Below, piece after piece: positions 1 to 64,000 of a stretch of DNA of 64,000 bases. Positions within the stretch are counted from its first letter, which is position 1, and the number at the start of each line of letters is the position of its first letter. This DNA is from Bradyrhizobium sp. sGM-13 (GTDB taxonomy: Bacteria > Pseudomonadota > Alphaproteobacteria > Rhizobiales > Xanthobacteraceae). The notes below the pieces were generated by a model. The model saw nothing but the letters and a program-made list of their open reading frames with translations. It was not told the DNA's origin and ran no database searches. Both the position numbers and the translations under genes were made by a program. The stretch is taken from the NCBI RefSeq assembly GCF_018398875.1, contig NZ_JAGWDK010000005.1, forward strand, positions 124,001-188,000, given 5' to 3'.

Positions 1-1
1 C

Positions 2-1300
2 AGCGCAGTGCGCAACGAAGCGGGGGAGATCGTCCGCTACGAAGGAACGGTGCGCGATATCACCGACCAGAAGCGGGCCGAGGATGCGATCGCCGAAGGA
101 CGCCGCCTGCTGCAAATGGTGATCGACACCGTGCCTGCGGTCATCAACGTCAAGGATAAGCAGCTCCGCTACGTCCTGATGAACCGCTATATGGCCGGCA
201 TTTTCGGGGTCGAGCCGGGGTATGCGATCGGCCGCACCACCGCCGAGTTGATGTCGCGCTACGGCGCGGAAAAGACCGACGAGCCCGACAAGCGGGTGCT
301 GGCGGTCGGCAAGGAACTCGGCTTCTACGAGGAAGAATACAAGGACGCGTCCGGCCATATGCGGCAATGGCTGGTCAACAAGCTGCCGATCCTGGATGCG
401 GCCGGCGAGATCGAGAACATCGTGACGGTTGCGCTCGACATCGGGGAGCGCAAGCGCGTCGAATCCGAGATGCGCAAGGCCAAGGATGCGGCGGAGGGAG
501 CGCTACGGAACCTGCGTGAGACGCAGAATTCGCTGATCGAGGCGGAAAAGCTCGCCGCGTTGGGACGGCTGGTGGCCGGCGTAGCCCACGAGGTCAACAA
601 TCCCGTCGGCATCAGCCTGACGGTGGCGTCCGCGTTGGAGCGAAAGACGTCGAACTTTGCAGCGGAGGTCGCCCGCGGCGAGTTGCGACGTTCCAGCCTG
701 AACGATTTTCTCGATACCAGCCGCTCGGCGTCGTCGCAGCTCGTCGCCAATCTCAACCGCGCCGCCGAGTTGATCCAATCGTTCAAGCAGGTGGCCGCCG
801 ATCGCAACTATTCGGACCAGCGCACCTTCGATCTAGGCGATCTCACTGAGCAGGTGGTGATGTCGTTGCGGCCCGGCCTGCGCAAGCACAATCTGACGCT
901 CAATGTCGAGTGCCAGCCCAACCTGATGATGAACAGCTATCCGGGGCCGTACGGACAGGTGCTTACCAACCTGTTCCTCAATTCGGTGGCGCATGCCTTC
1001 CCGGACGGCAAGCCGGGGACGGTCGATATCCAGGTGCGGGAGTCCGGCAAGGACAATGTCGAGATCATCTTTTCAGATAACGGCATTGGCATGAGCCTCG
1101 ATGTCCGCCGCCGCGCCTTCGATCCATTCTTCACCACGCGGCGCGATCAGGGCGGCACCGGGCTCGGCCTGCACATCGTCTACAGCATCGTGACGACCCG
1201 CCTTGGCGGCCGGCTTGACCTCGATTCTGAGCCGGGCGGCGGCACGCGCATTCAAATGATCCTGCCGCGCACGGCGCCGCTGGAGCAGGCGGCGGAATAG
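2..1300 (+). CDS. PAS-domain sensor histidine kinase (5' end outside window)
   Basis: The open frame runs in from the left edge, so the N-terminus is missing. The visible part starts in the tail of one PAS domain (ending RDITDQKRAE), followed by a second PAS domain over roughly the next 120 residues. A HisKA dimerisation helix follows with the phospho-acceptor His in AGVAHEVNNP (codon near 587), then a HATPase domain with N box (FLNSVAHAF), G1 (SDNGIGM) and G2 (GGTGLGL). It should be a soluble or membrane-tethered kinase that autophosphorylates on His and passes phosphate to an unseen response regulator. No receiver domain is fused. It ends 15 bp from a convergent gene. The signal sensed cannot be read from the sequence. 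Confidence 0.9.
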   Translation, partial: SAVRNEAGEIVRYEGTVRDITDQKRAEDAIAEGRRLLQMVIDTVPAVINVKDKQLRYVLMNRYMAGIFGVEPGYAIGRTTAELMSRYGAEKTDEPDKRVLAVGKELGFYEEEYKDASGHMRQWLVNKLPILDAAGEIENIVTVALDIGERKRVESEMRKAKDAAEGALRNLRETQNSLIEAEKLAALGRLVAGVAHEVNNPVGISLTVASALERKTSNFAAEVARGELRRSSLNDFLDTSRSASSQLVANLNRAAELIQSFKQVAADRNYSDQRTFDLGDLTEQVVMSLRPGLRKHNLTLNVECQPNLMMNSYPGPYGQVLTNLFLNSVAHAFPDGKPGTVDIQVRESGKDNVEIIFSDNGIGMSLDVRRRAFDPFFTTRRDQGGTGLGLHIVYSIVTTRLGGRLDLDSEPGGGTRIQMILPRTAPLEQAAE

Positions 1301-1315
1301 GGCCGCGCCCGGCCG

Positions 1316-1666
1316 CTAGTCGATATCAGCCAATTTGTGCAACGTGGCGCCGAAGATCTGGCTCGCTTTGCCGACGAGCGCGGTTCCATTCATGCTGCCG
1401 CGGGTGTCGGTGAAGGTTCCGGATACGCCGATGCCGACCGGGGCGGGGCCGCCGAACAGCGGATTGTCGTTGTCGCGCGGGGTGGTGTGACGCTGCACCA
1501 GGACCTCGCCCTTGAAGGTGTCGCCCTTCACGGTGTAGCTGCCGGTGTAAAACAGATAGGCGTCGCCGCCGAGAATCTGGCCGTCCCGGAACAGAATAAC
1601 GCCGCTGCCCTTGCCGATGCGCCCATCCAGCAGGGTGACGTGGATCGAATAGAGCCCGTTCTTCAT
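1316..1666 (-). CDS. GrlR-like small regulatory/hypothetical protein
   Basis: 116 aa from an internal ATG (MKNGLYSIHV...). The frame is open a further 15 codons upstream, but that extension is Arg-rich and unlike the rest, so I prefer this start. The pattern of short beta strands with G-x-G-S-G-V-I-L-F-R-D-G, followed by G-D-A-Y-L-F-Y-T-G-S-Y, resembles the GrlR/T3SS-negative-regulator fold (a small lipocalin-like barrel). Proteins of this type are common as lone genes in Bradyrhizobium. No secretion genes lie nearby, so a role in type III secretion should not be assumed. Convergent with the histidine kinase. Confidence 0.6.
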   Translation of the reverse strand: MKNGLYSIHVTLLDGRIGKGSGVILFRDGQILGGDAYLFYTGSYTVKGDTFKGEVLVQRHTTPRDNDNPLFGGPAPVGIGVSGTFTDTRGSMNGTALVGKASQIFGATLHKLADID

Positions 1667-1982
1667 GGCGTCCCAGTGCCGGCGTCCGCGCCCACGGAAG
1701 CTGGTTATCATTTATGCCAAAGCGTGGCCCATAGCGTCAACGCGTCAGGTTGCCTGCCGATTCCCGTACAGGACCAAACCCGAAGCGTACCGCCCCGGCG
1801 TGACGTGAGGGTGACGGGCGGTGAACCGAATCAAGTTGGCCCGTGAAATGCATAGTGCTCTTCGGCACCGGCCGGTGGGTGCAGGAGCAGAGAAACAGGT
1901 GACCAACTGGATCAATTCCGGCGGCCACGTTGCGCGCCGACACACAGAAAAAAACTTCCGTGAAACTACGGCCCGCCATCTT
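1667..1982. other. Intergenic region between divergent genes
   Basis: No convincing gene. A near match to an EcfG promoter lies on the minus strand (GGAAT-N17-CGTT, 1739-1764), one base off the -35 consensus, upstream of the GrlR-like gene. The frame of the next gene is open from 1821, so its true start may lie in this stretch. Confidence 0.4.
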
Positions 1983-2348
1983 GTGGGCCGCTGGAGAGAG
2001 CCGCTGATCATCGGCAGCGTGTTGCTGATGTTGCCGCTGGCATCGGCTCCCGGCGCGGTCCGCGATCCCGACGGGCGTTATGCCAACTCACCGCTGAAGC
2101 AGTGGTTCGACAGTCTGAAGAGCGGAAGGGGACCTTGCTGTTCCGATGCTGATGGCAGCGCCGTCAGCGACGTGGATTGGGAATCGAAAGGCGGACACTA
2201 CCGCGTTCGCATCGACGGCGAGTGGTACGACGTGCCTGAAGATGCCGTCATCACCGAGCCGAACCGGGTAGGGCGAACCATGGTCTGGCCGATCCGCGGC
2301 TATCAGGGATTGAGCATTCGCTGCTTCATGCCGGGATCGATGACGTGA
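1983..2348 (+). CDS. Small exported hypothetical protein
   Basis: 121 aa from GTG 1983. I chose it because it places a basic N-region (GRWRE) directly before a hydrophobic stretch ending LPLASAPGA, a plausible Sec signal peptide. The mature part starts RDPDGRYANSPLKQWFDSL, has a CC pair (GPCCSD) and ends in a small beta-rich domain (YRVRIDGEWYDVPEDAV). Alternative upstream starts are GTG 1821 and GTG 1899. I know this protein type as a conserved hypothetical in Bradyrhizobium; no function is known to me. Confidence 0.6.
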   Translation: MGRWREPLIIGSVLLMLPLASAPGAVRDPDGRYANSPLKQWFDSLKSGRGPCCSDADGSAVSDVDWESKGGHYRVRIDGEWYDVPEDAVITEPNRVGRTMVWPIRGYQGLSIRCFMPGSMT

Positions 2349-2358
2349 GCGACTATCA

Positions 2359-2487
2359 ATCCTCATCGTGAGGAGCCGCGCGAGCGGCGTCTCGAACCAT
2401 GTAGGCCCGCCTGTGGCCGTACGGTCCGCCCGGCGATGCGCAGCATCGTCCGGAGGGCGCGCGTGCCGCGCTCCTCACCATGAGGAT
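2359..2487. repeat. Palindromic intergenic repeat, Bradyrhizobium type
   Basis: The outer ends are an imperfect inverted repeat: ATCCTCATCGTGAGGAGC at 2359-2376 against GCTCCTCACCATGAGGAT at 2470-2487. A GC-rich inner part contains further self-complementary stretches (gatgcgcagcatc). The phrase 'rate of CCTCA...GAGGAGC...CTCGAACCATG' is typical of multi-copy intergenic elements of Bradyrhizobium and Rhodopseudomonas (recollection, not searched). It could form one large hairpin in RNA and may act as a bidirectional terminator between the two flanking genes. Confidence 0.7.
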
Positions 2488-2497
2488 CAAATGATGC

Positions 2498-2881
2498 TCA
2501 TGTATATTTTTTGTCGCGTTCGAGCAGTTCGATCGAAATGCCCTGCGGCCCTCGGATGAAGCAGATGCGAACGCCAGGACGTATGGTGGTCGGCTCCTTC
2601 GTGAACTCGACGCCCTTGGCCTTGATCTCGGCGGCGACCGCGTCGATGTCTTTCACCGTCAGGCCGAAATGGTCGAGCCCCTGGTAGGGCGTCACCGGCG
2701 GCGCGTTCACGCCGTCGCTGGCGGCAACGGGTGCGATGAACACGTTGGCGCCGCCGAGTTTGACGTCGAGCCGCCCAGGGGCACGGACGATCTCGCCGCC
2801 CAGAATGTCTTCCAGCCAGGCGGCAGTCGCTTCGGGATCGGGGCTGCGCAAATGCACATGGTCCCAGGTAACGGTCGGCAT
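2498..2881 (-). CDS. VOC (glyoxalase/dioxygenase fold) family protein
   Basis: 127 aa, a full single-domain VOC protein. The N-terminal half opens WDHVHLRSPDPEATAAW, with a metal-ligand-type His in HVHL. The C-terminal half has LDHFGLTVKDID with a second His and ends GPQGISIELLER, carrying the Glu that usually completes the metal site. The three putative ligands (His, His, Glu) are therefore present. VOC enzymes include glyoxalase I, fosfomycin-resistance enzymes and ring-cleaving dioxygenases; the sequence does not say which. Divergent from the exported protein at 3177. Confidence 0.8.
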   Translation of the reverse strand: MPTVTWDHVHLRSPDPEATAAWLEDILGGEIVRAPGRLDVKLGGANVFIAPVAASDGVNAPPVTPYQGLDHFGLTVKDIDAVAAEIKAKGVEFTKEPTTIRPGVRICFIRGPQGISIELLERDKKYT

Positions 2882-3176
2882 CTCGAACGGTCTCCATTAT
2901 TGTTGTTGCGGCGCTGAAGGTTGGTTGCGTCGCGGTGGCAATGAAGCCGCCAGCCAATCCACAACTCTGTCCTGCAAGTCTTATCCTGCAACCCTTGCAC
3001 CGCCGCCGCAATATTGTCGAGGTGGCATGAAACCATTCCTGCCCTGGATGATTGTTGACGGCGGCGGGATCCGTACAGCGGCGGTCGTGATAGAAGCCGT
3101 AGGGGAAAACGCCCGTATGGCTTTTCTTCATGCGCGGCACTGGCAATCGCCGACGCTGCCGGGTGAGGGCGAGGGT

Positions 3177-3773
3177 ATGAGAATCGCCGGGTGGTCGTTC
3201 GGAAGATTCGAAGCGCGGCTTGCCGTGCTGCCGGCGATCGCTATCGTTGGATGCGCCATATGGTTGATGCTCCCGCAAGCGAGCGATGCCGAAAGCCATC
3301 TGGCGCCGACGCCGTCTGAAGTTGCCGGCGTCACGCAAGGCATTTCCCGTACGGATGATCCGACTCAGGCGCCCCTGCAGAGCCCGGGGCTGGCAGCAGT
3401 TTCTACCGATCCCAACCAGGCGGTTGGCGCCGCGGCGCCTCTCGACATCGCGCAGCCAGAGACGGTTGCTCCTGCCACGTCGCCGCTCGACGGCCTGAAA
3501 ATCATCTCGCAGTCATGGCGAAGGGGCGGGCTCGGCTCGAAAGCGCTGGTGACCTTCACGCTTCGCAACACCAATGACTACGCGGTGAGGGATATCGAGA
3601 TCGCCTGCAATTTCATCCGCCGGGACGGCAGCCATCTGACCGCCCGCAGGCGGATCATTCCCGATACTGTGAACATGAAGAGCCGGAAGCGATACGCCGG
3701 CATGCTGGTCGGGTTCGTCAACGTCCATGCGAATAAGGCGAAATGTTCACTGGTGACGGCCAGCCGCGTTTAG
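3177..3773 (+). CDS. Membrane-anchored hypothetical protein
   Basis: 198 aa. ATG 3177 is preceded by a purine-rich ribosome site (gagggcgaggg) and gives MRIAGWSF followed by one membrane segment (LAVLPAIAIVGCAIWLMLP). A Pro/Ala-rich linker follows to about residue 105. The C-terminal ~90 residues form a beta-rich domain (SKALVTFTLRNTNDYAVRDI, then CNFIRRDGSHLT). That domain looks like a FxLYD/immunoglobulin-like fold, as in other proteins with 'NTNDYAVRDI'-style strands. Probably periplasmic and anchored in the inner membrane. Function unknown. Confidence 0.6.
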   Translation: MRIAGWSFGRFEARLAVLPAIAIVGCAIWLMLPQASDAESHLAPTPSEVAGVTQGISRTDDPTQAPLQSPGLAAVSTDPNQAVGAAAPLDIAQPETVAPATSPLDGLKIISQSWRRGGLGSKALVTFTLRNTNDYAVRDIEIACNFIRRDGSHLTARRRIIPDTVNMKSRKRYAGMLVGFVNVHANKAKCSLVTASRV

Positions 3774-3843
3774 CCCTGTGCGGCCGGACTCACCTTTCAT
3801 CTCCGAAATGTGACCTGCGCCTTTGAACCTTGCAAGTTGAGCA

Positions 3844-3868
3844 GGAACTAAACGGTATATCGCCCGTT
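3844..3868 (+). promoter_or_regulatory. Predicted EcfG (general stress) promoter
   Basis: GGAAC at 3844-3848 and CGTT at 3865-3868 with 16 bp between them exactly match the EcfG/SigEcf consensus of alphaproteobacteria. The start codon of the next gene is 43 bp downstream of the -10 element, leaving a short leader. Confidence 0.65.
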
Positions 3869-3911
3869 GGGCGGTTGAACCGCGCGGCGTTCGCGCGGGG
3901 GAGTAAGACCA

Positions 3912-4397
3912 ATGCCCGTGACGCGTTATTTCCTGTTTGTCGGCGGTGTGCTGCTCGCGCTGTTGTTGGCGATCGATGCGCTTGTCCCAGAACAGGCGGG
4001 CGTGGCCAGCCAGGCCGTTTCTTCGGTCGACAAGACCGTTCCTTCGATCGACAAGACCATAGTGCGCATTCGTTCCGACCAGAAGCTGCCGGAGCGGGTG
4101 GTCTTTGACACCAGCCTTCCGACCATTGTTCCGCCGCCGGCCATGACCGCCCAAGCCATTGCGCCGTCCGCGCCCGCCACAGCCCCTGCCGACGCCGCTC
4201 AGGGCCGTGCGCGGGAGACGTTTGCCCAATACGTCCCGGCGGAGGCGAAGAAGCCGGAGCCGCCGGTCCAGCGCAAGCGCAAGGTGGCGAGAAGCCGTCC
4301 GGCACCGTCGATGCAGTTCGCGCAGCCGCCGCAAGTGCGGGTCGCGCAGCAGTCACAATTTGGCTTCTTCGGTGGCCCGAGCTGGAACACCTGGTAA
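3912..4397 (+). CDS. Single-pass membrane hypothetical protein, probably stress-induced
   Basis: 161 aa. One N-terminal membrane segment (YFLFVGGVLLALLLAIDAL, about residues 6-24) precedes a long low-complexity Ala/Pro-rich region with basic patches (QRKRKVARSRP) and a short aromatic tail (FGFFGGPSWNTW). The tail is a recurring feature of small Bradyrhizobium proteins. It probably sits in the inner membrane with its bulk outside. A perfect EcfG promoter lies just upstream, so expression under general stress is a reasonable inference. Function unknown. Confidence 0.65.
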   Translation: MPVTRYFLFVGGVLLALLLAIDALVPEQAGVASQAVSSVDKTVPSIDKTIVRIRSDQKLPERVVFDTSLPTIVPPPAMTAQAIAPSAPATAPADAAQGRARETFAQYVPAEAKKPEPPVQRKRKVARSRPAPSMQFAQPPQVRVAQQSQFGFFGGPSWNTW

Positions 4398-4410
4398 GCG
4401 CCCCGCCTGA

Positions 4411-4785
4411 CTAGCGTGGTAGCTTCGGAATCTTGTCCGCAAAACCATTGTAGCAGGTCAACCGTTCGTCTTCCTCCTTGACGAAGCGGCAGTCATTGAC
4501 GCCCTTCGCCGCCGGCGCCTTTGGTTTGGGCTGTGGCGCATAAATGGCGTCGTAGCAATTCAGGCGTTCCTTGGTCGCATCGTCGATATCCTGGCAGGCC
4601 TGCAACTTTTGGGCGACCGACAACGGCTTTTCTTTCTTGCCCGCCGTCGGATTCTTCTCCCCGACCACAACCAGCGGTTTGCCGCCGATGGTGGGAGGAT
4701 TGGCCGGGCCGGCCGGGGTACTCGTTCCCTGAGCCAGCGCCGCCGCCGGATACAGGATTGCCAGCGTCAGGATGATCTTTCTCAT
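4411..4785 (-). CDS. Small exported Cys-containing hypothetical protein
   Basis: 124 aa from the ATG giving MRKIILTLAILYPAAALAQG, a clean signal peptide with an Ala-x-Ala-type cleavage site. The frame extends 36 codons further upstream but without a signal-peptide-like start. The mature part has a Pro-rich linker, then two copies of a short Cys motif: QACQDIDDATKERLNCYD and CRFVKEEDERLTCYNG. Each is C-(x10-13)-L-x-C-Y, suggesting two disulfide-bonded hairpins in the periplasm. Function unknown. Confidence 0.65.
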   Translation of the reverse strand: MRKIILTLAILYPAAALAQGTSTPAGPANPPTIGGKPLVVVGEKNPTAGKKEKPLSVAQKLQACQDIDDATKERLNCYDAIYAPQPKPKAPAAKGVNDCRFVKEEDERLTCYNGFADKIPKLPR

Positions 4786-4836
4786 ATGAAATGTCCGAAT
4801 AGCCGTAAGCTGAACCAGCGCCGCTGGGAGAACCAC

Positions 4837-4860
4837 AACTCCCGACCCTCGGAATCGAAA
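4837..4860 (-). repeat. 24-bp copy of part of tRNA-Arg(UCG)
   Basis: Positions 4837-4860 are identical, in the same orientation, to 8460-8483 inside the intact tRNA-Arg gene. The shared piece covers the 3' side of the anticodon arm, the variable loop and the start of the T arm. The similarity ends abruptly on the left and fades with a 1-nt gap on the right. A 24-bp identity is not chance. It is either a tRNA fragment or the distal att site of an element that once inserted in the tRNA gene. No integrase gene is visible. Confidence 0.7.
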
Positions 4861-4959
4861 ATCCCGCTGGGCGCCTGTGTTCTCTAGCATCATCCCCGAG
4901 CGTCTGTCTAACTCGTTGATTTAATAGCCATTCAATTGAGCCTGCGACGGCTTGGTGGG

Positions 4960-5165
4960 GGCAGCCGGGCGCTTACGCCCATTGTCGGCGCGCTGCGGAC
5001 GCTACATTGGCGTCGTCCATGGCGAGGCGCCCGCAACCGGACCGAGCGATTGCAGAGGGGCGACGCGACGTCGGCTACAGTGGCCATTCCATCGAGAATG
5101 TCGGCAGCGGGCCTGCGCGCATCCTCGCCACGAATTTCGGCCAGCAGGCGGAACTGTTTAAAAAA
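4960..5165 (+). pseudogene. Relic of a cupin (oxalate-decarboxylase-type) gene
   Basis: No intact gene lies here, but two short blocks in different frames look like the conserved parts of a bicupin/oxalate-decarboxylase-like protein. The first is GALRTLHW (the usual start of metal motif 1). About 100 bp later comes RDVGYSGHSIENVGSGPARIL (motif 2 region, normally GDVGY...GHxIEN). The metal-binding HxH of motif 1 is lost and a frame change separates the blocks. I infer an old decayed gene. Both blocks are short, so this needs a protein-level search. Confidence 0.45.
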
Positions 5166-5289
5166 ATTCCGCGACCGCGACGTGGTCATCGTCCCAAAGG
5201 ATGGGCCCGTTGGGGAGAGCGCGCTTTGCGTCCCTGAAAACCCCGCCTGATCTCGCGAGCAATCGCATCAGTGGGGTTCAGGCGCAGGT

Positions 5290-5376
5290 CTAGCGTAGGC
5301 GATAGGCGTCAAATGCGTGGGCCAGGAAGATGCCGATGCTGACGAAGGCGAGGAGTGCCGTCACGACCTCAGTCAT
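5290..5376 (-). CDS. 28-aa hydrophobic small protein
   Basis: MTEVVTALLAFVSIGIF, then LAHAFDAYRLR. One membrane-spanning helix with a short basic tail. The start is supported by a very strong ribosome site (gggaggaag, 4-5 nt before ATG). Its ATG overlaps the stop of the small ORF before it (ATGA), so the two are probably translationally coupled. Small proteins ending HAFDAYR are familiar to me from Bradyrhizobium. Function unknown; subunit-stabilising membrane peptides of this size are known in other systems. Confidence 0.6.
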   Translation of the reverse strand: MTEVVTALLAFVSIGIFLAHAFDAYRLR

Positions 5377-5459
5377 AGCCTTCCTCCCTGTATTGCCATG
5401 CCGGGAAGGGCACGCTTGAGAAACTCGCGGTAGATGAGGTTGAGGACCGATACTAACAT
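5373..5459 (-). CDS. 28-aa small protein upstream of and overlapping the hydrophobic peptide
   Basis: Reads MLVSVLNLIYREFLKRALPG then MAIQGGRL, ending in TGA that overlaps the next ATG. It has an amphipathic helix with basic residues (IYREFLKR) and a plausible ribosome site (aaggggttag) before its ATG. Either it makes a real peptide, or it is a leader whose translation controls the downstream ORF. The strong Shine-Dalgarno of the second ORF lies inside its last codons. Confidence 0.5.
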   Translation of the reverse strand: MLVSVLNLIYREFLKRALPGMAIQGGRL

Positions 5460-5686
5460 GATCTAACCCCTTGTTTGATGGTGGGACCCTAGCGGCTCTT
5501 TGTTTCCGGAGCGCTTCGCGGCGGAGCAGAATGGTTTCGTCGCGCCGGCTCGCGATCACAGAATTGCGACGGAACCGGAACCATCCAAAACAAGCTGTGC
5601 CAGCGATCGGCCCGCCCTTTTCTCGCCATCCTAATTCAGGAGACGTGCGGGGCGGTGCTACGGGGCAACGTTCCCAAAGGTCCTAC

Positions 5687-6709
5687 GTGATCATCCGACA
5701 TTTGCAGCAAAACGAGACTCTTAGGTCGCGCCGCGCGTTCCTGCGCGGAATTGTGTCTTCGGCCAGCGCGCTTGCGCTCGGCGGATGCGCCAGCCTCGGC
5801 GCGACGGGCGCGCGTTACGACGCTTCGTCGCTCTCGGTGGAGCCGACATTGCTGGTCGCAACAACGCGCAAGCCGGTGAGCGGCGGGCGAGCGAAACCGT
5901 GGTTCGGATCGGAGCGGGCTTCGAAGATGATCGTGGCACGGGCAAAGCTGGTGCCGCCCGACGAGAATCGTTTCTCCCTCGCCGCAGCCGGACTTGGCGA
6001 TTGGCGTCTCGATACGGTCGAGCCGGTATCGGGAGAGGTCGGTGATCTTCTCGGGCAAGCTAGCGGCGGCTCGGACGTGCTTATTTACGTGCACGGTTTC
6101 AAGCAGACGTTCGAGACGGCGGCGCTCGATGCCGCGCACCTCGCCGACGGCGTCAGATTCCGCGGCCAGACGATGGTGTTCTCCTGGCCGTCCAAGGCGG
6201 GACTGTTCGATTACGCCTATGACCGCGACAGTGCGATGTACTCCCGCGATGCCTTCGAGCGCGTGCTGCATTCCCTCGCCACTGCCCCGAGTGTCGGCCG
6301 CGTTCACATCGTCGCGCACAGCATGGGCACCATGTTGACCCTTGAAGGGCTGCGTCAGCTCTATGCGCGATATGGCGACAGCGTTGCCGGCAAGATCGGG
6401 GCCGTGGTGTTCGCCTCACCGGACATCGATATGGATGTGTTCTCGTCGGCGACCCAGAATATCGGGCCGCTCACCCGCAAGATCACCGTCGTCGCCTCGA
6501 CGAATGATCGCGCGCTCGCGTTGTCGGGACGATTGGCCGGCGGGATGACGCGGGTTGGCGCCGCCGAGAAGGCCACGATCGAGCAGCTCGGCGTGCGCGT
6601 CATCGATGCCTCCGATTCAGGCTGGGGCATCATCAACCACGATCTGTTTCTATCCAATGCCGAGGTACGGAAGGTGATACGCCGCTCGATCGATACTTCG
6701 GCCGCGTGA
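5687..6709 (+). CDS. Alpha/beta hydrolase of the DUF900 family, Tat lipoprotein
   Basis: 340 aa from GTG 5687, which has an AAAGG ribosome site. The N-terminus carries a twin-arginine-like signal (RSRRAFLRG) leading to a lipobox LGGC, so export followed by lipid attachment is likely. The body matches DUF900 hydrolases: LIYVHGF (oxyanion strand), FSWPS, the nucleophile elbow AHSMGT (Ser), SPDIDMD, and a late His in NHDLF. Expected to be an esterase-like enzyme facing the periplasm; substrate unknown. The frame is open upstream to 5471, but those codons lack a signal. Confidence 0.8.
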   Translation: MIIRHLQQNETLRSRRAFLRGIVSSASALALGGCASLGATGARYDASSLSVEPTLLVATTRKPVSGGRAKPWFGSERASKMIVARAKLVPPDENRFSLAAAGLGDWRLDTVEPVSGEVGDLLGQASGGSDVLIYVHGFKQTFETAALDAAHLADGVRFRGQTMVFSWPSKAGLFDYAYDRDSAMYSRDAFERVLHSLATAPSVGRVHIVAHSMGTMLTLEGLRQLYARYGDSVAGKIGAVVFASPDIDMDVFSSATQNIGPLTRKITVVASTNDRALALSGRLAGGMTRVGAAEKATIEQLGVRVIDASDSGWGIINHDLFLSNAEVRKVIRRSIDTSAA

Positions 6710-7016
6710 GCTCGCCTTCGGCGCAACGGCATCGCACGACAACATGATGGCGCCCGTCCGTGGCCGGCAAAGGGTCACCACAACGTCACGGTGTCGTCAC
6801 CCATAATCTCGCCAAATTGACGGAACAATTATTCGTGGCCGGCACGGTGGTGCTCGGTCTCGCCTCGAACTGCTCAACGCTTGAATTGCTCAACATCCGC
6901 AACGCCGACCGGTTGTCGGCGCGCGATGCTTTGCGAGTCGATCGGAGAGATATGGGCGACAGCGGGCCTTGTCGGCGATCCAGATTGTTCAGTTGTTACA
7001 GAGGAATATAAAAATC
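6710..7016. other. Intergenic region without a supported gene
   Basis: Open frames exist but have no family resemblance or good start. The last ~20 bases hold the ribosome site (agaggaatataaaaatc) of the next gene. Confidence 0.5.
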
Positions 7017-7361
7017 ATGCGTCAAGCAACATCCAGGGCCGCGGCAGGTTCGCGCGCGAACCATCGACAGGTGCTGTCACTCGCGGCGGGCGTCGCCTTG
7101 CTCGCGGGGGTCACTACGGCTCATGCGCAGAGCACGGGCATCGCCTCCTGCGACGACTTCCTGACCAAGTATGACGCGTGCGTCGTCTCCCAGGTCCCCG
7201 AGGCACAGCGCGCGATGTATAAGACGCAGATCGACCAGACGCGCAAGGCGTGGGTCGACATGGCCAAGAACCCGTCGACCAAGGCGACCATGGAAGCGAC
7301 CTGCAAGCAGACTTTGGATGCGACGAAGGCATCGCTCACGGCCTATGGCTGCTCGTTCTGA
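7017..7361 (+). CDS. Small exported Cys-containing hypothetical protein
   Basis: 114 aa from ATG 7017, chosen for the upstream AGAGGA site and because it gives a proper signal peptide (VLSLAAGVALLAGVTTAHAQS). The mature part is about 70 residues, helical, with four Cys (ASCDDF, DACVVS, ATCKQ, YGCSF) spaced to form two disulfides, and a conserved-looking ...QIDQTRKAW helix. This is a recurrent periplasmic four-Cys helical protein of Bradyrhizobium; function not known to me. Confidence 0.65.
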   Translation: MRQATSRAAAGSRANHRQVLSLAAGVALLAGVTTAHAQSTGIASCDDFLTKYDACVVSQVPEAQRAMYKTQIDQTRKAWVDMAKNPSTKATMEATCKQTLDATKASLTAYGCSF

Positions 7362-7380
7362 TCGGCGCGTGCGCCGCTGA

Positions 7381-7411
7381 AGGGAGTGGCGTCGAATGGG
7401 CGCCACTCCCT
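7381..7411 (+). terminator. Strong hairpin after the four-Cys protein gene
   Basis: Perfect 11-bp inverted repeat (AGGGAGTGGCG / CGCCACTCCCT) with a 9-nt loop, 20 bp after the stop codon. No T-run follows, so it is either a stem that protects the 3' end or a terminator needing other factors. Confidence 0.55.
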
Positions 7412-7693
7412 GACGGCGTGCGGGACCAGATGGAGAGCGGCCAGCGATGTCGGCGAGGCGCTCCTTCGGAACTTGCTAAACTACGTGGGCAGCGCCGGCA
7501 CGCGATTCACGATCAAGCGGCGCGTTTCAAGGCGCGGTCTGCAAACTTCTTCTTGTCTATTAACCACCTGTTAACCATAACGCCCCAGCATTGCCGCTTC
7601 ACAGAGAGTCGCCTAGGGCCGTAATCCGAAGGCGCGATTGACCGTTCATCTTGGGGGCGAGCAGAGGCTCGCGGGGCTCCAAGGAGCAACGTC

Positions 7694-7801
7694 ATGTCAT
7701 CATCTGGCGTACGCCTGCTGTCCGATTTCGTCCCGGCGATTTTCGGCGCACTTGGTTTGGGTATCCCGATTGCGGTCGCGATCATCTGGATTTGTTCCTG
7801 A
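7694..7801 (+). CDS. 35-aa single-pass membrane small protein
   Basis: Reads MSSSGVRLLSDFVPAIFGAL then GLGIPIAVAIIWICS. A consensus ribosome site (AAGGAG) lies 8 bases before the ATG. Most of the peptide is one long hydrophobic helix. The good start context and the all-hydrophobic composition make this likelier real than chance. Function unknown. The rest of the 332-bp stretch 7362-7693 holds only the hairpin above. Confidence 0.55.
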   Translation: MSSSGVRLLSDFVPAIFGALGLGIPIAVAIIWICS

Positions 7802-7904
7802 TCGCGGAATGTCGCGTGGCTTCGAGGTTCGGCTATGCGGCCTCGGCGCACCCCGTGAGGCTCGAAGTAGCGGCCAGCCTGTCGCATTCGGTTTGGTATG
7901 AGCG

Positions 7905-8321
7905 ATGAATCAGCGTCTTTCCCTCGTCTGCCTCGTGGTCGCGGACTATGACGAGGCGATCGCCTTCTTCACTGGTGCCCTGGATTTCGAGGTCTGCGAG
8001 GATACGCCGCTCGGCGGCGGCAAGCGTTGGGTGGTCGTGCGCCCACCGGTCAGTGCCGGCTCCGGCCTGCTATTGGCGCGGGCTGACCGTCCGGCCCAAG
8101 TGGCGCGCATTGGTGACCAAACCGGGGGGCGGGTCTTCCTGTTCCTCGAGACGGATGATTTCGGCTGCGATCATGCGCGCATGATCGCAGCCGGCGTGCG
8201 GTTCCTTGAGGAGCCGCGGCATGAGTCCTATGGCGTCGTTGCGGTTTTCGAGGATCTCTGTGGCAACCGTTGGGATCTGATCCAGCGCAAGTTGACGCAC
8301 GGCTGCGACACCAGTTCTTAG
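7905..8321 (+). CDS. VOC (glyoxalase/bleomycin-resistance) family protein
   Basis: 138 aa, single VOC domain. The N-terminal module begins LSLVCLVVADYDEAIAFF and ends LLLARAD. The second module includes GRVFLFLETDDF, EEPRHESYGVVAVFEDLCGN and WDLIQ, the usual VOC pattern in which the E/D-x-x-G-N-x-W-D/E segment closes the second half. A small metal-dependent or ligand-binding protein; substrate unknown. Not obviously in an operon: tRNA-Arg follows on the other strand. Confidence 0.8.
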   Translation: MNQRLSLVCLVVADYDEAIAFFTGALDFEVCEDTPLGGGKRWVVVRPPVSAGSGLLLARADRPAQVARIGDQTGGRVFLFLETDDFGCDHARMIAAGVRFLEEPRHESYGVVAVFEDLCGNRWDLIQRKLTHGCDTSS

Positions 8322-8438
8322 CGCCAAGAGGCGGTTTGCTCCAGCGCGTCGTGGCGCGCTCTGGAGACGCCGAAACTGTTACCCCACGTCTCGGGTATCA
8401 ACTGCAACCCATGTGTCCGGAACGGATACGCTCAGAAA

Positions 8439-8515
8439 TGGCGCGCTCGGAGAGATTCGAACTCCCGACCCTCGGAATCGAAATCCGATGCTCTATCCAG
8501 CTGAGCTACGAGCGC
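8439..8515 (-). tRNA. tRNA-Arg (anticodon UCG)
   Basis: 77 nt including an encoded CCA. The acceptor stem is gcgctcg paired with cgagcgc. The D arm contains agctcagctgga, the anticodon loop is TTTCGAT with anticodon TCG (decodes CGA), and the T arm is GGGAG-TTCGAATC-CTCC-like. All arms fold on the minus strand. Part of it is duplicated at 4837-4860. Confidence 0.95.
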
Positions 8516-8563
8516 CTGCGGTGGCTGGTATCAGACTTGGTCTGATAGAGCCAGTAGCGGAGG

Positions 8564-8818
8564 TTAGTTGCAAGGATGGCGCCGGCGGTCCTGGCCGATA
8601 TAGGCGGCTGCGCCCCGGCGGCAGAGGATGGTCGAGGGGCCGTCGTAATAGGCGAAGGTGCCGGGCTGCGGGCCGGGCCCGTAATTGTGCAGGAAGCTGA
8701 TGGGGTAAGGCAGGCCCCAATTGTGCAGGTGCCGATTATGGCGGGCGTCCGCCAGGTTTGGGGCGAGGGCCGCGGTGGAGAGCAGGGCGGCGGCAACGAA
8801 AAACTTTGCTTTGGTCAT
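8564..8818 (-). CDS. Small exported hypothetical protein
   Basis: 84 aa from ATG 8818, supported by GGAG 7 nt upstream. The signal peptide is TKAKFFVAAALLSTAALAPNLADA. The mature part is His/Asn/Tyr/Gly-rich and ends CRRGAAAYIGQDRRRHPCN. The last ~20 residues resemble the end of the protein at 16611-16949 (PGTTFIGGDGRRHICQ), both having C-x(n)-(Y/F)IG-(Q/G)-D-x-RRH-x-C. The two are probably distant paralogues with a disulfide at the C-terminus. Confidence 0.6.
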   Translation of the reverse strand: MTKAKFFVAAALLSTAALAPNLADARHNRHLHNWGLPYPISFLHNYGPGPQPGTFAYYDGPSTILCRRGAAAYIGQDRRRHPCN

Positions 8819-9149
8819 TTCGATTCTCCGGAGATCCCACTGAAACTGTGGTGATTCGATCTGAATGCGTAGAAACTCGTGCGAAGAAAGCGTGTTAAAA
8901 CAAGAGGATAGAAACCTAAGCTGTGATTCGATCGAAGCCTGTAACGCCTGCCATTTTGGCTGAGCCAACGTCCCATTCTAGGAGAATCGGGCGGAAATGC
9001 TGCGGAAAGCCATCCTAACGTGCCCATTTTTGGCCTCAAGGGATGCTTAACGAATTCCCAACACAGTCCGGCCAGACTTCTGTCCGGCCTCGTCTTCAAG
9101 GGCCGACCTATCCCCTCTGACAAAGGCTATCCGGTTCCCGATCGACCCC
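8819..9149. other. Intergenic region between divergent exported proteins
   Basis: 331 bp with no supported gene. It must hold promoters for both neighbours; no EcfG match is seen. Confidence 0.4.
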
Positions 9150-9596
9150 ATGCGCATCACGTCTCTTGCCTTGCTGTCCCTCTCGGTCCTGGTCGCGAGC
9201 CCGGCGCGCGCCGACTTGCATATCACGCGCGACCACGGCGGTTATGTCGAGGAGTACAAGGCCAAGTACAAGCGCATCCGCGACCGCAAGGAGCGCGTCA
9301 TCATCGACGGCATCTGCAACTCGGCCTGCACGCTGGTGTTCGGCATCGTGCCGATGAACAAGATCTGCGTGACGCCGAAAGCAAGCGTTGGTTTCCACCA
9401 GGCCTATTACGACAAGGCCTTCACTTTCGGGATCAAGGTCACGAGTGCTGAAGGGACGTCGGACCTGATGTCCTATTATCCGGAAACGGTGAAGGACTGG
9501 ATCCGCCGCAATGGCGGGCTCACCACCGAGATGAAGAAGATCAAGAACGGCCGTGAGCTCTGGAAGATCGTCGATCCCTGTCCGGAAGAGTGGTGA
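9150..9596 (+). CDS. Exported ClpP/crotonase-fold-like protein
   Basis: 148 aa with a Sec signal peptide (MRITSLALLSLSVLVASPARA). The mature part contains VIIDGICNSACTLVFG followed 30 residues later by SVGFHQAYY. A Ser next to a small residue after a beta strand, then a His in GFH, is the pattern of COG3904-type periplasmic ClpP-fold proteins (SACA...GFHRA), where Ser and His are catalytic in proteases. Two Cys flank the Ser. Whether it is an active peptidase is unproven; no third catalytic residue can be assigned confidently. Confidence 0.6.
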   Translation: MRITSLALLSLSVLVASPARADLHITRDHGGYVEEYKAKYKRIRDRKERVIIDGICNSACTLVFGIVPMNKICVTPKASVGFHQAYYDKAFTFGIKVTSAEGTSDLMSYYPETVKDWIRRNGGLTTEMKKIKNGRELWKIVDPCPEEW

Positions 9597-9751
9597 TCAG
9601 CCCCTTATCAATCTCACAAGCCTCTAGAACGTGACTATGCCGCGATAAGGTCGCTGCGCTTTACATTGTTCTTCGATATCTGAAGTCGCGCCGGCGGTCC
9701 CGCGTGACCAATTTTGCCGCACAGCATGCGATCGGGCAACAGGGGCGGCAA

Positions 9752-10627
9752 ATGACTGGCGACTTCGAAAAAATTGCCGCGCGCGCGGCGCCCGCGATCT
9801 TCGTCGTGCTTTGGAGCACGGGCTTCATCGGCACCAAATATGTGCTGAACAGCGCCGAGCCTCTGACCTATCTCGCGATCCGCATGGCGTGCGTGGTGGG
9901 ACTGATGGCGATCATCGTGGCGGTGGCGCGGCCGCGCTGGCCGGATCGCATCGGCGTCGCGCACAGCGCCGTCGCCGGCATTCTCGTGCACGGCTTCTAT
10001 CTCGGCGGCACGGCGATCGCGATCGCACATTCGATTCCGGCGGGACTCTCGGCTTTGATTCCGGGCTTGCAGCCGATCCTCACCTCGACGCTTGCGAGCC
10101 GCTGGCTCGGCGAGCGCGTCACGCCGCTGCAATGGAGCGGGTTACTGCTCGGACTCGCCGGTGTCGTGCTGATCCTGCACGACAGGCCGATGAGCGGAGA
10201 GGCGGGCTGGGGGTGGCTCGCCTCGGCCATCTCGCTAATCAGCATCACGCTTGGCACCCTGTACCAACGCCGCTACTGCAGCGCAATCGACTGGCGGTCC
10301 GGCAATCTCGTGCAATACGTCGCGGTGACGATCTTCTTCGGTCTCGGCGCATGGTTGTTTGAGACCAACGAGGTGCATTGGACCACCGAGTTCATCCTGG
10401 CGCTGGCCTGGCTTGCGGTCGTCCTGTCGATCGGATCGATCGGGCTGCTCTATTGGCTGATCCGGCGCTCGGCTGCGACGTCGGTAGCGAGCTTGTTCTA
10501 TCTGGTGCCCGCGGTGACGTCGCTGATGGCCTACGTGCTGTTCGGCGAGCGGCTGGACGCGGTCTCGATCGCCGGCATGGCCGCCTGCGCGGCCGCCGTA
10601 CTGGTGGTCAATCGCCGCTCAGTTTGA
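9752..10627 (+). CDS. DMT-superfamily (EamA) transporter
   Basis: 291 aa from ATG 9752, preceded by AGGGGCGG (the frame is also open to GTG 9704). Ten hydrophobic helices arranged as two EamA repeats: the first begins PAIFVVLWSTGFIGTKYVL and the second GWGWLASAISLISITLGTLYQRR. Typical end-of-repeat motifs are present (GLSALIPGLQPILT; SLFYLVPAVTSLMAY). Inner-membrane drug/metabolite carrier. The direction and substrate cannot be predicted. Monocistronic. Confidence 0.9.
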   Translation: MTGDFEKIAARAAPAIFVVLWSTGFIGTKYVLNSAEPLTYLAIRMACVVGLMAIIVAVARPRWPDRIGVAHSAVAGILVHGFYLGGTAIAIAHSIPAGLSALIPGLQPILTSTLASRWLGERVTPLQWSGLLLGLAGVVLILHDRPMSGEAGWGWLASAISLISITLGTLYQRRYCSAIDWRSGNLVQYVAVTIFFGLGAWLFETNEVHWTTEFILALAWLAVVLSIGSIGLLYWLIRRSAATSVASLFYLVPAVTSLMAYVLFGERLDAVSIAGMAACAAAVLVVNRRSV

Positions 10628-10758
10628 AGTAGAGCGTTCAGCTCGCCTGCACGTATAAATTTCATGAAGCATATCAGTATTTTCCATGGGTTGTGCCCAT
10701 TAAGGCGATCGTAAGCAAAACGGGTCAGATTGGGCGTGATTTTGGGGGATTTCTCATC

Positions 10759-12495
10759 ATGACCACGCAATCCGTTGGAAAGTTCTTGCCGGCGCTCAAG
10801 CTGCGCCTTGGTACCAAGGCTGTCATCTGTGCGATCCTCCTGATCGCGGTGAATACCGCACTGGTGGTCGGGGCGGCCCATTGGTCGCTGACCTCCGAAT
10901 TCGGCGACCGGGCGCTGCGGGACATCGAGGTCAACCTGCGCACGCTGGGTCTGGCATTTGCCGAGACCTACAGCGACGCCAAGATCACCATCAAGGACGG
11001 GGCGGTCGCCCGGGCCGAAATTCCGAAGATGCCCGAGTTCAAGGACCACGCGATCGTCGATCGCGCGGTGGGCTATGCCGGCGGCAACGCGACGCTTTTC
11101 GTCTATGACGACGCCAGCAACCAGTACGTCCGCCGCACCACCAATGTGAAGAAGGAGAACGGCGATCGCGCCGTCGGCACTCAGCTCGCGGCAGACCATC
11201 CCGGGCAGGCGATCGTGCGCCGCGGCGAGGCCTACCGTGGCCCGGCGACGCTGTTCGGCAAGACGTTCATGACGGCCTACTATCCGATCGTGAATCCGGC
11301 CGGCAAGGTGATCGGCCTGCTGTATGTCGGCATTCCCATGGCTCACTACGAGAGCATGCTGTCGCATGCCATTCAGAACATGGCGATCGCAGCCGGCGTC
11401 GCGGCGCTTCTGGTGATGCTCCTGACCTTGCTGCTCGTGCGCCGGGTGACCAAGCCGCTGACCTCGGTCACGGCTTCGCTCACCGCCATTGCCAACGGCA
11501 ACACCGACGTGGAAATCGACTGCGACGACCGGATGGACGAGATCGGCGAGATTGCGCGTACGCTTGCGGTCTTCAAGAACAATTCGGTCGAGCGTCGGCG
11601 CATGCGCGACGAACAGACTGCGACCGCCGCGGCCGCGGCCGAGCAGCGCAAGGCGGAATTGCGCGGCTTCGTCGACGAGTTCCAGACCAGCGTTGGTGGC
11701 ATCCTCGACAAGGTGCTGAGCTCGTCCAGCGAATTCGAGCGCGTGGCCCGCCAGCTCACCGACACCGCGCGGACTACGGCAAGCCTGTCCGGCAAGTCGG
11801 CCGGCGCTTCTGAGACCGCTTCCGAGCATGTCCGCACCGCGGCGGCCGCCTCCGACGAGCTGTCCAGCTCGATCGCCGAAATCACCCGCCGGGTCCAGGA
11901 ATCGAACGGCATCGCAGCCGACGCCGTCAAGCAGGCCGCCGCCACCGACCAGCGCATCAACGAATTGTCGGAAGCCGGCGCCCGGATTGGCGACGTGGTG
12001 AAGCTGATCACCTCGATCGCCGAGCAGACCAACCTCCTGGCGCTCAACGCCACCATCGAGGCGGCGCGGGCAGGCGATGCCGGCCGCGGCTTTGCCGTGG
12101 TGGCGCAGGAGGTCAAGAGCCTCGCCGGTCAGACCGCGAAAGCGACGGAAGAGATCTCCAGCCAGATCGGCAGCATGCAGCTTGCGACTGAAGAGTCGGT
12201 CAGCGCGATCAAGGCGATTGGCCAGACCATCGAGCGCATCAGCGATATCGCCACCTCGATCTCGGCGGCGGTCGAGCAGCAGCGCGGCGCGACCCAGAAC
12301 ATCGCGCAGAGCGTGCGCGCGGCGGCGAGCGGCACGGCCGATGTTGCGGCCAACATCCGCAACGCTGCGCAGGGCGCCGACGAGACCGGCGAGACCTCGA
12401 GCCGGATGTTTGCCTCTGCGCAGAATCTGTCGAGCGAAAGCCTGCACCTGAAGGCCGAGGTGGAAAAATTCCTCGACCGCGTTCGCGCCGCCTGA
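10759..12495 (+). CDS. Methyl-accepting chemotaxis protein with Cache sensor
   Basis: 578 aa from ATG 10759 (GGGGGAT upstream). Order: transmembrane helix 1 near residues 22-45; a periplasmic Cache domain of about 150 residues containing [12 protein letters not shown] and the closing GLLYVGIPM; transmembrane helix 2 ([21 protein letters not shown]); a HAMP domain; then a cytoplasmic coiled coil with the highly conserved signalling hairpin ([20 protein letters not shown]). The Cache fold suggests direct sensing of a small molecule outside the membrane. It should couple to CheA/CheW, not encoded here. No CheB/CheR-binding pentapeptide is seen at the C-terminus. Confidence 0.92.
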
Positions 12496-12553
12496 CGAGG
12501 GCGGTGCATCACGCCGCCCGCGAAACCGGAAGCCGGTGCCGAAAACTTAGTTT

Positions 12554-12657
12554 GTCATTCCGGGATGGTGCGTTAGCACCAGACCTCAGGGGTGCAATTG
12601 CACCCCCGGGGAATATCGAGATCCCGGATATGGTCCTTCGGACCATCCCGGGATGAC
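12554..12657. repeat. Palindromic repeat between convergent genes
   Basis: The ends are a near-perfect inverted repeat (GTCATTCCGGGATGG / CCATCCCGGGATGAC), with smaller inner hairpins (ggtgcgttagcacc; ggtgcaattgcacc; tggtccttcggacca). This nested structure is typical of the abundant 'cattccgggat' repeats of Bradyrhizobium-like genomes (recollection). It may act as a bidirectional terminator for the chemoreceptor and peroxiredoxin genes. Confidence 0.7.
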
Positions 12658-12685
12658 GGTTTCGATTGCGCAGCAGTCGCAACCG

Positions 12686-13345
12686 TCACTTCGGCTGGGG
12701 CACGATCCGGATATAGGGCTTCGGTGCCTTCCAGCCGGCCGGATAGATCGTCTTCGCCTCGTCGTCGCTGACGGAGCCCGCGATGATGACGTCCTCGCCC
12801 TGTTTCCAGTCGGCCGGCGTCGCGACGCGATGCTTTGCGGTCAGCTGCAGCGAGTCGATTGCGCGCAGGATCTCCTGGAAGTTGCGGCCGGTGGTCATCG
12901 GATAGACGATCGTCAGCTTGATCTTCTTGTCGGGGCCGATCACGATCGCGTTGCGGACGGTCTGGTTGTCCGCAGGCGTGCGGGTGAGGGGATCGCCCGA
13001 GGTCGAAGCCGGCAGCATCTCGTAAAGCTTGGAGACGTTGTAGTCGGTATCGCCGATCATCGGATAGTTCGGCGCAGCACCCTGCGTCTCCTTGATGTCC
13101 TCCGACCATTTGGCATGGCGGTCGACAGGATCGACGCTCAGGCCAATCAGCTTGACGCCGCGCTTGTCGAATTCCGGTTTCAGCTTGGCGAGCAAGCCGA
13201 GCTCGGTGGTGCAGACAGGGGTGAAATCCTTGGGGTGCGAGAACAGCATCGCCCAGCTATTTCCGATCCAGTCGTGGAATTTAATTTTGCCCTCAGTGGT
13301 TTCGGCTTCGAAATCGGGGGCGACAGCGCCTATCGGAAGTGCCAT
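12686..13345 (-). CDS. 1-Cys peroxiredoxin (Prx6 type)
   Basis: 219 aa, the full length of the Prx6 group. The catalytic motif is FSHPKDFTPVCTTE, with the peroxidatic Cys at residue 45 and the supporting Thr two residues before it; the conserved Arg is in the later RNAIVIGPDKK segment. The C-terminal dimerisation extension is present (VIIAGSVSDDEAKTIYPAGW). No resolving Cys is apparent, which fits a 1-Cys mechanism using an external thiol. It reduces hydrogen peroxide and organic hydroperoxides in the cytoplasm. Confidence 0.93.
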   Translation of the reverse strand: MALPIGAVAPDFEAETTEGKIKFHDWIGNSWAMLFSHPKDFTPVCTTELGLLAKLKPEFDKRGVKLIGLSVDPVDRHAKWSEDIKETQGAAPNYPMIGDTDYNVSKLYEMLPASTSGDPLTRTPADNQTVRNAIVIGPDKKIKLTIVYPMTTGRNFQEILRAIDSLQLTAKHRVATPADWKQGEDVIIAGSVSDDEAKTIYPAGWKAPKPYIRIVPQPK

Positions 13346-13807
13346 GGTTTTACCTCATGTTGTTTAAGTTACAGGGAAATTTGCCTTAAGGATTATAGGA
13401 GTCTGAAGCGGTTAAGTGAACCAGTTAGCGCGAAAGGTGAGATCCTTCTCCGCGAGTTCGGAACTCCTAGCATCTTCTTTTCATCCGCGCCTCTGCGACG
13501 AAAAGGCCCGTTGGTTCCTGCATTCGATGGAGGAAGGCAGGTTTACGAACCATCCTCTTGTTCGATCGCGATCTTTTCATAACCGTTCCACTTTACTGCC
13601 GTCGCTGTCCCGATATTGCCTTTTATCGCCCGCATCACGCCGGGCCGCTTTGCACCCGGGAATGCATTGATCTGAACCGTGACCGACCTCACAGCGACCA
13701 ATTGGCAACCATGTAAAAATCAGGGGATGCGGGTTTCGAATTGTTAACCGCTCGTTCATGGCCCGTATGGAAATGCTGAACTGGAATTGAAATTGAGAAG
13801 TGCAACT
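13346..13807. other. Intergenic region without a supported gene
   Basis: 462 bp between the divergent peroxiredoxin and the next gene. Open frames here lack family signal or ribosome sites. It is somewhat less GC-rich than the genes and holds the two promoters. A 38-codon minus-strand frame (13464-13580) was not convincing. Confidence 0.4.
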
Positions 13808-14368
13808 ATGTCTGCCCCGACCGCTGAAATATCCCTCCAACCATCCTGCCGCAAGACCGCCGCTCATGCGCTCACCATCGTGCGCGACGGTGTGATCACC
13901 GGCGAGGGCCCAACGACCAAGGGCCGTATCCATTTCTCCCGCGCACTCGATGCCGATGACGCCGCGTGGTGCGCACGCATCCTCACCGTGAGCGCCGTTG
14001 AGCATGAGCCGGTGAGCCGCGCCGAAATCGAAGCGTTGTTCGAAATCAGCGATGCGGCTGCGGAACGTACCGATGACGGTCGTTTCGACGATTTGCTGGC
14101 CAAGGCGGTCGCCCACCATGCCGCTTCCGAATCCGGCCTGCCGGTGCCGCCGCGCACCGTGGCGCTGTCGCCGGATACGCCGATCGAGAGCTGGGCGCCG
14201 ACGAAGGCCGCCAACATCGACACCAAGGTGCTGGAATGGATCGCCAGCCAGATGCGCGGCAAGCGCCACAGCAACCATCGGCTTGCCGCGCTGGTCGCTA
14301 CCCTGGTCGGCGCCGCCGCGCTGCCGCTCGCGCAACTGCCGGGCATGCTGGACATGGGGCTGCTGTAG
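13808..14368 (+). CDS. Hypothetical protein with C-terminal hydrophobic segment
   Basis: 186 aa from ATG 13808 (GAGAAG upstream; the frame opens 7 codons earlier). The N-terminal ~100 residues are soluble and acidic (IHFSRALDADDAAWCARIL...EALFEISDAAAERTDDGRF). A basic stretch (MRGKRHSNHR) then precedes one hydrophobic segment near the C-terminus (LAALVATLVGAAALPLAQLP), suggesting a tail-anchored inner-membrane protein. Followed by a strong terminator, so probably a single-gene transcript. Function unknown. Confidence 0.6.
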   Translation: MSAPTAEISLQPSCRKTAAHALTIVRDGVITGEGPTTKGRIHFSRALDADDAAWCARILTVSAVEHEPVSRAEIEALFEISDAAAERTDDGRFDDLLAKAVAHHAASESGLPVPPRTVALSPDTPIESWAPTKAANIDTKVLEWIASQMRGKRHSNHRLAALVATLVGAAALPLAQLPGMLDMGLL

Positions 14369-14396
14369 GTTCATTCGGGATTGATCGATCTCACGA

Positions 14397-14421
14397 CGGC
14401 GGGATCATTCCCGCCGTTTTT
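14397..14421 (+). terminator. Rho-independent terminator
   Basis: Stem CGGCGGG / CCCGCCG with a 6-nt loop, directly followed by TTTTT, 28 bp after the preceding stop codon. Confidence 0.85.
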
Positions 14422-14444
14422 GTTGTGAAAGGTCCTGCATCGTC

Positions 14445-14585
14445 CTCCGCTGTCATCCCCGCCACCGGGTCGCGCGAACGCGCGCCCGATGACAGGTTCA
14501 GGCGGGGATCCAGTATGCTACGGCCTATCGGTTCAATCACTGCTGTCTCTGGAATACTGGGTCGCCCGGTCAAGCCGGACGATGG
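14445..14585. repeat. Intergenic repeat ('GCGGGGATCCAGTATGC' type)
   Basis: Contains the pieces gtcatccccgcc, ggcggggatccagta, and ggaatactgggtcgcccggtc, which recur as parts of mosaic intergenic repeats in Bradyrhizobium-like genomes (recollection, not searched). Open frames crossing it look accidental. Confidence 0.55.
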
Positions 14586-14589
14586 CGAC

Positions 14590-15115
14590 TGAATATGCGT
14601 TCGCGATCTCGCGCATCATCTGCGCGAGGTTTGGCTGAAACTTCCCGCCCTCTTGGTCAGAGGGCGCAGGGAAGACCGGGTGCTGGCTGCACCCGCGGTC
14701 TCGCGTGCGATTTGCGCAAACAAAAGTGCACACGAGCATACAGGGCAGCGGGAGCATTCCGGCCTTCCCTGCGCAATGGCTTTACGGCTTACTTCGTGCT
14801 CTTCCCGGTGAACGGCTTTCTTGCCACCGTCGCTCCACGAGATACCCCCGTGAAAACTTAACGCCAGCACCGCGGCGCCAGAACCACACGACTTCGCCGT
14901 ACGCGTCCGGCGCGTACGTCTATCGCGCCATTCACGTCCATCGCATCTCACCGCGCGTTCGTGACGATGGCCAACGCCCCTCATCCGCCGTGAGACGGGC
15001 GGAGTTATGCGACTGATTTGCCCTGCAGGTTAAGCGGAATATTTTTGTTCCGGGGCTTGACACGATTTCTGAAAATCAGAAGTGATTTGCCCGTCGGGCA
15101 CTCGCTGCGATGTGT
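14590..15115. repeat. Long conserved non-coding element, probably multi-copy
   Basis: About 500 bp with overlapping open frames on both strands (14616-14984 minus, 14705-15016 plus). Both give Arg/Cys/Ser-rich, low-quality proteins, as expected of a structured non-coding sequence. I recognise the sequence as one that recurs nearly unchanged in many Bradyrhizobium genomes and is often annotated as spurious proteins. Internal hairpins are frequent (gtacgcgtccggcgcgtac). The right end has a perfect short palindrome (TTCTGA-aaa-TCAGAA). Function unknown. Confidence 0.6.
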
Positions 15116-15241
15116 GACCGTTTAAATTTTCAAAAATGAGGGCAGGAGTGGTGTGATGCCGCAAGTATGCCGAAATGCATCGTCCGCGGATTCAGCGAGT
15201 CATGGGCTTTAATTCTCGCCAGGGCACCCCATATGACCGTC

Positions 15242-15391
15242 ATGGCACAATGGAAATCATCGACCACGCGGCAACCACCGATGACGAAGGATGAGTTGCG
15301 CCTGATGCTGACCGAGGCGGTGCGCAATACGCAGGCAATCGCCGATCACAAGCCGAAACGCACCCCGGGGGCCGAGGACGATCAGTCCTAG
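15242..15391 (+). CDS. Possible small hypothetical protein
   Basis: 49 aa from ATG 15242 (the frame is open to ATG 15167). The only ordered part is a predicted helix (MTKDELRLMLTEAVRNTQAIAD) followed by a charged tail. No good ribosome site precedes either ATG. The helix looks coding-like, but the case is weak. It lies upstream, on the same strand, of two better-supported small genes. Confidence 0.3.
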   Translation: MAQWKSSTTRQPPMTKDELRLMLTEAVRNTQAIADHKPKRTPGAEDDQS

Positions 15392-15490
15392 CTAGCCGCC
15401 GCTCATCCGCAACAGCCAAGAACCACACCAGGCGCGGTGGCTAATGTCGATCCCGAAGCCTGACCTAATCAAACGCAAAAGGATTAACGG

Positions 15491-15730
15491 ATGCGGATAG
15501 CCGCCAAGGCCACCGAACAAGAGAACATCGAGGGGCCGCAAGCGGTGTCTTTTCAGATCGCGAACGGAACTGCGCGGCAGCGTTGCGTTCTGCAAACCGA
15601 GCTGCCGACCAAGGCTTTGGCGCAAAAATTTCTTCTCGCAAATTGGCCTGTTATTGAAAAGATGGCGCGCGACGCGCTCGCGGCCGGAAGTCTAGAAGAC
15701 GGCCAGATCAAACTCGTCATGGCGGCCTGA
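15491..15730 (+). CDS. Small hypothetical protein
   Basis: 79 aa with AAAGGA before ATG 15491. The first half is beta-like (SFQIANGTARQRCVLQTE) and the second helical (LAQKFLLANWPVIEKMARDALAAG), ending IKLVMAA. The phrase T-x-A-L-A-x-K-F-L-x-x-N-W-x-x-(I/F)-E is familiar from small Bradyrhizobium hypotheticals. The small winged-helix gene begins 43 bp downstream, so the two may share a transcript. Function unknown. Confidence 0.55.
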   Translation: MRIAAKATEQENIEGPQAVSFQIANGTARQRCVLQTELPTKALAQKFLLANWPVIEKMARDALAAGSLEDGQIKLVMAA

Positions 15731-15772
15731 GCAGTTCATTATCAACGCCAATTTTGGATTGCAGGACCAGTC

Positions 15773-15952
15773 ATGCTGAAAGATCGCGAAAATATTCTGA
15801 ATGCGCTCCGCGAGAAGCCGCTCAAGGCGTACCAACTCATGCGGCGTGCCAATCTCCCCAATGAGGAAGCCTGCCAATCGCTGCTTCTGAAGATGCGCGA
15901 CGAAGGTCTGGTGAAATTCGACATCCACAAGGGGTTATGGCTCATCGGATAG
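15773..15952 (+). CDS. 59-aa winged-helix-like small protein
   Basis: Begins MLKDRENILNALREKP and ends VKFDIHKGLWLIG. A helix, then a helix-turn-helix-like segment (LKAYQLMRRANLPNEEACQS), a third helix (LLLKMRDEGL) and a two-strand wing (VKFDIHKGLWLI). This is the topology of a minimal winged-helix DNA-binding domain. AGGA lies 8 bases before the ATG. Probably a tiny regulator, or a partner of a regulator; its targets are unknown. Confidence 0.55.
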   Translation: MLKDRENILNALREKPLKAYQLMRRANLPNEEACQSLLLKMRDEGLVKFDIHKGLWLIG

Positions 15953-16264
15953 TCAGATGCATGCGGCAGGGTTATTGCCCCGCCGTTTTCTGCTATGCCG
16001 CTTTCCGTCTCCAACACGAGCGTAGATCGTGTTGCTGAAGGTGCCGGTGTCGCCGAGATAATGGCCACTCGCCATGCCGAGCCGTTTGCCATGGTGAGGG
16101 TCGGGAACTGCGAATGCGAGTTCTGGAAGTTGACGCCTTGTCCCCCACTTTTGCGCGGAACCAGCCTCAAGTCGCGAAGCAGTGGTCGGGGCCGGCAAAT
16201 CCTGCTTGGAAACACATGGAAACATTGCAGCCTGACATCGTTCTTCGATGGAAGGAGGCCCACC

Positions 16265-16543
16265 ATGAGCAAGTTTCATGAGAAGGTCGAGGCTCAGACC
16301 AAACAGATCATCGGGCAAATGCTCGGCGACGACCTGCTGGTTCGGGAAGGCAAGCAGCAACATCGGCAGGCGACAGAGCCCGAACCGGCTGATCCCGGCT
16401 CGTCCGATGGCGGCGATGATCAGGGCATCGACCGCGATCAACGGGGACAGGAGCAACCCAAGGACAAGGAGCGTGCCCAGCGCGTGAGCCGGGTCGACCG
16501 CGGCGGCGATCCGCCTGGCAAGAAGGTTTCAGGCAATCGCTAA
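16265..16543 (+). CDS. CsbD-like small stress protein
   Basis: 92 aa from ATG 16265, which has a consensus AAGGAGG ribosome site; the longer upstream frame has none. The first 34 residues (FHEKVEAQTKQIIGQMLGDD, then LLVREGKQQHR) follow the CsbD/UPF0337 pattern of a short amphipathic hairpin with G-x-x-x-G-D-x-x-L-x-x-E-G-K. The rest is disordered, Gln/Asp/Arg-rich and unlike CsbD. In this family expression usually accompanies general stress. A hydrophobic minus-strand frame overlaps (15953-16456), but I think it is a shadow. Confidence 0.5.
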   Translation: MSKFHEKVEAQTKQIIGQMLGDDLLVREGKQQHRQATEPEPADPGSSDGGDDQGIDRDQRGQEQPKDKERAQRVSRVDRGGDPPGKKVSGNR

Positions 16544-16563
16544 ATAAAGCAATCGCTAAACAA

Positions 16564-16594
16564 GAGAAGAGGCGGTGTTGGACCGCCTCTTCTC
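16564..16594 (+). terminator. Long hairpin after CsbD-like gene
   Basis: A perfect 13-bp inverted repeat (GAGAAGAGGCGGT / ACCGCCTCTTCTC) with a 5-nt loop, 20 bp after the stop codon and 16 bp from the end of the convergent gene. No T-run on the plus strand. Probably a bidirectional terminator. Confidence 0.65.
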
Positions 16595-16610
16595 CAATGC
16601 CCGTTGTTAG

Positions 16611-16949
16611 CTACTGACAGATATGGCGGCGGCCGTCGCCACCGATGAATGTCGTTCCGGGTTGACAGACGAAGCCGCTATTGTAGTAGCGCGGCCCGTA
16701 GCCATAATTGTAGGCATAGACGTCGTTTCGGAACGGCGCCGTCGCAATCGCGCCGGCCGTGCCGATCGCGCCGCCAACCACGCCGGCGGCTATTTCACCT
16801 GGCCAGAATCCGCTGTGACGATGATAGATCCGGTCCTGAGTCTGCGGTTTACGGATAGCATCCGACCGTCCGTGAGGATCCTGCGCCAGTGCCGGCGCTG
16901 CGACCGCAGTCGAAAGAACCGCCGCTGCGGCTAGGAGCTTCAAGTTCAT
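16611..16949 (-). CDS. Small exported Gly/Tyr-rich hypothetical protein
   Basis: 112 aa from ATG 16949, supported by GGAGG 6 nt upstream. A signal peptide (NLKLLAAAAVLSTAVAAPALA) is followed by a short linker, a Gly-rich hydrophobic segment (GEIAAGVVGGAIGTAGAIA) of the glycine-zipper type, a Tyr/Asn-rich stretch, and a C-terminal pair of Cys around GTTFIGGDGRRHIC. Likely periplasmic or outer-membrane-associated. An EcfG-like promoter lies just upstream. Related at the C-terminus to the protein at 8564-8818. Confidence 0.65.
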   Translation of the reverse strand: MNLKLLAAAAVLSTAVAAPALAQDPHGRSDAIRKPQTQDRIYHRHSGFWPGEIAAGVVGGAIGTAGAIATAPFRNDVYAYNYGYGPRYYNSGFVCQPGTTFIGGDGRRHICQ

Positions 16950-16979
16950 GAGTTGCCTCCGTTGTACCAACTGTGGGCC

Positions 16980-17004
16980 AACCGGGGGCGCCTGCGACCG
17001 TTCC
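16980..17004 (-). promoter_or_regulatory. EcfG-like promoter
   Basis: On the minus strand GGAAC and GGTT are separated by 16 bp. The -35 is perfect and the -10 has one change from CGTT. It would start transcription about 24 bp before the ATG of the small exported protein. Confidence 0.45.
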
Positions 17005-17280
17005 GATATCGTGATCGATACGCTTCAAACGGATGTGAGGTTTCAGTTCCAGTTCCTGTTTAGCCAAGGCGCTCATCAGCAAACGCACGATGGTTTCGCA
17101 GCCGGGTCATCGGGCATTCTCGCGCACTGAAACCCATCAATGCTCGCGGTCGTGAGCTGCGCGATCACATTCCCGCTCGTTGCGCGATCCAGCAGCCGGC
17201 ACTTTGCGATCTGCAACCAAGGACGTGGACGCGCAGTGCAAGGGCCAGGCATGACGAGAGCGAGACTCCCGAGAAAAATC

Positions 17281-17306
17281 GGAACGGTATCAGCCTATCC
17301 GCCGTT
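17281..17306 (+). promoter_or_regulatory. Predicted EcfG promoter of a small RNA
   Basis: GGAAC at 17281-17285 and CGTT at 17303-17306 with 17 bp between: a perfect match to the EcfG consensus. Transcription would begin about 17312-17314, exactly where a hairpin-terminator structure starts. Confidence 0.65.
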
Positions 17307-17311
17307 TCTGG

Positions 17312-17384
17312 TTTGTCGTCCTTTTCCTCCCGAGACGACAATTTCTCGATGGCCCCGGCGCGCCGATTGCGTCGGGGCTTTTTC
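17312..17384 (+). ncRNA. Predicted stress-induced small RNA with anti-Shine-Dalgarno loop
   Basis: About 73 nt, bounded by an EcfG promoter and a terminator. Hairpin 1 is a perfect 8-bp stem (TTGTCGTC 17313-17320 / GACGACAA 17334-17341). Its 13-nt loop contains CCTCCC, complementary to ribosome binding sites. A short linker leads to the terminator hairpin. This layout resembles the CCUCC-loop small RNAs described in alphaproteobacteria (the 'cuckoo'/CcsR type), but I do not recognise this particular RNA. No protein frame here looks real. Targets are unknown; any mRNA with an exposed GGGAGG is a candidate, including genes in this window. Confidence 0.55.
17352..17383 (+). terminator. Rho-independent terminator of the predicted small RNA
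   Basis: Stem GCCCCG (17352-17357) / CGGGGC (17373-17378), continued inward by one G-U and three more pairs around a 7-nt loop, followed immediately by TTTTT. There is no annotated gene for it to serve except the predicted RNA. Confidence 0.85.
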
Positions 17385-17535
17385 CACCCTGCAGCGATCG
17401 AGATTAGCTCCTTGCGGTTCAGCAGCCAGCGGCTTGCAATGTCGGGTGCCGGACAGACGCCGTTCCCGAGAAAAGGATAGCGTTTAATATCAACGGTAAC
17501 CCTCCGGCAGCCGCGTGACTGAGAGACGCAAAGTG

Positions 17536-17553
17536 CTCCCGCCAATCCGGGAG
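17536..17553 (+). promoter_or_regulatory. Hairpin that sequesters the ribosome site of the Crp-type gene
   Basis: CTCCCG at 17536-17541 pairs perfectly with CGGGAG at 17548-17553. The second arm is the only Shine-Dalgarno sequence of the gene, ending 5 nt before its ATG. This could lower translation until the hairpin opens (temperature, ribosome or RNA binding). The stem is only six pairs, so the effect may be modest. Confidence 0.45.
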
Positions 17554-17558
17554 TTCTC

Positions 17559-18296
17559 ATGCAGTCTTTTTTAGGCAATTTGCTGCTGTCGTCTTTCGCC
17601 CCGCCGGACCTCGAGCTATTGCGGCCTCACCTCAGACCGGTCGTGCTGGAGTCCACCAAGATCCTGCATGAATCCGGTGAGAACATTGGCGGGGTCTACT
17701 TTCCATTCGATGCGGTGATTTCGCTCGTGGTGCTGCTTGAGGGCGGAGAAACCGTCGAAGCCGCCATGGTTGGCCGCGACGGTGTGATCGGCGCTTCGGC
17801 GGCTTTGGACGGCAAGCTGGCCCTGAATCGCGCGATCGTTCAAATCGGCGGACATGGCGTGGTCTGCGAGCCCGACGCATTCAAGCGCGTCGCGCTCGAC
17901 CGCCCGGGTATGCTTTCGATGATCATCAGTCACGAGCAGACGGTTTATGGCCAGGCGCAGCAGTCCGCCGCCTGCAACATCCTCCACGATTCGACGGCGC
18001 GGCTGTGCCGCTGGCTGCTGCGTGCGCGCGACCTGTCGGGAAGCGATACGCTCCCTTTTACGCAGGAGTTTCTCGCGGAAATGCTGGGTGTCCGGCGAAC
18101 CACCGTTTCCCCGGTGGCGCATACGCTGCAAGCTGCGGGAATGATCCGGTACCGGCGAGGCAAGATCGAGATCACCGACGTGGAAGCGCTGCGGGAAAGC
18201 GCATGCGAGTGCTATGAGACGGTTCGTGACAATTACGATCGGTTGCTGGGGCGCAACCGCAATAGCGGCCCTGATCACGCACCTCCGAAGGATTGA
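17559..18296 (+). CDS. Crp/Fnr-family transcriptional regulator
   Basis: 245 aa. An N-terminal cNMP-binding beta-roll (about residues 15-130; GENIGGVYFPFDAVISLVVLLEGGETVEAAMVGRDGVIG), a long dimer helix, and a C-terminal winged helix (FTQEFLAEMLGVRRTTVSPV...MIRYRRGKIEI). The phosphate-binding RxAR motif of true cAMP receptors is absent and no Fnr-type cysteine cluster is seen, so the effector is unknown. This divergent Crp-like type is common in Bradyrhizobium in many copies. Its ribosome site lies in a hairpin and a predicted small RNA lies 175 bp upstream. Confidence 0.88.
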   Translation: MQSFLGNLLLSSFAPPDLELLRPHLRPVVLESTKILHESGENIGGVYFPFDAVISLVVLLEGGETVEAAMVGRDGVIGASAALDGKLALNRAIVQIGGHGVVCEPDAFKRVALDRPGMLSMIISHEQTVYGQAQQSAACNILHDSTARLCRWLLRARDLSGSDTLPFTQEFLAEMLGVRRTTVSPVAHTLQAAGMIRYRRGKIEITDVEALRESACECYETVRDNYDRLLGRNRNSGPDHAPPKD

Positions 18297-18338
18297 ATAG
18301 CGATCCGTTTACGAGATAGTTCGTCGTCATTTTAGAAT

Positions 18339-18564
18339 CTAGTCAGGCGATCGCGACGCGCTTCTGGTCATAGCCTCGGAGGCTGGCTTGATCGGATCAG
18401 CGTTAAACGTCTTCATCTCCGAATGATGGCATGTTCTGCACTTCGAACGTGCGATGCTCCAGCCCGTCCGAATCAATGGAGACGACAACCGCGATCATTC
18501 TCGTTGCGCAGTTTGGACAGCGCGGAGACGGAAGAGGAAGCAGTTCCGGGTCGGGCCTTGGCAT
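18339..18564 (-). pseudogene. Zinc-ribbon small protein broken by a 1-nt frameshift
   Basis: From ATG 18564 the frame reads MPRPDPELLPLPSPRCPNC, then GLEHRTFE, and shifts at about 18441. As it stands it runs to a stop at 18403 and lacks the second metal pair. Removing one base restores C-R-T-C directly after HRTFE, then HHSEMKTFNADPIK, and a stop at 18339. That gives the two CxxC pairs typical of this small Bradyrhizobium family (CPxC...HRTFECxxC). The simplest reading is a 1-nt insertion in a formerly intact ~74-aa zinc-ribbon protein. Confidence 0.6.
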
Positions 18565-18788
18565 GAAAAAATTTGCGCATGGTCCGATCTCAGGTCTATC
18601 CAGTTGCCGACATAACGGGTCGATATCTTGCAACGGGTTTGGTTACCCGGCCGGTCAAGAGATCAAACTGGGTTCGCGCGTCGGGAACGCGTGCGAGATG
18701 CCGTTGATTCTCGAATCCGACGCGCCTTGGGAACGATGTTCGTCGCGGTCGATTTGACCGGGATAGCTCAATCTCAGGGAGCATCCGC

Positions 18789-19349
18789 ATGGATCTGAGC
18801 GGCAAGAAAATTGCGATCCTCGCTACGCACGGTTTCGAACAGTCGGAACTCGAAGTACCGCGCGATCGGCTGAAAAAGGCCGGGGCTGTTGTCGACGTGA
18901 TCTCGCCGGCATCAGGCGAAATCAGGGGATGGGACAAGAAGGACTGGGGACGGCCGATCGGAGTCGACAAGACGCTCGATCAGGCTTCACCTTCGGACTA
19001 TGACGCCGTCGTGCTGCCCGGCGGCCAGATCAATCCCGACTTGCTCCGGGTGGAACAGAAAGCGCTCAAGTTCATCAAGGACATTTTCGACGCCGGGAAA
19101 ACCGTCGCGGCCGTATGCCATGCGCCGTGGCTTCTGATCGAAACCGGCATCGCCAGGGGACGGAAGATGACGTCCTACAAGTCGATCAAGACCGATGTCG
19201 CCAACGCCGGTGCCAAATGGCAGGACTCGGAGGTCGTGGTCGACCAGGGCGTGATTACGTCCCGCAACCCGGGTGACCTCGAAGCGTTCAGCGCAAAAAT
19301 CATCGAGGAGGTGAGGGAAGGCCGGCACAACAGGCGCAGCGCAGCCTGA
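18789..19349 (+). CDS. PfpI/DJ-1 family protein (type 1 glutamine amidotransferase-like)
   Basis: 186 aa with GGGAG before the ATG. The Rossmann-like fold begins KKIAILATHGFEQSEL (acidic residue of the PfpI site near residue 17-20). The nucleophile elbow is AAVCHAPW with Cys110-His111. PfpI proteins of this length (YhbO/YraA type) act as stress-related deglycase/hydratase or chaperone-like enzymes; older annotation as a protease is uncertain. The PPC-domain gene follows after 16 bp, so the two are very likely one transcript. Confidence 0.9.
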   Translation: MDLSGKKIAILATHGFEQSELEVPRDRLKKAGAVVDVISPASGEIRGWDKKDWGRPIGVDKTLDQASPSDYDAVVLPGGQINPDLLRVEQKALKFIKDIFDAGKTVAAVCHAPWLLIETGIARGRKMTSYKSIKTDVANAGAKWQDSEVVVDQGVITSRNPGDLEAFSAKIIEEVREGRHNRRSAA

Positions 19350-19365
19350 ACGAAAGGCGATCATC

Positions 19366-19818
19366 ATGAAGAGCAAGCTCGTCGCCGCCGAAGAGCAGGC
19401 GCAGGTTCACGTCGTCATCCTGGACACCGGCGAGGAGGCGTTTGCCGCGCTCACCCGGTTCGCAGCCGAATCCGGGGTCTTCGCGGCTTCGCTGACCGCG
19501 ATCGGCGCCTTCGAACGGGCGACGATCGGCTGGTTCGACCTCGCCGCAAAGAACTACCGGAAGATCGAGGTCGACGAGCAGTGCGAAGTCCTCAGCGCGA
19601 TCGGCGACGTTGCTGCCGGCGACGACGGCAAGCCCAGCCTGCACGTTCATGTCGTGCTCGGCCTTGCCGACGGCTCGACGCGCGGCGGCCATCTGCTGGC
19701 AGCCACCGTCAGGCCGACGCTCGAGGTGATCTTGACCGAAGCGCCGGCAGCGCTTCGGCGCAAAAAGAGGCCCGACCTCGGCATTGCCCTGATCGATCTT
19801 GCCGCCGGGGGCGGGTAG
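19366..19818 (+). CDS. PPC (DUF296) domain protein
   Basis: 150 aa, almost all one PPC domain. Key features are VHVVILDTGEEAFAALTRFA, ASLTAIGAFERATIGWFD, LHVHVVLGLADGSTRGGHLL and LEVILTEAP. The His residues of HVHVV and GGH are the metal-site positions of bacterial PPC proteins, which are trimers. The plant relatives are AT-hook DNA-binding proteins; the bacterial role is unknown. Lies in the PfpI operon. Confidence 0.85.
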   Translation: MKSKLVAAEEQAQVHVVILDTGEEAFAALTRFAAESGVFAASLTAIGAFERATIGWFDLAAKNYRKIEVDEQCEVLSAIGDVAAGDDGKPSLHVHVVLGLADGSTRGGHLLAATVRPTLEVILTEAPAALRRKKRPDLGIALIDLAAGGG

Positions 19819-19839
19819 CGCCTCCGACGAACGCCTTTA

Positions 19840-19865
19840 GGAACCAATTCATTCGGTCCCATGTT
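19840..19865 (+). promoter_or_regulatory. EcfG-like promoter
   Basis: GGAAC at 19840-19844, 17-bp spacer, TGTT at 19862-19865 (one change from CGTT). The start codon of the ferritin-like protein lies 28 bp downstream. Confidence 0.5.
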
Positions 19866-19892
19866 GTCAGTGCACCATCAATGGAGGACGCC

Positions 19893-20384
19893 ATGCCGGA
19901 CAAAGACCTGAATGAATTGTTCCTGGATACTCTCAAGGACATCTATTACGCCGAGAAGCAGATCCTGAAGGCGCTGCCGAAAATGGCGAAGGCCGCCACC
20001 TCGGACAAGCTGCGGGCCGCCTTCGAAAAGCACCACGAAGAGACCGAGGCGCATGTCGAAAGGCTGGAAGAGATATTCGAGCTTCTCGGCAAGCCAGCGC
20101 GCGGCAAGAAGTGCGAAGCGATCGAGGGCATCATCGACGAAGGCAAGGACATCATGGAGCAGTATGCCGACACGCCCGCGCTCGATGCCGGCCTGTTGGC
20201 AGCCGCCCAGTCGGTCGAGCATTACGAGATTTCTCGTTACGGCACCCTGAAAGCCTGGGCACAAAAGCTCAACAATCCGCAAGCCATGAAGCTGATCGAT
20301 CAGACGCTCGCCGAAGAGAAAAAGACCGACGAAACTCTGACCAAGATCGCGGAGACCGAGGTTAATTACGAGGCCGCGGCATAG
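19893..20384 (+). CDS. YciF-type ferritin-like protein (DUF892)
   Basis: 163 aa from ATG 19893 (GGAGG 6 nt upstream). A four-helix bundle with the expected pattern: LFLDTLKDIYYAEKQILKALPKM, then KHHEETEAHVERLEEIF, DAGLLAAAQSVEHYEISRYGTL, and LAEEKKTDETLTKIAE. The E/H residues (YYAEKQ, EETEAH, EHYEI, EEKKTDE) match the di-iron-type sites of the family. YciE/YciF proteins are induced by osmotic and general stress. The EcfG-like site upstream fits. Confidence 0.9.
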   Translation: MPDKDLNELFLDTLKDIYYAEKQILKALPKMAKAATSDKLRAAFEKHHEETEAHVERLEEIFELLGKPARGKKCEAIEGIIDEGKDIMEQYADTPALDAGLLAAAQSVEHYEISRYGTLKAWAQKLNNPQAMKLIDQTLAEEKKTDETLTKIAETEVNYEAAA

Positions 20385-20707
20385 GGCCACTCGTTCTACC
20401 GCGTCATAGCTGCTCAAATTAAAGAAGCCCCGCCAACTCTGGTCATGGGATTGCGGGGCTCGAGTTCGACGTTTGGGGAAGGAAAACCCGGAGAGCGCTC
20501 GATTGCTGCTGTATTGCTTCGCAGGAGCGTCTCACGGCTCCCGCCGGAGTTCGAGACCGGAAGGAGACACGGCAGCAAAACGCGCGCCGAGGTAGTCGTT
20601 TCGCGGGTCGAACAGATTATTTGTGCGCCGGGCGCCAGCGTAAGCAAACGTTTAGCCGCAGCCCGTACAATACCGGCATCAGTTTCTGCATTAACCTCTG
20701 GTTAGTC
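20385..20707. other. Intergenic region with a hairpin
   Basis: An 8-bp inverted repeat (AGCCCCGC 20426-20433 / GCGGGGCT 20453-20460) lies 42 bp after the ferritin-like gene. On the minus strand it is followed by a T-rich stretch, so it may stop transcription from either side. A 77-codon minus-strand frame (20414-20647) was not convincing. The rest shows nothing. Confidence 0.45.
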
Positions 20708-21235
20708 ATGCGCCTTCTGCCGATGAAAGAGCCGGACAGGTCCTGGCGGTCGATCAAGGGCCAGTGGAAGAAGGACGCCGAAAGCGTCGGCGAGGACTTT
20801 TCGACCTTTTCGACGGGAAGCTATGCGGCCTATGACGGGTTGACCAAGGAAGGCGATCACCCCAGCCTGTACTGCCTGTCCGACGGTGAGCGCATCCATG
20901 CGGCCTGCCAGGTCAGCCGCCTGATGATGAGCAAATTTCCGGATCCCATCCTCCGCGCGCGCTTTATTGTGGTGTCGCCGGTTTACGAACTCGGCATCGC
21001 CGACGACGGTCAGTACGCCCAAACGATGGTGGCGCTGTTCTCGGGCATCGTATGGCTGTCGAGGGATACGATGTCGGCGAGCCACATCCGGTTTTTCCTG
21101 CGCAGTCCCGGAGACTCGCAGTTCTTTGCGGCGCTGCAGGCGTCGACGCCGGGCTCGCTGTTTTCGAAATTCACGATCGACGGGGCGCTGATCGAGTGCA
21201 GTCTCAAAGAAGACGAAATGGCGGAGTCCGCTTGA
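20708..21235 (+). CDS. Hypothetical protein
   Basis: 175 aa from ATG 20708 (a second ATG is five codons later; neither has a strong ribosome site). A mixed alpha/beta soluble protein with YCLSDGERIHAACQVSRLMM and a C-terminal beta/alpha segment (SASHIRFFLRSPGDSQFFAAL...KFTIDGALIECSL). No family is recognised. It is followed 92 bp later by the GGDEF-EAL gene and might be part of its signalling, but this is only proximity. Confidence 0.55.
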   Translation: MRLLPMKEPDRSWRSIKGQWKKDAESVGEDFSTFSTGSYAAYDGLTKEGDHPSLYCLSDGERIHAACQVSRLMMSKFPDPILRARFIVVSPVYELGIADDGQYAQTMVALFSGIVWLSRDTMSASHIRFFLRSPGDSQFFAALQASTPGSLFSKFTIDGALIECSLKEDEMAESA

Positions 21236-21327
21236 TTCCGCGGCCGCTTTAACCTCCCGATAACTCATTTTGCTAACGCCCCCTTGGCTTGTGGTCCCTA
21301 CAACGAGCGCCTGTGGGGGCAGCGAAA

Positions 21328-24048
21328 ATGCTGAATAATCCATCGGACGACGTCATCGCGGAGAGCCAGCCGCTGTTCGGTCGCGGCATGCCGTGGCGGA
21401 TTAGGCTGGGCGCGATCCAGTGGCTGATCCTGAGTGCGGCAGCGCTCGTGCTCGCGATCATGCTCGGCACCGGCTATTTCGCCATGCAATACCGCGAGCG
21501 GGCGCTGGAAGTCGCCGAGCGCGAACTCAACAACAGCGCGCTCTTGCTGTCGCGGCATTTCGACCAGCAACTGAACGATCTCCAGCATGTGCATGAAGAC
21601 GTCGTATCCGGCATGCGGGCCGACGGGGTCGATACGTCGGATGAGTTCGAGCAGAGAATGTCGACCTTAAGTGCGCATGAGATGCTGCGCAGCAAGCTTT
21701 CGGCACTGCCCCATGTCGGCGCGCTGAACCTGTGGAACGTCAAGGGATGGCTGATCAATTCCTCCGAGATGTGGCCGGTCCCCGATCTCAGCATCGCGGA
21801 CCGTCAGTACTTCAAGGAGTTCACGTCGGGAAAACCGAGCCCCGATGTGATCGTCGAGCCGGTCGTCAGCAAGGTGACGAGGAACTGGACCACGCTATTT
21901 GCGCGCAAGATCGTCGGCCGCAATGGCGAGATCATCGGATTTGCCAGCCGCGGCGTCGAACCTTCGCATTTCGAGGCCTTTGTCGGATCGCTGGAGCTCA
22001 ACAGCGATACCGCGATCTCGATGATTCACCGCAACGGCACCATCATTGCCCGCTATCCGAAGGACGACAGCCTGATCGGCTTCAATGTCGCCGGAAGCGA
22101 AGCCTTTCGACGCGCGCTGGCGGTAGATGGCAATGCATCCGGGCGCTTCACCAGCGCGAGGCTGGCGGAAGACAAGGTCGGCGCGGTCAAGTCGCTCATG
22201 CACTTCCCGATCTTGATCGTGGCGACCACCCGAACGGAGGCTGCGTTGGCCGACTGGCGGGCGCAGACCAGGCTGCAATTTTTCGCGGCGGCGCTGGCGA
22301 TCATCGTCGTGATCGGCATGGTCTTCCTGCTCGTGCGTCAGCTCCGCCGCCAGCATGCTAGCGCGCAGCGCAAGCTTTCGGAGAAGAGCCAGCATCTCGA
22401 CACCGCCATCAACAACATGACGCAGGGCCTGCTGCTGTTCGATTCCTCCGGCCGTCTCGTGATCTGCAACCGGCGCTATATCGATATGTTCGGGCTCTCT
22501 CCGGAAGTTGTCAAACCCGGCTGTCATCTGCGCGACCTGATCCGGCACCGTCAGGAACGCGGCTCCTTTCTCGGCGACGTGGACGCCTATTGCGACCGCT
22601 TCCTCGATCCCAACGGCAGTCTGGTTCAGGACACCGTGACCTCGACGCCGGATGGGCGCACGATCCGGCTGATCTTCAAGCGCTCGGCGGACGGCGGCTG
22701 GGCCGCGACGCTGGAGGACGTTACCGAAGGGCGGCGCGATCAGGCCAGGATCGAACATCTCGCCCATTACGACGCGCTGACCAATCTGCCGAACCGGACC
22801 CTGTTCCAGCGCCATGCGGAGGGACTGCTGCTGGAAACCGAGGGACGCGAGTTCGCGATCCTCTATATCGACATCGACGAGTTCAAACGCATCAATGACA
22901 CGCTGGGACATCTAATCGGCGACGAGTTCCTGAAAGGTGTGGCGGAGCGGTTGCGCCAGTCGGTCGGCGCTGAGGATTTCATCGCCCGCCTCGGCGGGGA
23001 CGAATTCGCTATCCTTCAGCACGGCATCAAGTGCGCCGAGGATGTTCACGCGCTGGTCGCGCGGATCTATCAGGCGCTGCGTACCCCGTTCGACTGCCAT
23101 GGCCATCAGCTTTCGAGCGATGCGAGCATCGGCATCGCGATTGCCCCGCGCGACGGCTCGGACCTTTTCGATCTCCTGAAGAACGCCGATCTCGCGATGT
23201 ATGCGGCGAAGGCCGCCGGCCGCAGGACCTATCGCTTCTTCGATCCGGAGATGGAGCAGCAGGCCAATCATCGCCGCGAACTGGAGGCAGACTTGCGCGA
23301 GGCGCTGGTGCAGGGCGGGTTCGAACTGCACTATCAGCCGCAGGTCGATCTGCGCAGCGATTGCGTCACCGGCTGCGAGGCGCTATTGCGCTGGCGGCAT
23401 CCGGTGCGCGGCATGATCTCGCCCGCCGACTTCGTGCCGGTCGCCGAGGAGACGGGCCTGATCGAGGAGATCGGGCAATGGGTGTTGCGCACCGCCTGTG
23501 CCGAAGCCGCAGCCTGGCCGGCTCATGTCCGAATCGCCGTCAACGTCTCGCCGATCCAGTTCCGGTCGGAAACGCTGTCGGTGAAAGTCGCCGCTGTCCT
23601 TGCCGAGACCGGACTCGACCCGCGCCGGCTGGAGTTGGAGATCACGGAGGCCGTTCTGATCGCGGACGATGACGCGGCGCTTGCGACGCTGAATCAGCTC
23701 CGCGCGCTCGGCATTCACATCGCGCTCGACGATTTCGGCACCGGCTATTCCTCGCTGCAATACCTGCAGCGCTTCCCGTTCGACAAGATCAAGATCGACC
23801 GCTCCTTCGTCAAGGAAGTGACGCGCAATGCCTCGTCGGCCTCGATCATCCGTGCGGTGGTCAGCATCGCTGCCGACCGCAACATGATCACGACTGCCGA
23901 AGGCGTCGAGACGTTGCAGCAGCGCGAGACCGTACAGAGTCTCGGATGCACGCAGATGCAGGGCTATCTGTTCAGCGCCGCGCGCCCCGCGCAGGAAATC
24001 CGCACGCTCTTGGCATCGGCGGAGGCCGGCGTCGACGCCGCGGCGTGA
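21328..24048 (+). CDS. Membrane GGDEF-EAL protein with double-Cache sensor and PAS domain
   Basis: 906 aa from ATG 21328. Order: TM helix near residues 30-53; a periplasmic dCache-type domain of about 250 residues (VPDLSIADRQYFKEF, then RNGTIIARYP); a second TM helix (AAALAIIVVIGMVFLLV); a PAS-like domain (LDTAINNMTQGLLLFD); GGDEF (intact LGGDEFA); EAL (EALLRWRHP, ELEITEAVL, DDFGTGYSS, KIDRSFV). Both catalytic signatures look intact, so it may make and degrade c-di-GMP. The allosteric I-site Arg is missing: the RxxD position reads GAED. Convergent with the hybrid kinase, only 6 bp apart. Confidence 0.93.
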   Translation: MLNNPSDDVIAESQPLFGRGMPWRIRLGAIQWLILSAAALVLAIMLGTGYFAMQYRERALEVAERELNNSALLLSRHFDQQLNDLQHVHEDVVSGMRADGVDTSDEFEQRMSTLSAHEMLRSKLSALPHVGALNLWNVKGWLINSSEMWPVPDLSIADRQYFKEFTSGKPSPDVIVEPVVSKVTRNWTTLFARKIVGRNGEIIGFASRGVEPSHFEAFVGSLELNSDTAISMIHRNGTIIARYPKDDSLIGFNVAGSEAFRRALAVDGNASGRFTSARLAEDKVGAVKSLMHFPILIVATTRTEAALADWRAQTRLQFFAAALAIIVVIGMVFLLVRQLRRQHASAQRKLSEKSQHLDTAINNMTQGLLLFDSSGRLVICNRRYIDMFGLSPEVVKPGCHLRDLIRHRQERGSFLGDVDAYCDRFLDPNGSLVQDTVTSTPDGRTIRLIFKRSADGGWAATLEDVTEGRRDQARIEHLAHYDALTNLPNRTLFQRHAEGLLLETEGREFAILYIDIDEFKRINDTLGHLIGDEFLKGVAERLRQSVGAEDFIARLGGDEFAILQHGIKCAEDVHALVARIYQALRTPFDCHGHQLSSDASIGIAIAPRDGSDLFDLLKNADLAMYAAKAAGRRTYRFFDPEMEQQANHRRELEADLREALVQGGFELHYQPQVDLRSDCVTGCEALLRWRHPVRGMISPADFVPVAEETGLIEEIGQWVLRTACAEAAAWPAHVRIAVNVSPIQFRSETLSVKVAAVLAETGLDPRRLELEITEAVLIADDDAALATLNQLRALGIHIALDDFGTGYSSLQYLQRFPFDKIKIDRSFVKEVTRNASSASIIRAVVSIAADRNMITTAEGVETLQQRETVQSLGCTQMQGYLFSAARPAQEIRTLLASAEAGVDAAA

Positions 24049-24054
24049 GCTTTC

Positions 24055-26508
24055 CTAGCGGCGCGCCTCGGAAATCGCCTTCCTGAGAATTCGCGACAGC
24101 AGTTCCACCGAATAGGGTTTCTGGATCAGCTCGAAGCCGCGGTGGGCGCTTTCCGCCAGCACGTTGCTGTAGCCGCTGGTCAGGACCACGGGCAGGCCGG
24201 GATAGCGTTCGCGCACGATGCCGGCGAGCTCGACGCCGTTCATCCCGGGCATGATGACGTCGGAAAATACCAGGTCGGCGGAAAACTCGTCCTCGGCCAG
24301 GATTGCGAGCGCGGCGTCCGCGCTGGCGACGCGGCGTACGGTGTAGCCGAGATCTTCCAACAGTTCGGTGGAGAACTGGCCGACGTCGTCATTGTCCTCG
24401 ACCACGAGCACGCGGTAGCCGCGGCCGCGGGCAGCGGGCTCGCTGGCGGTCGCGGCGGCTTCGCTGGTATCGGCCGGCACCGCGGCCTGCGGCAGGTAGA
24501 TCGTAAACGTCGCGCCCCGGCCGGGCTCACTTGCAACTGCGATATCGCCGTCGGATTGCTTGGCAAAACCGAACGCCTGGCTCAGCCCGAGGCCGGTGCC
24601 CTTGCCGACTTCCTTGGTGGTGAAGAACGGCTCGAAGATCGTCTCGAGCAGGGCAGGTGCTATGCCACAGCCGGTGTCGGTCACGGTGATGGCGACGAAG
24701 TCGCCGCTGCGGGCGGGCTGGGCACGCAGCGGTGGAATCGCATTCACCTTGCAGACCTGAATGATCAGCCGCCCCTCGCTGTCCATGGCATCTCGGCTGT
24801 TGACGGCAAGATTCATCAGCGCGGTTTCGAATTGCGCGACGTCGGCGATTGCGAAGCAATTGAGATCGGCGATTTCGACGTCGATCCTGATCCGGGCACC
24901 GACGAGGGGACGGATCAATTGCGCGACGGACTCGACCTGGGTGCCGACGTTGAACACCTGCGGCTTGAGCGGCTGCCTGCGGGCGAACGCCAGCAATTGT
25001 CCGGTCAGCTTGGAGGCGCGCTCGACGGTCTCGGCGATCGCGTCGATGTAGCGCCGGCGCCGCTCCTCCGGCAACTCGCGGCGGCGCAGGAAATCGGTCG
25101 CGGAGCGGATGATGGTCAGCAGATTGTTGAAATCGTGCGCCACGCCGCCGGTCAACTGTCCGACCGCTTCCATTTTCTGCGACTGGCGCAGCGCTTCTTC
25201 GCCCTGGCGGCGCTCGGTGACGTCGATGGCCTCCGGCACGGCGCCGATGACGGTGCCGTGCCGGTCGTGCAGCGGGCGCATCGCGAAATCGAAATAGCGG
25301 TCGCCGATCGGCAGGTGCAGCAGCATTTCAATCTTGACCTCTTCGCCCTGCATGACCGTGATGAACGCGTCGCGGACGGCGTCACGCATGCCGGAGGTCG
25401 CGGCAAACCATGGCGTTTCCCAGAACGGCTGGCCGACCACCGCGCCGGCGTCGGCGCGGATGCCGGCCAACGCCGTGCTGTTGGCATAGAGAACCTCGCC
25501 GCTTTGGTTGAGCAACGCCTGATATTGATGGCTGGTCTCGAAGATCGCCCGCATCTGGGCTTCGCTGGATTCGAGCTGCGCCGTCCGCTCGGCGATCCGC
25601 AGTTCGAGAATTTCGTTCAGTCGGCGCAGATCGTGCTCGGCCTGCTTGGCCGAGGTGACGTCGTGGGCAACGCCGATGAAGCCGATGTGCTTGCCGGTCG
25701 GATCCCAGCGCGGCTGGGATTCCGAGCGTAGCCACCGCCATTCGCCGTCGGCGCGCTGGTAGCGCGCCTCCAGCACGAACGGCTTGAGCGATGCTTCGCC
25801 TGCGACGGATTCCTGGACAACGCGCGCCGCGTCGTCCGGATGCAGCCTTTTCCGCCAGTCGAACACGATAGCTTCCTCGAACGGCAGTCCGAGGAAATCG
25901 ACATAGGCCTGGTTGGCGAAGGAACGCGTGCGATCGAGCTTGGTGACCCAGATCGGCACCGGCGCGCTGTTGGCGATCAGGCGGAAGCGCTCCTCGCTTT
26001 CGCGTAAAGTTGCCTGCGCCAGCATCTGGTCGGTGACGTCGCAATCGGCGCCGACGAGGCGCAGCGCGCGGCCGTCGGCCTCGCGCTCGATCTTGGCGAC
26101 GACGCGGATCCAGCGGACTGCGCCGTCGTTCGGCCGCACGATGCGGTATTCGGCCGAATAGTCCTCGCTCTGGCTCTTCAATACGCCGAACAGGTGCTGG
26201 ACCGTTTGCTCGCGATCCTCGGGATGGATTCGACTGACCCATTCCTCGTAGGTCTCGTTGGCCGCCTCGGGCGGCAGCCCGTGAACGAGAAGATATTCGG
26301 GGGAGCGGCGGTTCTTGACGCCGTCACGGAAATCGATCTCGAGACCGCCGACGCCGGCGATGCGCTGGATCCGCGCCAACTCCGCTTCGCGCTCCTGCAA
26401 GGCACGATGGGCTCTGTCGCGCTCATCAGCGATTTCCTGCAGATCTTGCCGCAAGCGCTCGGCTGCCGCGACTTCAGGCAGGATGTTCGTAGTGTCGGAA
26501 GGGGTCAT
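24055..26508 (-). CDS. Multi-PAS hybrid histidine kinase with C-terminal receiver
   Basis: 817 aa from ATG 26508. An N-terminal coiled coil, then three PAS domains (GVGGLEIDFRDG; LIANSAPVPIWVTK; YQALLNQSGEVLYANS), HisKA (GGVAHDFNNLL), HATPase (NLAVNSRDAM; DTGCGIAP; GKGTGLGLS) and a receiver domain (VEDNDDVG; phospho-acceptor Asp in DLVFSDVIMPGMNG; Lys in QKPYS). No transmembrane helix, so a cytoplasmic sensor. The PAS domains carry no haem- or flavin-diagnostic motif that I can see. The same kinase type occurs again at 37177-38694. Confidence 0.93.
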   Translation of the reverse strand: MTPSDTTNILPEVAAAERLRQDLQEIADERDRAHRALQEREAELARIQRIAGVGGLEIDFRDGVKNRRSPEYLLVHGLPPEAANETYEEWVSRIHPEDREQTVQHLFGVLKSQSEDYSAEYRIVRPNDGAVRWIRVVAKIEREADGRALRLVGADCDVTDQMLAQATLRESEERFRLIANSAPVPIWVTKLDRTRSFANQAYVDFLGLPFEEAIVFDWRKRLHPDDAARVVQESVAGEASLKPFVLEARYQRADGEWRWLRSESQPRWDPTGKHIGFIGVAHDVTSAKQAEHDLRRLNEILELRIAERTAQLESSEAQMRAIFETSHQYQALLNQSGEVLYANSTALAGIRADAGAVVGQPFWETPWFAATSGMRDAVRDAFITVMQGEEVKIEMLLHLPIGDRYFDFAMRPLHDRHGTVIGAVPEAIDVTERRQGEEALRQSQKMEAVGQLTGGVAHDFNNLLTIIRSATDFLRRRELPEERRRRYIDAIAETVERASKLTGQLLAFARRQPLKPQVFNVGTQVESVAQLIRPLVGARIRIDVEIADLNCFAIADVAQFETALMNLAVNSRDAMDSEGRLIIQVCKVNAIPPLRAQPARSGDFVAITVTDTGCGIAPALLETIFEPFFTTKEVGKGTGLGLSQAFGFAKQSDGDIAVASEPGRGATFTIYLPQAAVPADTSEAAATASEPAARGRGYRVLVVEDNDDVGQFSTELLEDLGYTVRRVASADAALAILAEDEFSADLVFSDVIMPGMNGVELAGIVRERYPGLPVVLTSGYSNVLAESAHRGFELIQKPYSVELLSRILRKAISEARR

Positions 26509-26564
26509 GCGTGCCGGCAACCTCTGGCGGCACTTTCACACAACAGCCGGCGCGTTTGCCAGCC

Positions 26565-27338
26565 TCATTTGCCCTTGGTGGTTGACCGGCAGTTATAGGC
26601 CCTGCGGAACCCGGCGGCCTGCGCGTCTTCCTCGGAACAAAACCAGCGATCCGGCTTGGTCAGGCCCGGATAGGAGCGGCATGCCTGCAGATGGTAGATG
26701 CCGAGGTTCCCGGTGACGCGCGCGCGCACCGCGTACTTGCCCTTGATGTTGCAATTCGCTGGCATCACGAGATCCTCGGGGAACAGCGCCTCGCGGATTT
26801 CGCGATCGCGATCGGCGCGGCACGCGGCGCCGAGCAGGGGCGCGTCTATCTTCCCGGCGCGGAACTCGCGCGGCGCGACGAAGCAGCCTTTCCAGAGTCC
26901 CTGGCGGTCGTCCTTGGCGCGGGCTTCGTCCACCTGGAAGCGACCGCTGGCGGAGACTTCGACATTCAGGGCAAAGCCGTTGCGGACAAGGAGCTGGCTC
27001 AAACTGGTCGTGTCACCTTCGATCTTGCATACGCCGATGCGCCGTTTCTTGAACGAGGGATCGGGACCCAAGTCATCGCAGCGAACCTGTTTGCCGCCGA
27101 TCAGCTTGGTCAGTTGATCGCGCGCCTCAATCCCGCAGGTCCAGCTATCGGCATTCTGATCGATGCAGAGTTGATCAACGGTGGGCGCATCGATGCCGTC
27201 GAGCCGGTACGTAATGTTGCCGAGCTGAAGCGTGCTGCCATCTCGAACGGTGGCCGTTGCGGCCGAACTCTGGCTAGCCGGAAGGACGGTCGACAGCAAC
27301 GCTGCAACCAGGAAAATTCGTAACTGCATCTGATTCAT
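26565..27338 (-). CDS. Exported thermonuclease-family protein
   Basis: 257 aa. A signal peptide (QLRIFLVAALLSTVLPASQSSA) is followed by a staphylococcal-nuclease OB-fold: TVRDGSTLQLGNITYRLDGIDAP, ARDQLTKLIGGKQVRC, KKRRIGVCKIEGDTTSLSQLLVRNGFA. The catalytic-type Asp in GIDAP and the Arg of the RRIG strand are present; the Glu position is not clear. A ~100-residue C-terminal extension with four Cys ends CRSYPGL...RWFCSEEDAQAAGFRRAYNC, a pattern also seen at the end of excalibur-like and surface nucleases. Periplasmic nuclease or nuclease-fold protein. Confidence 0.8.
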   Translation of the reverse strand: MNQMQLRIFLVAALLSTVLPASQSSAATATVRDGSTLQLGNITYRLDGIDAPTVDQLCIDQNADSWTCGIEARDQLTKLIGGKQVRCDDLGPDPSFKKRRIGVCKIEGDTTSLSQLLVRNGFALNVEVSASGRFQVDEARAKDDRQGLWKGCFVAPREFRAGKIDAPLLGAACRADRDREIREALFPEDLVMPANCNIKGKYAVRARVTGNLGIYHLQACRSYPGLTKPDRWFCSEEDAQAAGFRRAYNCRSTTKGK

Positions 27339-27532
27339 TTCAAATCAATTCCACACCCGCGAGCGCCTTCTAGCATAAGCTGACGTGCTTGAACCAAGAT
27401 GCCGGCGCTAGTGGCGCAAGCAAAACAGGTTGGGGAAAGCCGGGAGGCTGTTGCGACCAGACGACAGAGCCCATTGACTTCACGAGAACAAAAGATGAAC
27501 ATAGGTCATCTCGCTTAACACGGAATATTGCC

Positions 27533-27898
27533 ATGTCGTCCTCTTCACAGCCGAAGTCCGAAGAGAACGACGAGCTGGAAGCCGCTGTAGATCAGGCGAT
27601 TTCTGCCTGTGGTGGGGATATGAGGGCGACGATCCGCGCGTTGATCGTGGCTAACGAATATCTGGAATCCGAGGTCGGCGAGCTGATGAAAGCGGTATCT
27701 CATGCCTATGCGCGGGCCGCTTCAACGCCTATTCCGGCTGAATTACCGCCGGCTGGCACCGCGAAGCCGGTACGAGACCGTTGCCTCCATCGATTTTTGC
27801 TGTACGACGGGTGTGTTACCCGCGTCCCGCATGTCTCATTGCGGGGGAGGATCCCGCCTAAAGCTCAAGCAAGAAGAACATGTTCAAGAGAATTCTGA
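27533..27898 (+). CDS. Small conserved hypothetical with apparent C-terminal frameshift
   Basis: From ATG 27533 the first ~60 residues are helical and coding-like (ENDELEAAVDQAISACGGDM, then RALIVANEYLESEVGELMKA). After SHAYAR the frame runs on for 60 odd residues and overlaps the start of the carboxylase gene. Adding one base at the GGG run near 27715 gives SHAYARGRFNAYSG and a stop at 27741. That is how I remember this Bradyrhizobium family ending. So a 1-nt deletion probably replaced the normal tail. The N-terminal domain is intact; function unknown. Confidence 0.55.
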   Translation: MSSSSQPKSEENDELEAAVDQAISACGGDMRATIRALIVANEYLESEVGELMKAVSHAYARAASTPIPAELPPAGTAKPVRDRCLHRFLLYDGCVTRVPHVSLRGRIPPKAQARRTCSREF

Positions 27899-29895
27899 TC
27901 GCAAATCGCGGCGAGATCGCCTGCCGGATCATCAAGACTGCGCGCCGAATGGCGATCGAGACGGTCGCGGTGTATTCCGAGGCCGACCGCGATGCGCTCC
28001 ACGTCGAAATGGCGGATAAGGCCGTGCTGATCGGCCCGCCGGCGGCGGCCGAGAGCTATCTGTTGATCGACCGGATTATCGATGCTTGCCGCAAGACCGG
28101 CGCAGAGGCAGTGCATCCCGGTTATGGCTTTCTTTCAGAGCGCGAGGCGTTTCCGCGCGAGCTCGCCAAGGCGGGTATCGTCTTCATCGGCCCCAATCCC
28201 GCCGCCATTGCCGCAATGGGCGACAAGATCGAATCCAAGAAGGCCGCCGCGAAGGCAAAAGTCTCGACCGTGCCGGGACATCTCGGTGTGATCGAGGACG
28301 AAAAGCACGCGGTGAAGATCGCCGACGAGATCGGCTATCCCGTGATGATCAAGGCCTCTGCCGGCGGCGGCGGCAAGGGCATGCGGATCGCGCATTCGAA
28401 GAAGGAAGTCGCCGAGGGCTTCAACCTCGCCAAGGCGGAAGCGAAATCCTCGTTCGGCGACGACCGCGTCTTCATCGAAAAGTTCATCGTCGATCCCCGC
28501 CACATCGAAATACAGGTGCTCGGCGACAAGCATGGCAATGTGATCCATCTTGGCGAGCGCGAATGCTCGATCCAGCGCCGTAACCAGAAGGTCATCGAGG
28601 AAGCGCCGTCGCCGCTGCTCGATGAAACCACCCGCCGCAAGATGGGTGAGCAGGCGGTGGCACTGGCGAAGGCGGTGCATTACGATTCGGCCGGAACCGT
28701 CGAATTCGTCGCCGGCCAGGACAAGAGCTTTTACTTCCTGGAGATGAACACCCGTCTGCAGGTCGAGCATCCCGTCACGGAACTGGTCACGGGCATCGAC
28801 CTGGTCGAGCAGATGATCAGGGTCGCGGCCGGCGAGAAGCTTTCCATCGCTCAGAAGGACGTCACGCTGACCGGCTGGGCCGTGGAATCGCGCGTTTATG
28901 CCGAGGATCCGTTCCGCAACTTTCTGCCGTCGATCGGCCGGCTGGTGAAATACCGGCCGCCGGCGGAAGCGAGCCAGGACGGCGTTACCATCCGCAACGA
29001 CACTGGTGTGCAGGAGGGCGGCGAGATCTCGATCCATTACGATCCGATGATTGCCAAGCTCGTGACGCACGCGCCGTCACGAGCCGCCGCCATCGAGGCG
29101 CAGGCCACGGCGCTCGACGCGTTCTACGTCGACGGCATCAGGCACAACATTCCGTTCCTGTCAGCGTTGATGAACCATCCGCGCTGGCGCGAAGGCAAGT
29201 TTTCCACCGGCTTCATATCAGAGGAATTTCCAAAAGGGTTTTCGGCGCGTCCGCCGGAAGGCGAGATCGCGCGGCGGCTGGCCGCCGTGGGTGCCGCGAT
29301 CGATCACGTGCTCGGCGAGCGCAAGCGCCAGATTTCCGGTCAGTTGACCGGCCGCCTGGTGCAGCGTGAACGCCGCCGCGCGGTGTGGCTCGACCGCGAC
29401 GAAATCGCGCTGGACGTGGCACGCGAAGCCGACGGCATCGCGGTGCGTTTCATCGGCGCCGACGGTCTGCCCGGCAATCCGCACAACCTGATCTCGGCCT
29501 GGACGCCGGGCGAGCCGGTCTGGCACGGCACGATCGACGGCCACTTGGTCGCGATGCAGGTGCGCGCCATCCCGAACGGCTTCCGCCTCGCGCATCAGGG
29601 CGTTGAAGTTGCAGTCAACGTTTTCACTGAAAGCGAGGCTGCCGCCGCGCGGCTGATGCCGGTGAACTCGGCGGCCGACACCGGCAAGAAGCTGCTGTGC
29701 CCGATGCCGGGGCTCGTGGTGTCGATTGCGGTCGCCGAAGGGCAGGAGGTCAAGTCCGGCGAGACATTGGCCGTGGTCGAGGCGATGAAGATGCAGAACG
29801 TGCTGCGCGCCGAACGCGACGGCACCGTGAAGAAGATCCATGCCGCGGCCGGCGCCACACTGGCGGTGGACGCGCTGATTTTGGAGTTTGCGTAG
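27880..29895 (+). CDS. pccA: Propionyl/acetyl-CoA carboxylase alpha subunit (biotin carboxylase + BCCP)
   Basis: 671 aa, standard length. The biotin carboxylase domain starts ILIANRGEIACRII, with the ATP-grasp Gly-rich loop (SAGGGGKGMR), EIQVLGDKHG, FLEMNTRLQVEHPVTE and the biotin-carboxylase C domain. A linker BT domain follows, then a C-terminal biotinyl domain with EAMKMQN (biotin-accepting Lys637). It carboxylates biotin with bicarbonate and ATP, for transfer by a beta subunit (pccB), not present here. The overall layout fits PccA (methylmalonyl-CoA pathway) better than single-function AccC. Its start is overlapped by the preceding gene's shifted tail. Confidence 0.93.
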   Translation: MFKRILIANRGEIACRIIKTARRMAIETVAVYSEADRDALHVEMADKAVLIGPPAAAESYLLIDRIIDACRKTGAEAVHPGYGFLSEREAFPRELAKAGIVFIGPNPAAIAAMGDKIESKKAAAKAKVSTVPGHLGVIEDEKHAVKIADEIGYPVMIKASAGGGGKGMRIAHSKKEVAEGFNLAKAEAKSSFGDDRVFIEKFIVDPRHIEIQVLGDKHGNVIHLGERECSIQRRNQKVIEEAPSPLLDETTRRKMGEQAVALAKAVHYDSAGTVEFVAGQDKSFYFLEMNTRLQVEHPVTELVTGIDLVEQMIRVAAGEKLSIAQKDVTLTGWAVESRVYAEDPFRNFLPSIGRLVKYRPPAEASQDGVTIRNDTGVQEGGEISIHYDPMIAKLVTHAPSRAAAIEAQATALDAFYVDGIRHNIPFLSALMNHPRWREGKFSTGFISEEFPKGFSARPPEGEIARRLAAVGAAIDHVLGERKRQISGQLTGRLVQRERRRAVWLDRDEIALDVAREADGIAVRFIGADGLPGNPHNLISAWTPGEPVWHGTIDGHLVAMQVRAIPNGFRLAHQGVEVAVNVFTESEAAAARLMPVNSAADTGKKLLCPMPGLVVSIAVAEGQEVKSGETLAVVEAMKMQNVLRAERDGTVKKIHAAAGATLAVDALILEFA

Positions 29896-29944
29896 ACGCA
29901 ACCTCCGTCATCGCGAGGAGCGTCAGCGTAGAACTGAGGGCACC

Positions 29945-30814
29945 ATGGCTTTCCGTCAGCGCCGAGAGAGATTGCGTTCCATCCTCGCCGGCCCCGCCTG
30001 CGTCCGGCCAGGATCAGTCTATGACGCGACCTCGATCCGCATTGCCGAAGACCTCGGTTTCGAGCTCGGCATGTTTGGCGGCTCGGTGGCCTCGCTGGCC
30101 GTTCTCGGCGATCCCGATATTGCGCTGATCACATTAACGGAGCTGGCCGAGCAGATGCGGCGGATGTCGCGCGCTTCGACACTGCCGGTATTGGTCGATG
30201 CCGACCACGGCTATGGCAATGCGCTCAATGTTCGCCGTACCGTGCATGAACTCGAGGCCGCCGGCGCCGCTGGCCTCACGATCGAGGATACGCTCTTGCC
30301 GCAGGCGTTCGGGCAGGCCGGAACGCAATTGATTCCGTTGGAGGAAGGCGTCGGCAAGATGAAGGCCGCGCTCGATGGCCGCAGCGATCCCTCGCTGGTC
30401 ATCATGGGCCGCACCGGCGCCGTGTCCGTCACCGGCCTTGACGACGCGATCGCGCGGGCGAGAGCGTATGAGGCCACCGGCGTCGATGCGCTGTTCTTCA
30501 CGGGCATCAAGAGCCGGGGCGAACTGGAAACGATTTCCGCCGCGACGACATTGCCGATCGTGCTCGGTGGTGCGCCCGAGGACATGACGGCGCTGGATTA
30601 TCTCGCCGGTCAGCGCGTGCGGATCGCGCTGCAGGGCCACGCGCCATTCGCCGCCGCAACGCAGGCCGTGTACCAGACGCTGAAGGCGTTGCGTGAGGGA
30701 ACCTCGCCGAAAAATTTGAACGGCCTTGCAACTGCCGAGTTGACCAGCCGGGCCATGCGCGATGCCGAAGTAAAGGCGCGCGCCGGCGCATTTCTCGGGT
30801 TGAAGAATAAATGA
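29945..30814 (+). CDS. Oxaloacetate decarboxylase-type enzyme (PEP mutase/isocitrate lyase superfamily)
   Basis: 289 aa from ATG 29945, matching the ~287-aa oxaloacetate decarboxylases of this superfamily (PA4872 type). Features: [34 protein letters not shown] (metal-binding Asp), [11 protein letters not shown], and [15 protein letters not shown]. The superfamily hinge Cys of isocitrate lyase (KKCGH) is absent, as expected for the decarboxylase group. It probably converts oxaloacetate to pyruvate and CO2 with Mg2+. It lies 49 bp after pccA and overlaps the acylphosphatase gene, so the three may be one operon in central carbon metabolism. Confidence 0.8.
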
Positions 30815-31110
30815 GCGATGCAATTCGTCATGTCACGATAAGCGGCCGGGTGCAGGGCGTCGGCTATCGCGCCTGGGTCGACGACACAGCACGGGCGCGC
30901 GATCTCGAAGGCTGGGTACGTAACCGCAGGGACGGCCGTGTCGAGGCGGTATTCGCAGGTCCTGCGGAGCCGGTGACCGCAATGATCTCGGCTTGCCGGC
31001 GAGGGCCGTCGTCGGCGCAGGTCGAGGCGGTACAGGACGATGCCGGCAATCCCGAGATGCTGAAGCTGCGGCGGGCAGGGGAGCGGTTCTCGGTGCTGCC
31101 GACGATATAG
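30811..31110 (+). CDS. Acylphosphatase
   Basis: 99 aa; starts with ATGA overlap on the previous stop codon, indicating translational coupling. The signature is [12 protein letters not shown] (phosphate-binding Arg20) and the second motif is [19 protein letters not shown] (catalytic Asn and GxV pattern). Hydrolyses carboxyl-phosphate bonds such as acetyl phosphate or carbamoyl phosphate. Full length for the family. Confidence 0.93.
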
Positions 31111-31120
31111 CGTCCGTGAC

Positions 31121-31285
31121 ATGGCCGAAACACCCACGAGGTGACCGAAGCCGCAGCAGCCTGGACGCGATTGGAGACGGATCCATCATTCCCCGATCTT
31201 CTGGATCGGAGTCCTGATGTGCCTAACCGCGATCACGATCTACATGCTGTCTGATAGTCTTTCGTGGCGGCTCAGCGCGCGGTAG
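31121..31285 (+). pseudogene. Small membrane protein gene with in-frame stop at codon 8
   Basis: ATG 31121 reads MAETPTR, then TGA (31142-31144). The same frame continues PKPQQPGRDWRRIHHSPIFW, then IGVLMCLTAITIYMLSDSLS and a normal stop at 31283. The part after the stop is a textbook small membrane protein (basic HH-P-x-F-W entry, one helix, charged end) and resembles Bradyrhizobium proteins of ~55 aa. There is no alternative start with a ribosome site between the stop and the helix. One nonsense change seems to have silenced it. Confidence 0.55.
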
Positions 31286-31756
31286 GACCCGGCAGACGCT
31301 GGGCTGTGCGCTAAAATTCGAGGATGATGCGCCCGCCCCTCGCTACTGCCGGCTTTGCTCCCGAGAGCGAACATCAGTTAGAGGCGTTACCACGTCTGCG
31401 AAGGGGCAGAAGCGGCCATGGCACATAGCCAACTTCTTGCATTCGATAAGTCTCAAACAACCAGACGATTTCAGAGCCAAGGGAGACTTCACGTCAGGTC
31501 GGCCAGCTCGCCTCCAGGATGCGAGTAGCACCGGCACACCCCTTGATTTTGCGCGATCTCCGTGGTAACTACGCTTCATGATCAAGACGTCGTGCGCATC
31601 GTGGACCCGTAAAAACGTGACCCGCTCTCGCTGGGCCGTGGAAGGAGTCGTGCGCTAGGAATTTGACGACGCGATCTTTTCACCAGGCCCCGCCGGCATC
31701 GGACGGGGCCTTTTGTTTGGTCACGCTCCCTGCTGGCACAACAGCAGGAGCATCCG
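31286..31756. other. Intergenic region with an orphan terminator
   Basis: No supported gene. A strong plus-strand terminator (31686-31718) ends some unannotated transcript or acts as an attenuator for the DUF1127 gene. Just before that gene is another small hairpin (gctccctgctg / cagcaggagc) that includes its ribosome site. Confidence 0.45.
31686..31718 (+). terminator. Orphan rho-independent terminator or attenuator
   Basis: Perfect 7-bp stem GGCCCCG / CGGGGCC with an 11-nt loop and TTTTGTTT. The nearest upstream plus-strand gene is the broken small gene 400 bp away. It sits 38 bp before the start of the DUF1127 gene. Confidence 0.8.
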
Positions 31757-32155
31757 ATGTCACCCCAACAGACGAACCTTACATCCGAGACCGGGCGCGA
31801 TGCCGCAGGGCTCCGCCTCGACCTCGCCATCGCTTTGGTGAAAGACGCCTCGGGCAATGCTTTGGCCGAGGCGTGCCCCGATGCCTCCATCGCAGCGCTG
31901 AGAGACGCTTCCTCGGAAAAGGACGCGGCTGGACCACCAGTCGCATCGACGCGGAGCGTCTTGAGTTTGCTCCAGGGATATTGGCGTGCGTTCAGAAAAC
32001 GGCGCCAAACCGAGAGTTTGTACGACCTGAATGACAGAGAGCTGATGGATATCGGCCTGACACCCAGTGACATCGACCACGTCGTCGCTCGCCGAGCTAT
32101 TGAAAGGCTCAGAGATGGCACGACGTATCTATGGCTGTCTCGTGGTGTGATGTAA
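31757..32155 (+). CDS. DUF1127 domain protein with N-terminal extension
   Basis: 132 aa, with AGGAG before the ATG. The last ~60 residues carry the DUF1127 motif (SLLQGYWRAFRKRRQTESLY, then DLNDRELMDIGLTPSDID), an Arg-rich helix pair. The ~75-residue N-terminus is Ala/Asp-rich and not part of the family. Small DUF1127 proteins in alphaproteobacteria bind RNA or regulators and affect phosphate, carbon and stress responses; longer versions such as this are less studied. Confidence 0.8.
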   Translation: MSPQQTNLTSETGRDAAGLRLDLAIALVKDASGNALAEACPDASIAALRDASSEKDAAGPPVASTRSVLSLLQGYWRAFRKRRQTESLYDLNDRELMDIGLTPSDIDHVVARRAIERLRDGTTYLWLSRGVM

Positions 32156-32203
32156 CTGATGGTACGTCATCGCCACTTCTGCACGTTTAGTGGCAGTCCG
32201 TCG

Positions 32204-32236
32204 GGCGGATCAGCGAAGCGTGATCCGCCACTTTTT
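32204..32236 (+). terminator. Palindromic element serving as terminator of the DUF1127 gene
   Basis: 9-bp stem GGCGGATCA / TGATCCGCC with loop gcgaagcg, then AC and TTTTT. Besides looking like a terminator, this palindrome has the sequence of a widespread REP-like element (GGCGGAT-n-ATCCGCC). Confidence 0.75.
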
Positions 32237-32701
32237 CTACAATCGTCGTGATGGCGGATTACGCCAACGCCGATCGGCCATCGAGCTGCGATCGCGACCA
32301 ACACCACTTGCCGGTGGTGCGATCTTTCTCGTCCGCTAAGGGGGCAATAGCGGAAATCGGCCCGCTTGATCAGTGCGTCCGCTCTACCCTCGATAGTGTT
32401 GCAAAAGTCGAAAGTTGCAGCGGTCCAAATTTTTGGCGAAAACCTGAGGCGCAAAGAGATCGATGATTCGCATAGCCTGAGTCGCGCTACCGAAGTCGCC
32501 CATGAATTTGGCGCAAGGCGATGAGGTCCCTCAGATCATTACACGAAGAACGCGCCAGCGGCCCTCAGAACTTTTAACATCTCCTGCAAAACGACTGTTG
32601 CAACACAATCCCCTCAAAGGCAGACATGAAGCGGAATGGGCGGCATGTCGGCGAAGGGCCAGAAGGAGATATTCCGATCGGATAATTCCCATTCTGCTCG
32701 A
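32237..32701. other. Degenerate intergenic region
   Basis: No supported gene. A further GGCGGATTACGCC half-palindrome follows the terminator. The piece around 32640 (ggcatgtcggcgaagggccagaagg) looks like the eroded 'MSAKGQK' relic often found in non-coding Bradyrhizobium DNA. AT content is higher and open frames are short. Confidence 0.4.
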
Positions 32702-33265
32702 TCAGGACTTCCCCTTGAGTTTAAAGGATCCGAAGAATTTATCTTTCTTTTCCGCCACCACATCGCGATACGCATTGGGGTATTCAATCGTAAGTGTGTA
32801 GAGCGTACCTTTCATCCTGATGTAGCGGAAATGCGCAGCCGTTGCCGAGTTGGCGACTGAGAAGGACAGATTATCGACGTCATCCTTGGTATTGCGGCTT
32901 ACATCAGACACTTTGTTAGCGGGATCGGATGAGAAAGATTTGGGGATCGCCGCGAGATCGACAGGCGTCCTTGCGGTTACCGGCAGTTCAACCGCCGTAA
33001 ACTTGATTCCCTCAGAACTCCTGCCGCCGACGACATGGCTCACTTCTCCCGTGCCCGGGTCGCGAGTCGTGAAATCATTGAAGGGAATTGGCAGAAGGAT
33101 CGAGAACGAGCCCTTGGTCGAAATAGCCGGATACCACCCCGCGCCATCGTCTACGTTAACGCCGACACGATGCATTTCAAGTTTCGGTTCTGCAGTGGCG
33201 GATGTAGAGACTATGAGCGCCAGCGAAAGGACACTCGCGAGCAGCCGCAGAATGGAGATGGGCAT
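32702..33265 (-). CDS. Exported hypothetical protein
   Basis: 187 aa from ATG 33265 (the frame opens 13 codons earlier; GGAG lies before this ATG). Signal peptide SILRLLASVLSLALIVSTSATA. The mature domain is beta-rich: GWYPAISTKGSFSILLPIPFNDF, EGIKFTAVELPVTA, AAHFRYIRMKGTLYTLTIEY and a final helix (VVAEKKDKFFGSF). This resembles single-domain periplasmic proteins of the PsbP/DUF-like 'F-x-v-x-x-P' type, in which a signal peptide is followed by one antiparallel sheet. Slightly less GC-rich than neighbours. Function unknown. Confidence 0.6.
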   Translation of the reverse strand: MPISILRLLASVLSLALIVSTSATAEPKLEMHRVGVNVDDGAGWYPAISTKGSFSILLPIPFNDFTTRDPGTGEVSHVVGGRSSEGIKFTAVELPVTARTPVDLAAIPKSFSSDPANKVSDVSRNTKDDVDNLSFSVANSATAAHFRYIRMKGTLYTLTIEYPNAYRDVVAEKKDKFFGSFKLKGKS

Positions 33266-33393
33266 GGATGGTCTCCTACCGTTGCTGCCCCGACCAACCG
33301 ACATTCGCTAACCGGTTTGCGCGTTTGTCTGAGATCAATTCGTCAATCTCCGCACCATCCGCAGCACAATAGACAACGACGTCACGACATTGC

Positions 33394-33561
33394 CTAGGAT
33401 GTCCTTTTGACAAGTTGGCGACACGACAGTCCGGCCTCTATTTCTGTCCAGAAGCCGCAATGCGTTGGAGAGTTTGCATGCGCCCCGTGGTGTGTCGCAT
33501 GGAGTAGCAGCACAATCGTGATCGCCGCCAATGCAACGGAAGCGACAAAGATACGTATCAT
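33394..33561 (-). CDS. Possible 55-aa exported peptide
   Basis: Reads MIRIFVASVALAAITIVLLL, then HATHHGAHANSPTHCGFWTE and IEAGLSCRQLVKRTS. It has a signal-peptide-like N-terminus with A-H-A before the mature part, and two Cys that could pair. The ribosome site is weak (GGGA 15 nt upstream), which lowers confidence. Function unknown. Confidence 0.4.
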   Translation of the reverse strand: MIRIFVASVALAAITIVLLLHATHHGAHANSPTHCGFWTEIEAGLSCRQLVKRTS

Positions 33562-33604
33562 TGTGTGCGTAATTCCCAGTAAGAGCTATCGCCAAAGACA
33601 ACGA

Positions 33605-33637
33605 AGCCCCCTGAGAGATCATCTCCGGGGGCTTTTT
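33605..33637 (+). terminator. Orphan rho-independent terminator
   Basis: Stem AGCCCCC / GGGGGCT with an inner GAGA/TCTC extension, followed by TTTTT. No plus-strand gene is annotated upstream (33266-33604), so an unseen transcript, perhaps a small RNA antisense to the 55-aa ORF, may end here. Confidence 0.8.
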
Positions 33638-33821
33638 GGATCGTTGAGACTGGGTACATCCGCCAATCCCAACGATACTCGCTCTCGCAATCTCGCCACC
33701 TGATCATGTAAAGTATGTGGCAGCGGTGCGTCACCAGCGCGATCTTATTCCGTCAGAAAGCTGCGAGCGACGGCTCGCGTTTGTGCCAATCGGCGCGCCG
33801 ACGACGTTCACCGGGCGTGCT

Positions 33822-33950
33822 CTTGTCGATCCCAATGTTGCCGAACACCGTGACCGGGGTCGTCAAGAAGACCGGAGACGTAAGTTTAGCAGCGTAGTGG
33901 ATGCAGTGCGCTGCGTTCTTGATGTTCAGCGCCGCTGGGGCTTAAACACG
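33822..33950 (+). pseudogene. Relic of a class III adenylate/guanylate cyclase domain
   Basis: Three short blocks in shifting frames: LVDPNVAEHRDRG, then VVKKTGDV, then SSVVDAVRCVLDVQRR. They match the order in Bradyrhizobium class III cyclases (VDPxIAEHRGRIVKTTGDGxLVEFASVVDAVRCAVEIQRR). The segment with the catalytic Asp region (GDGLLVEF) has been deleted between the second and third blocks. A decayed fragment of about 130 bp. Confidence 0.5.
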
Positions 33951-34085
33951 CGGTGCCGAGCCTCGGGCATTGTCCTAATCAGTACACTCGCGAAGGCAAA
34001 TTAGGGCACGCTCCGACGCGACCGTCACGAGGCGCGCGCCAACCTTGGCGCTCATGGCCCGCGTGCACTAACCGACCAGACCGAA

Positions 34086-34313
34086 TCAAGATCGTGGATC
34101 TGATTGGCGACGTCCGTGCCTCCAATAGCGTTCGCGCCCATAAAGAAACGCCAGCAGCCAAAGAAGGCTACCCATGGCGAGCCAGAGCAGTCCGGTGACA
34201 GCATCCTGACTGAACTCCAGCTTCTCGAAAGCCGGCCACATCCACCAGCCGCCCCGGATCAGGAGCGCGAGCCATACGAGCATCAACATATGCCAAAGGA
34301 CGAATCTCACCAT
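34086..34313 (-). CDS. Small two-helix membrane protein downstream of the Nramp-like gene
   Basis: 75 aa from ATG 34313 (MVRFVLWHMLMLVWLALLIR). A TTG start at 34367 that overlaps the end of the upstream gene is the alternative. Two transmembrane helices (VLWHMLMLVWLALLIRGGWW and VTGLLWLAMGSLLWLLAFLY) and a basic tail. It directly follows the transporter gene on the same strand (43 bp after its stop, or overlapping), so it is likely an accessory subunit or assembly partner. Function unknown. Confidence 0.55.
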   Translation of the reverse strand: MVRFVLWHMLMLVWLALLIRGGWWMWPAFEKLEFSQDAVTGLLWLAMGSLLWLLAFLYGRERYWRHGRRQSDPRS

Positions 34314-34356
34314 CGCCTGATCGCGAACCGCAAGTACCGATTCTCCCGTCGCTCCG

Positions 34357-35859
34357 TCACGCTGCAAACCGCTTCATGATGTCAGCCCAAGAGTAGTACG
34401 CCCAATAGCCGACGGACAGGAGGCCCGTGACGAAGCTGAACCAGAGGATAATGGCGTTCAGCGTACTGACCCTAAACTCCGGCGGCAGACGACGGTTATT
34501 GATCATCATGATCTGCAGCGAACCGATCGAGCGGTAGACCACAGCCGCCACAGCCACCATTAGCCACATGAAGAACGGCTGTTGCTGTAGGATCAGATAG
34601 AAGCCTGCCAAGACCGCGACGGTTACCACAATGAAGTACCACACGCGGTAAGGAATCTTGTCTTCTAGATTGGTGGTCACAGCGATCGCATCGGTCGTGG
34701 TGCGGCCGACGAAGGTGTCATAAAACGGGAACTGGGCGTCGTAAAGCGTGACCATGATGACGATCAGCATTAATGCCCCAGCGGCCGGACCGAGAACGCC
34801 CTGTGCCACGATCGCCATCTGCAGCGGCACCTCCACGCCGGTCGGCACCTTGCCGGTATTCAGGAACTCGTTGTGGAGGTAGGCATAGCCGGCGACAGAG
34901 TAGAGATAGGTCATGATCAAGCCACCGATGATCGCCCACCATACGACAAGGCTCAAGCCGCCCAGCCGGACCCACTGCTTCATCTTGGCGACTTCCTGCG
35001 GGTCGTTGCTGTTCCAGCGTATCTCTTCGGCAGTAATCCGCTCGGGCGGTCTCAGGAGGCCCGTGACCTGACCCGCGTAGCGGCCCATGCCCCATCCTGC
35101 CGCGACGACCCAAAAGCTGACCCACATCAGGCTGCCGCCGGGCTGATTGTAGAGCGCAACGATATCGAGCGGCGTAACACTCTTAGTCCATTCCGGCGAA
35201 AAGAATAGAAGCCCCAAATAGGCCTGCAGAATCGTAATGTAGTCGGCGGCTTTGGCGGCAATGACAGTGATCGCCAGGACCAGGGCGATATTCAGAAACA
35301 TGATGACCTTGAAGAACCATTCGAGAAACGCGTAGGTGCGGTTAGAAAAGTAGAAGACAACGAGAACCAGCACGAGGGCCAGCACGGCCCAGATGTATTG
35401 CGGCGGCAACGCCTGGCCAAAAAGGGTCCAGCCCTGAGGCGTGGAAATGCCGGTGAACCTTTGCGCAGCGACGACCGCGCCTCCCATCCACGCCGGCCAC
35501 GCCCACGTCAGCACCGCGGCGATCGCCCAGAACCACGGCCAGAAGCCACGTGGTGCCAGCTCGTTGGTGCCGGCGAAGAACGACCGACCAGTGCAGCAGC
35601 TGTATTTGATGCACTCATATACCAGCGCCGTCTCGACGATGACGGAGATTACCAGCAACCAGTACCAACCGAGCGCCCCGCGTGCGGCCACGTTGGGCAG
35701 CAGGTAAGCCTCACCCCCACCGATCGAGATGCCGAAGTTGATGGCTTGGGGTCCCACTGCGGCAATGATGCCGCCAATCGTCAAAGGTAGCGGGTCTGGA
35801 ACATTCTGAAGAGCGCGCGGACCGCTGGTCTCACCGCTAGCTGCTGCAACTTCGGCCAT
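34357..35859 (-). CDS. Nramp-related membrane transporter without the canonical metal motif
   Basis: 500 aa from ATG 35859, which has AAGGGGGCG upstream. About 11-12 transmembrane helices. The first resembles Nramp TM1 in placement (IAAVGPQAINFGISIGGGEAYL), but the metal-binding DPGN is replaced by GGGE, and no MPH motif of TM6 is seen. Such Nramp-related proteins exist in many bacteria and probably do not carry Mn/Fe. The LeuT fold is likely; the substrate is unknown. A small membrane protein gene follows. Confidence 0.7.
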   Translation of the reverse strand: MAEVAAASGETSGPRALQNVPDPLPLTIGGIIAAVGPQAINFGISIGGGEAYLLPNVAARGALGWYWLLVISVIVETALVYECIKYSCCTGRSFFAGTNELAPRGFWPWFWAIAAVLTWAWPAWMGGAVVAAQRFTGISTPQGWTLFGQALPPQYIWAVLALVLVLVVFYFSNRTYAFLEWFFKVIMFLNIALVLAITVIAAKAADYITILQAYLGLLFFSPEWTKSVTPLDIVALYNQPGGSLMWVSFWVVAAGWGMGRYAGQVTGLLRPPERITAEEIRWNSNDPQEVAKMKQWVRLGGLSLVVWWAIIGGLIMTYLYSVAGYAYLHNEFLNTGKVPTGVEVPLQMAIVAQGVLGPAAGALMLIVIMVTLYDAQFPFYDTFVGRTTTDAIAVTTNLEDKIPYRVWYFIVVTVAVLAGFYLILQQQPFFMWLMVAVAAVVYRSIGSLQIMMINNRRLPPEFRVSTLNAIILWFSFVTGLLSVGYWAYYSWADIMKRFAA

Positions 35860-36003
35860 GTTCGCCCCCTTAGGTCCCTCGAAACGGGTGGGCACACGTC
35901 CAAATCTTGGGGAGGGTGCTCCCCAGACAGGCAGGTGTCAAGGCACGCGCAATGGGTATTGCCTCTTCCATCGGTTGTTTGCCCTCACGCAGTTCATCAG
36001 TTT

Positions 36004-36285
36004 CTAAGCAACGCGGACTAGCGGCGCACCGGGCTCGGCAATCCGAAAGGTGGGACGCGGTGGACAACAGGGCAACGGTTTCGGGCCTCTCCTGAGGCGC
36101 GTCGTCTTGAGCGCGAGCGCCTGAGATGGCTCCTGCCGCTCGGCCGTGTCGAGCTGGCGAAGATATCGCGCAAGGCTCCCTTCAAGCTGCGCCCGACACC
36201 TTGCGCAAAAAATGTGAGCTGCTTGAGAATCTCTATATTGTTGGTGGCGGAATGGCGCGCGAAAGAGCCGTGCGACAGCGGTCAT
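36004..36285 (-). CDS. Possible small Cys-containing protein
   Basis: 93 aa from ATG 36285, which has an excellent ribosome site (GGAGGGT, 4 nt before ATG). N-terminal part MTAVARLFRAPF, then FCARCRAQLEGSLARYLRQL (one CxxC and a helix); the C-terminal third is Pro/Arg-rich and looks less like real protein. It may be a gene whose end has decayed. Same strand as the Nramp-like gene 145 bp downstream. Confidence 0.4.
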   Translation of the reverse strand: MTAVARLFRAPFRHQQYRDSQAAHIFCARCRAQLEGSLARYLRQLDTAERQEPSQALALKTTRLRRGPKPLPCCPPRPTFRIAEPGAPLVRVA

Positions 36286-36399
36286 TACGACCCTCCATGC
36301 GTTTAGCCCGCCCATTTATAGCGCTGGGGCTCCGCATAGATGTGCGCTGGCTCACCAGTCGGCTCGACAAGACTTAACATTGCTACAGGAAATTTCGCC

Positions 36400-36838
36400 C
36401 TAATGCGTCCGTTCGCCCGGCGCGAACTCGCCGTCGTGCTGGATGGAGGCGCTGTCGACATATTGCACGTCGACCGAGGAATACACGATGCTGCGGTTGC
36501 GGCCGAGGCGCTTTGCCTCGTAGAGGGCGGTGTCGGCTTCTCCCACCAGCGCGGCCTCGTCGACTGTCGAACGGGTTTTTGCCGCAACGCCTGCGCTGAT
36601 GGTGATGTAGCCGCGGCTCGAGCCCGTGTTCGGAATGCCGAGCGCCCGAACCGTCAGCCGGATGGCTTCGGCAACCTTCATTGCATCGTCTTCCGAGCTG
36701 TTCGGCAGCACGACGGCGAATTCCTCGCCGCCATAGCGCGCGGACAGGCCTGACGTGTTGTTGGTCGCATTGCCGATGGCTTTTGCAACCGCCTGCAGGC
36801 AACGGTCGCCGGCCTGATGCCCATAGGTGTCGTTGTAG
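36400..36838 (-). pseudogene. 3' remnant of a diguanylate cyclase (GGDEF domain)
   Basis: From the junction near 36838 the minus strand reads YNDTYGHQAGDRCLQAVAKA, ARYGGEEFAVVLP (the GGEEF active site), ISAGVAA and DTALYEAKRLGRN, the last ~145 residues of a GGDEF domain. The first part of the domain and everything before it is missing: the usual LDID-x-F-K before YND is replaced by unrelated sequence. The open frame continues to 36882 only by chance, into the neighbouring remnant. Confidence 0.8.
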
Positions 36839-36846
36839 CCTCGTGC

Positions 36847-37149
36847 ATCGAGCGCGACGACCTGATCCGCCTGATCGCCCATGTGATCGCGTGCCCCGAG
36901 ATCTCAGGACCGGTCAACGCGACGGCGCCGATCCCGGTCACCAATCTAACATTCACCGAAGAGCTTGGCCGACGCCTGCGCCGGCCTGCGATGTTCCGCA
37001 TCCCCTGCGGGCTGTTGCGCCGTGTCGGCGCCGATTTCGCCAATGAATTGCTGCTGGGCGGCCAGCGCGTGTTGCCGAACAAGGCGCTCCGCAACGGTTT
37101 TGTATTCCGGCATGAAATGCTGCGCAGCGCCTTCGAGGCGATCTTGTGA
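36847..37149 (+). pseudogene. 3' remnant of a TIGR01777-family epimerase (YfcH-like)
   Basis: Reads IERDDLIRLIAHVIACPEIS, GPVNATAPIPVTNLTFTEEL, RPAMFRIPCGLLRRVGADFA and a normal end (RHEMLRSAFEAIL). This is the C-terminal third of TIGR01777 SDR proteins, including the DUF1731 domain. The NAD-binding N-terminal two thirds are absent. It meets the GGDEF remnant head to head: each gene has lost its 5' part at the same point, so a rearrangement joined them. Confidence 0.8.
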
Positions 37150-37176
37150 GGAGGATAGTGACCCACCAGCCAGCCG

Positions 37177-38694
37177 TCACCGCGGTAGTTTCGCGATCGC
37201 CTGGCTGAGTTCGTGAATTTCGTAGGGCTTGCGCAGAATCGGAAAGTCGCCGCGCACGTTCCGCGCGGAATCGCTATAGCCGCTGGTCAGGAGGATCGGC
37301 AGTCCGGGTCTGACGGCCTTCAAGTGGCGCGCCAGACCGAGGCCGTCCATTTTGCCGGGCATCACGATGTCGGAGAAGACGAGGTCTATCCTGTCGAGTT
37401 CGATTTCGCGCAACGCGGCTTCGGCGCTCGCCACCCTGCGCACGGTGTAGCCGAGCTGTTCGAGCAGACCGGTGCTGACGGCTGCAACGTCCGGATTATC
37501 CTCCACCAGCAGCACGGTGCCGCTTCCGCCGGTTTCGACCGCGTCGACATCCTCCGCCGCGTCAGCGGCCTCCTTTCGCGGCAGCAGGATTGTGATCTTC
37601 GTGCCCTTGCCGAGTTCGCTCGCCACCTTGACCGTTCCGCCGGCCTGATGGGCGAAGCCGTGAACCTGCGATAGTCCGAGACCCGTGCCCTTGCCGATCG
37701 GCTTGGTGGTGAAGAAGGGATCGAAGATTTTGCCGAGCACATCGGGCGCGATGCCGGTGCCGGTATCCTCCACCGAGATCGCGACATATTCTGTATCGGC
37801 CTCGCCTGGCGCCTCGTTGCGCGCCGATATCGTGATGACGCCGCCGCCGGGCATGGCGTCGCGCGCGTTGATGACGAGGTTGACCAACGCCGTCTCGAAC
37901 TCGGTGACGTCGACCATCACCGGCCAGACGCCCGGGTCCATGTCGAGTTGCAAGCTCACCACGTTGCCGACGCCGCTGTCGAGCACCTCGCGCATCGCAT
38001 CGATCCGTTCGGCGACGTCGACGACCTGCGGATTGACGCTCTGCCGACGCGCGAATGTCAGCAACTGGCTGGTGAGGGAGGCGCCGCGTTTGGTCGCTCC
38101 TTCGATCGCCGATAGCGCCCGCAGGCACCTGGGATCGTGGCCCACCGCTTTCTTCAACGTGTGAAGACTGCCGCTGACGATCATGAGCAGATTATTGAAG
38201 TCGTGCGCCACGCCGCCGGTCAGTTGGCCGAGCGCATCGAACTTCTGCGATTCCGCGAGCTGCTGGTGCATCCGTTCGAGCTTGAGCTGGGCTTCGCGGC
38301 GCTCGGTAATGTCCCGGGTGATTTTAGCGAAGCCGACGAGCTCGCCGTCTTCGTAAATGGGATCGATGACAACGCTGGCCCAGAAGAACGTGCCGTCCTT
38401 GCGAACGCGCCAGCCATCCTCCTCGTAGCGCCCCTGTTCCCGAGCAATGCGCAAGGCGCGAAGCGGCTTGCCATTCGCGCGGTCGACTTCGGTATAAAAA
38501 CAGGAAAAATGCTGTCCGATGATTTCGGCGGGCGCGTAACCCTTGATCCGCTGGCCGCCTATATTCCAACTCGTGATGATTCCGGCTGGATCCAGCATGT
38601 AAAGCGCATAGTCGGAAACGCCTTCGACCAAGAGTCGGAAATTGCGTTGGCTTTCGAATAGATCCCTTTGCTGTTGCTGATCTTTTTTCGACAT
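37177..38694 (-). CDS. PAS hybrid histidine kinase with receiver domain, predicted EcfG-controlled
   Basis: 505 aa. One PAS domain (LLVEGVSDYALYMLDPAGII, PAC end AKITRDITERR), HisKA (GGVAHDFNNLL), HATPase (NLVINARDAMPG; DTGTGIAP; GKGTGLGLS) and a C-terminal receiver (VEDNPDVAA; Asp in DLVFSDIVMPG; Lys in LRKPY). Cytoplasmic. Same architecture and ~50% visible identity in the kinase core to the kinase at 24055. A perfect EcfG promoter lies 26 bp upstream of the ATG, so it is probably made under general stress; whether it feeds into that pathway is unknown. Confidence 0.93.
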   Translation of the reverse strand: MSKKDQQQQRDLFESQRNFRLLVEGVSDYALYMLDPAGIITSWNIGGQRIKGYAPAEIIGQHFSCFYTEVDRANGKPLRALRIAREQGRYEEDGWRVRKDGTFFWASVVIDPIYEDGELVGFAKITRDITERREAQLKLERMHQQLAESQKFDALGQLTGGVAHDFNNLLMIVSGSLHTLKKAVGHDPRCLRALSAIEGATKRGASLTSQLLTFARRQSVNPQVVDVAERIDAMREVLDSGVGNVVSLQLDMDPGVWPVMVDVTEFETALVNLVINARDAMPGGGVITISARNEAPGEADTEYVAISVEDTGTGIAPDVLGKIFDPFFTTKPIGKGTGLGLSQVHGFAHQAGGTVKVASELGKGTKITILLPRKEAADAAEDVDAVETGGSGTVLLVEDNPDVAAVSTGLLEQLGYTVRRVASAEAALREIELDRIDLVFSDIVMPGKMDGLGLARHLKAVRPGLPILLTSGYSDSARNVRGDFPILRKPYEIHELSQAIAKLPR

Positions 38695-38719
38695 CCGACC
38701 TGCCCATTTAACTGGCGCA

Positions 38720-38744
38720 AACGCTTGTCCTGTCGATTGGTTCC
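38720..38744 (-). promoter_or_regulatory. Predicted EcfG promoter of the hybrid kinase gene
   Basis: On the minus strand GGAAC (38744-38740) and CGTT (38723-38720) with a 16-bp spacer: a perfect consensus match. The ATG is at 38694, leaving a leader of about 20 nt. Confidence 0.65.
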
Positions 38745-38776
38745 ACGGTCGGTGGGCTTTTTAACGAAATGGTGGG

Positions 38777-39655
38777 TTACCGCGCGGCGGCCACGCTTCT
38801 GAACGTCGCCGCCAGCGTCCGCAGCGCCGCGAGCTTGGCTGGGTCGCTGACCTTCGAGTGCAGCATCACCTTTGAGGAAGCGAGCCGCGGCAGTCCTTCG
38901 GCCGGCCCGATATCGACCAGGCCCGGTGGCGCAATCCGGTGGGCCAGTGGCGCTACCGCGAGGCCGGCCAATGCCGCGGCGGCCACGGCGGTGACGCCGC
39001 CGCCGACAAAGCTCTCGCTCCAGGCGATGCCGGCCTTGTCGAGGGCACGGACGGCGAGCGCGCGTACGCCGCAGGGCGGCGCCAGCACCGCCAGCGGCAG
39101 CGTTTCGCCGCTGCGCCAGGTGAGACTTTTGGCGGCAAACCAGCCGAAGCCGTCTTCAGTGAGCTTCTCGCCGCCGCGGCGGCTGCCTTCCTGGCGGACC
39201 ACCACGGCATCGAATTCGCCGGCATCATAGGCGTCGAGCATCTGGCGCGAGAAGCCGATGGTCACGGAAAGCGCCAGTTGCGGCGACACCGCGTGCAGCC
39301 GTTCGAGCAGCGGCACCAGTTCGGGGCCTGCGGCGTGATCGGAGATCCCGAGCGACAATTGCGGACGCGTGGGCTTATCGTCCGACAGCGCACGGTCATG
39401 CGCCTCGATCAGCGCGCGGGCGTGGGACAGGAATGCCGCGCCCTCGGCGGTCAGCGCGACGGTGCGCGGCGAGCGCTCGACCAGCCGCCGGCCCACCACG
39501 CTCTCCAGCCGTTGCAGCTTCATGCTGACGGCGGCCTGCGTCGTGCCAAGCGCTTCGGCGGCGCGGGTAAAGCCTTGTAGTTCGGCGACCAGCAGGAACG
39601 CCCGCACCGTATCGATATCGAGCGTGCTCACGGCATCATCAACATATCTTATCAT
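38777..39655 (-). CDS. LysR-family regulator, divergent from a tautomerase gene
   Basis: 292 aa. N-terminal winged helix (TVRAFLLVAELQGFTRAAEA, AAVSMKLQRLESVVGRRL), then a periplasmic-binding-like effector domain. It is divergent from the tautomerase at 39748 with 92 bp between start codons, and a palindrome lies in that gap. The classical inference is that it controls the neighbour and itself in response to a substrate-like ligand. The ligand is unknown. Confidence 0.9.
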   Translation of the reverse strand: MIRYVDDAVSTLDIDTVRAFLLVAELQGFTRAAEALGTTQAAVSMKLQRLESVVGRRLVERSPRTVALTAEGAAFLSHARALIEAHDRALSDDKPTRPQLSLGISDHAAGPELVPLLERLHAVSPQLALSVTIGFSRQMLDAYDAGEFDAVVVRQEGSRRGGEKLTEDGFGWFAAKSLTWRSGETLPLAVLAPPCGVRALAVRALDKAGIAWSESFVGGGVTAVAAAALAGLAVAPLAHRIAPPGLVDIGPAEGLPRLASSKVMLHSKVSDPAKLAALRTLAATFRSVAAAR

Positions 39656-39676
39656 TGATATGAATGAAGATAAGAT
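39646..39676. promoter_or_regulatory. Candidate LysR-type operator
   Basis: Perfect 8-bp inverted repeat ATCTTATC (39646-39653) / GATAAGAT (39669-39676) with a 15-bp gap, overlapping the start of the LysR gene and upstream of the tautomerase. It is AT-rich in an otherwise GC-rich context. The T-N11-A core spacing is not exact, so this is a candidate only. Confidence 0.5.
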
Positions 39677-39747
39677 ACCAAAATGACGGCTGCGGGTCTA
39701 GCTAGAGCGAAGCGCAATGCCAGCGCGCCAACTCAAGGAGAACGACC

Positions 39748-40176
39748 ATGCCGCTCATCACCGTCACCTATTCCAGCGTGCGCAAGGCGCCGTCGCTGAA
39801 GGCCGAGATCGCGTCCGCTGTCAGCGATCTCACCGCGCGAATCCTGCGCAAGGATCCGAAGGTCACTGCTGTCATCGTGAAATCGGTCGATGCCGCCGAC
39901 TGGTTCGCCGGCGGCAAGTCGCTCGCCGAGCAGAGCCTCGCCAGTTTCTGGCTCGACGTTCACGTCAGCGAGGGCACCAACACCAAGGACGAGAAGGCGG
40001 CTTATCTCGCCGCGCTATTCCAGCGCATGGGCGAACTGCTCGGGCCGTTGCACGAGGAGAGCTACGCCCATGTCGATGAAGTGAAGGGCGATGCCTACGG
40101 CTTTGGCGGCCTCACCCAGGAGCGCCGCTACATCGCCGGCCTGCTCGAAGTCGCGCCGCGGAAGGCTGCGGCGTAA
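39748..40176 (+). CDS. Tautomerase-superfamily protein
   Basis: 142 aa. MPLITVTYSS gives an N-terminal Pro after Met removal, the catalytic base of 4-oxalocrotonate tautomerase-type enzymes. The beta-alpha-beta pattern repeats once: SLKAEIASAVSDLTARILRK, VIVKSVDAADWFAGG, FWLDVHVSEGTNTKDEKAAY, and a long final helix. That makes it a fused double-length type. Substrate unknown. It is under a divergent LysR regulator and followed by a strong hairpin. Confidence 0.8.
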   Translation: MPLITVTYSSVRKAPSLKAEIASAVSDLTARILRKDPKVTAVIVKSVDAADWFAGGKSLAEQSLASFWLDVHVSEGTNTKDEKAAYLAALFQRMGELLGPLHEESYAHVDEVKGDAYGFGGLTQERRYIAGLLEVAPRKAAA

Positions 40177-40188
40177 AAGATCGCCTGA

Positions 40189-40221
40189 CGAGCGGACGGC
40201 GCGCGCGGCGCCGTCCGCTCG
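40189..40221 (+). terminator. Very strong hairpin between convergent tautomerase genes
   Basis: Perfect 14-bp inverted repeat (CGAGCGGACGGCGC / GCGCCGTCCGCTCG) with a 5-nt loop, 12 bp after one stop codon and 7 bp before the end of the convergent gene. No T-run; likely a shared terminator. Confidence 0.75.
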
Positions 40222-40228
40222 GCTGCTG

Positions 40229-40645
40229 CTAGCGGGCGGACGTAGGGCTGGTTGCCAGCGGCGTGTGGTGGTCGCCGTATGCAAGCCCGCGTCCGAGTGA
40301 CCAGTCCACCGGCGTATTCTCGGAGAGCGCGATCATGATGTCGTCTGCGGAAAATCCGGCGCCGACGGCCCGATCCGCGATCCGCCGAAACAGGTTCTTC
40401 TTCTGATCGACCGTGCGCCCTGCGAGAAACAAAATCTCGATGATCGACGCATCCGGTGTGCGCGCGACATCCGGGAACGTCGGGTCAATGAACATCATTT
40501 CGCGCGCGTAGCTCGAAACGAGCTGAAACCGCTCCTCGGGCGGCACGCCGCAGGTCTCGACGAGATCCTCATGCACGGCGTCGGCGAGAGCGCAAATTCT
40601 GGCCGGTGCAAGATGGACCGGAACGGCGATACGGGCGAGGGGCAT
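40229..40645 (-). CDS. Tautomerase-superfamily protein (malonate-semialdehyde-decarboxylase-like)
   Basis: 138 aa. Pro2 is the putative catalytic base (MPLARIAVP). Later parts include DLVETCGVPPEERFQLVSSY, FIDPTFPDVARTPDASIIEI and KKNLFRRIADRAV, matching the MSAD/tautomerase_2 pattern. Probably acts on a small carbonyl or dienol acid. Divergent from the broken LysR gene at 40739, which was probably its regulator. Confidence 0.8.
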   Translation of the reverse strand: MPLARIAVPVHLAPARICALADAVHEDLVETCGVPPEERFQLVSSYAREMMFIDPTFPDVARTPDASIIEILFLAGRTVDQKKNLFRRIADRAVGAGFSADDIMIALSENTPVDWSLGRGLAYGDHHTPLATSPTSAR

Positions 40646-40738
40646 GGGAAGATCTCCAAGTTGCTGGGGACTCCGTCCTATTCATGCTAAGAGGGGAGAT
40701 AAACTCTCGATTTTGCGAAACACTGATACTGAAAAATC

Positions 40739-41626
40739 ATGAATATGATGCACCCGATGTCAGACCTCGCGGTCTTCGTCCGAACGGTCGATCTTGGGAG
40801 TTTTGCGGCCGTGGGCGCCGAAACCGAGCTGACCGCCTCGGGTGTCTCCCGGATCGTGACGAGACTGGAGCGCCGCATCGGGGCCAAGCTGCTGCATCGG
40901 ACGACGCGGCGGCTGGTGCTGACGCAGGAGGGCGAAACGTTCCTGGTTCACGCGAGAAGTATCCTGTCTGCGGTCGAGGCAGCCGAAGCCGATGTCGCCT
41001 CGGTTCATGGACGTCCGCGGGGCCATCTGCGGATCAACAGCGGCACCGCTTTCGCAAGACACCGGCTTGCGCGACTGCTGCCGCAGTTCATGGACCAGTT
41101 TCCCGAAATCGCGGTCGAGCTTTCGGTGAGCGATCACCGCATCGATCCGATCGCCGACCAGGTGGACGTCACGATTCGGGTCGGCCCGCTTGGCGATAGC
41201 GGGCTGATCGCGGTTCGCCTCGGCGAAGTCAGGCGCGTCATCGCCGGCAGCCCGGGGTATCTGGAGCGCTATGGCATCCCCGAACAAGCCGCCGATCTCG
41301 CCCGGCACAATTGCCTGCAGCTCAGCGGCTTCTCGCGGCTCGCGTAATGGCCGATGTTCGATCAAGGCAAACGGATGGTGCCGGTGAAAGGATCGATCCG
41401 CTCTGATAGCGCCGATTTCCTGCTCGACCTTGCGCTCGGCGGCGCAGGTCTCGTCCGGTTTGGCGACTTTCTGGGGGAGGCGGCCGTGAAGGACGGCAGG
41501 CTGGTGCCGGTGCTGTCGCACTGCCATGATTCCGATCCGCAACCGCTCACGGCCCTGATCCTGCCGGGGCGGCAAACCATCCCGCGGGTCCGGGCTTTCG
41601 TTGAGTTCCTTAAAGCAAACATTTGA
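40739..41626 (+). pseudogene. LysR-family regulator interrupted by an in-frame stop
   Basis: The winged helix (SDLAVFVRTVDLGSFAAVGA, GVSRIVTRLERRIGAKLLHR) and most of the effector domain are intact to GFSRLA. A TAA follows (41345-41347), and the same frame continues WPMFDQGKRMVPVKG to a normal C-terminus (RVRAFVEFLKANI) at 41626. Without that one codon it would be an ordinary 295-aa LysR protein. The truncated product keeps its DNA-binding domain but loses the last ~90 residues. The tautomerase at 40229 may now be uncontrolled. Confidence 0.75.
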
Positions 41627-41671
41627 CGGCTGTTGGACAGCCGCTTCCGCGCGCACCCGCGGCTCTTCGCT

Positions 41672-41971
41672 TCACACGATCAGCACATCCAGCACGGCCG
41701 CGGTTGCTGCGACAAGCGCGAGCGCAATCACGGTGGCTCGCCAAAGGAGTTGTTGCCGCGCCGCGCGGCGATCGTGGAAGGCCAGCCAGTCCCGAACGAA
41801 TCCGGCGGGAATGTTCATCGTGACGCTAAGCCTGGTCGGATGATGCAGTTCGTGATCTGCGAACATGGCACGCACGTTCGCCACGCCCAGTCGGTCAAGT
41901 GCGCAATTCCATTCCCAGGCGTGCGTGCTGTTGGTCCATCGGTTCTCGAAGGGAAGCCTGTGCGACATCAT
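41672..41971 (-). CDS. Small hypothetical protein with C-terminal membrane helix
   Basis: 99 aa from ATG 41971, preceded by GGAGG. The first two thirds are soluble (RLPFENRWTNSTHAWEWNCA, RLSVTMNIPAGFVRDWLAFH), then a basic stretch (DRRAARQQ) and a C-terminal membrane helix (ATVIALALVAATAAVLDVLI). Likely tail-anchored in the inner membrane. I recognise the type from Bradyrhizobium; function unknown. Confidence 0.65.
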   Translation of the reverse strand: MMSHRLPFENRWTNSTHAWEWNCALDRLGVANVRAMFADHELHHPTRLSVTMNIPAGFVRDWLAFHDRRAARQQLLWRATVIALALVAATAAVLDVLIV

Positions 41972-42074
41972 CGCGCCTCCGCTGTTCACCGCCTGCCTCT
42001 GATATGTGGCCGCACTCGCCGTGGCGGAAGATCTCAAGAGAGAGCCGCGATAGAAGCGGTACCGATCGACAGTT

Positions 42075-42803
42075 TCAGGCCGTTGCCGCAGGCAGGTCTG
42101 CCATGGTCGTTCCGAACACTTCCTGGAACGCCCGCCGGAGCGCGATGTCGACATCTTCCATCGCCACGGGCAGGCCGAGATCCACGAGTGAGGTCACCCC
42201 GTAACGCGGATCGGCAACGCCGCAGGGGACGATAGCGGAAAAATGCGAAAGCTCCGGCTCGACATTGATGGCGATGCCGTGGAACGACACCCAGCGCCGC
42301 AACCGCACGCCGATCGCGGCGATCTTGTCCTCGTGGCCGACACCCTTGTCCGGCCGCCTGACCCAGACGCCGACACGATCCTCGCGGCGCTCGCCGCGCA
42401 CGTTGAAAGCATCCAGCGTGCGGATGATCCATTCTTCGAGGCCGGCAACATAGGCGCGCACGTCCGGCCGCCGCCGCTTGAGGTCGAGCATCACATAGGC
42501 CACCCGCTGGCCGGGACCATGATAGGTGAGCTGTCCGCCGCGGCCGGTAGTAAACAACGGGAAGCGCGGCTCGAGCAGGTCGTCCTGCCTGCCGCTGGTG
42601 CCAGAGGTATAGAGCGGGGGGTGCTCCAGGAGCCAGACCAGTTCGGTCGCCTTCCGCTCGGCAATCTCGGCCGCACGGGCCTCCATTGCAGCCACGGCCT
42701 CGGGATAGGGTACCGGTTCCGCCGAAATCCGCCATTCGACCCCGCCGCCGCCTTGAGCTTGCGCGAAGGTCGTCAAATCAAGGCTTTGGCGGTCATTAAC
42801 CAT
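42075..42803 (-). CDS. lipB: Lipoyl(octanoyl) transferase LipB
   Basis: 242 aa, normal length. LipB motifs: [44 protein letters not shown] (catalytic Lys) and [10 protein letters not shown] (nucleophilic Cys). Transfers the octanoyl group from acyl carrier protein to lipoyl domains of 2-oxoacid dehydrogenases and the glycine cleavage system. Divergent from fliN with 63 bp between them. Confidence 0.95.
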
Positions 42804-42866
42804 TGGCTAACCATAACGTGTTCAGGTGGGAACCACACCAATTTAGTCCCCTTTGGCGGTTCAGAA

Positions 42867-43109
42867 GTGGCCACCCTCGATAAAGTCAGCGTCGATCTCA
42901 TGGTGGTGCTCGGCACCACGACCATGCCCATCCACCAGGTGATGCGGCTTTCCCGCGGCGCCATCATCGAACTGGACGCCACCGAGGCGGACGAGGTCAA
43001 GATCCTCGCCAATAACTTGCCCATTGCCTCCGGCGTGGTGCTGGTCGATCGCAACCGCATCGCGGTCGAAGTCAAGCAAATGCTGCCGAAATCCCCTGAT
43101 GTCAGGTAG
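42867..43109 (+). CDS. fliN: FliN-type flagellar motor switch protein (short)
   Basis: 80 aa from GTG 42867 (VATLDKVSVDLMVVLGTTTM). The alternative is ATG 42900. It consists of the FliN/SpoA domain alone: PIHQVMRLSRGAIIELDATE, then IASGVVLVDRNRIAVEVKQM. That domain sits in the C-ring of the flagellar motor and binds FliM. It stands alone here, away from other flagellar genes, as in several Bradyrhizobium genomes. No strong ribosome site is seen at either start. Confidence 0.75.
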   Translation: MATLDKVSVDLMVVLGTTTMPIHQVMRLSRGAIIELDATEADEVKILANNLPIASGVVLVDRNRIAVEVKQMLPKSPDVR

Positions 43110-43206
43110 TTATCGGGGCGCAAAACTTCCTTGTCCCTCCATCCCTGATTTGTTACATCGCAGCCGTTGATCCGGCGGGCTGCAATCCTTCCAGCCGGTA
43201 TCCCAA

Positions 43207-43291
43207 GCGCTCGTGGCGGAATTGGTAGACGCGCTGCCTTGAGGTGGCAGTGAGTAACATCGTGGGGGTTCGAGTCCCTCCGAGCGCACCA
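43207..43291 (+). tRNA. tRNA-Leu (anticodon GAG)
   Basis: 85 nt including encoded CCA. Acceptor gcgctcg / cgagcgc, anticodon loop TTGAGGT with GAG, a long variable arm as expected for Leu, and a T arm with GGGTTCGAGTCCC. Its 3' end borders the accessory block that begins at 43292. Confidence 0.95.
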
Positions 43292-43784
43292 AATGCAATA
43301 AGCCGTTGATACGAAGAATATTTTCGCGATCCTTCTACTTCCACATTGTTACTGCAGCCAGCGTCAGTTTTTTTGTTCCGCGTAATCTTCCAGTTTTGTC
43401 TCGCGCGTCCTGGTCCACCGCCGTGCTCTTGCGGCCGTCTCATCCTTATTTGAACCAACGCCCCGCGAAACCACCATTCTGCTCATGAGAGGGTGGTGGC
43501 GTAGCACAGCGTAGAAATCGGCGGGCTCGTACTCGTTCGGGAGCGCTACGCAGTCTGCCGAGCTGCGCTTCTAGGTTGCATGATGATGATGTGGCACGAT
43601 GGTGGAAAGCGTTCTACTATCGGGTCGAATCCGCTTTGGCTGAGGCTCCGGTTCCAGCACACACAACCCGTCTAAGCGCCCGGAAAGGCGCCGATTTTGC
43701 TGGCGTTTCGAGATCCTCCGGAGAGCTGAGAATCGCTCCCTCTCCGCCATTTCAACTGAAACTATTCGACCGATAGATCAGATT
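43292..43784. other. AT-richer intergenic stretch next to tRNA-Leu
   Basis: About 490 bp, visibly less GC-rich than the chromosome around it, with TTTTTTT at 43367. A 66-codon frame (43576-43776) lacks a ribosome site or family likeness. Foreign DNA beside a tRNA gene is a plausible reading. No integrase fragment was found. Confidence 0.4.
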
Positions 43785-44465
43785 ATGGAAGACATCGAGT
43801 TTAACAAATATAAATCTGAAATACGGTCAACAATACGAAAAGTACTTTCGCAATCAGAACCTGGACGTCTGGATGAGGCCGCGTTTCCTGCGTACTCACA
43901 TCCCAATCCGCTCATCAACTGGCTTTTCTGGCAGCGACTCCGGAAGACTACGGAATACCTTGAGCCGCACGCACCATACCAGCGTGTGCTCGATTTCGGA
44001 TGCGGATCTGGCGTCCTTCTACCGTTTCTTGCGAAGATTTCCTCTCACGTTACCGCTGCCGATCTTGATCTGACGCCGTTTGAGCGCATGAAAGCACAGA
44101 TGGCATTTCACGCGAACATCGAAACGCTCGACCTCAAGACCGCAACGCTGCGTGGATTGCCCACCGCATCGTACGATGTCATCACCGCACTCGACGTACT
44201 CGAGCACGTCGAGGATCTCAAGGGTACGCTCAATGATCTCTTGCGATTACTCAAGCAAGGCGGCCGGCTCGTCATATCAGGTCCTACGGAGAATATCTTT
44301 TATAAGCTCGGTCGTCGCATGGCTGGAAAAGAATATTCCGGCGACTATCACGAGCGGGGTATTGCCGAAATCAAACGAGAGCTCGCCAATCGCGGCGCGA
44401 TCGACCAGATTGCCGTTCTCTACCGTCCTATTCCGCTTTTTGATCTCTTTGCTGCGGTTCGCTAA
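43785..44465 (+). CDS. Class I SAM-dependent methyltransferase
   Basis: 226 aa. SAM-binding motif I is QRVLDFGCGSGVLLPFLAK, the acidic motif II VTAADLDLTPFERM, and motif IV YDVITALDVLEHVEDL. The C-terminus (ERGIAEIKRELANRGAIDQI, PLFDLFAAVR) is like small Ubi/COQ3-type or polysaccharide methyltransferases. The gene is clearly less GC-rich than its surroundings, with codons such as AAA/ATA more frequent at its start. This suggests acquisition by transfer. Substrate unknown. Confidence 0.85.
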   Translation: MEDIEFNKYKSEIRSTIRKVLSQSEPGRLDEAAFPAYSHPNPLINWLFWQRLRKTTEYLEPHAPYQRVLDFGCGSGVLLPFLAKISSHVTAADLDLTPFERMKAQMAFHANIETLDLKTATLRGLPTASYDVITALDVLEHVEDLKGTLNDLLRLLKQGGRLVISGPTENIFYKLGRRMAGKEYSGDYHERGIAEIKRELANRGAIDQIAVLYRPIPLFDLFAAVR

Positions 44466-44682
44466 CTAGCGACATAGCACCCGACGTCGCTGATCGACTT
44501 CAGCGCAGTTCCCCCACACAGTTCGGATGCGGAAAGGGGGAGGCAATTGTGGATGACCCCCAAGGCGCCTCCTCTTCAAAGGCACCCTTGAGCTCGAAGC
44601 GCACCTTATTTCGCGATTTGTCCAGCCCCACGTTGTTACCCAAGCGAATACGCTGGCATCGCCCCGACTTGCGTGATCGCTG

Positions 44683-45501
44683 CTAACTGCGCCAGGCGCG
44701 AGCCGTGGCGGCGACGACAGCCAGCGTCGCCTCTGCGCCGTTGGCTTCGCCCTTCTCGAAATCTCCCTCCGTTTGCGCCATGGCGTTGGTCACATGGGCG
44801 AAGCAGACCACCGAATGACCACTCGTCGTACTGAAGGCGTACAGAGCTGCGGCTTCCATTTCGACGGCCAGCGCGCCCAACTGGCGCGCCCGTGCGATCG
44901 CCGACTCGGTTTCGCGATAGGGAGCATCCGTCGTCCATGTCGCGCCCCGATGTAGCGCGATGCTTGGCAGGGCGCGTCCCGCCTGTTCCACGCGAGTGAG
45001 AAGCGGCGCATGGGGCGCTTCGGCGAACGTGGAGCCCGGCAGATAGTGATAGCTCGTCCCTTCGTCGCGGAGCGCGCGATCGATGAGCACGAAGTACGGC
45101 GTGGGTCCGATCGGAGTAATCTGGCCAGCGGACGTCACGCTGATGAGCAGCCGGCAACCGGAGGCGAAAAGCTGCTCGGCGACCAGCACGGCAAAGGGTG
45201 CGCCGACGGCGCAGCCGACGATGCCAACTTCGCCGATACCGGCGATATCGAAGGCGAGAAGTTCGGTGTGATAGCAGGCCCATCCTTCATGGATGCGGCC
45301 CGTACCCGTCCGTTTGAGGTGGCGGACGACATCGCCATCCGGATCGAGCACGCAGATTTCGGGGACGGCGATAAATGGCAACTGCCTCTGCCTGCGCGCC
45401 TCCCTCAAGAGGGCTTCTGGTCGGAACACTGAAGGCGCCCTGTGGTCCTTGCCGTCAACGATCGGCCAAGCGCTGTCCACGCGATCAATTTTCTTGTCCA
45501 T
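44683..45501 (-). CDS. Nucleoside phosphorylase family protein
   Basis: 272 aa. The PNP/UDP phosphorylase fold is shown by GEVGIVGCAVGAPFAVLVAE, LISVTSAGQI, YHYLPGSTF, LHRGATWTTDAPYRETESAI and the purine/pyrimidine-site motif GALAVEMEAAALYAF. The VEMEAAALYAF motif is standard in uridine and purine phosphorylases. It may cleave nucleosides with phosphate. Its gene follows the ArsR-rhodanese gene by 22 bp on the same strand, so a link to sulfur metabolism (for example methylthioadenosine) is conceivable but unproven. Confidence 0.8.
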   Translation of the reverse strand: MDKKIDRVDSAWPIVDGKDHRAPSVFRPEALLREARRQRQLPFIAVPEICVLDPDGDVVRHLKRTGTGRIHEGWACYHTELLAFDIAGIGEVGIVGCAVGAPFAVLVAEQLFASGCRLLISVTSAGQITPIGPTPYFVLIDRALRDEGTSYHYLPGSTFAEAPHAPLLTRVEQAGRALPSIALHRGATWTTDAPYRETESAIARARQLGALAVEMEAAALYAFSTTSGHSVVCFAHVTNAMAQTEGDFEKGEANGAEATLAVVAATARAWRS

Positions 45502-45523
45502 GACGCACCAGGATCAGCTTGGC

Positions 45524-46192
45524 TCAGGCGAGAGATTCGACCGGTAGACCCGCGGCCTTCCACTCGGGGTAGCCATCTTCGAGCCGGCGGACGCGGTAGC
45601 CGCGGGTTCTGAGCGCTGCCACGGCTTCAAACGAAAGGACGCAATAGGGTCCCCGGCAGTAGGCAATCACCTCTCGGCTTTTGGGAAGTTCACCCAAGCG
45701 TCGTTCCAGTTCGGCGAGAGGAATATTGAGGGCCCCCGGAAGATGGCCCAGCGCGAACTCGTCTTCAGGTCTCACATCGAGCACTGTGACCAGATCGTCG
45801 CGCAATCTGGCGACTAGGTCATCGCGGGATACTGGTTCGAGCGCATCTCGCGCCTGAAAATAATCAGTCACGACTCGGCCGATCTCGGCAACATTTCGCT
45901 CTCCGACACGGCCCAGAGCTTTGATCAGTGCGACCACTTCGGTATCACCAGCCAAGCGATAGAGAATGTATTTGCCGCGACGCTCGGTTTCGACGAGGCG
46001 TGCCCGCCTAAGGATCTGCAGGTGGCGCGAGGTATTTGCAAACGTCAGATGCGCCCGATCGGATAGCTCCTCGACGGTCCGCACGCCTTGGCCGAGGTGC
46101 TCCAAGAGTTCAAGCCGGTGAGAGTGACCCAGCGCCTGCGCCACTTCGGCGAGGTTCTCGTAGATCGCCTGTTTCGGTCCGGTGCTTGACAC
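45524..46192 (-). CDS. ArsR-family regulator fused to a rhodanese domain
   Basis: 222 aa. The N-terminal ArsR winged helix (VAQALGHSHRLELLEHLGQG, LTFANTSRHLQILRRARLVE, RRGKYILYRLA) spans about residues 10-95. A C-terminal rhodanese domain follows (TVLDVRPEDEFALGHLPGAL) with active loop CRGPYC, containing the persulfide-carrying Cys. Such fusions act as sulfide/persulfide-responsive regulators in proteobacteria, often next to persulfide dioxygenase genes, and one lies divergently here. The 75-bp AT-rich gap between them should hold the operator. Confidence 0.88.
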   Translation of the reverse strand: MSSTGPKQAIYENLAEVAQALGHSHRLELLEHLGQGVRTVEELSDRAHLTFANTSRHLQILRRARLVETERRGKYILYRLAGDTEVVALIKALGRVGERNVAEIGRVVTDYFQARDALEPVSRDDLVARLRDDLVTVLDVRPEDEFALGHLPGALNIPLAELERRLGELPKSREVIAYCRGPYCVLSFEAVAALRTRGYRVRRLEDGYPEWKAAGLPVESLA

Positions 46193-46267
46193 GGCTGCTC
46201 CTGGATATATCGTTCAGCAGATCGATTGAATGTTAATTTAGCTGCTCTCAAAGGGGAGTGCAAGCCC

Positions 46268-47008
46268 ATGATCCTGCGTCAATTCTTGCATCGTGATCCC
46301 GTCGGCATCTCCTACCTTTTTGGCTGCGGCAGCAAGGCAACGGCGGCGGTGGTTGATCCCGTTGGCGATATCCAACCTTACCTCCAAGCCGCAGAAAATG
46401 CCGGCATGAAAATCAACTTCGTGATCGACACGCATGTTCACGCGGACCATATCTCCACTGGGCGGGCGCTCGCGGAGGCGGCCGACGCGCCGTATGTGCT
46501 CTCGGCCGAGGTAGGCGTCGCGTTTCCGTTCAAGGGCGTACGCGAAGGAGAGATCCTTCCTCTTGGCAACGTTACGGCCAAGGTTCTGCACACACCCCGC
46601 CACACGCCCGAGCACATCTGCATTCTCGTGACCGACCACACCCGCGGCGAGGAACCCTGGTTCGTCCTGAGCGGCCACACGCTAATGGTCGGCGATCTCG
46701 GCCGCACCGAGCTTGCCACGAGCGCCGAAGAAGGCGCGAAGCAGTTGTTCCGCACCGCACGTCGGCTAAAGGAGCTTCCAGATGATGTCGAGGTGCTGGC
46801 GGGCGCCTATGCCGGCTCCGTCTGCGGCCGGCGACTCAGCGGCAAGCCATGGTCGACCATCGGCTTCGAGAAACGGCACAATCAGGCGTTCATGATCGCG
46901 GATGAAGCCGAGTTCATTCGCTTCATGGTGTCGGGGATTCCGCCGGCACCGCCGGAGGCCGCGAAGATCAGGGCCGTCAATTCAGGCCTCGCAGCTAAAG
47001 CTGCGTGA
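46268..47008 (+). CDS. MBL-fold protein, persulfide-dioxygenase-like (ETHE1/BLH type)
   Basis: 246 aa from ATG 46268 (GGGAG upstream; the frame opens 14 codons earlier). Metal motif FVIDTHVHADHISTGR, later His in HTPRHTPEHICI, and Asp in LMVGDLGRTELA: the single-iron ETHE1-like pattern. Expected reaction: oxidation of glutathione persulfide to sulfite. Divergent from the ArsR-rhodanese regulator; upstream of an MFS gene by 4 bp and of a cysteine desulfurase, giving a sulfur-handling operon. Confidence 0.85.
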   Translation: MILRQFLHRDPVGISYLFGCGSKATAAVVDPVGDIQPYLQAAENAGMKINFVIDTHVHADHISTGRALAEAADAPYVLSAEVGVAFPFKGVREGEILPLGNVTAKVLHTPRHTPEHICILVTDHTRGEEPWFVLSGHTLMVGDLGRTELATSAEEGAKQLFRTARRLKELPDDVEVLAGAYAGSVCGRRLSGKPWSTIGFEKRHNQAFMIADEAEFIRFMVSGIPPAPPEAAKIRAVNSGLAAKAA

Positions 47009-47012
47009 TCCG

Positions 47013-48302
47013 ATGAGCGAAGCTGTATCCAGTTCACAAGCTTCCTCATCAGTCAGGCTCGGCCTGAAGGAGAACTGGCCGCAATTCGCTTTGCTTGTCC
47101 TGATCAACGCCTTCGTCGGCGGGATGGTTGGAATCGAGCGAACCGTCGTGCCGCTGATCGGCGCCGAGGAGTTCAGAATCGGCTCGACGACGCTTGTCGT
47201 CTCGTTCATCGTCAGCTTCGGAGTAGTGAAGGCCTGCGCCAACCTGGTTTCCGGCCAGCTTGCCGACATCTGGGGGCGCAAGCGCGTTCTCATTCTGGGC
47301 TGGCTCGTTGGGCTACCGGTGCCGTTCATGATCATCTGGGCACCAAGCTGGGAGTGGGTGATTGCCGCCAATGCCCTGCTCGGCATCAACCAGGGCTTTG
47401 CCTGGTCGATGACGGTCATCATGAAGATCGATCTTGTCGGACCGAAGTCGCGCGGACTGGCCGTAGGCCTGAACGAGTTCGCCGGCTACCTCGCCGTTGG
47501 CGTCACCGCGTTCCTCACGGGCTACCTTGCGTCGGAGCATGGGCTGCGTCCGGCGCCGATTTATCTCGGCGTTGTCTATGCGATCCTGGGCGCCACGCTC
47601 TCGATCCTTCTGGTGCGCGACACCCGCGATCACGTTCGGCTCGAGACCGCGGGCCATGCGCGGCAGGCAGCTCCGATCAGCTTCAGGGAGGTTTTCCTCC
47701 TCAGCTCTTTCAAAGATCGCAACCTGTTCGCCGCTTCGCAGGCCGGGCTCGTCAACAACCTTAACGACGGCATGAGCTGGGGAATCTTCCCGCTGTTCTT
47801 TGTGTCGTTTGGACTGACGGTCGAGCGTATCGGCATCTTGAAGGCGGTCTATCCGGCAACCTGGGGCATTCTACAGATCGCAACCGGCCCGCTGTCAGAC
47901 CGCTGGGGCCGCAAGGGCCTGATCGCGGGAGGCATGTGGATTCAGGCGGCGGCCCTATTCCTGACCGCCGCCACCAGTCATTTCGAGTGGTGGCTCGTCG
48001 CGAGCCTCCTGCTCGGTCTCGGCACGGCGATGGTCTACCCCAGCCTGATCGCCGCGGTCTCCGACGCATCGCATCCGAGCTGGCGCGCCCGCTCGCTCAG
48101 CGTTTACCGATTCTGGCGCGATCTCGGCTACGCGATCGGCGCGCTGTCGGCCGGCATCATCGCCGACCAATTCGGGCTCGCAGCGGCGATCATCTCGATC
48201 GCGGCGCTGACGTTCGTTTCTGGCGTCGTCGTTGCGGTGTTCATGCGCGAAGGTGCGACCGGCGCTGGACCTGCCGCTACCACCGCAGCGGTCACAAAAT
48301 GA
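47013..48302 (+). CDS. MFS transporter in sulfur operon
   Basis: 429 aa from ATG 47013, only 4 bp after the MBL gene. Twelve hydrophobic helices with MFS signatures (LADIWGRKRVLILGWLVGLP after TM2, GPLSDRWGRKGLIAGGMWIQ in the second half). Inner-membrane carrier. The location suggests export or uptake of a sulfur compound such as sulfite, thiosulfate or an organic sulfur acid, but the direction and substrate are inference. Confidence 0.88.
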   Translation: MSEAVSSSQASSSVRLGLKENWPQFALLVLINAFVGGMVGIERTVVPLIGAEEFRIGSTTLVVSFIVSFGVVKACANLVSGQLADIWGRKRVLILGWLVGLPVPFMIIWAPSWEWVIAANALLGINQGFAWSMTVIMKIDLVGPKSRGLAVGLNEFAGYLAVGVTAFLTGYLASEHGLRPAPIYLGVVYAILGATLSILLVRDTRDHVRLETAGHARQAAPISFREVFLLSSFKDRNLFAASQAGLVNNLNDGMSWGIFPLFFVSFGLTVERIGILKAVYPATWGILQIATGPLSDRWGRKGLIAGGMWIQAAALFLTAATSHFEWWLVASLLLGLGTAMVYPSLIAAVSDASHPSWRARSLSVYRFWRDLGYAIGALSAGIIADQFGLAAAIISIAALTFVSGVVVAVFMREGATGAGPAATTAAVTK

Positions 48303-48368
48303 ATTGACGGACGTTGCGCTGCCATAGCGATCCTAGATCCAGAGCAGTGCAGCGTCCCTAATTTCAAA

Positions 48369-49505
48369 GTGAGTCTCACTGATATGCCCCCGATCTATCT
48401 CGACTACAACGCGAGCACGCCCATCGATCCAGCGGTGGCGGCAGCAATGCGGCCGTTCCTGGACGAGGCGTTTGGGAATCCATCCAGCGGACATTGGGCC
48501 AGCGCGCCGGCAAAAGCCGCCCTGGAGCGAGCCCGTGGCCAAGTCGCCGCACTGCTCGGGGCCGCGCCCGACGAGATCGTTTTCACCAGCGGCGGCAGCG
48601 AAGCAAACAACTTGGCAATCAAGGGCACCTTCTTCGCGCTGAACCGCAAAGGTGCGCACATCATCACCTCGGCCGTCGAGCATCCCGCTGTTCTTGCTCC
48701 CTGCCGGTTTCTGGAACGGTTGGGCGCTGCGGTCACTTACCTTCCGGTCGATCGCACGGGCCGGGTCGATCCGGAGGACGTGCGTCACGCCATTACCCCG
48801 CATACGGTCCTGATCAGCATCATCCACGCTAACAACGAGGTGGGCACAATCCAGCCGATCGAGGAAATCGGCGCGCTCGCGCGGGAGCGGAGGATACGTT
48901 TTCACACTGACGCGGCGCAGTCGGTCGGAAAGATACCGACCAAAGTCGGCAACCTCGGCGTCGATCTGCTGTCGATCGCAGGTCACAAGCTCTACGCTCC
49001 CAAGGGCATCGGCGCACTTTATGTACGGAGCGGCGTCGAACTGGAGCCGTTGATCCACGGCGCAGGCCATGAGATGGGGCGTCGTGCCGGGACCGAGAGC
49101 GCACTGCTGGCGGTCGGGCTCGGGACAGCCTGCGTGCTGGCCACGAACATTGCACCGATGGAGCGCATCCAGTCGGTACGTGACCGCTTCTGGCAGGCAC
49201 TGCAGGATCGTTTTGGCGATCGTGTCGTGCTTAATGGCCATGCGATACATCGTTTGCCGAACACCCTCAACGTATCGTTCGTGGACAGGATCGGTGCGGA
49301 CATACTGAGAGAGCTGCACGGTGTCGCAGCATCCACGGGTTCGGTGTGCCATTCGGGGCACATTGAGCTCTCGCCCGTTCTCGCCGCGATGGGCGTACCC
49401 GAAAGAATTGGAATGGGAGCGATACGTTTCAGCTTGGGAAGGGCAACCACGTCAGACGAGATCGATGATGTGGTCGCACGTCTGGGCGGAATCGAGTCGG
49501 CCTGA
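48369..49505 (+). CDS. Cysteine desulfurase (NifS/IscS class)
   Basis: 378 aa from GTG 48369 (ATG 48384 is also possible; neither has a clear ribosome site). PLP-enzyme fold: IYLDYNASTPIDP, FTSGGSEANNLAIKG, HTDAAQSVGKIP, and the PLP Lys in SIAGHKLYAPKG. The persulfide-forming Cys is in STGSVCHSG. It takes sulfur from Cys to form an enzyme persulfide. Last gene of the operon with the MBL protein and transporter. A lone copy outside isc/suf, so perhaps it supplies persulfide to this module. Confidence 0.9.
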   Translation: MSLTDMPPIYLDYNASTPIDPAVAAAMRPFLDEAFGNPSSGHWASAPAKAALERARGQVAALLGAAPDEIVFTSGGSEANNLAIKGTFFALNRKGAHIITSAVEHPAVLAPCRFLERLGAAVTYLPVDRTGRVDPEDVRHAITPHTVLISIIHANNEVGTIQPIEEIGALARERRIRFHTDAAQSVGKIPTKVGNLGVDLLSIAGHKLYAPKGIGALYVRSGVELEPLIHGAGHEMGRRAGTESALLAVGLGTACVLATNIAPMERIQSVRDRFWQALQDRFGDRVVLNGHAIHRLPNTLNVSFVDRIGADILRELHGVAASTGSVCHSGHIELSPVLAAMGVPERIGMGAIRFSLGRATTSDEIDDVVARLGGIESA

Positions 49506-49529
49506 TCGCTTGCGTGCGGCTGGTTACAT

Positions 49530-49755
49530 GCCATTCAAAAGCCCCGCGTTTCTCCGCCAACAGGAGGACAGGCTCGTTCGTCCAATCGCTCCCAGCATGG
49601 ACATCCAGATCCGCTTGTTCGAGAGCTGCCGTCACTTCGGCGAGCGCCGGAAAGCGATAGATCTCGGGCGGAAACGATGTGACGGCTGCCGGATCGGTCT
49701 TGGTCCGGAACAACAGTCCCAATCGGCCGCCTGACTTTAAGACGCGCGCCCGAAC
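49530..49755 (-). pseudogene. 5'-truncated methyltransferase remnant
   Basis: The minus strand reads RVLKSGGRLGLLFRTKTDPA, then FPPEIYRFPALAEVTAALEQ, then EPVLLLAEKRGAF. This is the C-terminal part of a class I SAM methyltransferase (the usual RVLKPGGRL turn onward). Motifs I-IV are missing, and the frame runs on into the end of the cysteine desulfurase gene. A relic. Confidence 0.6.
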
Positions 49756-49832
49756 TTGAAGGCGTGTGCCGAGAGGCGGGCGCACCAGAAACCCATGCTT
49801 TGCATTGAAATAGTTAAGCGTTTTTTCGTCCA

Positions 49833-50138
49833 GTGACTGCCGAACAGTGGCCGCAAGAGTTTAGCAACCAGCTTCTTCATGTGCGCTGGTTCTACCCTTA
49901 CTGCGGCTCATTTGGATGTCTGTCCTCACCTTCGCCGTCCTTCAGATTGATTGTCTCTGGCGCTGGCCACAAAGTGAAGCTGTTCGTCGAGCAAGCTGGA
50001 TCGGCCGGAGAGGACATCGCTGGAGCTGTACAGGCGGCCGGCGTCGCTCGAGCTTCCCCCAATGCCTCGCCTGAGCTGCTTGCAATGGAGGAAATGGCTC
50101 GTGCACAAAGCGTTGGTATCTGGCGTCGCGGCCGATAG
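49833..50138 (+). pseudogene. Possible nuclease-domain relic
   Basis: An open frame whose only recognisable part is its end (SPELLAMEEMARAQSVGIWRR), which resembles the C-terminal helix of staphylococcal-nuclease-like domains. The first two thirds do not look like protein. Weak; treat as a guess. Confidence 0.25.
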
Positions 50139-50190
50139 TTCGTGTCGACGCAGAATGGGCTTTCGTCAACCGCTTCTCAGCACGATGGTC

Positions 50191-51575
50191 TCAACGGTCA
50201 ATCTCGCAAATAAAATCCTCGAACTTTCAAGCAGCGGTGCGGGGAATTTCATCGAAGTAAGCAAAGCTCACCGTGAAGGGCGCACCGAGTTTTGTTCGGA
50301 CCCACTCGGCCAAACACGTCTCCGCATCAGTCGCGAGCGGATGCGGCACTGCCAACCGAAGCTCAATCAGATTGCGGGACTTCTGGAGGAACTGATACTG
50401 CCTGATCTGGGGTGCGATCTCCAGCATGGTCGCAATGTTGGTTGATGACAGCAGTGGCCAGCGTCGTTCAAAGGCATGACCAACATATTCTGAGTGCGGC
50501 CGAGGATCCGCTGGATTACGGGTAATCCACGTCCACATGGGCAAGGTTGACCGACCTCGACATGGTCTCCGTCGTAGCGGATAAGCGGCATGGCGAGATT
50601 GTGCAGCGAGGTAACGAGGAGTTTGCCGACCTCGCCGGGCGCGCAGGGCTCGCCCGCCTCATTCAAGACCTCAGCCAGAACATGCTCCGATTGAATGTGG
50701 TAGTGCTCGTGATCGGGACATTGCAGGGCGATGTACCCGATCTCCCGTGTCGAGTAGATGTCGACGAGCGGCACGCCCCATGCTTCGCGAACTGCGCTTC
50801 GGACCTCCGGCTTCAGGTTCTCCGCTATGGTGATAACCTGCTTGAGGCGTGGCAACTGAACACCCTGTTCGCGACAATGATCAGCGAGCCGGTGCACAAT
50901 GGTTGGATGAGTCAGTAGGTAATCGGGGTTGTGGCGCTGCAGCCATTCGACCTGCTGTTCGATTGGCGTCGCAACATTGAGACTGACCAACGGACCTGTC
51001 TTGAGGATTGTGGCGCTTGAGGAGCCCCAGCTTTCGGCCCGAAGTCCCTCCGGATAGAGGGCTTTGCCCGGCCCGCTCTCGCGCAAGGTTGCGAAGACGC
51101 CGCCAAGATCACGCCGATGCCAGAGATGGTCGCGAACTGTGAATGCGCTTCACATCAGCTCCCAGAGCTGTGTGCGGACCGAGCGGATCGGTTTGCCGGT
51201 CGACCCCGACGTATAGATTTCTCTCAACTCTCCATGTCCTGGCGGCAGCATTTCCGTGATCATCGAGCCGGTGGCGTCGGCTGCCTGGATTTCCGCGCGG
51301 GTGAGCGGAGCGATGCGCCGCCAGACCTGATGCCAACTCTCGTCAGCCGGAAGTTCGCCTAAGTCCCGCAGCCGCTCGCGATAGAACGGCACGTGAGCGC
51401 GGGCATGATCGAGCAGCACCTTGAGCTGATCACGCTGCTTTCTCGATGTCTCAGGCGGAGACCACCATTGGCTCTGCTCGAGCTGGAACAAAATAGCTAG
51501 GAGGCTGGCGCCGCTCGGGGCGGGGACTCCTGGCCACGCTATGCCGCCAATCGTCGAGCTAACGGAGAGGGGCAT
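50191..51575 (-). pseudogene. PaaK-like adenylate-forming ligase gene with three lesions
   Basis: From ATG 51575 the protein shows LLDHARAHVPFYRERL and the AMP-binding loop IYTSGSTGKP, then TGA at 51150. The same frame continues for ~230 residues (PLVDIYSTREIGYIALQCPD, LIRYDGDHVEVGQPCPCGRG) to LVMP. It then shifts frame near 50470, continues ERRWPLLSSTN...DEIPRTAA, meets another TGA at 50227, and ends KFEDFICEIDR at 50191. Repaired, it would be a ~460-aa phenylacetate-CoA-ligase/coenzyme-F390-synthetase type protein. Two stops plus one frameshift mean it is dead. Confidence 0.8.
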
Positions 51576-51723
51576 GCTACGAACTCTCGCGACAGTTCAT
51601 GTCAGGTTCAGCCCGCCTGAGCCAACCTCATCGTATGATCGACCGCGCGTACGGGAACCGTCAAGGTCCTGTTCGGTTGCTTTGTTGGGTGAGGTGAGAC
51701 TAGCGGGGCAGCAGAGGCCAGCT

Positions 51724-52122
51724 ATGAAGATGATCATCGGTGCGGCTTTACTGGGCGTTCTCACTGCGAGTGCGTCAGCAGCCGCTGATGCGACGGGAAA
51801 TCCGGCGAAGTTCGATCCTCTCACGACGGGAGAGGGCGGAGATGGATCGGGATCGGTCAGGCTTTCAAGCAATCTACCGTCGACATTTCTGGTCGTGCCG
51901 GATGCCGCACAATCTCTGCTGGTGACCGTCGGTGAAGGCGGCGAAGGCGGAGAAGGGCGGCGTGGTCGTCGGCTCCGTCGCCATCCGGGAGACTATTATG
52001 GGTATTACAGATCCCCTCGCTATCGGTACGACCGAGATTATTCGCCGTACTACATGCCGGATCGTTATGGCCGACCGTACTATGATCAGCGCTACTACCG
52101 GCGACCTTCGCCGTATTATTGA
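51724..52122 (+). CDS. Exported Gly/Tyr/Arg-rich protein
   Basis: 132 aa from ATG 51724. Signal peptide KMIIGAALLGVLTASASAAA. A middle part (STFLVVPDAAQSLLVTVGEG) is followed by a Gly-Glu/Arg-rich region (GEGGEGGEGRRGRRLRRH) and a Tyr/Arg/Pro-rich tail (DYYGYYRSPRYRYDRDYSPY). The low-complexity tail suggests a surface or envelope protein. Such tails are common in small exported Bradyrhizobium proteins. Function unknown. Confidence 0.55.
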   Translation: MKMIIGAALLGVLTASASAAADATGNPAKFDPLTTGEGGDGSGSVRLSSNLPSTFLVVPDAAQSLLVTVGEGGEGGEGRRGRRLRRHPGDYYGYYRSPRYRYDRDYSPYYMPDRYGRPYYDQRYYRRPSPYY

Positions 52123-52222
52123 TCGGTAAGCAAGCGGGTTGGGGTACCTTTACAGACGTGCTCGCAGAACAGCGGCGCTCGGCATGCGTTGCTCACGTGG
52201 CCGCAAGAACGGTAGGAACAGG

Positions 52223-52480
52223 ATGAAGATTTTCGTCTCCACGGCATTATGTGTGGCCGCACTGGTGCTCGTTACTGATGCTGCCTCCGCCGATCCCTGG
52301 AAAGACGAGAGCGGCAAGGGCCAGTTGCGGGGATACGGATGGCAGCACGACGACTACGCGCCGCGACGGTACCGTCAGGCCGGGCCGATCCCGCGGGGTC
52401 ATCTGCCACCCCCTGGCGAGTGCCGGGTCTGGCGTCGGGGCGTCCCTCCCGGTCACCAGCCGCCGCCCTTTAGATGCTGA
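52223..52480 (+). CDS. Small exported Arg/Pro-rich protein
   Basis: 85 aa from ATG 52223 with AGGAACAGG before it. Signal peptide MKIFVSTALCVAALVLVTDA then ASADPWKDESGKG. The mature ~60 residues are Gly/Arg/Pro-rich with one or two Cys (PPPGECRVWRRGVPPGHQPP). The phrase GxCRxWxxGxPPGxQPPP is a recognised small-domain pattern in proteobacterial exported proteins. Function unknown. It may form a pair with the gene 100 bp upstream. Confidence 0.65.
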   Translation: MKIFVSTALCVAALVLVTDAASADPWKDESGKGQLRGYGWQHDDYAPRRYRQAGPIPRGHLPPPGECRVWRRGVPPGHQPPPFRC

Positions 52481-53113
52481 GCAAAATATCCATCTGCACG
52501 GGAATTATGCGCAGCTCTGTCCCGGACGAGTAATCGGGTGCGAGCGCCCAGGCGATGAAGGCGGGGCGTCAATGCCACGCCCGTGGGTCTCTTGGGCGCC
52601 GCGCTGTACAAGCCAGCATGTACGAGCGCCGTCCACCCATCCGCGGGATTTCGGCATAAGCGCTCGTCGGCTTCGCGCTGCTCACCGCTTGGCGCGGCGC
52701 CGTCTCTATTACTGGTCGCGTTCAGCGCGATTAGTGGAATCCTGCGCTGGCCGCAGCGCGATGTGCGCTCGGGATCGCAGGGACGCTTGAGACGCCTATG
52801 GTGGCTGATCTGATGATCTGAGCACGCTGTCCGGAGAAGCCGGGCGACAGATCCTGATCAATGAGGACCGGCGCGCGGTGGCAGGCGTGCCCGTCCCTAC
52901 AACGGGCGGGCGGCAAGCAACACACACCAAGGGCCTGAAAAGCACCTGTAGGTCCGAAATGCACCTTGCTCCTTCACCCATCTCGGTAAGCTATTGAAGT
53001 TACAAGGATCTTCTCCGCGATCCGAGCGCGCCAACTTAAAAGATCAGCCTTGTTTTGTTAGGTTTTCGGCTCCGCGGCCCGCATCCTGTTACGGGGTGCA
53101 AGGGGCAAACCCG
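52481..53113. other. Intergenic region without a supported gene
   Basis: 633 bp. Several open frames exist but none has a ribosome site, signal or family likeness. At 53021 there is a 13-base stretch (tccgagcgcgcca) matching the 3' end of tRNA-Arg, too short to build on. Confidence 0.4.
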
Positions 53114-53899
53114 TCACAGCCTGGCCGGGCTCGGTCGAGGTTTGAGCGGGATTTGGAACGTCTTGTATCGCGCTATATCAGGAAAGCTGTCCGCGGCGCG
53201 GGTAGAGACCAACCCGACGACCGCGGCCGGAACTTCTTTGCCGACCAGCCGACTGACCGCAGTGGTTTGACCTTTGCTCAGTTGGACGTCGGGCGCACCC
53301 GCTGCCGCCATCGCGGTCCTGACGCGGCTGATCGACGACTCGGAATATCTATCGTCGATCGCAATTGTCTTGCCGGCCAGGTCGGGGACCGACTTGACGT
53401 CGGGACCTGTCACGAGCACGGCCACAAGCGCGTCCAGCGACGCATCCAATGTCGGGACCGACATTCGCGCCGCGGCGGCAGAGGCGGCCACCACTTGCTG
53501 CTCTGTCGTTCGGCTTGGCGGAACGTCAGTCGTTGGATGCAAATCGCTGGCGCTTACTGGAGGCGCTTGGGAAGCAACGACGTTGCCCGTCGTTTGCTGG
53601 TTCGCTTGCGGCGAAGGAACCGGTATGGGAACGGCAGCTTTCGCCGCGACCTTGATTGGCTTGGGTGTTCGACGGACCGCGTGGTCCGCGTGAGATCGGG
53701 GCGGCCTGTCGCCACGCAAGGCGACGGCGGACGGTTTCGTTGCGGCAGAATCGCTCTCATACGACTCAGGTTCGATCGGCACATGAACCGCGGTCAGACA
53801 GGCTAACGGATTCATGCCGACGCAGGATGGCTGTGTTGGTGGTTGGCTGCTGCAACCGACCAAGGCGACAGCCAGCGCGCAAATAAGGAGCGTCCTCAA
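53114..53899 (-). CDS. Lipoprotein with periplasmic-binding-like C-terminal domain
   Basis: 261 aa. Lipobox ALVGC at residue 16 (RTLLICALAVALVGCSSQPP). A long Pro/Ser/Thr/Ala-rich linker follows to about residue 125. The C-terminal ~130 residues (LVAVLVTGPDVKSVPDLAGK, TIAIDDRYSESSISRVRTAM, then AVSRLVGKEVPAAVVGLVST) resemble half of a TAXI/NMT1-type solute-binding protein. Attached to the inner face of the outer membrane or the periplasmic side of the inner membrane; no transport partner nearby. Confidence 0.65.
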   Translation of the reverse strand: MRTLLICALAVALVGCSSQPPTQPSCVGMNPLACLTAVHVPIEPESYESDSAATKPSAVALRGDRPPRSHADHAVRRTPKPIKVAAKAAVPIPVPSPQANQQTTGNVVASQAPPVSASDLHPTTDVPPSRTTEQQVVAASAAAARMSVPTLDASLDALVAVLVTGPDVKSVPDLAGKTIAIDDRYSESSISRVRTAMAAAGAPDVQLSKGQTTAVSRLVGKEVPAAVVGLVSTRAADSFPDIARYKTFQIPLKPRPSPARL

Positions 53900-54211
53900 T
53901 CGATCCTCCTGAAGAGGTTGAGTGCTGCCCGCAATTCTTGCGGCTTGAAGGAGTTTGCGCTGATCCTCAATCCATGATGCAAAACTGTTAAATGCGCATT
54001 AAGCGTGGGCCACGCGCAGCTTGATGCGCCGGCATGGTTAATGCGTTAGCCAGTGCCGCTTCGGATGAACAGAAGCGACCCGGCACCATCCCACGGTCCT
54101 TGCATTCACACGTCTGCCCTTTCGTTGCTTTCTTCCATGCGGGATTTCGCCACGAATCGGTCGCCATGCTCCATGCGCTGGGGTTTTTCATCGAGTGATG
54201 GAGAATGACCG

Positions 54212-54637
54212 ATGGCGAGTATCGAACGACTTCACAAAACTGCGCCGCTGGATTTGGCCAAGCTTGAAGAAGATGTCGTAGGGAGCCTTCCTGTGATCAG
54301 GGCGGCTCCATCGGGGCCGATGCCGGACTACGTCGAGCATGAAGAGGGCGTCACGCGCGTCGGCGCGCTCACAGCCGAGGCCGTGGTGCGTGACTATGAA
54401 GCCGCTGCCAAGGAGATCGAAGCCATGGGAGCAGAACTGATCAGTGCGGCGAAGAGATGCGAGGCAATGACCGCCGAAGTGCATAATGCCATTGCCTTCA
54501 TGCGCGACACTGCGGCCTCGTATCGTGAAGAAGCCAAGAAGATTTTCAAGCGCATCGAGGAATGCTCGATCTTCACAGAACAGGTTCGGAAGACCTGCGA
54601 GACCGTCAAACTCAAGATGATCGAAGGCAAACCATAG
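54212..54637 (+). CDS. Hypothetical coiled-coil protein
   Basis: 141 aa. ASIERLHKTAPLDLAKLEED, a short disordered linker, then ~85 residues of helix with heptad-like spacing (RDYEAAAKEIEAMGAELISA, YREEAKKIFKRIEECSIFTE). No signal or membrane segment. I recognise the start as a recurring Bradyrhizobium hypothetical. Function unknown. The upstream 312 bp (53900-54211) hold no gene that I can support. Confidence 0.6.
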   Translation: MASIERLHKTAPLDLAKLEEDVVGSLPVIRAAPSGPMPDYVEHEEGVTRVGALTAEAVVRDYEAAAKEIEAMGAELISAAKRCEAMTAEVHNAIAFMRDTAASYREEAKKIFKRIEECSIFTEQVRKTCETVKLKMIEGKP

Positions 54638-55172
54638 CCGCGTTGAGCTATCCGGAACATCGACCAGCTTTGTCGTCCCGACGGGAAGACTTGTTTTTGA
54701 ATAGTGTGTGTGAAATGCGGCACACGCGGGTGCCGCGAATCAGCTTATTCTGTACTCCTCCCTAGACTCGCACCCGTCGCAAATGACGGGTTCTCTTTGT
54801 ACTAGCCGACGTGCCAGCAGCGGCACTGCGGTGGCCGCACGGCAGTTGCTCGGAGAGGTCTTAGTGCCTTCCAGCCGGCAGCTCCATCCTGTCTAGGACG
54901 TATTCCCTTAACTAGCCCACGTGCCGTCTCACGCATTCCGTCCAACGTGCACGAGCGACGCCCGAGCACGTTCGATCGGCAGCCACTGTGGCGGAACCAA
55001 AGTGCCGGCCATCTGCGTCGCGCCACGCGATCATTGCTGTCGCCCAGGCTCCGCGCGAAGAAAGGTTCCTATCGCGCCATAGAGCCGCTCGCGCATTTGG
55101 CCGCAGTAAAAATTGGAACGAAAACAGCGTCTGCAAATTTCCCGGGCTTGCACAGCTACCAAGGAGACGATC
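54638..55172. other. Intergenic region with one hairpin
   Basis: A 7-bp stem ACCCGTC / GACGGGT (54774-54792) followed by TCTCTTTGT may terminate the coiled-coil gene 140 bp upstream. Two imperfect copies of actagccNacgtgcc occur at ~54801 and ~54912. No gene is supported. Confidence 0.45.
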
Positions 55173-55475
55173 ATGAAAGTACTAGCGATCATAGTAGCGT
55201 TGTTCTTTGCGCTCGGCTCAACGTTGGCTCTCGCTCAAGGTGGCGGAGCCGGAGGAGCCGGAGGAGCCGGGGGCGCTGGCGCAGGCGCAGGTGCGGGCAC
55301 CGGTGGGGGTGCCGGCGGTGCGGCGGGCACTGGGGGAGCGGCAGGCGCGGGCACGGGCGGAGCCGACGCGGGTGGAACGGGCACAAGCGGAGCGGCTGGT
55401 GGCCCTTCCGGTAGCGCCGGCGGCGGCGGCCCTAATACGCCGGACGAAGAAACGAAGCGAAAAATGAAGAGGTAA
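55173..55475 (+). CDS. Exported Gly/Ala-rich low-complexity protein
   Basis: 100 aa from ATG 55173 with AAGGAGACGATC before it. The signal peptide is KVLAIIVALFFALGSTLALA. The mature part is almost only Gly, Ala, Thr and Ser (GAGGAGG, TGGAAGAGTGG...) with a charged end (DEETKRKMKR). The DNA contains tandem ggagccgga units, so length probably varies between strains. Likely a disordered periplasmic or envelope peptide. Function unknown. Confidence 0.65.
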   Translation: MKVLAIIVALFFALGSTLALAQGGGAGGAGGAGGAGAGAGAGTGGGAGGAAGTGGAAGAGTGGADAGGTGTSGAAGGPSGSAGGGGPNTPDEETKRKMKR

Positions 55476-56012
55476 AGGCAGCCGGCTTGGCCGACAACAC
55501 CTCACATGTCGAAAGGCGGCATGCGCCCGGAAAGGCTATGAGATGCGCGAGGATCTTATCAGCCATCCATTAGTGCTTAGCGCTTCGCGGTGCTCGGGCC
55601 GTTTCCCGGCCTCGAGGATGGCGGAGCGCTGAGCTACTTGAAACTACCGCTCCCAGTTGTGTATTTGCCTGAGCGGTGAAGCCGTCATTCTCGCTCTTTC
55701 TTCTTCGTCGGGCTCTCCTTGGCCGCGCCAAGCGGACTGTGGGAACAAGGATTCGTCTTGTCCGCACCCTTAAGTCATTCTTGCTGAGGTGATTCGGAGC
55801 CGCCGATGCACCGAACGGCGCCGTTTAGACCTTATGCCGACGGCTGAAGGAGAAGGCGCGTGTCCGCAAGGACACGGCCGCGCGATTCCTTTTGGTGCCA
55901 GGTGATGGTTGCTGCCCTGATGTCGCATCGTTCGCGTAAACTGAACCAGCCTTGCCGGTGATTCCGGCTCTCTGACCGCGGTTCGGCATGTCAGCCCATC
56001 CGGAGCACATGA
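55476..56012. other. Intergenic region without a supported gene
   Basis: 537 bp. Nothing recognisable. The last bases carry the ribosome site (CCGGAG) of the next gene. It marks the change from the accessory-looking block to ordinary chromosomal genes. Confidence 0.4.
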
Positions 56013-56387
56013 ATGCTATTTCTGAGCTACGCCTATCGATTCCTCTCCAACTTCGTGTTCCTGGCGCTGGTCTATTTTGCTCTGAATTTCCTCGAAAAGT
56101 ACCAGCATCGCGTCCTCGTCGCGGTTCTCGTGCTGGTCTATGCCGGCATGCATGCGGCCTCTGCGCTGCGGTCGTTTCACTTCTTCCAGCGCATCGAACG
56201 GCTGGAACTGGAGGCCCGCCGTTTGGTGGCGGCGCTGGGCGAGGGGCCGAGTTCGACGTCTACGCGCAAGCAGGTGATCGCCGAAGTCAGCGGGCTTCGC
56301 CAGGCCGGCGAGATCAAGGCCTATATCGACCTGCTGTTTCTCGCCATCGTCATCCTGCTCTGCATTGCCAAGATCGTGGCCAGTTGA
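56013..56387 (+). CDS. Small membrane protein
   Basis: 124 aa. Two N-terminal transmembrane helices (FLSNFVFLALVYFALNFLEK, HRVLVAVLVLVYAGMHAASA), a cytoplasmic or periplasmic helical loop of about 50 residues, and a third helix at the C-terminus (IDLLFLAIVILLCIAKIVAS). No family recognised. Convergent with the polysaccharide deacetylase gene. The good ribosome site and three clean helices make it a convincing gene. Confidence 0.7.
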   Translation: MLFLSYAYRFLSNFVFLALVYFALNFLEKYQHRVLVAVLVLVYAGMHAASALRSFHFFQRIERLELEARRLVAALGEGPSSTSTRKQVIAEVSGLRQAGEIKAYIDLLFLAIVILLCIAKIVAS

Positions 56388-56455
56388 GCCTTTGTCGCAA
56401 TGGCGGGCGAGCGGTGCCCGACGTCAGGAAAACGGATCGGCGGGACCACGGCCGA

Positions 56456-57793
56456 TCAGCGCTTTTTCAAGCCCGCAACGCGAACCGACCGCCGCTTGGC
56501 TTGTGCAGGCTTCGGCGCGGTCCCGCTGGCGCCCTCCGGCGCCTGCACGGTCTGTCCGGCGGGTACCGGCGGCTGAGCGGTCGCTGCGCGGTCGTGGCGA
56601 CGGGATTTCCCGGCGAGCCTTGCCGAGGAGACCTCCGTCGACCGAGCTTGCGCAATCGACGTCGTCCGCCGCGCGGACAAGGCCAGCGTGGCGACGCGCG
56701 TCGATTCCGGGATATTGTAAATACTCTCCGCCGGAATCGGCAGCGCGGCCAACGTGCCGACCGGCGGCAAACTCATCTGGCGCGGCCACGGCGTCGCCGG
56801 TGACAAGGGTACACCGCGCCCGCGTCGCCGGGCGTGCGCACCAAGATCGGCCGTGTGCCAGTCGAGATTGGACAAGGCCGGGACGGGCAGCGCGGCGGGG
56901 CCGGCGGCAGCGAATTTCGAGACCTTCGGCCAGCGCGAAATCGCCACCACTTCCGACGGCGGATGCAACTGCCATTGCTGCGGCTCAGTCGGCGTCGCCG
57001 GCCGCTCCGGCGTCGCCGGCACCACATGGACGATGCGATAGCCGCGCGCTTTCAGTTCGCTCAGGATTCTCGGCAGCGCCGTGACGGTGCGCGGCTGAAT
57101 GTCGTGCAGCAGCAGGATGCCCTTGCCCTTTCGCTCAAGCCGCTGCATCGCGAGCTCATAGACGCGATTGGCCGACACATCGCGCCAGTCATCGGCCGGG
57201 AAATCGGCGCTCCAGAGCTGAAGTCCCTTGGAAGCGGCGAATTCCTCGATCTCGTCGGTGCGGCGCAGGCCGGGAATGCGCAGGAACGGCGCGGGTGCGG
57301 TGCCGTCACCGAGCGCCGCGGTCACCGATGCGATGCCTTGTTCGATCTCCTGTTTGGAGCGGTCGAACGGTAGGCGATCCATGCCGGCCGGATGATTCTG
57401 GGTGTGGGTGGCGACCGTGTGGCCGGCATCGCGCACCTTGCGCACGCCTTCCGGACTGGCGTTGGCCTGGCTCCCGACCAGGAAGAAGGTCGCCTTCGCG
57501 CAGTGGGCGGCGAGAATATCGAGAATCTGGTCGCTGTATTTCGGCAGCGGTCCGTCGTCGAAAGTCAGCACCACCTCACGGTCTTCGAGTGGCAGCGTCT
57601 TGCGGTATTGCATGGTGCCGATGATGGGATGGGCGCGCGGATCGACCACGATGGTGCGTGATGTGCCGATGGCGTCGCGATGACCGGGGCACTCGGCGGC
57701 GGAGGCTGTTTGCACGGTGAGGCAGGCCAGCGCTCCCATGCAGAAAGCGGCCCAGGGCCGCGCTCGGAGGCCTTCGAGTACGCTAACAATCAT
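56456..57793 (-). CDS. Exported polysaccharide deacetylase with long C-terminal extension
   Basis: 445 aa. Signal peptide to about residue 32. NodB-homology domain with motif 1 VVLTFDDGP (catalytic Asp pair), motif 2 THTQNH (metal His residues), motif 3 FLRIPGLR, motif 4 in LWSADFPADDW, and motif 5 GILLLHDIQ: a complete carbohydrate esterase 4 active site. The last ~150 residues are a Pro/Ala/Arg-rich, probably disordered tail. It should remove acetyl groups from a polymer such as peptidoglycan or a chitin-like glycan. A second, broken copy lies upstream. Confidence 0.9.
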   Translation of the reverse strand: MIVSVLEGLRARPWAAFCMGALACLTVQTASAAECPGHRDAIGTSRTIVVDPRAHPIIGTMQYRKTLPLEDREVVLTFDDGPLPKYSDQILDILAAHCAKATFFLVGSQANASPEGVRKVRDAGHTVATHTQNHPAGMDRLPFDRSKQEIEQGIASVTAALGDGTAPAPFLRIPGLRRTDEIEEFAASKGLQLWSADFPADDWRDVSANRVYELAMQRLERKGKGILLLHDIQPRTVTALPRILSELKARGYRIVHVVPATPERPATPTEPQQWQLHPPSEVVAISRWPKVSKFAAAGPAALPVPALSNLDWHTADLGAHARRRGRGVPLSPATPWPRQMSLPPVGTLAALPIPAESIYNIPESTRVATLALSARRTTSIAQARSTEVSSARLAGKSRRHDRAATAQPPVPAGQTVQAPEGASGTAPKPAQAKRRSVRVAGLKKR

Positions 57794-57927
57794 TGAACAC
57801 CGGCTTCATTCCAACCCTTGGTCCTGACGACCAGCACCAAGGTCCAATCTTTCTTCAGGCGGGCCATGCTTACACGAGACGCGATGAATCGTGCTTTAAT
57901 CGACTGAACTTCATGCCGATTTTGGCT

Positions 57928-58721
57928 CTAATGTGCCTTGCCGGACACGGTTTTGGCATCTGCCGGGACGAGGTGGACCACGCGGTAGTGGTTGTCGCGG
58001 AGGTAGCGCAGAAAGGCCGGCAGCATCGAAGCGGTCTTCGCCTTCGGATCGTGCAGCAGGATGATGCCCTTGCGGGCAATTTGCAGCCGGTCGGTGAGCA
58101 GTTTCAACTGTTGCTCCGGCGTCATATGATTCCAATCGCTGGCCCATAGATCGGCGCCGAACACGGCGATGCCGCGCTTTGCAAGGTCTCCAGCGTGGCG
58201 GGCGTCATTTCAAAATAGGGGAAGCGAAAGAACGGCGTGGTTGGGGTCGTGGTAGCCGTGCCGTGCAGCGCCGTTTCGACCGCCGCGATGCCCTTGTCGA
58301 TCTCGCCGATGGCAGCCTCCGGCTTCATGTATTTGAGATTGTGGTGGGTCCAGGTGTGGTGCGCGATAGTATGGCCCTGGGCGGCCATTCTTCGCACCAG
58401 TTCGGGATGTTCGGAGGCGCGCCTTCCGAGCAGGAAGAAGGTGGCGCGCACGCATTCCTGCGCCAGTGCCGGCAGTATCTTCTGGTCCGTCGGCCGCCAC
58501 GGTCCGTCGTCGAAGGTCAGCACCACCTCGTGGTCTTCCAGCGGAAGCGTCTGTGGAAAGCTCTTGAGGCCCACGCGCGGGTAGGTAGCTGCGTCCACTG
58601 CGAGAACGCGTGAGATGCCGAGTGCGTCCTTGCGGGGACATTCGGCAGCCGTCGCCGCCGCAACGAAGGTCATGAATGCCGCGGCCGCCATGAACGGTGC
58701 CGCGCTGAAATGTCGGGTCAT
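57928..58721 (-). pseudogene. Second polysaccharide deacetylase, frameshifted near its end
   Basis: From ATG 58721: signal peptide, then VVLTFDDGPW, HHTWTHHNLKYM and FFRFPYFEM, so motifs 1-3 are intact. Near 58178 (after ETLQS) the frame changes. In the next frame the family sequence continues without loss: RGIAVFGADLWASDWNHM, then GIILLHDPKAKTASML (motif 5) and a normal end at 57928. One missing base explains this. The encoded truncated protein lacks motif 5. Paralogue of the adjacent gene; the repaired length would be about 264 aa. Confidence 0.75.
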
Positions 58722-58827
58722 TTGCGGTTGGACATATTTGGCATTGCGCTCGGTGTTGCCGATTGGGTAAGCGTGCAGCGTAACTCAGGCAAGTTCTCTT
58801 TCATCTGTCAAACCGGCGAGGCGCGGC

Positions 58828-60261
58828 ATGGCCGAGAATATCGACGTTGCCCAAGCCGAGGCGCGGTCAGCGCAACGCTCCGTGCTCGACCATCTCCTGA
58901 TGCGGGACGAGGAGGGGCAGCTCCGACGCGAGTTTGTCGAGGAGATTACGCGCGCCATCCATGCTGCCGACCGGCCGTTGTTGTGCGAGGTGGTGGCGGA
59001 ACTACACGAGGCCGATCTCGGCGATTTGATCGCGGCCCTCGAGCCCGAAGACCGCGTCACCCTCGTCGAGATCACGGGCACCGATTTCGACTTCTCGGCG
59101 CTCAACGAGGTCGACGACGCTGTCCGCGAGGAGATCCTCGAGGAGCTCGAGCCGGAAACGGTTGCCGAGGGCGTTCGCGAACTGGAGTCCGACGACGCCG
59201 TCCAGTTGCTCCAGGGCCTCGACGAGGAGGACCAGGAAGAGATCCTCGAAAGGCTGCCGCCGCCCGAACGCGTCGCGATCGAGCGCGTGCTGCTCTATCC
59301 GGAAAATTCCGCCGGCCGCCGGATGCAGACCGCGTTTATCTCGGTGCCGCCGGATTGGACGGTCGGGCAGGCGATCGACTACATGCGCGACACGCCCGAT
59401 CTGCCTGACCGCTTCTACGAGATCTACGCGGTCGATTCCGAACAGCACTGGCAGGGTGCGGTTTCGCTCGACACGCTGTTGCGGGCACGCCGCCCGGTGC
59501 CGCTTGTCGACCTGATCGAGGAAGACCGTCGCCGCGTCTCCGTGCTCGACGACCAGGAAGAGGTCGCGCGGATGTTCGGCAAGTACAATCTGGTTGCGGC
59601 CCCCGTCGTCGACACGACCAACCGGCTGGTCGGCGTCATCACCATCGACGACGTCGTCGACGTCATCGAGGAAGAGGCCGATGAAGACCTGAAGGCGCTC
59701 GGCGGCGTCACCAGCGACGAAGAATTGTCCGACAATGTCTGGACCATCGCACGCGGCCGATTCAATTGGCTCCTGGTCAATCTGGCGACCGCGTTTCTGG
59801 CGTCCTCCGTGCTCGGCCTGTTCGAGGGTCAGCTCGAGAAGATGGTGGCGCTCGCCGTGCTCGCACCGATCGTGGCGAGCCAAGGCGGCAATGCCGCGAC
59901 CCAGACCATGACGGTAGCGGTGCGGGCGCTGGCGACCCGCGAACTCGGTTCCAACAACGCCTTCCGCGTCGTCCTGCGCGAGGCGATGGTCGGCCTCGTC
60001 AACGGTCTCGCTTTTGCCGTCATCACGGGCGTCGCTGCGGTGGCATGGTTCAAGATCCCCGGCCTGGGCGTCGTGATCGGCCTCGCCATCATCTGCAACC
60101 TGGTGGCCGGCGCGCTCGGCGGCATCCTGATCCCGATGGTGCTGGATCGGGTGCGCGCCGATCCGGCGGTGGCGTCGGGAACTTTCGTCACGACGATTAC
60201 CGACGTGGTCGGCTTCTTCTCGTTTCTCGGCATCGCCACGCTGTGGTTCGGACTGAAGTAG
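58828..60261 (+). CDS. mgtE: Magnesium transporter MgtE
   Basis: 477 aa. N-terminal acidic superhelical domain (LHEADLGDLIAALEPEDRVT repeats, about residues 45-150), two CBS domains (AFISVPPDWTVGQAIDYM; NLVAAPVVDTTNRLVGVITI), then five transmembrane helices with the pore motif (LAPIVASQGGNAATQT). The standard full-length MgtE layout. Mg2+ channel gated by Mg2+ binding to the N and CBS domains. No Mg riboswitch is evident in the 106-bp upstream gap. Confidence 0.95.
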   Translation: MAENIDVAQAEARSAQRSVLDHLLMRDEEGQLRREFVEEITRAIHAADRPLLCEVVAELHEADLGDLIAALEPEDRVTLVEITGTDFDFSALNEVDDAVREEILEELEPETVAEGVRELESDDAVQLLQGLDEEDQEEILERLPPPERVAIERVLLYPENSAGRRMQTAFISVPPDWTVGQAIDYMRDTPDLPDRFYEIYAVDSEQHWQGAVSLDTLLRARRPVPLVDLIEEDRRRVSVLDDQEEVARMFGKYNLVAAPVVDTTNRLVGVITIDDVVDVIEEEADEDLKALGGVTSDEELSDNVWTIARGRFNWLLVNLATAFLASSVLGLFEGQLEKMVALAVLAPIVASQGGNAATQTMTVAVRALATRELGSNNAFRVVLREAMVGLVNGLAFAVITGVAAVAWFKIPGLGVVIGLAIICNLVAGALGGILIPMVLDRVRADPAVASGTFVTTITDVVGFFSFLGIATLWFGLK

Positions 60262-60265
60262 CGTA

Positions 60266-60332
60266 GCGTTTTCAAGCGAAAGCCTGCCCGGACTTGATCC
60301 GGGGTGGATTCCGGTTCGCGTGAAGAAAACGC
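60266..60332. repeat. Short palindromic repeat
   Basis: Ends GCGTTTTC (60266-60273) and GAAAACGC (60325-60332) with inner pairing (gcccggacttgatccgggg; gattccggttcgcg). I recognise 'gcgttttc-aagcgaa...ggttcgcgtgaagaaaacgcgtc' as one of the most frequent intergenic repeats in rhizobial and Bradyrhizobium genomes (recollection). Confidence 0.65.
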
Positions 60333-60407
60333 GTCGAAACGACGTCTCATTTATCGTTAATCCGACCTTAAGGCGCTTCGCCGATGATGTAGGCGCACGA
60401 GGTCAAC

Positions 60408-60785
60408 ATGCAGCGGTTGCGGCTGAAAGCGGACGGGCGGATCGTCGAACTGCGTGACGGGCAGGAGTTCCCGCTCGTGCCGACGATGCCCGGGCTCGCG
60501 CTGGCGATGCCCGGGCTCGCGCCGGCGCAGCCTTCAACCGTGACCGTCATGCCCGGCGCGCCGAGCGAAACCGCCGCACTGCCTGCCGTGCGCGACCTTC
60601 GTCGTCGCGCCTGCCTGACCCAGATCGAATTCGCGGCGCGGCTCGGCGTGCCCGTCGAAACCATCCGGAACTGGGAGCAGGGCAAGCGCGTGCCGCGCGG
60701 GCCTGCGCGGGCGCTGCTCGCGGTGATCGCCCATTCGCCGGAAACCGTTTTCGCCGCGCTGGCCACGGAACCGGAGTCCGCCTAG
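60408..60785 (+). CDS. XRE-family helix-turn-helix protein
   Basis: 125 aa. The C-terminal ~60 residues are a helix-turn-helix (RRRACLTQIEFAARLGVPVE, TIRNWEQGKRVPRGPARALL). The N-terminal ~40 residues are a small beta segment (RLKADGRIVELRDGQEFPLV). Between them lies an exact-type tandem duplication of 21 bp (60486-60527, one base differing) encoding MPGLALA MPGLAPA. Probable DNA-binding regulator; target unknown. Confidence 0.8.
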   Translation: MQRLRLKADGRIVELRDGQEFPLVPTMPGLALAMPGLAPAQPSTVTVMPGAPSETAALPAVRDLRRRACLTQIEFAARLGVPVETIRNWEQGKRVPRGPARALLAVIAHSPETVFAALATEPESA

Positions 60786-60897
60786 CGCTTATTTGGTGCG
60801 TTTCTCACGCGTACCGGAATTCGCTCCGCTCGAAACGCCATCTGCTGGCACGACTGTTTCCGCAGCCCATAATGGGAACGGTCCGCGGATACAACCA

Positions 60898-61716
60898 ATG
60901 CTGTTTGTCGAAGCCAATGGCGCAAAAATTCCGGCGATCGGGCTGGGTACCTGGGAATTACGCGGACGCACCTGCGCGCGGATCATCGAGCAGGCATTGC
61001 GGCTCGGCTATCGCCACATCGACACCGCACAGATGTATGACAATGAACGCGAGGTCGGCGAGGGGCTGCGGGCTGCGGGCGTGAAGCGCGATCAGGTTTT
61101 TCTCACCACCAAGGTCTGGCCCTCGCATTTCGCGCCCCATGACCTGGAACGTTCCGCCAAGGAAAGCCTGGTGCGGCTGCGCCTGACCGAGGTCGATCTG
61201 TTGCTGTTGCACTGGCCGAACCCGCAGGTGCCGCTGGTCGAGACGCTGGGCGCGCTGGCACGGGTCAGGCAGCAGGGCCTCGCCCGCCATATCGGCGTGT
61301 CCAATTTCACCGTGGCCTTGATCGAGGAGGCGGTGGCGGCATGCCCGGAACCGCTGGTCTGCGACCAGGTCGAGTACCATCCCTATCTCGACCAGACCAA
61401 GGTAAGGGAGGCTTGCGCACGTCACGGCATGGCGCTGGTGGCCTATAGCCCCGTCGCCAAGGGGCGCATCAAAAGCGATCGCGCGATGCAGCGGATTGGT
61501 GACCGCTATCGCAAGACGGCGGCGCAAATCTGCCTGCGCTGGATGGTGCAGCAGGGCGTGGCGGCAATTCCACGCACCTCGAAACTCGAACGGCTCTCGG
61601 AGAACATCGAGATCTTCGATTTCGAGCTGTCGGACGAAGACATGCAGGAGATTTCCGCCATGGGCAGCGCCGGCGGCCAGCTCACCGATTTCGGCTTCGC
61701 GCCGAAATGGGATTGA
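60898..61716 (+). CDS. Aldo/keto reductase
   Basis: 272 aa from ATG 60898 (an upstream GTG at 60793 is open but adds unusual sequence). The AKR (beta/alpha)8 barrel has the catalytic tetrad in IDTAQMYDNE (Asp, Tyr), FLTTKVW (Lys) and LLLLHWPNP (His). NADPH-site residues are in VAAIPRTSKLERLSEN. Length and start (IPAIGLGTWELRG) fit the DkgA/DkgB-like group that reduces diketo acids and toxic aldehydes such as methylglyoxal. Confidence 0.9.
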   Translation: MLFVEANGAKIPAIGLGTWELRGRTCARIIEQALRLGYRHIDTAQMYDNEREVGEGLRAAGVKRDQVFLTTKVWPSHFAPHDLERSAKESLVRLRLTEVDLLLLHWPNPQVPLVETLGALARVRQQGLARHIGVSNFTVALIEEAVAACPEPLVCDQVEYHPYLDQTKVREACARHGMALVAYSPVAKGRIKSDRAMQRIGDRYRKTAAQICLRWMVQQGVAAIPRTSKLERLSENIEIFDFELSDEDMQEISAMGSAGGQLTDFGFAPKWD

Positions 61717-61776
61717 GGAGCCGCACCGCCGAACGCTATTCTGGCGACCGTAAGAGACAAACCTCATTTCGGTGCG

Positions 61777-62526
61777 ATGGAGCCGCGGCGGATCATACCT
61801 ACTGAGATCACCGCGTCGGCAGTCGCACATGTGTCGCTGCTGACGCTGTTCCTGCTGTTTTCGGAGGTGCATCCGTTCGGCTCGGTGACCGCCGAGCAGG
61901 TCCCGGTCGAGATCGTTACGCCGCAGGAAATTCCCGAACAGCCAAAGCCGGCCGAACAGCAAGCCGCTGAGACCAGGTCGGAACCGGCGCCAATCCCGCA
62001 GCCCGATTTCTCGCTGCTGGAAACGCCTGCCGCTGCCAGTCCACCGCCGCCATCACAATCGGCAGCGCCGGCCTACAAGCCGCCCGAGCCGGATATCTCG
62101 ATCAAGTATCAGGTGCTGCTGGGTTTACCGCCCGACCTCTCGCTGCAGCCGCAAGCTCCGGCACAAGCCCGCAACAAGGACGACGACAATTTCGACGGGC
62201 CGGCGACCGAAGCCGCCGACATCTCGAGCACGCTGATCGCGGAATTCCGGCGGCAACTCAAGACCTGCTCGAAACTGCCGGCCTCGCTGTCGGGCACCGA
62301 CGACGTTAGGGTCAAGCTGCGTGTCCTGATGACGCCCGACGGCAGGCTCGCCGCGGAACCGATCCTGATTGAGGCCAGCGCCTCCACGAAGGGGCCATTG
62401 CTGATGCAGGGCGCCATCCGCGCACTTTCGGCCTGCCAGCCCTATGGCATGCTGCCGGTAGACCGCTACGGCGAATGGAAGGTGCTCGACCTCAGCTTTA
62501 CGCCGCAGGATTTTACGAGCGGCTAG
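61777..62526 (+). CDS. TolA/TonB-like envelope protein
   Basis: 249 aa. One N-terminal membrane helix (SAVAHVSLLTLFLLFSEVHP), a Pro/Glu/Ala-rich periplasmic spacer (EQVPVEIVTPQEIPEQPKPA...) and a C-terminal globular domain (STLIAEFRRQLKTCSKLPAS, VKLRVLMTPDGRLAAEPILI). This matches TonB/TolA C-terminal domains, in which 'V-x-L-x-V-x-x-x-x-D-G-x-L' is typical. No tol or exb genes adjoin it. Probably energy-transducing or structural in the envelope. Confidence 0.75.
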   Translation: MEPRRIIPTEITASAVAHVSLLTLFLLFSEVHPFGSVTAEQVPVEIVTPQEIPEQPKPAEQQAAETRSEPAPIPQPDFSLLETPAAASPPPPSQSAAPAYKPPEPDISIKYQVLLGLPPDLSLQPQAPAQARNKDDDNFDGPATEAADISSTLIAEFRRQLKTCSKLPASLSGTDDVRVKLRVLMTPDGRLAAEPILIEASASTKGPLLMQGAIRALSACQPYGMLPVDRYGEWKVLDLSFTPQDFTSG

Positions 62527-62586
62527 CGACTATCGCGAATGCCGCTCGGTTCGGGAGTCCCAACCCGGGCGGCATCGGTTCGCTTC

Positions 62587-63405
62587 TCAGTCCGGATGTT
62601 CCTGCAGCGCGCGCCGGATCGCCATTTCAACCGGCGAATATTCGCCGTCCTCCCGCTCGAGCCGGATAGGTTCGGCCGGATGCAGGGGCGGCTGCGCCAT
62701 GAAGCGTGGCCTCGAACCGCGATGCGGTTGCGCGGCGTGGATCAGGAAGGGATGACATAGATAGACCGTGCCGGCCTTTCCGACGGCAAGCGCTTCCGGA
62801 CGCTCGGCCGCCACGTCGGCGAGCATCAGGTGCGACATGCCAGCTTCTCCCGCAGGCTCGAGCAGTCGCGCCATATCGAGGTGCGAGCCCACCCGGATAC
62901 GGGTCGGCGCATCCAGTTCGCCAATATCGGAAAACAGGAAGAGCATCAGCAGCGCGCGGCCACGCGATGTCACGTTGACTCGCCACGAGGCGAAATCGTT
63001 GCGCTCGCTTGGATCGTCCGACGGGCCAGGGAAGCTGAGGTCGACGTGCCAGCCGGTATCGCCGGGATCCTCGGCATGCGGGAAGCGCACCGGAAAACTG
63101 CCGAGGTCGGCGCGCGGCCGCCAGCGGCCGCTTCCGACGAGCTGATCGAAGGTTGCGTGGAGCACCGGTGTGTTCACCGCTTTCCGAAACGGCTCCTGTC
63201 CGTAATAGCCGAGCCGGATCACCGGCCGCGTCCAGGTCTTCTTGTCGAAGGGATCGCATCCGGTGTCGCGCCAGAGAATGGCGCAGGCTTCCGCGGCAAG
63301 CTGCTCGGGGAAAGCGTTGTCCAGTCGGACAAACCCGTCTTGAACAAACTGATTCAGTTGTGCGTCGCTGAGCGCGCGCACGTGTCGAATTGCATTAGAA
63401 GGCAT
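62587..63405 (-). CDS. Phytanoyl-CoA dioxygenase family protein
   Basis: 272 aa. Fe(II)/2-oxoglutarate-dependent oxygenase fold with metal-binding HxD in DTGWHVDLSFPG and a distal His in YLCHPFLIHAAQPHRGSRPR, with the 2-oxoglutarate-binding Arg in that last segment. N-terminal LSDAQLNQFVQDGFVRLDNA is the usual PhyH opening. Hydroxylates an unknown small molecule. Convergent with the TolA-like gene. Confidence 0.88.
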   Translation of the reverse strand: MPSNAIRHVRALSDAQLNQFVQDGFVRLDNAFPEQLAAEACAILWRDTGCDPFDKKTWTRPVIRLGYYGQEPFRKAVNTPVLHATFDQLVGSGRWRPRADLGSFPVRFPHAEDPGDTGWHVDLSFPGPSDDPSERNDFASWRVNVTSRGRALLMLFLFSDIGELDAPTRIRVGSHLDMARLLEPAGEAGMSHLMLADVAAERPEALAVGKAGTVYLCHPFLIHAAQPHRGSRPRFMAQPPLHPAEPIRLEREDGEYSPVEMAIRRALQEHPD

Positions 63406-63541
63406 GAAATCCTCATATCGCTTGGCCAGCCAGCATCATCGCGCGCAGCGAGAACGGGTCGGGTCATTCGGTCATTGAATCGCGCTGGCGCCGAAAACGG
63501 CACAGACGCGCTCGTTTCCGCCCGCCGGCGCGGGCAAGCCG

Positions 63542-63643
63542 TTAGTGGCTGAGGAAAAAGGCCGAAGCGATATTGAAGATGCGGATCATCATCATGGTGG
63601 CGGAGAAATAGCACAGGCGTATTGAGGCATCAATAAAGTCCAC
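63542..63643 (-). CDS. Possible 33-aa membrane peptide downstream of the DUF599 gene
   Basis: From GTG 63643: VDFIDASIRLCYFSATMMMI then RIFNIASAFFLSH, then TAA. One amphipathic or membrane helix. It begins 7 bp after the DUF599 stop, with GGGGA as the only ribosome-site candidate. Plausible as a coupled small protein, but short ORFs here are hard to judge. Confidence 0.4.
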   Translation of the reverse strand: MDFIDASIRLCYFSATMMMIRIFNIASAFFLSH

Positions 63644-63650
63644 CGGCTCG

Positions 63651-64000
63651 TCAGTTCCCCATCGCCTGCCAGGCGTTCGAGGCGAACTGCCGCCGCCAGG
63701 TCACGATCACGACGAGTGCGGTCGTGATCAGCAACACCCAGGGGCTGACGAACCAGCCGAGATAGCCGAGTGCGAAGAAGAACGCGCGCTGGCCGCGGTT
63801 GAAATGCCGCCCTGCCGCCTCGAACAGGCGCGTCGTGCGCATGACATGGGCTTCTGCTTCCGCCGTGTCGCGCTGTGACGAGGGCGGCATCGCGCCGAGC
63901 AGGATCGCGACATAGTTGAACAGACGGTATGACCAGGCGAATTTGAAGAAGGCGTAGATGAAGATCAGGATCAGCCCGACGCATTTGATCTCCCACAGCG
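63651..64000 (-). CDS. DUF599 membrane protein (5' end outside window)
   Basis: The frame is open from the right edge to a stop at 63651, about 115 residues. Reads LWEIKCVGLILIFIYAFFKF (first visible helix), then WSYRLFNYVAILLGAMPPSS, a soluble stretch with FFFALGYLGWFVSPW and a final helix (VLLITTALVVIVTWRR). The F-x-W-x-x-R-x-x-N-Y and GAMPP phrases are characteristic of DUF599. Inner-membrane protein of unknown function. The N-terminal helices lie beyond the window. Confidence 0.8.
   Translation of the reverse strand, partial: LWEIKCVGLILIFIYAFFKFAWSYRLFNYVAILLGAMPPSSQRDTAEAEAHVMRTTRLFEAAGRHFNRGQRAFFFALGYLGWFVSPWVLLITTALVVIVTWRRQFASNAWQAMGN

Follow-up and report, generated by a model that had tools for sequence, protein, structure and literature searches.

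The window, by which we mean the whole 64,000-nucleotide stretch of Bradyrhizobium sp. sGM-13 DNA that was analysed, holds between two divergent genes a compact unit composed of an EcfG-type promoter, a hairpin presenting CCTCCC in its loop, and an intrinsic terminator (Table 1). The gene on one side encodes a small secreted-looking protein, for which a Pfam search gave nothing over the cut-off, and the gene on the other encodes a Crp-like helix-turn-helix regulator, the nearest relatives of which are from B. retamae (94%), B. murdochi (94%), and B. australiense (92%). The terminator of the unit is 175 nt ahead of the Crp-like gene and on the same strand. An EcfG-like site also lies ahead of the divergent gene, so that the stress regulon may include transcription in both directions from the intergenic region.

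Table 1. Features of the locus, in window coordinates.
Feature	Position	Strand	Basis or remark
Divergent neighbour, small secreted-looking protein gene	16611..16949	-	start codon by eye; TTG at 16970 is an alternative
EcfG-like site GGAAC-N16-GGTT upstream of the divergent gene	16980..17004	-	one of 11 relaxed-pattern matches in the window (raw count)
-35 element GGAAC, EcfG-type	17281..17285	+	sequence; the same in 4 of 4 copies, including the deleted one
-10 element CGTT, EcfG-type, 17-nt spacer	17303..17306	+	intact in 3 of 4 copies; at the deletion edge in the fourth
Small RNA, predicted, ~72 nt	17312..17383	+	start placed by the -10 box and end by the T run
Hairpin 1, 5' arm TTGTCGTC	17313..17320	+	its GTCGTC core does not vary among the three intact copies
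Hairpin 1 loop CTTTTCCTCCCGA, with CCTCCC at 17326-17331, anti-Shine-Dalgarno-like	17321..17333	+	
Hairpin 1, 3' arm GACGACAA	17334..17341	+	unchanged in all four copies
Intrinsic terminator stem-loop and T5	17351..17383	+	stem ~17351-17379, T run 17379-17383
Hairpin CTCCCG/CGGGAG around the Crp-like gene's Shine-Dalgarno sequence	17536..17553	+	predicted fold
Crp-like helix-turn-helix regulator gene	17559..18296	+	PF13545, 7.5e-19

An earlier note on this DNA had described a perfect GGAAC-N17-CGTT site, a CCTCCC loop, and a terminator with TTTTT. All are present in the window sequence, and on re-reading, the positions assigned to promoter, stem, loop, and terminator were exact to the single base. 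The segment 17310-17385 folds with a predicted energy of -32.8 kcal/mol (z -3.35), a stability equalled by 1 of 200 shuffles. Two ORFs overlap the unit, and in the DNA alignment the two intact orthologues are one T short at 17342-17344, a frameshift for both ORFs. A consensus scan of 16950-17600 found no sigma-70-like promoter.

The individual elements were weighed against chance. The EcfG-type motif alone (spacing 15-19) occurs four times in the window against 2.68 expected, and 28 of 100 shuffles reach four; being at chance level within the window, it was rejected as evidence in itself. The pairing of promoter and CCTCC across the source genome was likewise discarded, with 11 cases compared to 9 for a reversed control. 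A simple terminator scan of 16950-17600 returned one site, part of the terminator stem of the unit, versus 0.6 in shuffles, so by itself it does not mark the unit. The occurrence of promoter, hairpin, and terminator together is far beyond chance. Sixty Markov-resampled windows contained 125 promoters, none with a CCTCC-loop hairpin and none with a terminator. Among 595,859 bases of other loci, a possibly redundant set from which copies of the unit and loci retrieved with promoter patterns had been removed, there were 41 promoters, of which none had the hairpin, two had a terminator, and none had both. In the same joint test, the description for which was fixed beforehand but drawn from the same sequence, the window yielded four promoters, one with the hairpin, one with the terminator, and one with both. 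Other GGAAC-N16-CGTT sites in the window are found at 3844-3868 and 38720-38744, and a GGGGGAG..ATG sequence is present ~45 nt past the first of these. Four of the promoter-type matches elsewhere were fetched and read, and they resembled the starts of protein genes; two sit ahead of one common reading frame, which we take to be manganese catalase.

A DNA search of 265 genomes of the genus gave four matches including the source genome itself, three of them intact and one internally deleted. The two other intact copies match the B. retamae and B. australiense loci in sequence, score, and identity, and they have the same neighbours. Promoter, CCUCCC-presenting hairpin, and terminator are thus kept together in three related Bradyrhizobium genomes. 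The EcfG promoter consensus is GGAAC-N16/17-CGTT, and the promoters of all three intact copies conform to it. CCTCCC is retained in the loop of each intact copy and altered in the deleted one, and the 11 counted pairs of the terminator stem are invariant across three copies. The unit had no match in the plasmid collection, and the listed DNA matches to the terminator alone are ordinary terminators lacking the hairpin.

Conservation of stem and loop, which the earlier note had proposed as a check, is present in three genomes, but its distribution is narrow (4 of 265, including one broken copy). The 8-bp perfect stem described there exists in the window copy but not in the two intact orthologues, both of which have C.A at the second pair, where the window alone has T-A. 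The outer pairs of hairpin 1 vary between copies: the predicted fold of the retamae copy has 6 + 1 pairs, and that of the australiense copy has nine pairs through inward extension, some of them G-U, with CCCUCCC as the loop. The compensatory changes that the note had called for did not appear, there being none in the stems of the unit among the three sequences.

Constraint is clearest between the retamae and australiense copies, a comparison that excludes the window sequence. The two agree at every one of the 53 positions (53 of 53) in promoter, stems, and terminator, in contrast to 36 of 49 in the spacers, loops, and linkers (Fisher p 2.8e-5), and to 140 of 168 in the downstream flank (p 5e-4 against the structural positions). 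The window and australiense copies agree at 52 of 53 structural positions and 38 of 49 spacer, loop, and linker positions (p 0.0014), with 147 of 168 in the flank (p 0.03). Between the window and retamae copies, the excess constraint is not significant (52 of 53 versus 45 of 49, p 0.19), nor is it so relative to the flank (159 of 170, p 0.3). A noncoding RNA gene is supported by the joint structure beyond chance, by the constraint of 53/53 versus 36/49, and by the terminator between divergent genes; since that plus-strand terminator has no upstream gene to serve, an independent transcript is favoured. On these sequence grounds, we regard the unit as very probably a real RNA gene.

Five genomes with the same neighbourhood were compared, and the unit is intact in three and broken or lost in two. 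The deleted copy (genome G230) still has its terminator, -35 box, and 3' arm, with the -10 box fused to the stem; its internal deletion lies between two CGTCGT repeats, and its loop is CCCCCGG. B. murdochi has both neighbour genes and has lost the unit, with an intergenic deletion that extends up to a terminator remnant (L021 ~2766). In B. australiense, extra, poorly alignable sequence is found immediately upstream of the unit (L016 ~2412-2674). The unit could be a neutral or decaying remnant, that is, a hairpin of the dispersed family B described below that came to lie beside an EcfG-like site and is drifting without function in the clade. The loss in B. murdochi, the internal deletion in G230, and the presence in only 4 of 265 genomes would fit such a remnant, but its drift is difficult to reconcile with retamae and australiense structural positions that are identical throughout, against 13 differences in 49 spacer and loop positions, and we consider it rather unlikely.

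The position of the unit raises the question of local regulation, in which the RNA would regulate the neighbouring Crp-like gene, or the region would be the EcfG-dependent leader of that gene with an attenuator. Duplex energies of the loop were calculated for 67 ORF starts in the window, mechanically picked as ORFs of at least 100 codons, a screen that carries no genome-wide inference. The Shine-Dalgarno region of the Crp-like gene ranked second at -11.9 kcal/mol, compared with a mean of -7.3, which speaks for local action; the top partner, at -16.2, lies away from the usual Shine-Dalgarno place, and the leader of the divergent gene reached only -8.6. However, the Crp-like Shine-Dalgarno sequence lies within its own CTCCCG/CGGGAG hairpin, which is predicted in all five species compared (the B. 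retamae copy lacking one of the pairs), and its match to the loop, by reading, is shorter in the retamae copy; for these two reasons, we do not claim the Crp-like gene as a target. Local action is also opposed by the 175 nt between terminator and gene, and by B. murdochi, which keeps the Crp-like gene and its leader without the unit, so the unit is not simply the leader of that gene. Local regulation is, in our assessment, very unlikely.

A covariance model (R1) was built from the three intact copies. At E 0.05, it found matches in 23 of 257 genomes of the genus, four of which were the copies of the unit and two of which led to a dispersed CCUCCC-hairpin family, here called family B; the remaining 17 were judged by eye to be unrelated. 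Across the taxonomic family, R1 matched 6 of 149 genomes including its own, and the other five were also judged unrelated. The two loci derived from R1 have the same kind of stem and loop with a different terminator. A search of the 257 genomes with a core pattern allowing at most two mismatches found 14 matches, spread over 12 genomes, whereas the reversed control found none. These comprised the window unit and the retamae-type copy, 11 loci with one common layout, and one locus (L207) that was set aside as apparently coding and without a terminator. A second model (R2) was made from the 11 family-B loci, excluding the unit. It matched 88 of 257 genomes at E 0.01, but only loci scoring at least 45 bits were counted as members, giving 25 loci in 20 of 257 genomes, the 11 model-building loci included.

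Evidence for RNA structure within family B came from an alignment of 21 of the 25 loci, fitted to the R2 structure. Three pairs changed on both sides, each in one sequence only, a number reached by 1 of 500 shuffles, although sliding the partner by +3 also yields two both-sided pairs. One of these pairs is among the eight of hairpin 1, and two are among the eight of the terminator; hairpin 1 has one-sided, pairing-preserving changes at four further pairs. The 11 model-building members alone have one both-sided pair, which 93 of 500 shuffles reach and which is unremarkable. Upstream sequences of the family-B loci are varied, and no EcfG-like site was found within 80 nt upstream in any of the 21 members examined. 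None of eight copies scanned (L190, L192, L199, L202, L206, L208, L211, L212) has an Rfam match over gathering at the hairpin, and a single copy queried against the plasmid collection was without a match. Group II intron RNA domains were observed to begin ~85-130 nt downstream of two family-B hairpin-terminators (L190 1726-1894, L211 1648-1937). Some group II introns insert behind terminators.

The unit is the best place for R2 in the window, with 27.9 bits and an E-value of 1.2e-5 (genome E 0.0015), and the next match scores 11.7 bits. In the source genome, R2 at E 0.01 gives two matches, a full member on contig C74 (3644-3713) and the unit. The intact orthologues score 26.9 and 24.3 bits, the deleted copy 23.5, and two true mmgR copies ~20 bits. 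Matches of 24-32 bits are common across genomes, and the unit falls within that range, so its score is by itself no proof of kinship. Shared layout provides the better argument: family B has in common with the unit the GTTCGTCGT 5' arm, a loop with TTCCTCCCG, a GACGA 3' arm, and a terminator soon after, and in 5 of 21 members, by eye, TTCTG stands shortly ahead of the stem at a varying distance. The hairpin core of family B, a GTTCGTCGT arm, a CCTCCC loop, and a GACGA arm, recurs in the unit, with GTTCGTCGTC in the retamae and australiense copies and GTTTGTCGTC in the window. Kinship is likely because of the two shared arms and the TTCTG element, and the unit is probably a divergent family-B copy, differing in its shifted pairing register and in its terminator, which is GATGGCCCCGGCGC in the unit and ACTGGCCGCCC in family B.

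The preferred reading combines these elements. A family-B hairpin copy would have come under an EcfG promoter; EcfG would transcribe the predicted RNA during the general stress response; the CCUCCC loop would pair with GGAGG or GGGAGG Shine-Dalgarno sequences of target mRNAs; and the pairing would lower the translation or stability of those targets. EcfG control of the unit is likely, and repression through the loop is reasonably probable. For a self-standing, EcfG-driven sRNA gene that pairs with Shine-Dalgarno sequences, taken as a whole, we lean slightly in favour. A broader proposal, that family B consists of undescribed dispersed sRNAs that swap promoters while spreading, one copy of which, in this lineage, fell under the control of the general stress sigma factor and so turned from a generic anti-Shine-Dalgarno hairpin into a stress-response repressor, is offered tentatively, as somewhat doubtful. 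If true, the first reading would extend the general stress response (GSR) of one Bradyrhizobium lineage to post-transcriptional control, by a gene away from the GSR locus, in the vicinity of which GsrN-like genes have been sought (PMC5869019), and it would document promoter capture by an sRNA hairpin that is intact, broken, or lost depending on the close relative. Family B would be the more novel part and of wider general use than the single unit.

Comparison with known RNAs bears on how such an RNA would work. With Rfam 15, only two tRNAs in the window score over gathering, and nothing does at the unit. Its best match there is alpha-r14 (RF02344), at 35.1 bits versus a gathering score of 58.8; membership was rejected on that basis, and 12 weak matches in the genus (23-33 bits, 11 of 36 genomes) look unrelated by eye. 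Thirteen loci of BjsR1-10 of USDA 110, taken at their published positions and leaving out BjsR8 and two BjsR10 copies, were compared by eye, and none is similar to the unit; BjsR1 has a CCTCCC loop like that of the unit on a different stem. The genome taken as USDA 110 (G156) has no match to the family-B core pattern, and it does not appear among the matches listed for the DNA search with the unit or for R2. The suggestion of the earlier note that the RNA is possibly undescribed thus holds for Rfam 15 and the 13 BjsR loci compared.

Alpha-r8, or MmgR, is similar in being a short RNA with a terminator and a U-rich stretch followed by CCUCCC, and it is multi-copy in the genus: all 18 Bradyrhizobium genomes tested have mmgR/alpha-r8 over gathering, and the source genome has five such copies. 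The MmgR motif is unpaired between two hairpins in two aligned copies, in contrast to the hairpin loop of the unit. Identity with alpha-r8 (RF00519 suhB, gathering 41 bits) was rejected, the unit having no match up to E 5, and none of the eight family-B copies scanned reaches the RF00519 gathering score. The many alpha-r8 copies in Bradyrhizobium, together with a sponge counteracting alpha-r8 RNAs described in Caulobacter (PMC12559287), would lend some interest to a sponge or decoy, the loop of which binds other RNAs instead of Shine-Dalgarno sequences. The loop of the unit, however, carries the alpha-r8 motif CCUCCC itself and not a sequence complementary to it; it would therefore be a competitor for targets and not a binding partner of alpha-r8, and we consider a decoy extremely improbable.

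GsrN of Caulobacter is another close parallel, with an EcfG/SigT-type promoter and a C-rich 5' loop. GsrN is described as an activator of katG (PMC5869019), so a C-rich loop under EcfG control does not tell activation from repression. By analogy, and given the shared promoter class and C-rich 5' loop, the unit might free or stabilise a stress mRNA instead of repressing translation; a GsrN-like gene is predicted in B. diazoefficiens (PMC5869019). The GsrN loop, however, is reported to have six tandem cytosines (PMC5869019), in contrast to CCUCCC, the two being likened by description. Predicted GsrN homologues are typically near ecfG-nepR-phyR, C. crescentus itself being an exception according to PMC5869019, and the unit is not: the one NepR match of the source genome is on contig C7, and the unit is on C5. 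No GGAA[ACT]-N15-18-[CGT]GTT site occurs in 10.5 kb around that NepR, and among the NepR loci (3.1 kb) of eight genomes, GGAAC-N17-CGTT is found in one (G075). A GsrN-like activator is accordingly an unlikely reading.

The proposed repressor resembles in its manner of action NfeR1, an alpha-r14 RNA with anti-Shine-Dalgarno loops that silences mRNAs at translation initiation regions as described in PMC7143759. Both have CCUCC in hairpin loops; alpha-r14 is reported to carry three such hairpins and NfeR1 a sigma-70 promoter (PMC7143759), versus one hairpin plus terminator in the unit. Set beside these RNAs, the unit is a credible sRNA of a familiar working type, restricted to one lineage and probably driven by stress.
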